Shown here one piece after another: positions 1 through 40,080 of a stretch of 40,080 bases of DNA. The notes under the pieces were generated by a model, which was not told the origin of the DNA, did no database searches, and saw only the letters and a program-made list of their open reading frames with translations. Each line of letters begins with the position of its first letter. The first letter of the stretch is position 1. The DNA is from an uncultured Alphaproteobacteria bacterium (lineage in GTDB: Bacteria > Pseudomonadota > Alphaproteobacteria > Caulobacterales > Caulobacteraceae): contig CAIYZB010000246.1 of assembly GCA_903930545.1 (NCBI GenBank), positions 1 through 40,080 of the forward strand, written 5' to 3'. A program made the position numbers and the translations under genes.

Positions 1-1779
<1,779 letters not shown>

Positions 1780-1792
1780 GGAAATACCGGAA

Positions 1793-1833
1793 GTGACGCG
1801 TGAGGTGCCATCGGGCGAGCCGTGACGCGTGAG
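1793..1833. repeat. 12-bp direct repeat GTGACGCGTGAG, two copies
   Basis: GTGACGCGTGAG occurs at 1793-1804 and again at 1822-1833, 29 bases start to start. Each copy contains the palindromic core ACGCGT. The pair sits between the short leader ORF and the ABC exporter start, so it could be a regulator site or part of an RNA structure in the exporter leader. No function is assigned. Confidence 0.55.
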
Positions 1834-1877
1834 TAAATGGAAGGTCGTAAACGGGGCCGCTGGGGGGCCGGTTCAGC

Positions 1878-1937
1878 TCAGAGGGAGCTTTTGAGGCCCA
1901 GACGCGGGAGGTCGCACAGATTGATGACAGCCGTCAT
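1878..1937 (-). CDS. 19-residue leader-type small ORF
   Basis: Too short for the ORF track. The minus strand reads AAGGAGGT, five bases, then ATG and the peptide MTAVINLCDLPRLGLKSSL followed by TGA. The ribosome binding site is an essentially perfect anti-16S match and much stronger than those of neighbouring genes, which is the main argument for translation. The ORF ends 98 bases before the ABC exporter start on the same strand. The peptide has no signal or membrane segment and I recognise no family. Its start codon and ribosome binding site are both inside a nested inverted repeat (1902-1956). By analogy with leader peptides of other ABC exporters it may regulate the gene behind it; that is inference. 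Alternatively it is a free-standing small protein. Confidence 0.6.
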   Translation of the reverse strand: MTAVINLCDLPRLGLKSSL

Positions 1938-1956
1938 ATTGGACCTCCTTTCGCGT
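1902..1956 (-). promoter_or_regulatory. Nested hairpin covering the small-ORF ribosome binding site and start
   Basis: Read on the minus strand, ACGCG-aaa-GGAGGTC pairs with GACCTCC-CGCGT, a 12-bp stem with a three-base bulge. Inside it ATGAC pairs with GTCAT across a GGCT loop. The first arm is the ribosome binding site itself, and the inner stem contains the ATG. In the folded state translation of the small ORF would be blocked. The opposite strand folds equally well and is followed by only TTT, so a weak plus-strand terminator is a less likely reading. Confidence 0.55.
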
Positions 1957-2069
1957 TCGTGTTGCAGGCGAGTTCAGGCTAGGGACAGCATGACGAAGCG
2001 TCAAGCAGCCGAAGAACAGAGGTTTGCCGGTGCGTCTTTGCGGCCACGGTCTGGTATGAAGGCCACAGC

Positions 2070-3002
2070 ATGACCGAGATTCTGCCAGACGCCCTCCCGA
2101 CCAACTGGGTCGACCGCCATGCCCCTGTGGCCCTGCAGCCCTGGCTGAAGCTGGGTCGCTTTGACCGGCCAGCCGGGATCTGGCTGCTGATGTTGCCCGG
2201 CTGGTGGGGGGTGGCGCTTGCCGGTGCGAGCCGGGGCAATGGTCCGGATCTGGTCCTGCTGATCAAGATCTTCGTCGGGGCGGCCCTGATGCGGGCAGCG
2301 GGCTGTGCCTTCAACGATATCGTCGATCGCGACTTCGATGCCCAGGTGGCCCGAACGGCCATGCGCCCCATTCCATCAGGCCAGATCACCGTGCCCCAGG
2401 CCTGGGCCTTCCTTTTGGGATGCTGCCTGATCTCCTTCGGCATCCTGGTCACCCTGCCCCTTTTCGCCATCGCTCTGGGGGTCGGGTCCCTGGCCCTTGT
2501 GGCAGCCTATCCCTTCATGAAGCGCATCACCTGGTGGCCCCAGGCCTGGCTGGGCCTGACCTTCAACTGGGGCATACTGCTGGGCTATGCGGCAGCCACC
2601 GGCCACCTGGAGGCCCCTGCCCTTGTGCTCTATGCCGCGGCCGTCTTCTGGACCCTGGGCTATGACACCATCTATGCGGTCCAGGACCTTGAGGACGATG
2701 CCCTGGCCGGGGTGAAGTCCTCGGCCCTGAGGCTGGGAGACAAGGCCCCCCGCGCCGTTCTGGGCTTCTATGTCCTGGCCTTCACCCTGGCCCTGACCGC
2801 CGCCGCCATGGCCTATCTCGGACCCCTCTTCCTGCCGCCAGCGGCCCTGTTCGGCCTGCACCTGTCGCGTCAGGCGGCCGCTCTGGACATTCGCGACGGG
2901 GCCGGAGCCCTGGCCCTGTTCAAGTCCAACAGCCTGGCCGGTTTGTTGATGTTTGTTGCCCTGGTCGCCGGGTTCTGGCGCGGCCCTGTGGGCATGTTCT
3001 GA
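2070..3002 (+). CDS. ubiA: 4-hydroxybenzoate polyprenyltransferase
   Basis: Integral membrane prenyltransferase that attaches the polyprenyl tail to 4-hydroxybenzoate in ubiquinone synthesis. The two family Asp-rich motifs that bind Mg-diphosphate are present: NDIVDRDFD near residues 82-90 and YDTIYAVQDLEDD near 198-210. They lie among about eight or nine hydrophobic segments. At 310 residues it has the normal length. The ATG at 2070 is preceded by GAAGG at suitable spacing. ubiD lies about 3.6 kb downstream on the same strand, separated by unrelated genes, so two steps of one pathway are loosely clustered. Confidence 0.95.
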   Translation: MTEILPDALPTNWVDRHAPVALQPWLKLGRFDRPAGIWLLMLPGWWGVALAGASRGNGPDLVLLIKIFVGAALMRAAGCAFNDIVDRDFDAQVARTAMRPIPSGQITVPQAWAFLLGCCLISFGILVTLPLFAIALGVGSLALVAAYPFMKRITWWPQAWLGLTFNWGILLGYAAATGHLEAPALVLYAAAVFWTLGYDTIYAVQDLEDDALAGVKSSALRLGDKAPRAVLGFYVLAFTLALTAAAMAYLGPLFLPPAALFGLHLSRQAAALDIRDGAGALALFKSNSLAGLLMFVALVAGFWRGPVGMF

Positions 3003-3045
3003 GGCCGGACTTTTGTCGCCCGGGGTTCGGGTCTAAGCTTCATCC

Positions 3046-3978
3046 ATGCCCGTAGCCGCCCGCGTCGATCCCAAGACCTATTTCACCCCGCAGGAGTGGG
3101 CCCCTCTGGCGGCCCGTTCCAGCTGGAAGGGTCTGGCCCTCATCGCCCATGCCTGGGCCGTGATCTTTGCGGCCGGAGCCATGGTGGTGATCTGGCCCCT
3201 GACCCTGCCCCTGGCCGTGATGATCATCGGCGGACGTCAGCTGGGCCTCGCCATCCTTATGCACGATGCCGCCCACGGGGCCCTGCACAGCAATCTGAAG
3301 GTCAATGACTGGGTCGGAGAATGGCTGACCGGGGGCGGGCTGGTGCGCTACCGCACCTATCACCTGGGCCACCACCGCTATGCCCAGCAGGCGGAGGACC
3401 CCGATATCGGCCTGTCGGCCCCCTTCCCCATCACCCGCACCTCCCTGAAGCGGAAGATGATCCGCGACCTGACCGGCCAGACCTTCTTCAAGCAGCGGTT
3501 TGGGGATCTGGTGCGCCGCCTGAAGGCCCGCCAGCCTGGGGAACCCCTGCTGCCCATCCTGGCCGAGGAGGTCCGGCGCAAGCGTCGCTGGCTGTTGGGC
3601 GGGGTGGTCATGACCCTGGTGGGCCTGCCTTTCGGGGTGTGGTGGGCCTGGCCGGTCCTGTGGGTCCTGCCCCAGGCCACCTGGTTTCCGGTCATCACCC
3701 GCTTAAGGAACATTGCCGAGCACGCCCTGATCCCCAGGGACGAGCCCGATCCCCTGCGCCATGCCCGCACCACAAGGGCCGGTCTGGTGGAGCGGGCCCT
3801 GATCGCGCCCTATTATGTGAACTATCACTGCGAACATCACATGTTCATGCACGTCCCCTGCTACAACCTGCCCCGCGCCCACCGGATGCTGGCGCGCAAA
3901 GGGGTGCTGAAAGACATGCTCTATGAACCCGGCGGCTATGGCTCCGTCCTGACCCTGGCGGCCGGCAAGGCTGCATGA
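3046..3978 (+). CDS. Membrane fatty acid desaturase family protein
   Basis: Di-iron membrane desaturase/hydroxylase. All three histidine boxes are visible: HDAAH at 73-77, HLGHH at 106-110 and HCEHH at 261-265, with a further RNIAEHA histidine near 226. Hydrophobic hairpins separate the boxes (about 30-70 and 183-215). The protein has 310 residues. The family introduces double bonds or hydroxyls into lipid acyl chains at the inner membrane; whether this one acts on phospholipid, sphingolipid or carotenoid-type substrates cannot be decided. The stop overlaps the start of the next gene (ATGA), so the two are translationally coupled. Confidence 0.9.
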   Translation: MPVAARVDPKTYFTPQEWAPLAARSSWKGLALIAHAWAVIFAAGAMVVIWPLTLPLAVMIIGGRQLGLAILMHDAAHGALHSNLKVNDWVGEWLTGGGLVRYRTYHLGHHRYAQQAEDPDIGLSAPFPITRTSLKRKMIRDLTGQTFFKQRFGDLVRRLKARQPGEPLLPILAEEVRRKRRWLLGGVVMTLVGLPFGVWWAWPVLWVLPQATWFPVITRLRNIAEHALIPRDEPDPLRHARTTRAGLVERALIAPYYVNYHCEHHMFMHVPCYNLPRAHRMLARKGVLKDMLYEPGGYGSVLTLAAGKAA

Positions 3979-4637
3979 TCGAAAACACCCCCGAGGGCCG
4001 TCGGGCCTTCATCCTTGCCAATACCCGTCTCCAGGCCCCGCCTCACACTCCGGAACTGTCCCTGCATCTGGCCGATGAGGTCACCCCCATCTGGCGGATG
4101 ACCGAGGAAGCCCTGGAGGAGATCGGCCTGCCACCGCCCTTCTGGGCCTTTGCCTGGGCAGGCGGTCAGGCCCTCGCCCGCTACATCCTCGACAATCCTT
4201 CTGAGGTGGCCGGAAAGCGGGTGATCGATTTCGCCTCAGGCTCCGGAATTGTGGCCATTGCCGCCATGAAGGCCGGGGCGGCCCAGGTCCTGGCCGCCGA
4301 CATCGACGGCTATTGCGCCCAGGCCATCAGCCTCAATGCCCTGGCCAATGGGGTCGAGGTGGACTTCACAGATACGGACCTGCTGGACCAGGATGGCCCG
4401 GCCGCCGATGTGATCCTGGCAGGGGACATCTGCTACGAAAAGCCCCTCGCCGAACGGGTCATGGCCTGGCTCAGTGCCCACCATACCGCGGGCGCGCGGG
4501 TCCTGATCGGCGATCCGGGACGCAGCTATTTTCCCAAGGTCGGTCTGGTCCAGCTGGCGGAATATCAGGTGGCCACCACGCGGGAGCTGGAAGATCGGGA
4601 GGTCAAGAAGACCGCCGTCTGGACTCTCGCCGACTGA
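3975..4637 (+). CDS. Class I SAM-dependent methyltransferase, ETF-beta lysine methyltransferase type
   Basis: A 220-residue Rossmann methyltransferase. The SAM-binding motif I is DFASGSG at 85-91. It is preceded by the PPFWAFAWAGGQALARY segment typical of the METTL20/PrmA-like branch, and GDICYEKPL near 151 fits its post-II motif. Bacterial members of this branch methylate lysines of electron transfer flavoprotein beta; some are annotated as ribosomal L11 methyltransferase-like. The start overlaps the desaturase stop by four bases. The assignment to the ETF-beta branch is by remembered motif pattern only. Confidence 0.82.
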   Translation: MIENTPEGRRAFILANTRLQAPPHTPELSLHLADEVTPIWRMTEEALEEIGLPPPFWAFAWAGGQALARYILDNPSEVAGKRVIDFASGSGIVAIAAMKAGAAQVLAADIDGYCAQAISLNALANGVEVDFTDTDLLDQDGPAADVILAGDICYEKPLAERVMAWLSAHHTAGARVLIGDPGRSYFPKVGLVQLAEYQVATTRELEDREVKKTAVWTLAD

Positions 4638-4680
4638 ACCGCTAGCCTCGGAACAAATAGGGAACTTTTGGAGCGGCGCG

Positions 4681-5025
4681 ATGCTGGAAGACGGCAAGAT
4701 CAGTTATGTGGAAATGCCCGGCCAGGACCTGCCGGCCACCAAGGATTTCTACGCCAAGACCTTTGGCTGGACCTTCACCGACTATGGCCCGACCTATGCC
4801 GCCTTTGGTGATGCAGGCATCGATGGCGGGTTCGATGCCGATCCCGAAGCCGGGCTCACCAAGCCCCTGGTGGTACTTTTCGCCCGCGACCTCGAGGCCA
4901 TGGAGACCAAGGTCAAGGCGTCGGGCGGGGTGATCACCGTCCCGATCTTTGCCTTTCCCGGCGGCCGCAGGTTCCACTTCCGCGATCCCAGCGGAAACGA
5001 ATTGGCGGTATTTACGGAGGCCTGA
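4681..5025 (+). CDS. VOC/glyoxalase-fold protein
   Basis: A small 114-residue vicinal-oxygen-chelate protein. It opens with ISYVEMPGQDLPATKDFYAKTFGW, the usual first beta-alpha unit, and ends with FHFRDPSGNELAVF, the usual last strands with the metal-site-type glutamate. GGAG seven bases before the ATG supports the start. Members include bleomycin-resistance and glyoxalase-like proteins; the substrate cannot be told. Confidence 0.88.
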   Translation: MLEDGKISYVEMPGQDLPATKDFYAKTFGWTFTDYGPTYAAFGDAGIDGGFDADPEAGLTKPLVVLFARDLEAMETKVKASGGVITVPIFAFPGGRRFHFRDPSGNELAVFTEA

Positions 5026-5050
5026 GACGGCGCTGCGCCATTCTGATTGA

Positions 5051-5066
5051 CGCCTGGGCCCAGGCG
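5051..5066. repeat. 16-bp perfect palindrome CGCCTGGGCCCAGGCG
   Basis: A perfect inverted repeat in the 79-base gap between the VOC gene and the YjbR-family gene, immediately after TTGA. It could be an operator for the downstream gene or a GC-rich transcript hairpin. No T-run follows, so it is not an ordinary terminator. Confidence 0.5.
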
Positions 5067-5104
5067 CACAGACTTGGCTTCACGACCAGGCCGGAGCCTC
5101 CGAC

Positions 5105-5449
5105 GTGACCCCTGACGAGATGCACCAGATCGTGCTGTCCTTCCCCGGCGCGGAGGAGGCAACCTCCTATGGCTATCCGGCCTTCAAGCTCAACGGCAAG
5201 TTCCTCACCCGGCTGAGGTCAGAGGATGCCAGCCTGGTCCTGATGGAAGTCGGCCCGGACGAGCGCGAGATGCTGATGGAGGCCGACCCGGCCACCTGGC
5301 ACATCACGCCCCACTACGCCTCCAGTAACTGCATCCTGGCCCGCATCGCCAGCCTGGAGCCAGGGTCTCTCAAAGGCTTGCTGGAACGGCGCTTTCGCAA
5401 GATCGCGAAGAAGGCTGTGGTGAAGGCGTGGGACGCCAGGGAAGGCTAG
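5105..5449 (+). CDS. MmcQ/YjbR family protein
   Basis: A 114-residue protein with the family pattern: LSFPGAEEATSYGYPAFKLNGKF near the N-terminus and a WHITPHY segment mid-protein. Its C-terminus is basic (RRFRKIAKKAVVKAW). The fold resembles a CyaY-like or double-wing DNA-binding domain, but the family has no settled function. The GTG start is supported by GGAG nine bases upstream; an in-frame ATG lies five codons in. Confidence 0.85.
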   Translation: MTPDEMHQIVLSFPGAEEATSYGYPAFKLNGKFLTRLRSEDASLVLMEVGPDEREMLMEADPATWHITPHYASSNCILARIASLEPGSLKGLLERRFRKIAKKAVVKAWDAREG

Positions 5450-5544
5450 AGGATTGTTCCTGCCGAACGAAGGCACCAAGTCCCTCTGGCCATCGCCAAT
5501 GCACCGGGCAAGCCCTGCGGTAACCCTATCCTGACGGAGTGAGA

Positions 5545-6249
5545 ATGACCCGCGACGTCGCCAACCTCCTCTCGCTTATGCCCGACACGCCCCAGTGGGT
5601 GGAGGCGCGCGACCTCATCCTGGGGGAGGAATTTGAAGCCTTCGGCCAGCCGAAAGGAGCGGCCCTGGACATCACCCTGCGCGACCCCGCCGAGGGAACC
5701 GTGTTCGTGATCGGGCGGCCGGCGGATGCGGAGGTTCTGGCGGCCATACAGGGCAACCGTGGCGATCTGATCGCCGGCGCTGAACACGGGGACTGGCTGT
5801 CGGTCCTTCTGCCGGACTGGAGCCGGGAGATCGCCATCGTGCATAGAGGCGACCGCCTGACATTGGCTCTGCCCGAGGGCGAGACCCGGATCGTCGCCCT
5901 CGCGGAAATCGAAGCCTCAGTAGACGAGCCTGATCTGCTTGAAGAACTGAGGGCCGCGGCATCTTTCACCGAGATCGCCGCCAGCTTTTCGGAGGGCCGG
6001 CCAGTAGCCTTTTGCTATGCCAGTGCGGAGACCGAAACCTTCTGGGACGTCGGGATCGACACCCTGGAAGCCTTTCAACGCCAGGGACACGCACGGCGCG
6101 TGGCTGGATACATGGTCCGGCGCATGGCTGAGCAGAATCTGGAAACGGTATGGACCGCCTTGGACTCCAACACCGCGTCCCTGCGTCTCGCTGAAAGCCT
6201 CGGCTTTCGAAGCGTGGCAGAGATCGTGATCTTCCAGCGCCCGCAATGA
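5545..6249 (+). CDS. GNAT family N-acetyltransferase
   Basis: The C-terminal half carries the acetyl-CoA loop (QRQGHARRVAGYM, about 178-190) and the LRLAESLGF helix typical of GNATs. The N-terminal half is not recognisable to me and may set substrate choice. The ORF track starts at GTG 5539, but GGAG at 5536-5539 is spaced correctly for the ATG at 5545, giving 234 residues. The acceptor is unknown. It converges on a small minus-strand gene. Confidence 0.8.
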   Translation: MTRDVANLLSLMPDTPQWVEARDLILGEEFEAFGQPKGAALDITLRDPAEGTVFVIGRPADAEVLAAIQGNRGDLIAGAEHGDWLSVLLPDWSREIAIVHRGDRLTLALPEGETRIVALAEIEASVDEPDLLEELRAAASFTEIAASFSEGRPVAFCYASAETETFWDVGIDTLEAFQRQGHARRVAGYMVRRMAEQNLETVWTALDSNTASLRLAESLGFRSVAEIVIFQRPQ

Positions 6250-6300
6250 ACCTGGCGCAAGACCTGGATACTAACCTCGACCGCCGCGGCGAGAACCCCG

Positions 6301-6315
6301 GGCCAGATCCTGGCC
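6301..6315. repeat. Inverted repeat GGCCAGATCCTGGCC between convergent genes
   Basis: A six-base stem with a three-base loop lies between the GNAT stop and the stop of the small minus-strand gene. It is positioned like a shared transcript end but has no T-run on either strand. I call it a hairpin only. Confidence 0.3.
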
Positions 6316-6316
6316 G

Positions 6317-6541
6317 CTAGAATTCGTCTTCCATGCTGGCGCGGAAATTCTCGAAGACTTCGGACGCCCGTTCATTGGTATGTTCGACCTCAGGCTCCAC
6401 GACGGCCGGGGCGACCACGCCCCCTGTCAGACGACCGGCGACCCCGCCATTCTGGACCAGAAGCAGTTCCTCCCCCGGCTCCAGGCTCGTGAGGATCTGG
6501 GCGATGCGGGGCGAAAGGTCGTCGAGGTCGAGGCGTTTCAT
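6317..6541 (-). CDS. Small orphan protein, Phd/YefM-like N-terminus
   Basis: 74 residues from ATG at 6541; the track's GTG start adds 12 residues that look less protein-like. LSPRIAQILTSLEPGEELLLVQNGGVAGRL resembles the N-terminal fold of prevent-host-death antitoxins, where a helix is followed by a beta hairpin with a G-x-x-x-R/L end. The tail is acidic and Glu-rich, as in toxin-binding antitoxin tails. No toxin-sized ORF lies next to it. It diverges from ubiD. The family call is tentative; it could be an unrelated small regulator. Confidence 0.55.
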   Translation of the reverse strand: MKRLDLDDLSPRIAQILTSLEPGEELLLVQNGGVAGRLTGGVVAPAVVEPEVEHTNERASEVFENFRASMEDEF

Positions 6542-6623
6542 AATGGAGAGAAAATACCGTGCCTGCGAGCGTGACACCAGCCCAAGCCGGTTCTAGCTTC
6601 CGCCGGCATTTGCAGGAGCAGAC

Positions 6624-8150
6624 ATGGCCTATCGGTCGCTGAGAGACTTCATCGCCAAGCTGGAAGCGGCGGGCGAGCTGGTCCGCGTCAAGGAGCCCGT
6701 CTCCACGGTCCTTGAGATGACCGAGATCCAGCGTCGGCTCCTGGCCCAGGGGGGACCGGCGGTCCTGTTCGAAAATGTCATCCGGGCTGACGGCCAGCCC
6801 TCTTCCATGCCCTGTCTGGTCAATCTGTTCGGCACGGTGAAGCGGGTCGCCATGGGCGTGACCCTGGAGGGCAAGGAACGCACGACGCCTGAGGAACTGA
6901 GGGAGGTGGGCGAACTCCTGGCCTTTCTGCGGGCCCCGGAACCGCCCCGGGGCCTGAAGGATGCCTTCGACATGTTGCCCCTGGCCAAGACCGTCATGTC
7001 CATGCGGCCCGCCACGGTGAAGAAGGCCCCGGTTCAGGAGATCGTCTGGACCGGCGACCAGATCGACCTCTCGCGCCTGCCCATCCAGACCTGCTGGCCC
7101 GGCGAGCCGGCACCCCTGATCACCTGGCCCCTGGTGGTGACCAAGGGTCCCTCGGAAGATCGCGAGGACAACTATAATCTGGGCATCTATCGCATGCAGG
7201 TCCTGGGCAAGGACCGCACCATCATGCGCTGGCTGGCCCACCGCGGCGGGGCCCAGCATCACCAGCGCTGGAAGAAGTCCGGCAAGCGCGAGCCCCTGCC
7301 CGCCTGTGCCGTGATCGGCGCCGATCCCGGCACCATCCTGGCCGCCGTGACCCCCGTGCCGGACACCCTGTCGGAATACCAGTTCGCCGGTCTCATGCGC
7401 GGCTCGAAGGTCGAGCTGGTCCAGGCCAAGACCGTACCCCTGATGGTCCCCGCCGAGGCCGAGATCGTCATCGAGGGCCACGTCCTGCTGGATGACTATG
7501 CCGATGAGGGCCCCTATGGCGACCACACCGGCTATTACAATTCCGTCGAGAAGTTCCCGGTCTTCCAGGTCAGCGCGATCACCATGCGCAAGAACCCCAT
7601 CTATCTGACCACCTTCACCGGGCGGCCGCCGGATGAGCCCAGCGTCCTGGGCGAGGCCCTGAACGAGGTCTTCATCCCCCTGCTGCGCCAGCAGTTTCCC
7701 GAGATCACCGACTTCTGGCTGCCGCCGGAGGGCTGCAGCTACCGCATCGCCGTGGTCTCCATGAAGAAGGCCTATCCCGGTCACGCCAAGCGCGTGATGA
7801 TGGGAGTCTGGTCCTATCTGCGGCAGTTCATGTACACCAAGTGGGTGATCGTCGTGGATGACGACATCAATGCCCGGGACTGGAAGGACGTGATGTGGGC
7901 CCTGTCCACCCGCATGGACCCTGCCCGGGACATCACCGTCATTGAAGGCACCCCCATCGACTATCTCGACTTTGCCTCTCCGGAGAGCGGACTGGGATCC
8001 AAGATTGGTCTGGATGCCACCAACAAGTGGCCGCCGGAGACCCATCGCGAGTGGGGCGAGAAGCTGGGCATGGATGAGGAAACCATCCGGACCGTGACGG
8101 AAAAATGGTCTCGCCTTGGCCTGCCTGGGGATGGCCGACCCGTCGGTTGA
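6624..8150 (+). CDS. ubiD: UbiD family decarboxylase (3-octaprenyl-4-hydroxybenzoate carboxy-lyase)
   Basis: 508 residues, close to E. coli UbiD. The prenyl-FMN pocket is visible in [10 protein letters not shown] (183-192) and the basic-His stretch [12 protein letters not shown] just after it. The acid segment [12 protein letters not shown] starts near 294. The enzyme removes the carboxyl group from polyprenyl-hydroxybenzoate in ubiquinone synthesis and needs the UbiX-made cofactor; ubiX is not in this window. AGGAG six bases before the ATG gives a good start. The ubiquinone role is supported by ubiA nearby; other UbiD family members act on other aromatic acids. Confidence 0.93.
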
Positions 8151-8225
8151 TGGACCGGCGGGCTTGCTCTTGAGTGATTTCCGCGTCCAATGGGCTGACG
8201 AGGCCAGCTGGCAAGGAGTGTAGTC

Positions 8226-8627
8226 ATGGATGTTGCAACTACAGGCCATGCTGCGGCCTTCTGGACCGGCCTGCATCTTCTCCTGCTGCTGGTCCTGTCC
8301 TTGCTGGTGGTTCGCCAGAGGCAAAAGCACAAGGTGGCCCTCGGCGATGAGGGCATTCCGGAGCTGGCCCAGGCCATCCGCGCCTTTGGCAATGCCACGG
8401 AATATGTCCCGGCAGGCCTCGCGGCCCTGGCGGTTCTGACCGTCGTTCAGGCCAACCCCCTGACCATCCATATCTCCGGCCTGATGATGTTCTCCGGGCG
8501 CTGCCTGCACGCCATCGGCCTGTCGGGCTCGGGGGGCACGTCCTTCCCCCGGGTGATCGGGATCACCATGAGCTGGCTTGCCTATATCTTCATGGCCGCC
8601 GCCCTTTTGTTCTACGCCATTGCCTAG
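8226..8627 (+). CDS. MAPEG family membrane protein
   Basis: 133 residues with four hydrophobic segments. It carries the MAPEG signature RAFGNATEYVPAGLAAL near 56-72 and GRCLHAIGL near 97-105. Eukaryotic relatives conjugate glutathione to lipophilic molecules; bacterial members are mostly uncharacterised. AAGGAG precedes the ATG at good spacing. The next gene, pmbA, starts 18 bases later within a palindrome. Confidence 0.88.
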   Translation: MDVATTGHAAAFWTGLHLLLLLVLSLLVVRQRQKHKVALGDEGIPELAQAIRAFGNATEYVPAGLAALAVLTVVQANPLTIHISGLMMFSGRCLHAIGLSGSGGTSFPRVIGITMSWLAYIFMAAALLFYAIA

Positions 8628-8635
8628 GCGCGCTG

Positions 8636-8655
8636 TGACGGCCATATGGCCGTCA
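8636..8655. repeat. 20-bp perfect palindrome over the pmbA start
   Basis: TGACGGCCATATGGCCGTCA is a perfect inverted repeat. The first pmbA ATG (8646) is its central ATG, and the second in-frame ATG begins at its last base (8655). As RNA it would form a ten-base stem with almost no loop, hiding the start; as DNA it is operator-like. Confidence 0.6.
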
Positions 8656-9986
8656 TGGAAGAAAGCCTGTTAGCCGATGTCGTGGCCGCCGCCCTCCGGG
8701 CCGGGGCCGATGCCGCCGAGGCCGTGAGCGCGGAGCGCCAGGCCCTCGGGATCAATGTCCGCCTGGGCAAGCTGGAGGAGGTCGAGCGCGAGGAAAGCCG
8801 CGACCTCGGCCTGCGGGTCTTTGTGGGCGGTCAGCAGGCCACGGTGTCCGGATCCGACATCTCCTCCGAGGCGCGCGCGAAGCTGGTGGAACGGGCCGTG
8901 GCCATGGCCCGTCTGGCCCCTGAAGACCCCTATGCCGGTCTTGCCGATCCGGCGCGCCTGGCCAAAGGGCCCTTCCCGGATTTCCAGCTCTTCGACCCCA
9001 CCGAGCCCTCCCCCGAGGCCCTCGAGGACATGGCCCGCGCCGCTGAGGACGCGGCCAGGGCCATGCCGAAGATCACCAATTCCGAAGGTGGCTCAGCCTC
9101 CCTGTCCAGCGGCCACTGGCGTCTGGTCACTTCCTCCGGCTTCTCCGGCGACCACCGGGTCTCGGGCTTTTCGGTGGGTGCCTCTGTCGTGGCTGGCGAG
9201 GGCGACGAGATGGAGAGCGGCTATGACGGCCGCTCCGCTCGCTGGTACGCTGATCTGCCCGCGCCTGACGCCATTGGCCAGGAAGCCGGTCGCCGGGCGG
9301 CTTCCCGTCTGGGCGCGCGCAAGATCGACTCCACCACCGCTCCGGTAATCTTCGAAAACCGTCTTGCGACCTCCCTGATCGGGCCCCTGCTCGGGGCGAT
9401 ATCCGGTCCCTCAATTGCCCGGGGAACCTCCTTCCTGAAGGACAAGCTGGGTCAGCAGGTCTTCGGTCGCGGCGTGACCATCACCGATGACCCCCATAAG
9501 GTCAGAGGCCTGGGCTCCTCGCCCTTTGACGACGAGGGCGTGGCCAATCGCCTTTGGAAGCTGATCGATGACGGGGTGCTCACCACCTGGCTGATGAACG
9601 CCTCATCGGCACGCCAGCTGGGACTGGAGACCACAGGCCATGCCAGCCGCGGTCTCGCTGGTCCCCCCGGCGTCGGCACCTCGAACCTGACCCTTTTGCC
9701 TGGCACCAAGACCCAGGTCGAGCTGATGAAGGATGCCGGCAAAGGGGTACTGATCACCTCCATGTTCGGCCCCTCCCTCAATGGCAATACCGGCGACTGG
9801 TCGGTGGGTTGTGCGGGCTTCTGGTTCGAGGACGGGGAGATCGCCTATCCGGTGACCGAGATCACCGTGGCGGGCAATCTGATCGACATCTATCAGCGAC
9901 TGATCCCGGGTTCCGACCTGGAGTTCCGCGGATCGGCCAATTCGCCCTCCATCCTGGTGGACAATCTCGCCATAGCCGGCAAATGA
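8646..9986 (+). CDS. pmbA: TldD/PmbA family metalloprotease subunit, TldE type
   Basis: 446 residues matching PmbA/TldE end to end: an N-terminal domain with ESRDLGLRVFVGGQQATVSGSDI, then the ENRLATSLIGPLLGAISGPSIARGTSFL region, and a C-terminal NTGDWSVGCAGFWFEDGEIAYPV block. TldD and TldE form a heterodimer that degrades unfolded peptides and matures some peptide antibiotics. The HExxxH zinc site belongs to the TldD partner, and none is seen here, in line with TldE. The partner gene is not in the window. Two starts are possible, ATG 8646 or ATG 8655. The stop overlaps the next start (ATGA). Confidence 0.92.
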   Translation: MAVMEESLLADVVAAALRAGADAAEAVSAERQALGINVRLGKLEEVEREESRDLGLRVFVGGQQATVSGSDISSEARAKLVERAVAMARLAPEDPYAGLADPARLAKGPFPDFQLFDPTEPSPEALEDMARAAEDAARAMPKITNSEGGSASLSSGHWRLVTSSGFSGDHRVSGFSVGASVVAGEGDEMESGYDGRSARWYADLPAPDAIGQEAGRRAASRLGARKIDSTTAPVIFENRLATSLIGPLLGAISGPSIARGTSFLKDKLGQQVFGRGVTITDDPHKVRGLGSSPFDDEGVANRLWKLIDDGVLTTWLMNASSARQLGLETTGHASRGLAGPPGVGTSNLTLLPGTKTQVELMKDAGKGVLITSMFGPSLNGNTGDWSVGCAGFWFEDGEIAYPVTEITVAGNLIDIYQRLIPGSDLEFRGSANSPSILVDNLAIAGK

Positions 9987-10774
9987 GCCTTTCGGCCGAT
10001 CTGGCCCTGATCAGCGAGGCGGCAAGGGAGGCCGGGGCTCTGGCCCTGGATCTGCGCGCCCGGGGTCTGGACACCCAGTTCAAGGCCGACAAGTCCCCGG
10101 TGACCAATGCAGACCTGGCCTGCGATGCCCTGCTACTGGAGCGGCTTCAGGCGGCGCGCCCTGACTATGGCTGGCTGTCTGAAGAGACCACCGACAACCC
10201 AGAGCGCATGGGCCGCCAGCGGACCTTTGTCGTCGATCCCATCGACGGGACCCGCGCTTTCGTAAAGGAAAAGGCCTGGTGGGCGGTGTCGATCGCCGTC
10301 GTCGAGGCCGGACGCCCCACCGTGGGAGCCATCTATGCCCCCCAGCTGGACCAGCTCTTTGTCGCTACCCTCGGCGGCGGGGCCTTTCTGAACGGCCAGG
10401 CGATTTCCACCAGCCAGACCGGACAGCTTGAGGGCTGTGCCATGGTGGGGGATGCCGAGATGTTCCGCCACCCGGCCTGGCCCGAGCCCTGGCCAGAGAT
10501 GCGGGTCAAGGCCCGCAACTCCATCGCCTATCGCATGTGTCTGGTGGCCTGTGGCGAGTTTGATGCGGCGCTGGCCCTGTCACCCAAGAGCGACTGGGAC
10601 CTGGCGGCGGGTGATCTGATCACCGCCGAGGCCGGAGGGGTGAGCACCAACCATTATGGTCAGGATTTCACCTATAATGGTCCAAATCCGACCCAGAGAA
10701 GCATGGTCTGCTCGGCGCGACCCCTGGCCTCATTGATCCTTAACCGTGTCCGGCATATCGGCTTGAGTTCCTGA
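9983..10774 (+). CDS. cysQ: Inositol monophosphatase family, CysQ-like 3'(2'),5'-bisphosphate nucleotidase
   Basis: 263 residues; the ORF-track start at 9809 lies inside pmbA, and the ATG at 9983 overlaps its stop. The metal motifs are complete: LSEE near 65-68, DPIDGT at 85-90, and a late WDLAAGDLITAEAGG. CysQ hydrolyses 3'-phosphoadenosine 5'-phosphate, a by-product of PAPS use. A predicted PAPS-dependent sulfotransferase lies at 37.3 kb, which would create the substrate. Other substrates in the superfamily (inositol or fructose bisphosphates) cannot be excluded. Confidence 0.83.
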   Translation: MSLSADLALISEAAREAGALALDLRARGLDTQFKADKSPVTNADLACDALLLERLQAARPDYGWLSEETTDNPERMGRQRTFVVDPIDGTRAFVKEKAWWAVSIAVVEAGRPTVGAIYAPQLDQLFVATLGGGAFLNGQAISTSQTGQLEGCAMVGDAEMFRHPAWPEPWPEMRVKARNSIAYRMCLVACGEFDAALALSPKSDWDLAAGDLITAEAGGVSTNHYGQDFTYNGPNPTQRSMVCSARPLASLILNRVRHIGLSS

Positions 10775-10797
10775 AACTATTCGAGACTCAGTCGGCC

Positions 10798-11028
10798 ATG
10801 CCTGACAAGCAACTCCTGCACCTGGTGATCGGTGGCGAGCTGAAAGACCTCGACCATGTCGAGTTCCGCGATCTGACCAAGATCGATCTGGTCGGCGCCT
10901 TTGGCAGTCACCAGGAAGCTGTCGCCGCCTGGCGCCGCAAGGCCCAGGAAACCGTCGACAATGCCCTGATGCGTTACTTCATCGTCCACGCCCACAAGCT
11001 GCTCAATCCGGACGACGACGAGCACTGA
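10798..11028 (+). CDS. DUF4170 domain protein
   Basis: 76 residues, cytoplasmic, with the pattern LLHLVIGGELKDLDHVEFRD and an Asp-rich tail. It matches the small alphaproteobacterial DUF4170 family, which from memory often lies beside the msbA/waaA genes, as here. Function unknown. Its stop is six bases from the convergent phosphatase stop. Confidence 0.82.
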   Translation: MPDKQLLHLVIGGELKDLDHVEFRDLTKIDLVGAFGSHQEAVAAWRRKAQETVDNALMRYFIVHAHKLLNPDDDEH

Positions 11029-11034
11029 GCCGGG

Positions 11035-11700
11035 CTATTCCCGGCGCAGCAGCTTTTCGGTGAGCACCGAGCCGATCATCCCGGCCCGGAAATCGGCCTT
11101 GATCGCGGCCACGTCATAGGCCGGACTGTCCACCCATTCGAGGAAGGTCTGGCCCGCAGGTTCCCCCTCGGCCAGATAGCGCTCGAACACATAGTCCAGG
11201 ACCCCTGTCTTTCCCTGTTTCACATGCAGGTATTTCAGGGACAGCTGTTCCATGGCCTCGCGGATGGGCACGCCCTTGCGAAAGTGCATGTAGAAGACGC
11301 TCATGATCCCGGCCCGGTCTGCGCCGGACTTGCAGTGCATCAGCGCAGGATACTCCACGGACTCGAAAAGCGCCTTGGCCCCGTGGACCCGGTCGCGGAT
11401 CGGCACTTCCCGCGAGGTGATGGTGAAGTCCACCATCTTCATGCCCAGGCGCGCACAGGCATCCTTTTCCAGGGCATGGAAGCTGGCATCGAACCCGCCC
11501 CGCAGATTGATGATTGTCTTGACCCCCATGGCCTTCCATTCGGCAATCTGGTGGGGCCAGGGCTGGTTGGTGCGCACCAGCTCATCGGAGATCCAGTGGG
11601 CATTGCGAAAGCCCAGCCTCAGATAGGCATGGTCCTTCCACAGATAGTCCAGATAGGTGGCGAGGCGCCCGCCCGGGGTGATGAGGTCAAAATCGGCCAA
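11035..11700 (-). CDS. Tyrosine-phosphatase-fold protein next to lipid A genes
   Basis: 221 residues with the cysteine phosphatase P-loop HCKSGADR at 122-129 (Cys123, Arg129) and a TIINLRG strand upstream, as in dual-specificity phosphatases. No signal peptide is seen. The start is TTG, supported by GGAG six bases upstream. It is divergent from the MsbA-like exporter and convergent with DUF4170, so it is embedded in the lipid A block. Caulobacter CtpA, an essential tyrosine-phosphatase homologue linked to lipid A phosphate state, is a plausible counterpart; that identity is inference. Confidence 0.85.
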   Translation of the reverse strand: MADFDLITPGGRLATYLDYLWKDHAYLRLGFRNAHWISDELVRTNQPWPHQIAEWKAMGVKTIINLRGGFDASFHALEKDACARLGMKMVDFTITSREVPIRDRVHGAKALFESVEYPALMHCKSGADRAGIMSVFYMHFRKGVPIREAMEQLSLKYLHVKQGKTGVLDYVFERYLAEGEPAGQTFLEWVDSPAYDVAAIKADFRAGMIGSVLTEKLLRRE

Positions 11701-11819
11701 GACGCGCTCCGCAAAGTCGCCCCCTAACTAGGCGTTTTGGGCGGCTAACGAAAGGGAGCGGAAAGCTGCATCGCATCAACGCCTTGACTTCGGTGCCCTG
11801 ACAGTTGACCCCACTGACG

Positions 11820-13610
11820 ATGAGCCAGAGCGCCAAGACCCCCCCGGTTCAGCCTGAGGACATGCCCGCCGGTGTCCTGATCAGGCGGATTGCCCGCGTC
11901 TATATGGCCCCGCGCTGGAAGGCCTGGAGCCTGGCCATGATCGCGGCCATTGCCGTGGCGGTCCTGTCCTCCCGCCTCGTCCAGATCTTCGAACCGGCGA
12001 TCAACGACCTGATGGTGACCCACAAGCCCGGGGCGCTCACCATCGTGCCTCTTACCATTGCCGCCTATGCCATAGGCCGGGCCATTGCCCAGGTGGTCCA
12101 GGCTTCCCTCGTCAACCAGATCGGCAATGCCGTGGTCGGCGATGTCCAGGTCCAGCTGTTCGGCAAGCTGGTGCGCGCCGACCTTGCCCACCTGAGGACC
12201 CAGCATTCCGGGGCCTATGTCTCCTCGGTCCTCTATGATGCCGGCCTGATCCGCGAGGCGGCGACGGCCGGGGTCATCAACTATACCCAGCACCTGCTGA
12301 CGGTGATCGGGGCCATTACAGTCATGGTCTCCAATGATGTTTTCCTGTCCCTGACCCTGCTGATAGCGGCCCCCATGTCCGCCTGGATCATGCAGCAGTT
12401 CTCCAGGCGCACCACCAAGGCGGCAAAGGGAGCCATGGCCGAGACCTCGGCCCTGTCCACCGCCATCATGGAGAGCCTGGACGGGGTGCGGGTGGTGAAG
12501 ATCGAAAACCGCGAGGCCTATGAGGAGGCCCGGGTGGCCGAGGTCGTGCGCCGTCGTCAGACCCATCTGGTCAAGGGTGCCAATGCCCGGGCCCGTGCGG
12601 CGCCAGCCACCGAGCTGGTCATGACCCTGATCACCGCGGCCATCATCGCCTATGCCGGCTGGCGCTCCCAGACCGGGGGCATGAATGTCGGGGCCTTCAT
12701 GGCCTTCATCCTGGCCCTGGGCCTGGCCTCCCAGTCCCTGCGCCAGTTGTCCAATCTGGCGACGGTGATGGCCGAGGGCATGTCAGCGGCGCGCCGCCTG
12801 TTCGCCGCCCTCGATGTCGAGCCAGAGGTGCGTGAAGCTGCCCAGCCGAAGGTCCTGCCCCGGGGCGCTGGCCTGATCAGGTTCGAGGATGTCAGCTTTG
12901 CCTATACGGAGGGCCGTGCAGCCCTTTCGGATATCAGTTTCGAGGTCCGTCGCGGAGAGACCCTGGCCCTTGTCGGTCCCTCAGGGGGCGGCAAGACGAC
13001 CATCCTGAACCTGATCCCGCGCTTCTATGACGTCACCTCCGGCCGGGTGACCCTGGATGGCCACGACCTGCGGGACGTGACCCTGGCGAGCCTGAGGGAC
13101 CAGATCGCCCTTGTGACCCAGGAACCCTTCCTGTTCGACGACACCATCCGGGCCAATATCGCCTATGCCCGCCCCGAGGCGAGCGCCGCCGAGATCCAGG
13201 CTGCTGCCGAGGCCGCCGCTGCCCACGACTTCATCCAGTCCCTGGCCGAGGGCTATGACACCCTGGTGGGTGAGGCAGGTGCCCGGCTGTCAGGCGGACA
13301 GAGGCAGAGGATCGCCATTGCCCGGGCATTTCTGAAGGATGCCCCCATCCTGCTGCTGGACGAGGCCACCAGTGCCCTGGACACCGAGAGCGAGGCCCAG
13401 GTCCAGGCGGCCCTGGCCCGGCTCATGGCGGGGCGTACCACCATCCTGATCGCGCACCGCCTGTCCACCGTGCGCGGCGCTGATCGCATCCACGTCATTG
13501 ACCAGGGCCGGATCGTCGAGACCGGCGACCATAACAGCCTGATCGCGGCTGGCGGCCTCTATGCCCGACTGGCCCGCAGCCAGGACCTTGAAGTAGAAAC
13601 CGGGGCATGA
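11820..13610 (+). CDS. msbA: MsbA-like lipid A flippase, ABC exporter
   Basis: 596 residues from ATG 11820; the track's TTG adds five residues. The membrane domain covers about the first 330 residues. The ATPase has Walker A GPSGGGKT near 386-393, signature LSGGQRQR near 490, Walker B ILLLDE near 510-515 and H-loop His near 546. As a dimer it should flip lipid A-core from inner to outer leaflet of the inner membrane. The substrate is inferred from position, directly ahead of DUF374, waaA and lpxK. Its stop overlaps the next start. Confidence 0.9.
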   Translation: MSQSAKTPPVQPEDMPAGVLIRRIARVYMAPRWKAWSLAMIAAIAVAVLSSRLVQIFEPAINDLMVTHKPGALTIVPLTIAAYAIGRAIAQVVQASLVNQIGNAVVGDVQVQLFGKLVRADLAHLRTQHSGAYVSSVLYDAGLIREAATAGVINYTQHLLTVIGAITVMVSNDVFLSLTLLIAAPMSAWIMQQFSRRTTKAAKGAMAETSALSTAIMESLDGVRVVKIENREAYEEARVAEVVRRRQTHLVKGANARARAAPATELVMTLITAAIIAYAGWRSQTGGMNVGAFMAFILALGLASQSLRQLSNLATVMAEGMSAARRLFAALDVEPEVREAAQPKVLPRGAGLIRFEDVSFAYTEGRAALSDISFEVRRGETLALVGPSGGGKTTILNLIPRFYDVTSGRVTLDGHDLRDVTLASLRDQIALVTQEPFLFDDTIRANIAYARPEASAAEIQAAAEAAAAHDFIQSLAEGYDTLVGEAGARLSGGQRQRIAIARAFLKDAPILLLDEATSALDTESEAQVQAALARLMAGRTTILIAHRLSTVRGADRIHVIDQGRIVETGDHNSLIAAGGLYARLARSQDLEVETGA

Positions 13611-14311
13611 AGAAGTTTCTGCGCCATCCGGCCGTCCAGGCCACCCTGGGCTTCATCCTGGGCCTGTGGCTGATCATCATCCATCGCACCGTGCGCTGGA
13701 CCCACGAGAACCTGGACCCGTGCCGGGCCGATTTTGACGGCACCCGGGGGGCCATTGCCCTGATCTGGCATGGCCGCCTGCCCATCTGCCTTGGCGTGGG
13801 CCACATGTGGCGCAAGCGAGCCCGCAACTGTCTGATCTCGCCCTCCGGCGACGGGGAGTTCATTGCCCAGGCCCTGGCCATGTCGGGCTATGGGGCGATC
13901 CGCACCTCCTCGGCCAAGAAGGGCGACTCTGCCAAGGCCCGGGCTGTGGTGGCCTCGTTCCGGGCGGCCCTGAGCTGGGTCGAGGGCGGCGGAGTCCTGC
14001 TGGCCACGCCGGATGGCCCCCGCGGCCCCAATGAGCGCATTGCCCCGGGCTCGCTCCAGATCGCCAAGCGCACCGGGGCCCCCACCTATCTGATGGGCAC
14101 GGCGGTCTCCCCCTGTGGCCGGCTGGATACCTGGGACAAGGTCATGGTCGGTGTGCCCTTTGGCCGTGGCGCGACGGTCTGGGACGGTCCGCTCTTCGTG
14201 CCCTCAGATGCCGATGACGCCATGATCGAGGCCCTGGTGGAAGACTGGTCAGCCCGCCTGTCGGCCGCCACTCGTCGGGCCGAGGTCCTGCTGGGCCTCA
14301 AGCCGGATTGA
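13607..14311 (+). CDS. DUF374 lysophospholipid acyltransferase family protein
   Basis: 234 residues with an N-terminal hydrophobic anchor (about 10-28), then WHGRLP, SPSGDGEF and TPDGPRGP. These blocks define DUF374, a branch of the LPLAT acyltransferase superfamily. In alphaproteobacteria it is often found with msbA and waaA, which suggests acyl transfer to lipid A or a precursor; direct evidence is lacking. Four-base overlap with the exporter. No separate LpxL-type gene is seen in this block, so DUF374 may provide a late acylation step (inference). Confidence 0.88.
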   Translation: MKKFLRHPAVQATLGFILGLWLIIIHRTVRWTHENLDPCRADFDGTRGAIALIWHGRLPICLGVGHMWRKRARNCLISPSGDGEFIAQALAMSGYGAIRTSSAKKGDSAKARAVVASFRAALSWVEGGGVLLATPDGPRGPNERIAPGSLQIAKRTGAPTYLMGTAVSPCGRLDTWDKVMVGVPFGRGATVWDGPLFVPSDADDAMIEALVEDWSARLSAATRRAEVLLGLKPD

Positions 14312-14341
14312 TCCGGCCCACAGGCAGTGAGACATAGGCTC

Positions 14342-15307
14342 ATGGCCCACGATCACCATCACGACCACGCGCACGACCATAATCACCATCACGGCCATGG
14401 GCACAGCCATGGTGGGCACGGGCATCACCATGCCCCCAAGGATTTCGGCCGCGCCTTTGCCATCGGGATCAGCCTGAACCTCGGCTTTGTGATTACCGAG
14501 GCCACGGTCGGGATCTGGTCAGGCTCGCTCGCCCTGCTGGCGGATGCCGGACACAATCTGTCGGACGTCCTGGGCCTGCTCCTGGCCTGGGGTGCGACGG
14601 TCATGGCGAAATGGGCACCGTCCGGTCGCCGGACCTATGGCCTGCGCAAGGCCACTGTCCTGGCTTCGCTCGCCAATGCCGTCCTGCTGCTGGTGGCAGT
14701 AGGCAGCATTGCCTCGGAGGCCGTGCGACGCTTTGCCAGCCCCGGTGAGATCGCCACCCTGCCGGTCATGGTGGTCGCCGCAATCGGCGTGGTCATCAAC
14801 GGTGCCACCGCCCTGATGTTCATGCGCGGCCATCACGACCTGAACCTGCGCGGAGCCTTTCTGCACATGGCCGCAGATGCCGGGATCTCCCTGGCCGTGG
14901 TGGGCGGGGCCATCATCATGTCCCTTACCGATTTCGCCTGGATCGACCCGGTGATGAGTCTGGGGATCTGCGCCGTCATCGTGGCCGGCACCTGGGGCCT
15001 GCTGCAGGATTCCATGGACCTGGCCCTGGATGCGGCGCCCAAGGGGATCGATGTCGAGGCCGTGAGAGCCTATCTGGCAGAGCAGGCCGGCGTTGCCGAT
15101 GTCCATGACCTGCATGTCTGGGCCATGAGCACCACGGAAACCGCCCTCACCGCCCACCTGACCCGGCCGGACAATGTCGATGCCGATGCCTTCCTGCGGG
15201 ATGTCTGCGAGGGGCTGAACGGCCAGTTCGGCATCGGCCATTCGACCTTGCAGATCGAAACCGGGGATGGGGCGGACTGCCGCCTCGCCCCGGCCCACAT
15301 GGTCTGA
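14342..15307 (+). CDS. Cation diffusion facilitator (Zn/Co/Cd-type) with His-rich N-terminus
   Basis: 321 residues from ATG 14342. The first 30 residues hold 17 histidines, a cytoplasmic metal-binding tail. Six membrane segments follow. The metal-site motifs DAGHNLSD and HMAAD lie in the second and fifth segments, as in zinc exporters of the CDF family. The C-terminal cytoplasmic domain has VHDLHVWAMS, typical of the family dimerisation domain. It exports divalent metal using the proton gradient. It sits between DUF374 and waaA, with waaA only eight bases after its stop. Earlier GTG 14327 is a less likely start. Confidence 0.92.
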   Translation: MAHDHHHDHAHDHNHHHGHGHSHGGHGHHHAPKDFGRAFAIGISLNLGFVITEATVGIWSGSLALLADAGHNLSDVLGLLLAWGATVMAKWAPSGRRTYGLRKATVLASLANAVLLLVAVGSIASEAVRRFASPGEIATLPVMVVAAIGVVINGATALMFMRGHHDLNLRGAFLHMAADAGISLAVVGGAIIMSLTDFAWIDPVMSLGICAVIVAGTWGLLQDSMDLALDAAPKGIDVEAVRAYLAEQAGVADVHDLHVWAMSTTETALTAHLTRPDNVDADAFLRDVCEGLNGQFGIGHSTLQIETGDGADCRLAPAHMV

Positions 15308-15315
15308 CCCGGGCC

Positions 15316-16560
15316 TTGGCACCCCTTTCCCTCAGCCTCTATGGCGGCCTGACCTGGCTGCTCAGTCCTGTGGCCGACCAGATCCTGGCAGCCAGGGCAC
15401 GGGCGGGGAAAGAAGACCCCGCGCGCCTGGGCGAGCGCAGGGGCCGGGCCGGCCACCCCCGCCCCCCTGGCAAACTCGCCTGGCTCCATGCGGTGAGCGT
15501 CGGCGAGAGCGTCTCACTCCTGCCCCTCATCGAGGCCCTGTGCAGGGATCGGCCGGACCTGAACCTGCTGGTCACCTCAGGCACGCGGACCTCTGCCGAC
15601 CTGTTGGCCGAGCGCCTGCCCCAGGGGGTGATCCATCAATATGTCCCGGTGGACACCCCTGCGGCTGTTCGCCGGTTCATGGCCCACTGGCAGCCGGATC
15701 TCGGGGTGCTGGTGGAGAGCGAGCTCTGGCCGAACCTGATTGAAGCGGCCCGCCGCCGCGCCATGCCCCTGGCCCTGATCTCCGCGCGGATCACCGAACG
15801 CAGCGCCCGGGGCTGGCAGAGGTTTCCGCACCTTGCACGCCATCTGCTGTCGAGCCTGGCCCTGGTCTGTCCACAGGACGAAGCCAGCGCCAATCGTCTG
15901 AGGGGCCTGGGCGCCCGGGTCGGACCTCAGCTCAATCTGAAACGTATCGCCGCCCCGCCCCCGGACGCCCCTAATGAGCGCGAGCGGCTTGCGGCCATCA
16001 TCGGCGATCGCCCCGTGGTCCTTGCCGCCAGCACCCATCCCGGCGACGAGGACCTGATCCTGGCTGCCCTGCCGCCCCGACCTCTGCTCATCCTCGCCCC
16101 CCGTCATCCGGTTCGCGGGCCTGACCTGGCCGGGAGCCTCAGGCAGAAAGGCCACAGTCTCGCCCAACGCAGTGCGGGGGAACCCCTGAGCGCCACCACC
16201 GATGTCTATCTGGCTGACACCCTGGGGGAGATGGGCCTGTTCTTCGCCCTGGCCGACATCACCGTCATGGGCGGCGGCTTCGGCCCCGGCATCGGTGGGC
16301 ACAATCCCCTGGAGCCTGCCTGGTTCGGCACGGCGATCCTGACCGGCCCCCACGCTTTCAATTCGGCAGCTGTCTATGGCGAGATGTTTGCCGAGATGGC
16401 TGCCCTGGAGACCACAGACCTGGCCCGCGATCTGAAGGGCCTGCTGGACCATCCCATGGTGGCGAGGCGCATGGGCGAGGCCGCCCTGACCTATGTCCAG
16501 CGACAGGGGGCGGCTCTGGATCAGACCCTGACCCTGCTATCGCCCCTGTTGCCCGCATGA
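15316..16560 (+). CDS. waaA: 3-deoxy-D-manno-octulosonic acid transferase
   Basis: 414 residues, near the usual 420-430. It transfers Kdo from CMP-Kdo to the lipid A precursor at the inner membrane. The N-terminal hydrophobic anchor (SLSLYGGLTWLLSPVA) is followed by HAVSVGE, TSGT, ESELWPN, HPGDED and the C-terminal GIGGHNPLEPAWF, all standard WaaA motifs. The start is TTG; the anchor begins directly after it, and no later start keeps the anchor. The stop overlaps lpxK by four bases. Confidence 0.94.
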   Translation: MAPLSLSLYGGLTWLLSPVADQILAARARAGKEDPARLGERRGRAGHPRPPGKLAWLHAVSVGESVSLLPLIEALCRDRPDLNLLVTSGTRTSADLLAERLPQGVIHQYVPVDTPAAVRRFMAHWQPDLGVLVESELWPNLIEAARRRAMPLALISARITERSARGWQRFPHLARHLLSSLALVCPQDEASANRLRGLGARVGPQLNLKRIAAPPPDAPNERERLAAIIGDRPVVLAASTHPGDEDLILAALPPRPLLILAPRHPVRGPDLAGSLRQKGHSLAQRSAGEPLSATTDVYLADTLGEMGLFFALADITVMGGGFGPGIGGHNPLEPAWFGTAILTGPHAFNSAAVYGEMFAEMAALETTDLARDLKGLLDHPMVARRMGEAALTYVQRQGAALDQTLTLLSPLLPA

Positions 16561-17564
16561 AGCTGCCCACGCCCCGCTGGTGGTATGTGCGCGAGGATGT
16601 CCCGGCGCCGGTGACCCGCGCCCTCCTGACCCCCCTGTCCTGGATATGGACAGCGGTGACGGCGCGGCGGATCGCCCGCACCGTGCCCGTCGACGCCGGC
16701 CTGCCGGTGATCTGTGTGGGCAATCTCACCGCCGGTGGCACTGGCAAGACCCCCGTGGTCGCCGCCCTGCTGGGGCGGATCGACGGGGCGCATGGCCTGT
16801 CGCGGGGCTATGGCGGCAAGCTCAAGGGCCCGGTCCGCGTGGACCCGGCCATCCACACCGCTGCAGATGTAGGGGATGAACCCCTGATGCTGGGGGCCAG
16901 CCATCCCTTCTGGGTCTCCGCCGACCGGGTGGTCGGTGCCCGTGCTGCTAAGGCGGCTGGTGCCTCTGTGGTGGTGATGGATGACGGCCACACCAATCCC
17001 GGCCTGAGAAAGACCCTGTCCCTGGTGGTGGTGGACGGCGAGACCCGCAATGGCGAGTGGCCCTTCGGGGATGGCTCGGTCTTTCCCACCGGCCCTTTAA
17101 GGGAGCCCTTCAAGGTCGGGCTGGCGAGGGCCGATGCGGTGGTCCTGATGCTACCCGCCGACCTGGAAGCCGCTGATCCCGAGCTCCTGGCCCTGTTCAG
17201 CACCACCCCGGTCCTGCTGGCCCGCATGGCCCCGCGCGAAGCCCTGCCCGCCGGGCCCCAGGTCGGGTTTGCCGGGATCGGCAAGCCCTGGAAGGTGGAG
17301 CGCGCCCTGAAGGCCGCAGGCTGTGACCTGAAGGACTTTGTCAGCTTCCCCGATCACTTCGCCTATGACGAGGCGACCCTGAAGATCCTGGCGGACCGGG
17401 CGGCTCAGTTCGAGGCGGGACTGGTGACCACAGAAAAGGACTGGGTGCGCCTACCCCCCGCATGGCGGGCCAGGATCAGGTCCTGGCCCGTCGAGGCGGT
17501 CTTTGAGGTCCCGGAGGCCCTCGATGCCTTGATCAGGCCCCTCTCAGAGCCCGGCAAGGCCTAG
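16557..17564 (+). CDS. lpxK: Tetraacyldisaccharide 4'-kinase
   Basis: 335 residues. Phosphorylates the 4' position of the lipid A disaccharide at the inner membrane. The Walker A-type NLTAGGTGKTP is at about 56-66. The catalytic DDG is at 142-144, here DDGHTNPG where DDGFQH or DDGFQN is usual. FPDHFAYDE later supplies the family histidine. It comes last in the lipid A run. Its stop overlaps the convergent phosphotransferase stop by four bases, leaving no room for a separate terminator. Confidence 0.93.
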   Translation: MKLPTPRWWYVREDVPAPVTRALLTPLSWIWTAVTARRIARTVPVDAGLPVICVGNLTAGGTGKTPVVAALLGRIDGAHGLSRGYGGKLKGPVRVDPAIHTAADVGDEPLMLGASHPFWVSADRVVGARAAKAAGASVVVMDDGHTNPGLRKTLSLVVVDGETRNGEWPFGDGSVFPTGPLREPFKVGLARADAVVLMLPADLEAADPELLALFSTTPVLLARMAPREALPAGPQVGFAGIGKPWKVERALKAAGCDLKDFVSFPDHFAYDEATLKILADRAAQFEAGLVTTEKDWVRLPPAWRARIRSWPVEAVFEVPEALDALIRPLSEPGKA

Positions 17565-18628
17565 GCTCCGGCCTTCTTGGCAAAGGCCCAGGCAGACTGG
17601 GCAAGGTTCGGCACCCGATCGGCCATGGCCGCGGCCTGGGGACTATTGGCGGTGCCATCGCGGACGCGACCGACGATCCCCTGCAGAATTCCGGCAAGTC
17701 GGAAGGCGTTATAGGCGAAGAACCAGTTCACCTCCGGCAGGCCCGAACGGCCCGTCAGGCGGCAATATTCCTCGACATATTCCTCGACGGTGGGGATGCC
17801 GTGGGCCTTGAAGTCGGGGATCTGGGCGATGGCACCATTGTGCCAGTTCATCAGCAGATAGGTGAAGTCGGCCAGGGGCTCGCCCAGGGTCGAGAGTTCC
17901 CAGTCCAGGACCGCAGCCACCTTCGGCTCCGTGGCGTGCAGAACCATATTGTCCAGGCGATAGTCGCCATGAACCACCGAGGTGCGTTCCTGGACCGGGA
18001 CCGTCTTGGGCAACCAGTCGATCAGCTGGTCCATCTCGGGGATGGTGATGGTTTCCGAGGCCCGGTACTGCTTGGTCCAGCGGTCCACCTGACGGCCCAT
18101 ATAGTTGCCGGGCTTGCCATAGTCCCCAAGGCCGATGGCCTCGTGGTCAGTATTGTGCAGGTCGGCCAGGGTCTTGAGCTTGGCCATATAGATGGCCCGG
18201 CGTTCTTCCGGGGTATAGGCCGGCAGGGACTGATCCCAGAGGATCCGGCCCTCAACCATGTCCATCACATAGAACATGGTGCCGATGACGGAATCGTCCG
18301 TGCACAGGCCATAGGACCGGGCCACGGGGAAGCCCGTGGGATAGAGGGCCGAGATGACCTTGTATTCCCGGTCGACCGCATGGGCCGAGGGCAGGAGCTT
18401 GCCCGGGGGCTTGCGCCGCATGACGTATTTCTTGTTCGGCGTCACCAGCTGATAGGTGGGGTTGGACTGGCCACCCTTGAACTGGCGGACCTCCAGAGGA
18501 CCTTCGAAGCCCTCGACATTGGCCTTCAGCCATTCATTGAGGGAGCCTTCGTCAAAGCGATGGCTCTCGGCCACTTCCTTGGTTCCGGTGTTGAGCTGCT
18601 CGCGCTGCTGCTCGGCTTCATCGGCCAT
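17561..18628 (-). CDS. Phosphotransferase family protein, ACAD10/11-type APH domain
   Basis: 355 residues of the aminoglycoside-phosphotransferase kinase fold. It has GGQSNPTYQL as the nucleotide loop, the catalytic VVHGDYRLDN and the Mg-binding LDWELSTLG. That pattern matches the branch fused to acyl-CoA dehydrogenase in ACAD10/11, where it phosphorylates hydroxyacyl groups for fatty acid breakdown. No dehydrogenase is adjacent here. Antibiotic modification is unlikely. It is last in the minus-strand run behind purD, 80 bases apart. Confidence 0.85.
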   Translation of the reverse strand: MADEAEQQREQLNTGTKEVAESHRFDEGSLNEWLKANVEGFEGPLEVRQFKGGQSNPTYQLVTPNKKYVMRRKPPGKLLPSAHAVDREYKVISALYPTGFPVARSYGLCTDDSVIGTMFYVMDMVEGRILWDQSLPAYTPEERRAIYMAKLKTLADLHNTDHEAIGLGDYGKPGNYMGRQVDRWTKQYRASETITIPEMDQLIDWLPKTVPVQERTSVVHGDYRLDNMVLHATEPKVAAVLDWELSTLGEPLADFTYLLMNWHNGAIAQIPDFKAHGIPTVEEYVEEYCRLTGRSGLPEVNWFFAYNAFRLAGILQGIVGRVRDGTANSPQAAAMADRVPNLAQSAWAFAKKAGA

Positions 18629-18708
18629 GGCGACCCCCCAGGTGTCTTACAGTTGTTTGAATCACTCTATCGAGCGCCCTGCCCGCCGGGCAAGGCACAT
18701 TCCCGAGA

Positions 18709-19986
18709 CTAAGTTCCCCGGGCCATTGCCCGCCAGCCGATATCGGTGCGGTGGAAACCTTCGGGCCAGTCGATGGCGGCCACGGCCGCATAGGCCCTGG
18801 CGCGGGCCGCCTCGAAGCTGGCGGCCCGGGCGCATACATTCAGCACCCGACCCCCGGCCGCGCGAAGCCCACCGGCCTCATCCAGCCGGGTTCCGGCGTG
18901 GAAGACCACCACGCCCTCACCGAAGTCCTGGTCAGCGCCCTGGATCAGGCTGCCGGTCTCCGGGGCTTCGGGATAACCCCTGGCCGCCAGCACCACGCAG
19001 ACGGCGGCCTCGTCTGACCATTCCGGCGGCGGCATATGGTCCAGGGTGCCAGTGGCACAGCCCATGAGATAGGGCACGAGATCGCTTTTCCGCCGCAGCA
19101 TCAGGACCTGGCATTCCGGGTCCCCGAAGCGGACATTGAATTCCACCAGCTTGGGACCATCAGCCGTGGCCATCAGCTCGACAAACAGCACCCCGCGATA
19201 GGGGGCCCCTTCTGAGGCGATGCCGGCAAAGGCAGGCTCGGCGAGACGGGTGCGGACCTGATCCACCAGTTCGGAGGTGAAGACCGGGGCCGGCGCATAG
19301 GTGCCCATACCCCCGGTATTGGGCCCGGTCTCGCCATCAAAGGCCCGCTTGTGGTCCTGGGCACCGCCGAACATCATGGCGCTCTGGCCGTCGCAAAGGG
19401 CGAAGAAGGAGCCGATCTCGCCCTCGAGGAACTCCTCCAGCACCACCCGGGCCCCGGCTCCGCCGAACTTGCCCCCCAGGATGTCGTCGATGGCGGCTTC
19501 GGCCTCAGCCCGGTCGGAGGTCACGGTCACCCCCTTGCCCGCTGCCAGGCCATCGGCCTTGATGACGTAGGGCGGGGTGAAGTCGTCGAGGGCAGCCCGG
19601 GCCGGTTCGGCCTGATCAAAGACCCGATAGGCCGCCGTTGGCAGGCCATGGCGGGCGCAGAAGGCCTTGGTAAAGGCCTTGGAGGTCTCCAGCTGACCCG
19701 CCTGGGCCACGGGACCAAAACAGGGGATCCCGGCCGCCTGAAGTTGATCGGCGAGGCCCAGTTCCACAGCGGACTCAGGACCGATCACCACCAGGTCGGC
19801 CGCCATGGCCCGGGCCTGGGCGACAAGGGCGGCCACATCCGTGGCCTTGATGGCCACAAGCTCGCCCAGACTGGCCATACCGGGATTGCCCGGGGCCATG
19901 ACCAGACGGGTGACGAGGGGCGAGGCGGCGATCTTCCAGGCCAGGGCGTGCTCACGCCCGCCGGAGCCAACAAGGAGAATGTTCAT
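18709..19986 (-). CDS. purD: Phosphoribosylamine-glycine ligase
   Basis: 425 residues, the usual size. ATP-grasp enzyme that joins glycine to phosphoribosylamine in purine synthesis. It begins MNILLVGSGGREHALAW, the family N-terminus. The ATP-grasp core shows YVIKADGLAAGKGV and VLVLEE-type strands (ARVVLEEFLEGEIGSFF). GPNTGGMGTYAPAP and VEFNVRFGDPECQ are diagnostic. It starts 45 bases after the phoB stop and may share its transcript; a short CCGGA/TCCGG inverted repeat (20012-20029) lies in that gap. Confidence 0.96.
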   Translation of the reverse strand: MNILLVGSGGREHALAWKIAASPLVTRLVMAPGNPGMASLGELVAIKATDVAALVAQARAMAADLVVIGPESAVELGLADQLQAAGIPCFGPVAQAGQLETSKAFTKAFCARHGLPTAAYRVFDQAEPARAALDDFTPPYVIKADGLAAGKGVTVTSDRAEAEAAIDDILGGKFGGAGARVVLEEFLEGEIGSFFALCDGQSAMMFGGAQDHKRAFDGETGPNTGGMGTYAPAPVFTSELVDQVRTRLAEPAFAGIASEGAPYRGVLFVELMATADGPKLVEFNVRFGDPECQVLMLRRKSDLVPYLMGCATGTLDHMPPPEWSDEAAVCVVLAARGYPEAPETGSLIQGADQDFGEGVVVFHAGTRLDEAGGLRAAGGRVLNVCARAASFEAARARAYAAVAAIDWPEGFHRTDIGWRAMARGT

Positions 19987-20031
19987 GGACCGGCGCTTTG
20001 GCCCTTGCGAGCCGGAGCGTCAAGTCCGGCC

Positions 20032-20721
20032 TCAGGCCTCAAGGTCGAGGGAATAGCCGGCCGAGCGAACCGTACGGATCGGGTCTTCGCCATTGCCGGT
20101 GTTCAGCGCCTTGCGAAGCCGGCCGATGTGGACGTCCACAGTGCGGGCCTCGACATAGACATCGGAGCCCCAGACCGCATCCAGAAGCTGTTCGCGGGAG
20201 AAGACCCGGCCGGGGTTCTGCATGAAATAATCCAGCAGACGGAACTCCGTCGGGCCCAGATGAATCTCCTCACCCTGGCGCTTCACCCGATGGGCCACCC
20301 GATCGATGATGAGGTCGCCGCGCTTGACCCGGTCCTCGGCCAGACCGGGGCGCAGGCGGCGCAGCACAGCGCGGATGCGGGCAGACAGCTCGCTCATGGT
20401 GAAGGGCTTGACCACATAGTCGTCAGCCCCGGTATCCAGGCCGCGGATCCGGTCGCTCTCCTCGCCGCGGGCCGTGAGCATGATGATCGGGACATTGCGG
20501 CTCTCGGTCCGCTGCCTCAGACGGCGGCAGACCTCGATGCCGGAGACCTTGGGCAGCATCCAGTCCAGGACCACGATGTCGGGCAGGCGTTCCGAGACCA
20601 GGGTCAGGGCCTCTTCGCCATCTGCGGCGACCACAACCTCATATCCGTCCTTGGACAGATTATACTCCAGAAGGGCGGAGATGGCGTCGTCGTCTTCAAC
20701 GATGAGAATATAGGGTGTCAT
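20032..20721 (-). CDS. phoB: Phosphate regulon response regulator
   Basis: 229 residues. Receiver domain with acid pocket EDDD (9-12), phosphoacceptor Asp53 in VLDWMLP, and the VKPF lysine. A C-terminal winged-helix domain (GPTEFRLLDYFMQNPGRVFSREQLL) ends with the typical VDVHIGRLRKAL recognition region. Activated by PhoR, it binds Pho boxes to induce phosphate uptake genes. It lies 13 bases after phoU at the end of the pst run, with phoR at the other end. Confidence 0.96.
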   Translation of the reverse strand: MTPYILIVEDDDAISALLEYNLSKDGYEVVVAADGEEALTLVSERLPDIVVLDWMLPKVSGIEVCRRLRQRTESRNVPIIMLTARGEESDRIRGLDTGADDYVVKPFTMSELSARIRAVLRRLRPGLAEDRVKRGDLIIDRVAHRVKRQGEEIHLGPTEFRLLDYFMQNPGRVFSREQLLDAVWGSDVYVEARTVDVHIGRLRKALNTGNGEDPIRTVRSAGYSLDLEA

Positions 20722-20734
20722 CAGGGGGCCCGGT

Positions 20735-21430
20735 TCATGAATAGAGGGCGTCGAACTTGGGACGATCTGCTGAGATCATCTCCTCGCCCGTGATTTCATA
20801 GTGGATGATCTCGGCGATGTTGGTGGCGTGGTCGCCGATACGCTCAAGGTTCTTGGCGACGAACAACAGGTGCGCACAGGCGGTGATCGTGCGCGGGTCG
20901 CCCATCATGTAGGTCAGCAGCTCCCGGAACAAGGAGTTGTAATGTTCGTCGACCTCGTCGTCCCGGGACCAGACCCCAATGGCCCGTTCCACGTCCGAAG
21001 ACGTATAGGCATCCAGGACACTGGTCAGTCGGCCCTGGACGAGCCGCCCCATGCGCTCGATGGAGCGGGTCAGGGGCGTCATGGGCTCGGCCTCGGTGAG
21101 TACTATGGTGCGCTTGGCGATGTTCTTGGCCAGGTCGCCGACCCGCTCGAGATTGGTGGCAATCTTCATGGCGGCCACGGTACGGCGCAGGTCATTGGCC
21201 ATGGGCTGGCGCAGGGCGATGAGCCGGATCGACCGACGCTCGATATCGGCCTGAAGATGGTCAAGGCGAGTGTCGCGACCCATGACGGCCTCGGCCAGGG
21301 CGCGATCGCGTTTCACCACCGCGTCAAGCGCGTCGGACACCTGGGCTTCAGTCAAGCCCCCCATGCGGGCACACTCTGCCGTCAGGGCGTTGAGTTCGTC
21401 CTCATAGGACCGGACGATGTGTTCGTTCAC
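20735..21430 (-). CDS. phoU: Phosphate transport regulator PhoU
   Basis: About 231 residues, all helical, with two PhoU repeats carrying the metal-cluster acid motifs ERVGDLAKNIAKR and ERIGDHATNIAE. PhoU links Pst transporter state to PhoR and lowers PhoB activity when phosphate is plentiful. Two GTG starts are possible, 21439 and 21430. I prefer 21430 because GAGGT lies seven bases upstream and the protein then starts MNEHIVRSYEDEL, the family form. It follows pstB by a few bases. Confidence 0.95.
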   Translation of the reverse strand: MNEHIVRSYEDELNALTAECARMGGLTEAQVSDALDAVVKRDRALAEAVMGRDTRLDHLQADIERRSIRLIALRQPMANDLRRTVAAMKIATNLERVGDLAKNIAKRTIVLTEAEPMTPLTRSIERMGRLVQGRLTSVLDAYTSSDVERAIGVWSRDDEVDEHYNSLFRELLTYMMGDPRTITACAHLLFVAKNLERIGDHATNIAEIIHYEITGEEMISADRPKFDALYS

Positions 21431-21441
21431 CTGGGGCACCT

Positions 21442-22260
<819 letters not shown>

Positions 22261-22265
22261 GACGC

Positions 22266-23561
22266 CTACCACCGGCGTTCAAACCGGCGGCGAACAATGA
22301 TCGCGGCCAGGTTCATGATGACCATGAAGGCGAGCAGGACCAGGATCGCCCCGGCCGTACGTTCGTGGAAGGCACGCTCCGAGGCGTTCTCCCAGATGAA
22401 GACCTGGACCGGCAGGACGGTGGCCGCGCCGGTGAAGCCGTCCGGCACCCCTGGAACGAAGGAGACCATGCCGATCATCAGCAGGGGGGCCGTCTCGCCC
22501 AGGGCATGGGCCAGGGACAGGATGGCACCCGTCATCACCCCGGGCATGGCCAGGGGCAGGACGTGGTGGAATACGGTCTGGGTGCGCGAGGCACCGACCC
22601 CGAGGGCGGCTTCCCGGATCGACGGGGGCACAGCCTTGAGGGCCGAGCGGGTGGCGATGATGACCGTTGGCAGGGCCATGAGGGCCAGAACCAGGCCGCC
22701 CACCAGGGGCGAGGAGCGCGGCACGCCAAGGCCATTGATGAAGACCGCCAAACCCAGCAGGCCATAGACGATCGAGGGCACGGCCGCGAGGTTGTTGATG
22801 TTCACCTCGATCATGTCGGTCCAGGCATTCTTGGGCGCGAACTCTTCGAGATAGGTCGCCGCCAGAACCCCGATAGGGATGGCCAGCATGGCGGTGATCA
22901 GCAGCATCATGGCCGAGCCGACCACAGCCCCCAGGACCCCGGCCTGTTCCGGCTCGGTGGAGTCCGAACGGGTGAAGAACTGCCAGTTGAAGCCGCGCTT
23001 GACCGCTCCAGCCTTGTCCAGCTTGTCGAGCCAGTTGAGCTGGCGGTCATTGAGCTTGCGGTCCGCCTCGTCCGTGGACCGGCTGATCGCGCCTTTGAAA
23101 TAGAGGGCGGCGTCAGCCTTTAGCGGGCCCGTGACAGTGACGGTCTTGCCGATCAGGCTCGGATCGGCCTTGACCTGTCTCAGCAGCTGGAAACCGAGGT
23201 CATTGGACATGATGTCCATGACCTTGCCGGATGCCTCGCCATAGTCGTCGTCCTGCTCGCCGACACTGGCGAGGACGGATTCCGCGACCAGAAGGTCATA
23301 ATTGGCAAGGCTGGGGTCCGCGGCATCGATCCGCTCAGGCTTCAGATAGACCTGCACCGTCACCTGGGTGTCGATGAAGGTCGTCCAGCCCTGGACGGCG
23401 ATGCGCCCGACGAGGACGGCCAGGAAGGACAGGGCCACGATGATGGCCACCCGGCCATAGAGCCGGAAGCGCCTTTCGCTGGCATTGCGAGCCTTGAGGC
23501 GGGCCTCGACGCGGGTGCGCAGGTCGAGGGCCCTGGCGGAGTTCTGGGTGGCGTCAGTCAT
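22266..23561 (-). CDS. pstA: Phosphate ABC transporter permease PstA with N-terminal extension
   Basis: 431 residues, compared with about 296 in E. coli. The C-terminal half is the permease: [27 protein letters not shown], then the [25 protein letters not shown] coupling loop. The extra N-terminal part has one membrane segment (about 28-50) and a 130-residue mostly polar, presumably periplasmic region ending near [18 protein letters not shown]. This matches the DUF3333 domain of alphaproteobacterial PstA. It overlaps pstC by eight bases. Confidence 0.95.
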
Positions 23562-24993
23562 ACTGTTCCCGGTATTTCTGGACGATCCGCAGGGCGATGA
23601 TGTTCAGACCCAGGGTCACCACAAACAGGGTGAGGCCCAGACCAAAGGCCGAGAGGGTCTTGGGGCTGTCGAACTCCTGGTCCCCGGTCAGCAGGGTGAC
23701 GATCTGGACGGTCACCGTGGTGACGGTATCCAGGGGATTGAAGGTTGTCTTGGCCTGAAGTCCCGCCGCCATGGTCACGATCATGGTCTCGCCCACGGCC
23801 CGTGAAACGGCGAGCAGCATGGCCGCCATGATTCCGGGCAGAGCCGCCGGCAGGACGACCTTTTTCACGGTCTCGGAGCGGGTCGCCCCCATGGCGAGGG
23901 AGCCATCCCGCAGGGACTGGGGCACGGCATTGATGATGTCGTCGGACAGGGAGGACACAAAGGGGATCAGCATGATGCCCATGACCGCACCGGCCACCAG
24001 GGCCATCTGGTTCTGGACCTGCATGAGATACTGGCCGAGGGCGTCAAACTCGCCCCCGACAAGCTGGGCACCCAGGGCGTTGAAGCCCGCCCGGAACAGG
24101 GGTCCGACGGTGAGGGCGGCGAAGAAGCCGTAGACCACGGTGGGCACGCCCGCGAGGATCTCGAGCAGGGGCTTGATGATCGAGCGGCTGAGGGCCGAGG
24201 CATATTCCGAAAGATAGATGGCCGAGAACAGGCCGATCGGAGCCGCCACGGCCATGGCGATCAGCATGATCAGGAAGGTGCCGGCAAAAAGCGGCACAGC
24301 ACCGAAGGCCCCGGCCGACGCATACTGATCCGTGCGCATGGCGATCTGGGGATCCCATTCGGTGCCCAGAAGGAAGGACTGGATGGGAACCGCGTGGAAG
24401 AACCTCAGACTTTCCCAGACCAGGGAGGCAACAATGCCCACCGTGGTGAGGACAGCAGTCACCGAACAGGCCAGGAAGACCGCATAGATCCAGCCCTCCA
24501 CCCGGTTGCGAGCGCGGAAATCCCTGGCGAGTCTCGGATAGGCCAGGACGGCCCCGGACAGGGCCAGCACAACGGCGGCGGCCAGGGTGCCATAGGTTAT
24601 AAGGTCGCTGATCAGCCTGGACTTGGTGATCGCCGCATCAAGGGCGGCCTTCTGGGGGCCTTCATAGACCGTCTCGCTGGCCTGTTGCCCCCTGGACATA
24701 GCCAGGGCGTCGTCGAAGAAGACATCCGACTGGAAGGCGTCCATGCTGGAAATGGCGGCGGGCGGCGCGGCCCTGACCAGGACTTCCCCAAGGGGCCCGC
24801 CGAAACCCGCACTCAGCAGCACCAGCAGGGCGGCAGGCACCCCTGCCCACAGCGCTACATAGGCACCGTGATAACCCGGCAGGGAATGGAGACTGACCGG
24901 CGCCCCCTGCAGGCCAGCCGCGCGACGGCGTCCTGCAAAATAGGAAAGGCCGGAAAACAGGATGAGCGCCGCAAGGGCAACCCAGGTGAACAT
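23554..24993 (-). CDS. pstC: Phosphate ABC transporter permease PstC, long form
   Basis: 479 residues from ATG 24993, which starts a hydrophobic segment; the track's start adds 18 polar residues. E. coli PstC has about 319. The N-terminal addition includes two or three membrane segments and a soluble stretch (about 65-130). The permease proper starts near GAFGAVPLFAGTFLIMLIAMAVAAPIG and includes the DGSLAMGATRSETVKKVVLPAALPGI coupling loop. No pstS binding-protein gene is adjacent. A Pho-box-like site lies about 80 bases upstream. Confidence 0.95.
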   Translation of the reverse strand: MFTWVALAALILFSGLSYFAGRRRAAGLQGAPVSLHSLPGYHGAYVALWAGVPAALLVLLSAGFGGPLGEVLVRAAPPAAISSMDAFQSDVFFDDALAMSRGQQASETVYEGPQKAALDAAITKSRLISDLITYGTLAAAVVLALSGAVLAYPRLARDFRARNRVEGWIYAVFLACSVTAVLTTVGIVASLVWESLRFFHAVPIQSFLLGTEWDPQIAMRTDQYASAGAFGAVPLFAGTFLIMLIAMAVAAPIGLFSAIYLSEYASALSRSIIKPLLEILAGVPTVVYGFFAALTVGPLFRAGFNALGAQLVGGEFDALGQYLMQVQNQMALVAGAVMGIMLIPFVSSLSDDIINAVPQSLRDGSLAMGATRSETVKKVVLPAALPGIMAAMLLAVSRAVGETMIVTMAAGLQAKTTFNPLDTVTTVTVQIVTLLTGDQEFDSPKTLSAFGLGLTLFVVTLGLNIIALRIVQKYREQYD

Positions 24994-25075
24994 TGCGCGA
25001 TCCGCTTCAGAACGGTGAGAACACCGTGGTCTCGGCGCTTCTTGCACGCCAGTTGTCGGTTCATGCGACGAATTG

Positions 25076-25093
25076 ATGACAGTTTTATAACTG
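25076..25093 (-). promoter_or_regulatory. Pho box upstream of pstC
   Basis: On the minus strand CAGTTAT-AAAA-CTGTCAT has the PhoB direct-repeat layout, two seven-base half sites separated by four A/T bases. CTGTCAT is an exact consensus half site; CAGTTAT matches five of seven. A weaker third repeat, TCGTCGC, follows at the same 11-base spacing. The site lies between the phoR stop and the pstC start, so pst genes likely have their own PhoB-controlled promoter. Confidence 0.72.
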
Positions 25094-25107
25094 CCTATCA
25101 GCCGCCG

Positions 25108-26421
25108 TCAGATCATTGGGAAATAGACCGTGAAACTGGCCCCCTTGCCCTCCTGGCTTTCCACCACGAAGCCACCCCGGTGTCGGTTGACGATGTGCTT
25201 GACGATGGCGAGCCCAAGCCCTGTCCCGGGCCGCTCACCACTCTTCTGGCCTTCCACACGGTAGAATCGCTCCGTCAGGCGCGGCAGGTGCTCGCGGGCC
25301 AGACCGACCCCGGCATCCGTGACCCTCAGCCTGACATATCGCACGCCCGCCCGGTCCGGACTGAGCAGGGTCATGCGACCAGCTTCGAGGTTCCAGGTCT
25401 CTGCCGCCTGTTCCGCAGTCAGGCCCCCCTCCACAGCCAGGCGAATGGTCGAGCCGGCGGGGGAATATTTCAGGGCGTTATCGGCCAGGTTCTGAATTAC
25501 CTGGATGACCTGATCCCGGTCCCCGGTGATGAAGGTGCCGTCGCGGGCCGGCATGTCCGTGGCGAAACTGACCTGCCGGTCGGCCGCCATCAGGGCCAGG
25601 GCATCCACCACGTCCTGGGTCGCGGCTACGAAGTCCACGCGGTCCGAGGGTGGCACGTGCTCATTCATCTCGATCCGGCTGAGGCTCATCAGATCGTCCA
25701 CCAGCCGCGACATGCGCTCGGCCTGGCCCTGCATGATGCCGAGAAACCGGTCCCGGGCCTTGGGATCTTCCTTGGCGTGGCCCCGCAAGGTCTCGATGAA
25801 GCCGGACAGCGAGGCCAGGGGGGTGCGCAGTTCATGACTGGCATTGGCCAGGAAATCGGCCCGGGTCTGTTCAGCCCGACGGGCGTCGGTTTCGTCCCTC
25901 AGGACCAGCAGAGCCAGGCGCGATCCGTCCGGGGCCTCGCCCAGAGGCTTGGCCATGGCCCTCAGAATTCGGCCCTGGGCACCGCCCATGGAAAACAGGG
26001 TTTCACTTTCGATGGCCCCGAACAGGGCCTCATCAACGGTTTCCAGGACCTGGGGATCACGGATCAGGGTGACCAGCAGCCCCGTCTCGGCCTGGGCCTG
26101 AAAGGTCTCCCGGGCCGACGCATTGATCAGGATGAACCGGCGACCGATCAGGTCGTCCGGCTCCTGGGCAGAGATAACCATGACGGGGTCAGGGAGGGCA
26201 TCGACCAGAGCCGCATAGGGTGGGCCTGCATCCAGCCTGGGACCCAGGGTCGGCTCAGCCCCTGCATCCCGCCGGTTGGCAGGTTGGAGCAGGGACGCAG
26301 CTAGGTCCGTCAGGGGTTTGAATACCGGCAGTTGCGAATCTCCGTGGCCGGAAGACAGTAAGCCACTGATCCTATGGCATTCCCATGACAGTTTCCCAAT
26401 TGGGGCCAGGTCGGGTTTCAA
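25108..26421 (-). CDS. phoR: Phosphate regulon sensor histidine kinase, N-terminus uncertain
   Basis: The PAS-like domain begins near YAALVDALPDPVMVI. HisKA has the phosphorylated histidine in ASHELRTP (His196 from the TTG start). The ATPase has DNALKYSP, TDAGVGL, RLTERFYRVEG and GTGLGLAIV. It phosphorylates PhoB. No membrane segment is visible upstream of the PAS domain, unlike E. coli PhoR. In this frame no ATG, GTG or TTG occurs between the hxlR stop and an ATG inside the PAS domain. I list TTG 26421, which overlaps hxlR by 50 bases; a CTG preceded by GGAGA near 26328 is an alternative. Start confidence is low, identity high. Confidence 0.88.
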   Translation of the reverse strand: MKPDLAPIGKLSWECHRISGLLSSGHGDSQLPVFKPLTDLAASLLQPANRRDAGAEPTLGPRLDAGPPYAALVDALPDPVMVISAQEPDDLIGRRFILINASARETFQAQAETGLLVTLIRDPQVLETVDEALFGAIESETLFSMGGAQGRILRAMAKPLGEAPDGSRLALLVLRDETDARRAEQTRADFLANASHELRTPLASLSGFIETLRGHAKEDPKARDRFLGIMQGQAERMSRLVDDLMSLSRIEMNEHVPPSDRVDFVAATQDVVDALALMAADRQVSFATDMPARDGTFITGDRDQVIQVIQNLADNALKYSPAGSTIRLAVEGGLTAEQAAETWNLEAGRMTLLSPDRAGVRYVRLRVTDAGVGLAREHLPRLTERFYRVEGQKSGERPGTGLGLAIVKHIVNRHRGGFVVESQEGKGASFTVYFPMI

Positions 26422-26842
26422 CGTCCCGGGCGGTGACCACTTCACCGCATTCGGAACAGGTCTGGACGGGGTGAAAGTCGCAGCCGCAACCCCGGTGTCG
26501 ATGCAGCAAGGGGGGGCCATCCTGCCCCGCATAGTGAAGGTCGCCCCAGTGGACCATGGCCAGAATGACCGGTTGCAGGTCCAGACCCTTTTCCGTCAGG
26601 CGATAGTCATAGCGGGCCGGATTGTCCTGATAGGCCACCTTGCGAAGGACCCCTTCGCCGACCAGCCCCTTGAGCCGGTCGGCAATCAGGGTGCGGGAAA
26701 TGCCAAGCCGGGACTGAAAGTCCTCGAACCGGCGCACCCCCAGAAAACAGTCCCTGAGCAGAAGCAGGGTCCAGCGATCACCGATGACGGCCACGGTCCG
26801 GGCAAGGGAACAGGGCTCCGACCCCAGACTTTCCCACTTCAT
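26372..26842 (-). CDS. HxlR family transcriptional regulator
   Basis: 156 residues from ATG 26842, chosen because GGAG lies upstream and the protein then begins MKWESLGSEPCSLARTVAVIGDRW, the usual HxlR opening; the track's start adds 12 residues. The winged helix runs through TLLLLRDCFLGVRRFEDFQSRLGISRTLIADRL. The N-terminal cysteine (Cys11) matches the redox-sensing cysteine of characterised members. A C-terminal CGCDFHPVQTCSECG cluster resembles a small zinc knuckle. Divergent from the SDR gene and probably its regulator. Its 3' end overlaps the possible phoR start. Confidence 0.9.
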   Translation of the reverse strand: MKWESLGSEPCSLARTVAVIGDRWTLLLLRDCFLGVRRFEDFQSRLGISRTLIADRLKGLVGEGVLRKVAYQDNPARYDYRLTEKGLDLQPVILAMVHWGDLHYAGQDGPPLLHRHRGCGCDFHPVQTCSECGEVVTARDVETRPGPNWETVMGMP

Positions 26843-26879
26843 CGACGCGCTCCACGGGCAGGTTGACCTGTTGGCCATT

Positions 26880-26914
26880 TGACTATCATAGTCAGTCCAG
26901 AAAATAAACTGACT
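26880..26914. promoter_or_regulatory. Overlapping dyads in the hxlR-SDR divergent region (probable operator)
   Basis: TGACTATCATAGTCA (26880-26894) is a perfect dyad around a central C. AGTCAGT (26890-26896) and ACTGACT (26908-26914) form a second inverted repeat eleven bases apart. Both are in the 83-base gap between divergent starts, the normal site for HxlR autoregulation and control of the neighbour. The second arm abuts the SDR ribosome binding site. Confidence 0.65.
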
Positions 26915-26925
26915 GGAGCGGCTTC

Positions 26926-27672
26926 ATGTCTGGCGATTCCAAGGGCGTCTGCCTTGTGATCGGTGCGGGAGACGGCGTGGGCGGGGCCATTGCCCGGGCC
27001 TTTGCCGCTGAAGGCCACCCGGTCTGCATCACCCGCCGAGGCCGCAATCTGGATCAGCTGGAGGCCCTGGCCGACTCGATCCGGGCCGAAGGTGGAACGG
27101 CCCACTGTTTTGGAGTGGATGCCCGGGAGGAGGCCGAGATGGTCGCCCTGTTCGACCGGATCGAAGGCGAGATCGGCCCCCTGGAGGTCGTGGTCTTCAA
27201 TATCGGAGCCAATGTCCGCTTCTCCATTACCGAGACCACCAGCCGGGTCTTTACCAAGGTCTGGGAGATGGCCTGTTTCGCGGGCTTCCTGGCCGGGCGT
27301 GAGGCCGCCCGGGTCATGCAGCCCAGGGGTCGCGGCACGATCCTGTTCACCGGAGCCAGCGCTTCCCTGCGCGGGCGCGACCATTTTGCGGCCTTTGCTG
27401 CGGCAAAACACGGACTTCGAGCCGTGGCCCAGAGCATGGCGCGGGAGCTGGGCCCCAAGGGTATCCACATCGCCCACGTGGTCGTGGACGGGGCCATTGA
27501 CGGGACCTTCCTGCGCTCCAACCTGCCCCTTGAGGCCGTGGAGGCCCGTCTGGCCGAGGACAGCGTCCTGAAGCCGGATGCCATCGCGCGGAACTATGTC
27601 TGGCTGCATAACCAACCGCGTTCAGCCTGGACGCACGAACTCGACCTGCGCCCCTGGTCGGAAACCTGGTGA
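26926..27672 (+). CDS. SDR family oxidoreductase with Phe in place of the catalytic Tyr
   Basis: 248 residues, classical SDR fold. The nucleotide loop is GAGDGVGGAIA near 13-23. FTGAS supplies Ser145 and Lys161 is present, but the YxxxK position reads FAAAK, so residue 157 is Phe. The usual NNAG strand is FNIGAN. GGAG seven bases before the ATG supports the start. The protein may be a non-canonical reductase or a binding protein. It is likely under HxlR control and lies 10 bases ahead of the isomerase-like gene. Confidence 0.87.
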   Translation: MSGDSKGVCLVIGAGDGVGGAIARAFAAEGHPVCITRRGRNLDQLEALADSIRAEGGTAHCFGVDAREEAEMVALFDRIEGEIGPLEVVVFNIGANVRFSITETTSRVFTKVWEMACFAGFLAGREAARVMQPRGRGTILFTGASASLRGRDHFAAFAAAKHGLRAVAQSMARELGPKGIHIAHVVVDGAIDGTFLRSNLPLEAVEARLAEDSVLKPDAIARNYVWLHNQPRSAWTHELDLRPWSETW

Positions 27673-27682
27673 GACCCTGATC

Positions 27683-28288
27683 ATGACCAAGACCATCGAC
27701 TTCATTTTCGATTTCGGCAGCCCCAATGCCTATCTGTCCTGGAAGGTCCTGCCCGGGGTCGCTGCCCGCCAGGGCGCTGAGATCCGCCTTCAGCCCTGTC
27801 TGCTGGGAGGCATCTTCAAGGCCACCAACAACCGCTCGCCCATGGAGGCCTTCGGTGAGGTGAAGGGCAAGCTGGCCTATGAGAGCCTGGAGACCCAGAG
27901 GTTCATCCGTAAGCATGGCCTGACCGACTTCAGGATGAATCCGAACTTTCCGGTCAACACCCTGATGATCATGCGCGGGATGATCGCGGCGGGGCGGGCG
28001 GGGGTTTCACAGGCCTATCTCGATGCCGTGCTGAGCGGCATGTGGGAACAGGGCCTGAAGATGGACGACCCGGCCATAGTTGCAGAGTGCCTGACCAAGG
28101 CCGGACTGGATGCCAGGGCCCTGCTGGAGGCCACCCAGGACCCGGAGGTCAAGGCCGAGCTTGTGGCCAATACAGAGACCGCCGTGACCCGGGGCGTCTT
28201 CGGCATCCCGACCTTCTTCGTCGGGGACGAAATGTTCTTCGGCAAGGACCGGCTGGGTCAGGTGGAAGAGGCCCTGGCTCAGGCCTGA
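27683..28288 (+). CDS. 2-hydroxychromene-2-carboxylate isomerase/DsbA-like thioredoxin-fold protein
   Basis: 201 residues from ATG 27683; the track's start lies inside the SDR gene. FDFGSPNAYLSW at the N-terminus carries the glutathione-activating serine (Ser13) of the kappa-GST/NahD type instead of a CxxC pair. The C-terminus has GVFGIPTFFVGDEMFFGKDRL, diagnostic for the family. NahD uses glutathione to isomerise an intermediate of naphthalene breakdown; many chromosomal relatives have other roles. Probably one operon with the SDR gene. Confidence 0.9.
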   Translation: MTKTIDFIFDFGSPNAYLSWKVLPGVAARQGAEIRLQPCLLGGIFKATNNRSPMEAFGEVKGKLAYESLETQRFIRKHGLTDFRMNPNFPVNTLMIMRGMIAAGRAGVSQAYLDAVLSGMWEQGLKMDDPAIVAECLTKAGLDARALLEATQDPEVKAELVANTETAVTRGVFGIPTFFVGDEMFFGKDRLGQVEEALAQA

Positions 28289-28365
28289 CAGCCACCTTCA
28301 CGCCTAACGGGGTTTAACCACGCTTCCTAACCGCGCTGAAAGTGAGGGTGGCGCAGGGTGGCACC

Positions 28366-29181
28366 ATGACCAGCCGCCCTACCCGCCTGCGCCTGCTTGG
28401 TGCCGAAGTCGATCTGGTGACCCCGGACGAGGTGCTGACCACCGTGGATGGCTATGTGCGCGAGCGGCGTAGCGCCGTCATTGCCAATCACAATGCCCAC
28501 AGCCTCTACCTCCTGCAACGCTCCAAGGACTTCCAGACCTTCTATGCGGACGCTGATCTGATTCAGGTGGATTCGACCCCCATGATCGCCTGGGGCCGGA
28601 TGCTGGGCCTGCCCCTCGAACAGAAGCATCGATCCACCTATCTGGACTGGCGCGACCGGTTCTGGGCCCTGGCCAATGCCCGCAAATGGCGGGTCTTCTA
28701 TCTCGGCGGGGCCCCGGGCGTGGCCGAACGCGCCTGCGAGAAGCTCAAGGCCGAGTTCCCCGCAACCACCCTGGCCTGTCAGAATGGCTATTTCGACATG
28801 GCTCCGGAGGGAGCAGAAAACCAGGCCCTGCTTGCCAGGATCAGGGCCTTCCGTCCCGACATCATCTTTGTCGGTATGGGCATGCCGCGCCAGGAGGCGT
28901 GGATCCGTCAGAACCGCGCCGCCCTGACCTCGGGCGTCCTGTTTTCCGTGGGCGCAGCCTATGATTATGAGGGCGGTGCCCAGATCGCAGCTCCGCGATG
29001 GATGGGTCGCATCGGCCTGGAGTGGCTTTTCCGCCTGGTCAGCCAACCCGGCCGACTGGCCTTCCGATATCTGGTTGAACCCTGGTCCCTGGTGCCACTG
29101 GCGCTCGAGGATCTGCGTCGCCATCGCCCGGCCCGTCCGTCAGTCCCGGTCGCCCAGACCTTGATCAACCTCCAAGACTAG
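28366..29181 (+). CDS. WecG/TagA/CpsF family glycosyltransferase (GT26)
   Basis: 271 residues from ATG 28366, preceded by AGGGTGG; the track's GTG adds eight residues. It has NHNAHSLYLL near 41-50, ADLIQVDSTPMIAW near 63-76, YLGGAPGVAE and GMGMPRQEAWI, the family blocks. The usual DG after the acidic strand is DS here. GT26 enzymes transfer a HexNAc-type sugar to a lipid-linked acceptor at the inner membrane. In Caulobacter the holdfast enzyme HfsJ belongs to this family; orthology cannot be judged here. It precedes the TPR glycosyltransferase on the same strand. Confidence 0.88.
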   Translation: MTSRPTRLRLLGAEVDLVTPDEVLTTVDGYVRERRSAVIANHNAHSLYLLQRSKDFQTFYADADLIQVDSTPMIAWGRMLGLPLEQKHRSTYLDWRDRFWALANARKWRVFYLGGAPGVAERACEKLKAEFPATTLACQNGYFDMAPEGAENQALLARIRAFRPDIIFVGMGMPRQEAWIRQNRAALTSGVLFSVGAAYDYEGGAQIAAPRWMGRIGLEWLFRLVSQPGRLAFRYLVEPWSLVPLALEDLRRHRPARPSVPVAQTLINLQD

Positions 29182-29193
29182 CCTTCCCAGCCG

Positions 29194-29211
29194 CAGAGCC
29201 TTAAGGCTCTG
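29194..29211. repeat. 18-bp perfect palindrome CAGAGCCTTAAGGCTCTG
   Basis: A seven-base stem with a TTAA loop lies between the GT26 stop and the TPR gene start. No T-run follows, so it is either a transcript hairpin or an operator for the downstream gene. Confidence 0.5.
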
Positions 29212-29259
29212 TCCAGGTGAGTGCCGTCGCCCGGCGCACAAGATATCTGGAAGACCGGA

Positions 29260-31557
29260 ATGGATCAGAGGTTCGTTGACGCCAATGCCGCCCTCAAGGC
29301 CGGCGAGTATGGCCAGGCTGTCGATCTGATTATCGCGGCTCTGAACGATGATCCAAACCAGCCGGCGAATACCTACCGAATCGCCCTTTTGAACATGCAC
29401 CGCCTTGATCGCTTCGCGGAGGCGGACCACTGGTCGCTGGAAGGCATTCAGCGCTACCCGCGCAATTTTGATCTCCTGAACATTCGCGGCGTGGTTCTGC
29501 GTCGCCTCGCGCGCTTGCCGGAAGCCATCAAGGTCTTTGATCAGGCCCTGAAGGTCAGTCCTGGCAATCCATCAGCCCTGATGAACAAGGGCAATGTGCT
29601 GAATGATCAGGACAACGGTCCAGCGGCTGAAGTGGTCTTCGCCAAGCTGGCGCGCCAGGACCCGCGAAACGCAGAGTACCAGCGCGCCCTGGGCCGGGCG
29701 ATGCTGAGTCAGAAAAAGCTCGACCAGGCTGCTATGCGGTTCCGTCAGGCGGTCAATCTGAAGAAGGATTTCCTCGACGCCTGGCTGGACCTGTCCTCCG
29801 TCGAGAACCGCCGTCACAACCATGCCGAGGCTGAGGCGGCCATGGACCGCGCCCTTGAGGCCATGCCCGATCATCCCCGGCTGCTCGAAGCCAAGGTCAT
29901 CCTGCTGCGCCGGTCAGGCCGGATCCGCGACGCCCTCACCTATCTCGAAGCCCTGGTTCAGCGCCTGCCCGATCAGGGATGGATCCACTACCAGATGGGC
30001 GGCTGCATTGCCGACAATGACCGCGCCAAGGCCAATATCCACTTCAAGCGGGCTGTCGAGCTGACTCCGGACAAGGTGGAATATGTCCTGGCCCTGGCCG
30101 AGAGCTATGAACGCTCACGTCATGGCAATGAAGGCGAGAACATCGAACAGGCCTATCAGGCCCTGAAGCCGATCCTGCCCCTGAAACGCATTACCGGGAC
30201 CTCGGCCAAGGTGTCGTGCGAGATCCTTGTTCGCGTTGGCGAGTACGAACAGGCCGAGTCCATGATGCCATACGGCGAGATGGCTCAGATGTGGGCACGG
30301 GAGGACAAGCACACCGCCCTTCTGAAGCATCTGGCCCGGGTCAAGACCCACCAGGATCGCGTCGACATGGTCCAGGCTCACCGCGCCTGGGGCAAGATCC
30401 ATGAGGAAGAAGCGCGCCGGACGCCCATCACCCATCCCAAGGGTCCAAAGCCCACCTCCAAGATCCGTCTCGGATTCCTGTCATCCGATCTGCGAAATCA
30501 CCCGGTGGCCTATTTCGCCATGCCCCTGTTCGAGCACATCGATTACGACCGGTTCGAGGTCTATTGCTACTCCTTCAATACAGGCAAGGAAGATGGGACC
30601 CAGAAGCGCCTGAGGGAACTGGTGACCGCTTTCCGTCTGGAACCCGACATCACAGATCGTGACGCCGCCCAGATGATTGCCAATGATCAGCTGGACATCC
30701 TTTGGGAGCTCGGCGGCTCGACCCATATGAACAAGATCGGGGTCATGGCCTACAAGCCTGCGCGCCTCTCGGGCAGCTGGCTGGGCTATCCTCACTCCTC
30801 TGGCCTCGATCTCGACTATCTGCTGGTGGACCCCTATCTGAAGCCACCGTCCAAGGAGATGCTGATCGAGGACCCCCTCGAAATGCCCAAGTCCTGGATC
30901 GCCCTGGGTCGCCAGGCTTTCCCTGATGGTCATGTCATCGACCCGGTTCCGCCCATGCAGCGTCATGGGGTTGTGACCTTTGGTACCGCCAATAATCCCT
31001 ACAAATACAGCACCGAAACCCTGACCATCTGGGCCCAGGTCGTCGCTGCCGTGCCCAATTCACGCTTCCTGTTCGTACGACCGGAGGGCAGTGGGGCGAC
31101 CTTCTGCAAGAACCTGCGCGCCATCTTTGCCAAGGCCGGGGTCTCCGAAGACAGGGTTCTGTTCAACCCGGTCCGGGGGGCTCACATGCCCTTCTATAAC
31201 GAGATCGACATCGCCCTGGACACCTTCCCCCAGACCGGTGGCACCACGACCTGCGAGGCCCTGTGGATGGGTGTGCCTACTGTGGCCATGGTGGGCGAGG
31301 CCCTGTTCGAGCGCCTGTCCTATTCCATCCTGCATAATGCCGGCCTCCCGGACCTGATCGCCAATTCGCCAGAGGAGTTCATCTCCATCGCCGTGAAACT
31401 GGCCAATGATCCGGACCGGGTGGCGGACATCCGGGTCAATCAGCGTGAGCGGCTCAAGGCCTCGCCCCTGGGCCAGACCGACGCCTTCGCCAAGGACTTC
31501 TACGACCTGATGGCCAGGACGGTGGAAAGCCGCCTGGGCCCGCGTCAGCGGGGCTGA
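29260..31557 (+). CDS. TPR protein with O-GlcNAc-transferase-type (GT41/SPINDLY) domain
   Basis: 765 residues from ATG 29260; the track's GTG start adds 13. Residues 1 to about 300 are helical TPR repeats (for example ALMNKGNVLNDQDNGPAAEVVFAKLARQDP). From about 400 comes the GT-B catalytic part: GFLSSDLRNHPVAYF (405-419, with the OGT-type His414), GYPHSSGLDLDYLLVDP, FGTANNPYKYS (574-584) and GGTTTCEALWMGVP (660-673). The family glycosylates Ser/Thr of proteins in the cytoplasm. Bacterial relatives such as Caulobacter FlmG act on flagellin, so a protein acceptor is likely but unknown. It converges on the nucleotide-sugar operon, overlapping its last gene by 13 bases. Confidence 0.92.
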   Translation: MDQRFVDANAALKAGEYGQAVDLIIAALNDDPNQPANTYRIALLNMHRLDRFAEADHWSLEGIQRYPRNFDLLNIRGVVLRRLARLPEAIKVFDQALKVSPGNPSALMNKGNVLNDQDNGPAAEVVFAKLARQDPRNAEYQRALGRAMLSQKKLDQAAMRFRQAVNLKKDFLDAWLDLSSVENRRHNHAEAEAAMDRALEAMPDHPRLLEAKVILLRRSGRIRDALTYLEALVQRLPDQGWIHYQMGGCIADNDRAKANIHFKRAVELTPDKVEYVLALAESYERSRHGNEGENIEQAYQALKPILPLKRITGTSAKVSCEILVRVGEYEQAESMMPYGEMAQMWAREDKHTALLKHLARVKTHQDRVDMVQAHRAWGKIHEEEARRTPITHPKGPKPTSKIRLGFLSSDLRNHPVAYFAMPLFEHIDYDRFEVYCYSFNTGKEDGTQKRLRELVTAFRLEPDITDRDAAQMIANDQLDILWELGGSTHMNKIGVMAYKPARLSGSWLGYPHSSGLDLDYLLVDPYLKPPSKEMLIEDPLEMPKSWIALGRQAFPDGHVIDPVPPMQRHGVVTFGTANNPYKYSTETLTIWAQVVAAVPNSRFLFVRPEGSGATFCKNLRAIFAKAGVSEDRVLFNPVRGAHMPFYNEIDIALDTFPQTGGTTTCEALWMGVPTVAMVGEALFERLSYSILHNAGLPDLIANSPEEFISIAVKLANDPDRVADIRVNQRERLKASPLGQTDAFAKDFYDLMARTVESRLGPRQRG

Positions 31558-32351
31558 GCCAGGGAGCCCAGCCAGGCATCGATGAGGGGCAGAACCGGTC
31601 TGGCCGAGGCCCCGAGGGCAGCAAGCCGGTCCACGGCGATGTTCACCGGCAGGGCCATGTCCTGGGTCTGGCTGAAGCTGATCCGCCAGCCCCGGGCTTC
31701 AAACACCGAGGCAATGGCGCGATTGGTCAGGCGCTCGCCACTGGCCAGGTTGACGATGCCCTGGGCATCCTGATCCAGCATGGCCCGGAGCCCGCGGACC
31801 ACATCATCCAGGTGGATATAGTCGCGGCCATTGCCGGGGCTTGAGTCGAGGGTCAGATCCCGGTCCTGGGTCGCCCGGGCTAGCCACTGGGACAGGAAGC
31901 CGTCACCGGCCTCGTCAAAGACATAGGCCAGGCGAGCTACACAGCCCCGCCCGCCGGACTGGGTGACGGCAAGTACCTCGCCCGTCATCTTGGTAAGCTC
32001 ATAGACATGTCGCGGATCATTGCTGTTCAGCGGCAGGGCCCGGTCCTCGGAGGCCACACCGTCGCTCAGCACATCATAGAGGCGGGTGGAGGACAGATAG
32101 ACCAGACGGTCAAACCGGCCCTGATCGAGCAGGCGCGAGATCAGGCCGACATGGGCCTCGGCAGTGTCATAGGGGCGCGTGCGATAATCGCCGGTCAGGC
32201 CCGCGCAATAGAAGACCTTGCCCAGGTCGGCCCCGAACAGATCGCCATTGTCCCGACCCGGGGCGAAGACCTCGTGGCCGGACTCCGTCAGGGTCTTGAC
32301 CAGCCGCCGGCCAATATAGCCGCCCGCCCCGATGACCGTGTATCGGCTCAT
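31545..32351 (-). CDS. NAD-dependent epimerase/dehydratase, probable nucleotide-sugar 4-ketoreductase
   Basis: 268 residues, extended SDR. The nucleotide loop GAGGYIGRRL is at 8-17. YLSSTRLYD holds the serine, and YELTKMTGE the YxxxK pair. GRDYIHLDDVVRG is a sugar-SDR hallmark. As the last gene of the operon it is the natural candidate to reduce the 4-keto group of the modified CDP-sugar; this step is inferred from pathway logic. Four-base overlap with the acyltransferase start. Confidence 0.88.
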   Translation of the reverse strand: MSRYTVIGAGGYIGRRLVKTLTESGHEVFAPGRDNGDLFGADLGKVFYCAGLTGDYRTRPYDTAEAHVGLISRLLDQGRFDRLVYLSSTRLYDVLSDGVASEDRALPLNSNDPRHVYELTKMTGEVLAVTQSGGRGCVARLAYVFDEAGDGFLSQWLARATQDRDLTLDSSPGNGRDYIHLDDVVRGLRAMLDQDAQGIVNLASGERLTNRAIASVFEARGWRISFSQTQDMALPVNIAVDRLAALGASARPVLPLIDAWLGSLAQPR

Positions 32352-32839
32352 GCCCCGCGCTCGCCAACCCTGACCGCAGGAACGCCGGCATAGATGCCGT
32401 AGGGCTCGAGCTTTCCACGCACCACCGCCCCGGCCGCGATGACGCAGCCCGTGGCAATGTGCGCACCATCAAGGACCACGACATTGGCCCCGAGCCAGAC
32501 ATCGTCCTCGATGACGATCCCGCCTCGTGAGGGCATGAAGCCTTGGTCCCGGATCCGACGCTCGCGGTCGGCAATGGCATGGTTGGTGGGGGCAAGGGTG
32601 CAGTTGGCGGCAATGAGGACGGCGTCACCAAGGGTGATGCCATTGCCGGTGTACATGACCGTGCCGGAATTGATGGCGCAGTCCGCCCCGATATTGACCT
32701 CGCCAGAGCCCCCCGCCGGTTTGATCTTCACAAAGGCGTCGATCATGGTCCGCGCCCCGATCCGGATGGGGGTGCCCCGGGCAGAGGGTTCGATATCGGC
32801 CAGGGGCGAAATTTTCGCCGTGGGATCAATGCTCAGCAT
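32348..32839 (-). CDS. Left-handed beta-helix acyltransferase
   Basis: 163 residues with repeated hexapeptides ([LIV]-G-x-x-x-x: IRIGARTMIDAFV, VNIGADCAINS, ITLGDAVLIAANC). The C-terminal VWLGANVVVLDGAHIATGCVIAAGAVV is the classic CatB/NodL-type ending. APTNHAIAD supplies the likely catalytic His. Such trimeric enzymes move acetyl groups from acetyl-CoA to sugar hydroxyls or amines. Since no aminotransferase is present in the operon, O-acetylation is more likely than N-acetylation (inference). Confidence 0.88.
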   Translation of the reverse strand: MLSIDPTAKISPLADIEPSARGTPIRIGARTMIDAFVKIKPAGGSGEVNIGADCAINSGTVMYTGNGITLGDAVLIAANCTLAPTNHAIADRERRIRDQGFMPSRGGIVIEDDVWLGANVVVLDGAHIATGCVIAAGAVVRGKLEPYGIYAGVPAVRVGERGA

Positions 32840-33375
32840 CAGGCGGGATCCTGCCAGTCCGGATAGGTGGCGTCGCGGTCGGACATGACCACAGGGCTGA
32901 GGGGCCAGTCGATCCCGAAGGTCGGGTCGTTCCAGCGTGCGCCGCGACCATGGCCCGGGGTAAAGATCCGGTCGATCTGATAGAGGACGTCGGTCTCGTC
33001 CGTCAGGGTGATGAAGCCATGGGCCAGCCCCGGCCCGATCAACAGGGCCTGGCCCGCCTCTGCCGACAGATCATGGCCGGTCCACTGGCCATAGGTCGGA
33101 CTGTCGGGACGGATATCCACGGCGACATCAAAAATGGCCCCGCGCACGGCCCGGACCAGCTTGGCCTCCTCGTGAGGAGCTGGCTCATAATGCAGGCCCC
33201 TCAAGGTACCCCGGCGATGGTTGCGCGACAGGCTGGTCTGCTGCGGCACGAAACTGTGCCCGGCCGCGGCGAACTCATCGGGACATTGGAGCCTTGCGAA
33301 GGATCCCCGCTCGTCCGCCACCGGGTCGAGCTCGACCAGCACCACGCCCGCGATCCTGGTCGGGGTAAACCGCAT
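32839..33375 (-). CDS. rfbC: dTDP-4-dehydrorhamnose 3,5-epimerase family protein (RmlC-like)
   Basis: 178 residues from ATG 33375, which overlaps the methyltransferase stop; the track's start adds 17. RGTLRGLHYEPAPHEEAKLV contains the catalytic-base His62, and FDVAVDIR the paired Asp. At the place where RmlC has a Tyr-Tyr pair (general acid), the sequence is YQIDRIFTP, so both tyrosines appear to be lost. The substrate should be a CDP-4-keto-6-deoxy sugar, from operon context. It may epimerise only one carbon, or use another acid. Confidence 0.86.
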   Translation of the reverse strand: MRFTPTRIAGVVLVELDPVADERGSFARLQCPDEFAAAGHSFVPQQTSLSRNHRRGTLRGLHYEPAPHEEAKLVRAVRGAIFDVAVDIRPDSPTYGQWTGHDLSAEAGQALLIGPGLAHGFITLTDETDVLYQIDRIFTPGHGRGARWNDPTFGIDWPLSPVVMSDRDATYPDWQDPA

Positions 33376-34613
33376 CAGTCGAGGATCCGGGTATCCGGCG
33401 AGGCCGTGACAAACCGGCCGCCCCACTCGGAGATATAGGCCAGCTGGCCCATGATCTCGTCCTTCAGATTCCAGGGCATGATGACCAGATAGTCCGGACG
33501 GATCTCCGCGACCTTTGACGGGGCATGGATCGGGATATGGCTGCCCGGCAGGAAACGGTCCTGCTTGTGGGGATTGGCATCAAAGGAGGCGACGATGTCA
33601 TCCGTTCCCACCCCGCAATAGTTGAGGAAGGTATTGCCCTTGGCCGCAGCACCATAGGCCGCAACCTTCTTCCCCTCGGCCCGGGCCTTGGCCAGGAACT
33701 TCAGGAAGTCGGCGCGCACTGCCTCGACCCGGGCGGTGAAGCCGCCATAGGTGGCCAGGGTGCCGAGACCGGCCTGGGCCTCGCGATCGCGAAGGGTGAC
33801 CAGGGCCTGGGTCTCCACATGATCCGAACCCTGATGGGCGCAGAACAGGCGCAGGGATCCCCCATGGGTGGGAAGTAGTTCAACATCGAACGGTCTCAGA
33901 CCATTGGCCCGCAGCACCCGCTCCACCGCCAGCAGGGACAGGTAGGAATAGTGCTCATGATAGATGGTGTCGAACTGGACCAGCTCGATCAGGTTCAGCA
34001 GGTGGGGGAATTCAAAGGTCAGGACCCCTTGCGGCTTCAGCACATGCTGAAAGCCTGCCACAAAGCCGTCGATGTCCGGCACATGGGCCAGGACATTGTT
34101 GCCGGCCATGAGATCCGCCGCGATCCCTCGGGCCTTGAGGCTGCGCCCCGTCTCGTCATTGAAGAAGGCGACCTCGGTGGGCACCCCGATCTTCACCGCC
34201 GCCTCGGCCGTATTGGCCGTGGGCTCGATTCCCAGAACCGGAATGCCAGCCTTGTGGAAATGCTGCAGCAGATAGCCGTCATTGGAGGCCACCTCGATCA
34301 CCAGGGACTGGGGCCCGAGCCCCCAGCGCGCGGTCATGGCCTCGGCATAGCGTTTGGCGTGGGCGACCCAGCTCTCCGAATAGGAGGAGAAATAGGCATA
34401 GCCCTCATCAAAGATCTCGTCGGCGGCGACGGGATCATCGGCCTGAACCAGGAAACAGCTGGGGCAGACACGGGCATGGAGGGGGTAGGCCTTCTCGGTC
34501 CCGGCCGCGAGCTGGGCGGGGGTCAGATAGGCATTGGCCAGGGGCTGGTCCCCGAGATCGATGAAATCCTGGGTCAGGGGCGTCTTGCAAAAACGGCAAT
34601 TGGGTACGGTCAT
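33375..34613 (-). CDS. Sugar C-methyltransferase (TylC3/TcaB9 type)
   Basis: 412 residues from ATG 34613. The N-terminal zinc site is built from C6xxC9 and C50xxC53. The SAM domain has EVASNDGYLLQHF at 106-118. DTIYHEHYSYLS carries the Glu-His pair (219-220) that is catalytic in TcaB9. The C-terminal domain has AAYGAAAKGNTFLNYC, as in the Methyltransf_14 family. Known members add a methyl to C3 of a 4-keto-6-deoxy nucleotide sugar, giving branched sugars. This gene is the best clue to the operon's product. ATGA overlap with rfbG. Confidence 0.92.
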   Translation of the reverse strand: MTVPNCRFCKTPLTQDFIDLGDQPLANAYLTPAQLAAGTEKAYPLHARVCPSCFLVQADDPVAADEIFDEGYAYFSSYSESWVAHAKRYAEAMTARWGLGPQSLVIEVASNDGYLLQHFHKAGIPVLGIEPTANTAEAAVKIGVPTEVAFFNDETGRSLKARGIAADLMAGNNVLAHVPDIDGFVAGFQHVLKPQGVLTFEFPHLLNLIELVQFDTIYHEHYSYLSLLAVERVLRANGLRPFDVELLPTHGGSLRLFCAHQGSDHVETQALVTLRDREAQAGLGTLATYGGFTARVEAVRADFLKFLAKARAEGKKVAAYGAAAKGNTFLNYCGVGTDDIVASFDANPHKQDRFLPGSHIPIHAPSKVAEIRPDYLVIMPWNLKDEIMGQLAYISEWGGRFVTASPDTRILD

Positions 34614-35662
34614 GACAGCCCTTCGTAGCGCGCGATCTGCTCCAGGCACAGGGCCTGGGCACCCTCGCCGTCTCCCTGGCGACGATACCAGTCCATGGTC
34701 CAGTCCACCGCCTGCGGTGCATCGAGGCGGCTTTCGAAGCCCAGGACCGAGCGGGCCAAGCTGGCATCGATGCCCAGACTGCGGGCCTCGAGTGAATTTG
34801 GGTCGGGCTCGTGGCGCCAGTCTGCGGCCCCTAGGGCGCGGGTGGCGCGGGTGGCCAGTTCCCCCACTGTGACCACAGCCCCTTCAGGCCGGGGCCCGAA
34901 ATTCAGGGCGCGGGGGGCCGCCGGGTCGGTGGCCAGGCGTTCGAGATAGGTCAGATAGCCGGCCACACAGTCCAGGACATTTTGCCAGGGCCGGGTCGCC
35001 TCCGGGTGGCGAAGGACGGTGACGTCCTGGCTGCGCGCCGCCCTGACAATGTCGGCCACGATGCGGTCGCGGGAAAAATCTCCGCCGCCAATGACATTGC
35101 CGCCCCGGGCCGAGGCCACAGGCACGCCCAGGCGGTCGAAATAGCTGCGGGCGTAGGACTGGATGATGATCTCGGCGGCCGCCTTGGAGGCCGAATAGGG
35201 ATCCTTGCCCCCAAGAGCGTCGCCCTCGGCAAAGGCGCGGCCCTGTTCGTTATTGGCATAGACCTTGTCGGAGGTGATGCAGAGCACGGCCTTCAGACCG
35301 GTCTGGGCTCTCAGGGCCTGGAGCAGGTGGGCGGTCCCCATGACATTGGAGGCAAAGGTCCCGATCGGATCCTCCACCGAGGTGCGGACAATGGGCTGGG
35401 CGGCCATGTGCAGCACCAGGTCAAAGCTCCGCCCCGAGAGGGCAGCCTCAACCTCGGTCAGGTTTCGCAGATCGGCAATGTGGCCGTCGATCAGGTCGGA
35501 AACACCGGCCAGGTCGTGCAGGGCAGGGATCTGGTCGGGAGCAAGGGACAGACCTGTGACCTTCGCCCCGAGGCGCACGAGCCAAAGGGCAGCCCAGGAT
35601 CCCTTGAACCCCGTATGGCCGGTCAGCAGGACCCGCTTTCCCGCCCAGAAGGCCGGGGTCAT
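34610..35662 (-). CDS. rfbG: CDP-glucose 4,6-dehydratase
   Basis: 350 residues from ATG 35662. Extended SDR with VLLTGHTGFKGSWAALWL, the RfbG-specific N-terminus, and DPYSASKAAAEI as YxxxK. ARGGNVIGGGDFSRDRIVADIVRA is also specific. It converts CDP-glucose to CDP-4-keto-6-deoxyglucose. Overlaps the neighbours on both sides by four bases. Confidence 0.95.
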   Translation of the reverse strand: MTPAFWAGKRVLLTGHTGFKGSWAALWLVRLGAKVTGLSLAPDQIPALHDLAGVSDLIDGHIADLRNLTEVEAALSGRSFDLVLHMAAQPIVRTSVEDPIGTFASNVMGTAHLLQALRAQTGLKAVLCITSDKVYANNEQGRAFAEGDALGGKDPYSASKAAAEIIIQSYARSYFDRLGVPVASARGGNVIGGGDFSRDRIVADIVRAARSQDVTVLRHPEATRPWQNVLDCVAGYLTYLERLATDPAAPRALNFGPRPEGAVVTVGELATRATRALGAADWRHEPDPNSLEARSLGIDASLARSVLGFESRLDAPQAVDWTMDWYRRQGDGEGAQALCLEQIARYEGLS

Positions 35663-36432
35663 GACCAGAGACGCCAGGGGGCCTGGCCGGAGGCCCACAG
35701 GGCCTCGAGCTGGTTCTTGTCGCGCAGGGTGTCCATGGCTGCCCAGAAGCCGTCATGGCGATAGGCCATCAGCTTGCCCTCATGAGCCAGGCCCTCGAGG
35801 GGTCCCTGTTCCCAGACAGTGGCGTCGTCATCGATCCGCTCGATCACCGAGGGATTGAGGACAAAGAAACCACCATTGATCAGGCCATTGTCGCCAGGGG
35901 GCTTTTCCATGAAGCGCTCCACGGCCCCATCGACGATGTCGAGTGCCCCGTAACGACCGGGGGGGGCGACCGCCGTCACCGTGGCCTCGCGGCCATGATC
36001 GCGATGGAAGGCCGCCAGGGCCGCCAGATCCACATCGGCGACGCCATCGCCATAGGTCAGGAAGAAGGGTTCGCCCTTGGGCAGATAGCTGGCCACCCGC
36101 TTGAGCCGCCCACCGGTCATGGTCTCGGCCCCGGTGTCCACCAGGGTGACCTTCCAGGGTTCGTGATGGGTGGCGTGATACTCGATGCCGCCCTTGGCCA
36201 GATCCACGGTCAGATCGGCATTGTGGAGCACGTAGTTGGAGAAATACTCCTTCACCACATAGCCCTTGTAGCCGAGGCAGACGACAAACTCGTTGAAGCC
36301 GTAGTGCGAGAACAGCTTCATGATGTGCCAAAGGATCGGCTGGCCCCCGACCTCGATCATGGGCTTAGGCCGAAGGTGGCTTTCCTCGGAGATCCGGGTG
36401 CCAAGGCCACCCGCAAGGATGACAACCTTCAT
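35659..36432 (-). CDS. rfbF: Glucose-1-phosphate cytidylyltransferase
   Basis: 257 residues from ATG 36432. MKVVILAGGLGTRISEES is the nucleotidyltransferase loop in its RfbF form. KPMIEVGGQPILWHIMKLFSHYG and FFLTYGDGVADVD (metal-binding Asp) follow. It makes CDP-glucose from glucose-1-phosphate and CTP, the first step of the operon's pathway. The start overlaps the upstream CmcI-type gene's stop. Confidence 0.95.
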   Translation of the reverse strand: MKVVILAGGLGTRISEESHLRPKPMIEVGGQPILWHIMKLFSHYGFNEFVVCLGYKGYVVKEYFSNYVLHNADLTVDLAKGGIEYHATHHEPWKVTLVDTGAETMTGGRLKRVASYLPKGEPFFLTYGDGVADVDLAALAAFHRDHGREATVTAVAPPGRYGALDIVDGAVERFMEKPPGDNGLINGGFFVLNPSVIERIDDDATVWEQGPLEGLAHEGKLMAYRHDGFWAAMDTLRDKNQLEALWASGQAPWRLWS

Positions 36433-37199
36433 CAGGCAATCCGCTTCACAAAGGCGTCGGGCCAATAGGTGACCCGCTCGGTGACCGTGCCCTCATTGAA
36501 GGGGAAGGCCGGTTCTTCGACGATGAAGTTGGGGTTTTCGGCCACGAAGGCCGCGACAGCGGCCTTGGGATTGTTCCAGTCCCAGTCATCGCCGGTTCGC
36601 GGACCACCCTTGACCTGTTCCATGATCCCGTCAGTGGCCACCACATAGGAGCCGACTTCGACCATTTCGCCATAGGCCCGGAGTTCGTCCAGGACGTGGG
36701 CCTTGGTGTGGTTGGAATCCAGCACCACCAGGACCTTCTCGCCCGGCTTGATCAGGGCCTTGACCTGGTCGAGCACCTCCGGAGCGGTGGAGGAGCCCTC
36801 CACCAGATCGATGCGCTTGAACATGGGATGGGACTCGATGGCCGCACGATTGTGCGGGCGGATTTCGATATCGATCCCCACGACCCGTCCCTTGCCCATG
36901 GCCTCGAAGAGGGAGGCATAGAAGATCAGGCTGCCGCCGTGGGCAACGCCGGTCTCCACCAGGACGTCCGGCTTCATGTCCCAGATCACTTCCTGGAGAC
37001 GGACCATGTCTTCCGGCAGCTGGATGATGGGTCGGCCCATCCAGGCGAAGGAGTAGACATACTTGGAATCCCAGGTCGCCCGCAGCCAGGCCTTTGAGGC
37101 GGCCGCAAAGCCCTCAGCCGTGGACAGGCTGTGGCGCGTCTCGGTGCCGTCATGTTGAACGACGACTTCGCCGCGCTCTTCGTCGATAATGGTTATCAA
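36432..37199 (-). CDS. CmcI/rhamnosyl O-methyltransferase family protein
   Basis: 255 residues; first gene of the operon. TTG is the most upstream start and gives MITIIDEERGE. LVETGVAHGGSLIFYAS near 80-96 is the SAM loop; GIDIEIRPHNR near 108-118 and LDSNHTKAHVLDEL near 160-173 hold the metal and acidic residues. The family is named for cephalosporin hydroxylase but includes sugar O-methyltransferases. With a sugar operon behind it, O-methylation of the branched sugar is the most likely role (inference). Confidence 0.87.
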   Translation of the reverse strand: MITIIDEERGEVVVQHDGTETRHSLSTAEGFAAASKAWLRATWDSKYVYSFAWMGRPIIQLPEDMVRLQEVIWDMKPDVLVETGVAHGGSLIFYASLFEAMGKGRVVGIDIEIRPHNRAAIESHPMFKRIDLVEGSSTAPEVLDQVKALIKPGEKVLVVLDSNHTKAHVLDELRAYGEMVEVGSYVVATDGIMEQVKGGPRTGDDWDWNNPKAAVAAFVAENPNFIVEEPAFPFNEGTVTERVTYWPDAFVKRIA

Positions 37200-37348
37200 A
37201 GGCTTCGCCCTGTTCCGCCGGAATGCTGCGGCCCTGTGGTCCGCCGTTTAAGAGACCTCTATTATCCCGTGTTGTTTCGGCAATGAAGCCGTATCCAGAA
37301 CGAATGATCGCCGTGAGTGGCCGCGAAAGCATGAAAGTCGGGGTTTGA

Positions 37349-38077
37349 GTGGTCGACCGGGTCGATTTCATCATTGCCGGGGTGCAGAAGGCTGGAACCA
37401 CGGCCCTGTTCGACTACCTGTTGGATGACCCGAATCTCTCGCTCTCGCAGGTGAAGGAAGTCCATTTCTTCGACGACGAGACCGTGGACTGGCATGATCC
37501 GGACTATGGTCCCTATCATCGTCAGTTCGACTGGACCCGCCCCGGCCTGAAGGGCGAGGCCACGCCGATCTATATCTACTGGCCCGAGAGTCTCGAGCGG
37601 ATTGCCCACTATAACCCGGCCGCCCGCGTGATCATCATGTTGCGCGATCCCGTCGAACGGGCCTGGTCCCACTGGCGAATGGAGACGGCCCGTGGCGTGG
37701 AAACCCATCCCTTCAGCTGGTGCATCCGGCAGGGACGGACCCGTTTGATGACCGCCACGCCCTGGGGACACCATCGAGAGTTTTCCTATGTCGAGCGCGG
37801 CTTCTATGGCGAGCAGGTCGAACGGCTGCTTGGTCTGTTTGACCGCGATCAGGTCCTGTTCCTCACCGCCGAAGCCCTGAGGGCGGATCCGAACCTGGCC
37901 CTGGGGGAGGTCGCCCGGTTTCTGGGCACCCCAATTCCGCCTCCGGTCACCCATCGGGAAGTCCATGTCGGCCAGGAGATGGCCGGCCTGGAAACGGCTG
38001 ACATCGCCTTTCTGCACAGCCTCTATGCCCGGGACATGGAACGGCTGGCTGACCTGACGGGCGTCCGCCTTGGCTGA
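37349..38077 (+). CDS. PAPS-dependent sulfotransferase family protein
   Basis: 242 residues from GTG 37349. The PAPS 5'-phosphosulfate loop is GVQKAGTTALFDYL at 11-24, and the 3'-phosphate site is LRDPVERAWSHW at 98-109. KEVHFFDD lies between them, as in heparan-type sulfotransferases. No membrane anchor is seen. It would transfer sulfate to a carbohydrate or lipid. Divergent from the sugar operon across a 149-base gap in which I see no clear site. The CysQ-like gene at 10 kb could dispose of the by-product. Confidence 0.88.
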   Translation: MVDRVDFIIAGVQKAGTTALFDYLLDDPNLSLSQVKEVHFFDDETVDWHDPDYGPYHRQFDWTRPGLKGEATPIYIYWPESLERIAHYNPAARVIIMLRDPVERAWSHWRMETARGVETHPFSWCIRQGRTRLMTATPWGHHREFSYVERGFYGEQVERLLGLFDRDQVLFLTAEALRADPNLALGEVARFLGTPIPPPVTHREVHVGQEMAGLETADIAFLHSLYARDMERLADLTGVRLG

Positions 38078-38131
38078 TCGGCCGCAATTTCGACTGAGGA
38101 CGCCCTCAAAAGACAGGACAGGAGACTGACG

Positions 38132-39187
38132 ATGAGAGCCCCATCCCTTTCGATCCTCGCCCTTCTGGCCGCCTGTTCGCCCGCCGCACCGGTGGAAAGC
38201 GCGCCGGTTGCCATCAAGCCAGGCCCGGCAGCCGTCTATTACGAGACCACCCTGGCCGGAGCCCCAAAGCTGATCCTGCCCCTGGCCTGCGAGCCGGGGG
38301 TGACCTGCGAACTCCAGAACGGGATCGATCGCGATCCGGGGCCGGATGCCCAGGACTACCGATGCGGCCGACACACCTATCAGGCCCATAACGGGGTCGA
38401 TATCCGGCTGAAGGACCTGGCCGCCCAGCGGGCCGGGGTCGCCGTCCTGGCACCGGCGGCGGGCACAGTGACGGGCATCCGCGACAGCATGGCCGACATT
38501 TCCGTCAAGGCCCCGGGGGCTCCGGATGTTTCCCGCCAGATGTGCGGTAACGGCGTGGCAATCAATCACGGCGGCGGCTGGACCTCGCAATACTGCCACA
38601 TGGCCCTGGGCAGTATCCTGGTGCGTCCCGGTCAGGTGGTCAGTGCCGGTCAGCCCCTGGGCCGCGTGGGTCTGTCGGGCAATACAGAGTATCCGCACCT
38701 GCACATGACCATCTGGAAGGATGGCGTGGTTTCAGACCCCTTTGCGCCACAGGGTGATCCCCAGGCCTGTGATCCCGACGCCAACCCGGGCGGATTGTGG
38801 ATCCGGTCTGTCGGTCAGGCCCTGGGGTACAAGCGCGGGGTGGCGCTGAACACCGGTTTTGCCGGAGACAGCCTCGACAATCTGAAGCTGGAAGAGGCCC
38901 AGGTGCCCCCGCCCGGTCCAACAACCCCCGCCCTTCTGGCCTATGTACGGCTGCTCAATCTGGAAGGCGGCGACGAGATCGAACTCACCCTTTCAGGACC
39001 CGATGGCAAGATCCTGACCACTGCCCGCCAGCCGCCCCTGGACCGGGCCAAGGCGCAGTATCTGGTGTTTTCAGGACGAAAGACCCCGGCCGGCGGCTGG
39101 CCAGCGGGGACATACTCGGCCCGCTACAAAGTGATCCGCGGTGGCACTGACGCCGTTGCTGGAGCCTTTTCCTACAGCATCAAGTGA
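38132..39187 (+). CDS. M23 family metallopeptidase-like lipoprotein
   Basis: 351 residues. The signal ends at a lipobox, LLAAC with Cys15, so it is a lipoprotein. The peptidase domain has HNGVD (His86, Asp90) and HLH (189-191), the zinc ligands, plus YCHMA (His156), so it appears catalytically complete, unlike EnvC-type members. C-terminal residues from about 265 form an extra beta-rich domain. It should cut peptidoglycan cross-links or peptides in the periplasm. AGGAG precedes the ATG. A terminator follows. Confidence 0.9.
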   Translation: MRAPSLSILALLAACSPAAPVESAPVAIKPGPAAVYYETTLAGAPKLILPLACEPGVTCELQNGIDRDPGPDAQDYRCGRHTYQAHNGVDIRLKDLAAQRAGVAVLAPAAGTVTGIRDSMADISVKAPGAPDVSRQMCGNGVAINHGGGWTSQYCHMALGSILVRPGQVVSAGQPLGRVGLSGNTEYPHLHMTIWKDGVVSDPFAPQGDPQACDPDANPGGLWIRSVGQALGYKRGVALNTGFAGDSLDNLKLEEAQVPPPGPTTPALLAYVRLLNLEGGDEIELTLSGPDGKILTTARQPPLDRAKAQYLVFSGRKTPAGGWPAGTYSARYKVIRGGTDAVAGAFSYSIK

Positions 39188-39305
39188 CAGGCCAGGGGCC
39201 GGAGGTTTCTGGCCAGTTAACTTGGTTGTGATCTGCCAGCGGGTTCTGGAAAGACCCATTATGGGGTATAGAAGACTTTCAGCTTCTCCAGGGCTGTGTC
39301 GCATG

Positions 39306-39345
39306 GGCCGGGCAGATGACCTTTCAGGTCGCTGTCCGGCCTTTT
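39306..39345 (+). terminator. Rho-independent terminator after the M23 gene
   Basis: GGCCGG-g-CAG-at-GACCT-ttc-AGGTC-g-CTG-t-CCGGCC is followed by TTTT. The stem has 14 pairs in three blocks. It lies about 120 bases past the M23 stop, before the convergent glycosyltransferase. Confidence 0.7.
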
Positions 39346-39356
39346 GATTCCCGGGG

Positions 39357-40080
39357 TCAGACGATGACCTGATCGGCCTTGGGGATGATGTTGATGACCC
39401 CGAACTTGGCCATCCAGAGCATGCCTCGCTCGACGAAATACTGCCTTCCGACCGGAATGGCCTGAAGAACGTCATGGACCCGGATCCTTCCGCCAGCTGA
39501 GGTCAGGTCAAAGACCCTTTCGGCCTCGCCCATGGTCATGAAGGCCACTGTCGAGAAGACCGCCAGGGGTCCGGTGAGCCGGCTATTGGCCTCGGCCCAG
39601 GTCATGCCCGGAGGGACATAGACCAGATTCTCTCGGGTCATGGCCTCCGTCGGATAGGATGCGAACAGGCGGAAGGGGTCCATCCGCCAGGGATTGTCCT
39701 TCAGGGCCACCGCAGCATCCTTGCGGGGCGGCGTGGCCTTACGCCGGGCATTCTGCTCCCCCCACAGGGCCTGGTACTGGGGGATCACCACCTTCCAGTC
39801 GAAGGTGTCGCGGGCATGGCGGGCGGCGGTGGCCCCCATCCGGGCCCTCAGGTCCGGGTTTTCGACCAGCTGCAGAATAGCATCGGCCGCCTTTTCCAGG
39901 TCGACCACGGTGAACTGACCACTGGTGCCGACATAGTGGTCGTAATTGATCCAGTCATTGGCATAGCGATGTGCCAGATCCGGCCCCAGACCGGCCCGGG
40001 GCGCAAAGGTCGGGATCCGAAAACCATCCAGTCCATGGCGCACTGTGTCGCGGTAGCCGTTCCAGTCCGTGACCACCACA
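39357..40080 (-). CDS. Glycosyltransferase, C-terminal part (5' end outside window)
   Basis: About 240 residues are visible, open at the window edge; the track's GTG start is an artefact of truncation. VTDWNGYRDTVRHGLDGFRIPT is the donor-binding region of GT4-type (GT-B fold) enzymes, followed by YVGTSGQFTVVDLEKAADAI. After about residue 125 comes an unusual C-terminal tail containing LTGPLAVFSTVAFMTMGEAERVFDLTSAGGRI, which I cannot assign; it may be an accessory domain. Belongs to the glycan island. Confidence 0.82.
   Translation of the reverse strand, partial: VVVTDWNGYRDTVRHGLDGFRIPTFAPRAGLGPDLAHRYANDWINYDHYVGTSGQFTVVDLEKAADAILQLVENPDLRARMGATAARHARDTFDWKVVIPQYQALWGEQNARRKATPPRKDAAVALKDNPWRMDPFRLFASYPTEAMTRENLVYVPPGMTWAEANSRLTGPLAVFSTVAFMTMGEAERVFDLTSAGGRIRVHDVLQAIPVGRQYFVERGMLWMAKFGVINIIPKADQVIV

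Follow-up and report, generated by a model that had tools for sequence, protein, structure and literature searches.

A short leader ORF with a strong ribosome binding site is a putative conserved control element upstream of an ABC exporter in Phenylobacterium

A 19-codon ORF (uORF) lies upstream of an ABC exporter gene in the DNA of an uncultured Caulobacteraceae bacterium. The question raised by this locus is whether the small ORF controls the exporter or is a chance pairing of a ribosome binding site and a short reading frame. The whole stretch of 40,080 nucleotides is called the window below, and its features are on the minus strand unless stated otherwise. The Shine-Dalgarno (SD) sequence AAGGAGGT was found at 1943-1950, 5 nt upstream of the ATG (1937-1935). 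The uORF, MTAVINLCDLPRLGLKSSL, occupies 1878-1937 as 19 codons and TGA, and 98 nt separate the TGA from the exporter start at 1779. The arrangement given in a preliminary description, i.e., SD, five bases, ATG and a 19-residue ORF on the strand that leads into the exporter, was thus confirmed. The exporter (1-1779, running off the window) carries the Pfam domains ABC_tran and ABC_membrane. It is a half-transporter of the B family, its Walker A, signature and Walker B motifs all being intact, and no cut-off of the NCBIfam models was reached. No evident SD precedes its start, and the same applies to the exporter starts of relatives. The ubiA prenyltransferase gene (PF01040, plus strand, 2070-3002) is the divergent neighbor and marks the orthologous locus. 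A promoter was read from the sequence and the pattern in orthologs, with the -35 element TTGACG at 1999-2004 and, 17 bp away, the -10 element TAGCCT at 1976-1981, from which the uORF ATG is 38 nt downstream. The TAGCCT element was left unscored in a scan with a generic consensus promoter.

The window sequence alone would make a weak case for function. The pattern AAGGAGGT-N4-9-ATG occurs once, against 0.07 occurrences expected. The SD and the ATG are placed in a nested hairpin (P0, 1903-1955), in which the SD pairs with codons 9-12 and the ATG is in an inner 5-bp stem, AUGAC/GUCAU. This hairpin, reported in the preliminary description, is the minimum-energy fold, but its stability is ordinary: the z-scores are -1.27 and -1.13, and equal stability was reached by 18 and 27 of 200 shuffled sequences. 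The closest DNA match to the window leader was 26 bases long, and none longer was found. No leader or riboswitch family of Rfam matched the window at the gathering score. A second strong SD-ATG, AAGGAGGCGACGATG, is located at 33583-33597 of the plus strand and opens an 8-codon ORF, MSSVPTPQ.

The comparison with relatives gave a stronger picture. The window genome belongs to Phenylobacterium. The exporter was sought in 101 genomes of this genus, and the upstream DNA was read for most matches, with duplicates removed. In 61 distinct Phenylobacterium exporter leaders, a uORF 17-21 codons long, preceded by a strong SD, was found at the orthologous position, 146-280 nt 5' of the exporter. Because of this conservation the leader ORF stands above chance, and it is read here, from sequence comparison, as a putative conserved control element of Phenylobacterium. 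The promoter was conserved as TTGAC-N17/18-TA (TTGAC-N17-TAGCYT type) in 56 of the 61 leaders, 54 of them with a spacing of 17, and its position is fixed at 31-44 nt 5' of the uORF ATG. At loci divergent from ubiA, the uORF was present in 49 of 57 by a strict rule, and in approximately 54 when variant SDs or GTG starts were counted. Among the eight that failed the rule, AAAGGGGGG replaces the SD ahead of the uORF in four (L075, L185, L186, and L188), the uORF of L177 starts with GTG, and that of L015 is frame-broken. Exporter pairs located away from ubiA (L002-L005 and L157-L162) showed no uORF. The leader therefore belongs to the ubiA-exporter promoter. At five loci where the pair lies away from ubiA (L002-L005 and L009), a strong GC hairpin of the GGGTCCGTG ctccc CACGGGCCC type was seen right before the exporter.

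Of the 22 genera of the family, 15 have exporter orthologs. Outside Phenylobacterium, a comparable uORF was found at only two (L214 and L228) of 40 sampled exporter loci. In the largest other genus (L193-L206 and L229-L231), the uORF is lacking ahead of many exporter orthologs, and a -10-like CCTATCTA lies directly 5' of their start codon. Since this element abuts the ATG, the exporter mRNA of that genus is probably leaderless or nearly so. A different small ORF was observed in one genus of another Caulobacterales family (L085, L087, L089, and L233-L240). This 4-codon ORF, ATGAYTGANNAYTGACACGGGGC (MTEY*, MIEN*, MTDY*), follows an SD-like purine stretch and occurs once per genome in eight genomes, all of that genus. 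It is conserved in the exporter-ortholog leaders L085, L087, and L089, where a G-rich/C-rich hairpin candidate then follows.

The uORF peptides share a position rather than a sequence. PPP was found near the end of 28 of the 61 uORFs, in two large classes of tails, i.e., (R)(L/F)GPPP(H/P)R-like or FAGPPPRF-like. The remaining tails were LRRRAAGSSC, PHRCVAATRT, VARPRF, RKPERQGR and SKPQV. The peptide of the window is unique, and its tail PRLGLKSSL has a single proline (in LPRLG) and no PPP; this copy counts as a diverged member of the group. Among loci of the PPP class, ATG and PPP are separated by lengths that differ by multiples of three, and at 28 of 29 loci the PPP codons are in frame. The kept frame is strong evidence for translation of the uORF, which we infer from it. 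The exception (L015, genome G024) kept the PPP leader as RNA, with a model match of E 2.7e-5, and its uORF is frameshifted after a run of six C, through a genuine break or a sequencing error in the homopolymer. The uORF position was clearly conserved among relatives, but the peptide itself was only weakly so. The peptide body of the PPP class showed pN/pS of approximately 1.0, no different from shifted frames, and the other classes ranged from 0.45 to 2.6, with 0.45-0.55 in three smaller groups and 2.6 in one group with few changes. Purifying selection on the peptide was rejected as a general feature, with values below 1 in some subgroups only. For the same reason, sequence-specific sensing of the nascent chain is not generally supported. 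The proline run that ends the uORF in many relatives suggests that a pausing ribosome may decide whether the drug-type pump is made.

The PPP class shares a conserved RNA structure. There, GGGCCGC from the Gly-Pro-Pro-Pro codons forms a helix (P1) with GYGGYCC approximately 80-90 nt downstream, and P1 encloses a GCUUCG/CGAAGC hairpin just 3' of the uORF stop (P2). Both helices were recovered unprompted by RNAalifold from an alignment of a 21-sequence subset, as MAFFT/RNAalifold on full leaders was poor owing to insertions. The covariation score was 0.107 versus 0.076 in shuffled alignments (0/500) and at most 0.077 when the helices were slid, and most P1 pairs either do not vary or differ in a single partner (GC to GU). 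GGGCCGCCGCCG was fixed as nucleotides, beyond the constancy of the amino acids. A covariance model of the PPP-class leader (R1) matched 29 of 299 family genomes, once in each; all 29 were Phenylobacterium, and the window genome was not among them. P1 is confined to the PPP class and is absent from the other leader classes. In the window, a possible reduced P1/P2 hairpin (GGGCC/GGCCC and AGCUC/GAGCU) was folded around the uORF stop at 1865-1899; it is a weak candidate, with pairing of 0.30 versus 0.23 in shuffled sequences. The pairing of the SD with the uORF body was above the codon-shuffled control across orthologs (0.87 versus 0.69, Wilcoxon p 5e-8, the sequences not being independent), but the window copy alone was not (1.00 versus 0.88, rank 0.20). 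The nested SD hairpin was accordingly rejected as the chief conserved feature; it is partly conserved with moderate ortholog support and is not the strongest feature.

A stretch richer in C than in G follows the uORF in all leader classes, window included. In the window it covers 1790-1867, where C minus G is 27% in 78 nt. This is the 99.96th percentile among all 78-nt stretches of the window and the top value among 10 upstream intergenic regions. Across the 61 leaders, the stretch was at the 99.8th percentile on average, and 49 of 61 were above the 95% value of random segments. The stretch is rut-like, but stretches of comparable skew also lie within coding sequence of the window, so the skew alone is no proof of a rut site. 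No terminator-like site was found in a search for intrinsic terminators at 1700-2150 of the window, and no U-run hairpin was apparent in the leaders of relatives read by eye. When the uORF end was blocked in silico, mean accessibility of the exporter start was 0.53 versus 0.53 in the PPP class and 0.53 versus 0.52 in the rest, by equilibrium folding only. This unchanged predicted access gives no support to a refolding onto the exporter start.

The locus has the general trait of leader-ORF attenuators, i.e., a short ORF with a ribosome binding site between promoter and exporter, conserved in position. By sequence, the best reading is that it would work like such an attenuator, nearer to mgtL/mgtP, CruR and TnaC than to BmrB or erm. 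TnaC resembles it in having a short leader ORF and then a rut-like region before the regulated gene, whereas the tryptophan-sensing residues of TnaC are absent here. A ribosome stalled on the TnaC leader ORF is reported to shield from Rho the rut region preceding the regulated genes (PMC5021804). The mgtL and mgtP ORFs of Salmonella mgtA and mgtCBR lie early in a leader of approximately 260 nt ahead of a transporter; proline codons, three consecutive in mgtP, slow the ribosome, and attenuation is Rho-dependent for mgtA (PMC6460261, PMC5021804). The uORF is of similar size, also ahead of a transporter, and has clustered prolines in the 28 leaders with PPP. However, the transporter is another one, the sequence is unrelated, the prolines are at the C-terminal end, and the window copy has one proline. 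For the CruR uORF of Bordetella (DUF2946), the C>G skew was used to place the rut site and a proline motif is employed (PMC9426467). A similar rut-like region is found 3' of the leader ORF here, but CruR is a protein of more than 140 residues with a signal peptide and a CXXC copper sensor, neither of which is present in this uORF, and the RAPP and CXXC motifs were absent from the 61 leader peptides.

The preliminary description had compared the locus with BmrB, whose coding region contains both an intrinsic terminator and an anti-terminator ahead of BmrCD in Bacillus subtilis (PMC4191407). A leader ORF upstream of an ABC multidrug-type exporter is indeed shared, but the analogy is loose, because no counterpart of the BmrB intrinsic terminator was found here. 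The erm-type trait, i.e., a stalled ribosome freeing a downstream start, was not seen in equilibrium folding. Membership of any named family is not established; the defining features of BmrB and CruR were looked for and not found, and the proline feature is present in orthologs and absent from the window copy.

One alternative would be attenuation of translation as in erm, or anti-termination like that of BmrB, in which a ribosome stalled in the uORF would rearrange the leader fold so that the exporter start is freed or an intrinsic terminator is blocked. The PPP codons lie within a helix and an exporter is downstream, as in BmrCD, but blocking the uORF end did not change the mean predicted access to the exporter start, the window leader has no detected intrinsic terminator, and no SD that could be sequestered is evident at exporter starts, so that this mechanism is rather unlikely. 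Similarly doubtful is the reading of the RNA itself as the sensor, a riboswitch or protein-binding leader, on which the uORF merely holds ribosomes or reports general translation. It would agree with the covarying P1/P2, the nucleotide-level fixation of GGGCCGCCGCCG and the freely varying peptide body. However, P1 is found only in the PPP class while the uORF, the SD and the C>G stretch persist without it, PPP stays in frame at 28 of 29 loci, and the window gave no Rfam match.

It is also conceivable, though less probable than either of these, that the uORF encodes a functional small protein acting in trans, i.e., an exporter partner, an exported peptide or an inhibitor. The peptides are short, basic, often proline-rich and adjoin the exporter, and pN/pS is 0.45-0.55 in three subgroups. 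Against this, they diverged beyond recognition within one genus, pN/pS is near 1 in the largest class, and the peptide is missing where the exporter sits elsewhere. A functionless chance SD with a short ORF would suit the unremarkable fold energy and the unique peptide of the window, but it is very improbable given that promoter, SD and short ORF are co-located in 61 orthologous leaders with position and frame conserved.

The best explanation, held at about an even chance, is that the uORF is a translated cis-acting leader ORF, the first on the exporter mRNA, which would control the exporter by ribosome-dependent and probably Rho-dependent attenuation. The preliminary suggestion of a stalling or attenuation leader fared well in part: the leader ORF is well supported by orthologs and attenuation is plausible from the 28 PPP tails and the rut-like region, but release of the exporter start was not seen in folding. 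What the sequences show is a promoter, an SD, a uORF and a C>G stretch that are all conserved at a single locus, with P1/P2 conserved in the PPP class; translation of the uORF, stalling, action of Rho and a signal are what we infer from them. A ribosome would load at the strong SD, partly held in the hairpin, and translate the uORF to its stop. In approximately half of the relatives, it would meet Gly-Pro-Pro-Pro a few codons before the stop. Since these codons form one strand of a hairpin, ribosome position would be directly coupled to RNA structure in the PPP class. The position and dwell time of the ribosome may set the fate of the C-rich, G-poor leader, which would be terminated when open to Rho and read through into the exporter when covered or refolded. 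Stalling on the uORF could shift exporter expression either up or down. Given the C>G stretch together with polyproline near the stop, features that act in this way in known systems (PMC6460261, PMC5021804, PMC9426467), the simplest model is Rho-dependent attenuation set by the ribosome on the uORF.

A bolder and rather doubtful proposal is that the C-terminal Gly-Pro-Pro-Pro arrest codons double as a strand of the control hairpin. Stalling sensitive to EF-P would then gate the access of Rho, and hence the exporter, genus-wide, with the peptide otherwise free to vary. Such an arrest could resemble the action of apidaecin, a proline-rich peptide acting at termination. No paper on a Phenylobacterium leader peptide was found in searches of the open-access literature. 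If the attenuation reading is true, the locus would represent a new conserved leader-ORF family for Caulobacterales, in which an ABC exporter is tied to translation status. Since polyproline is naturally present in some copies of this locus and lacking in others, the roles of the stalling motif, the RNA helix and Rho would then be separable.
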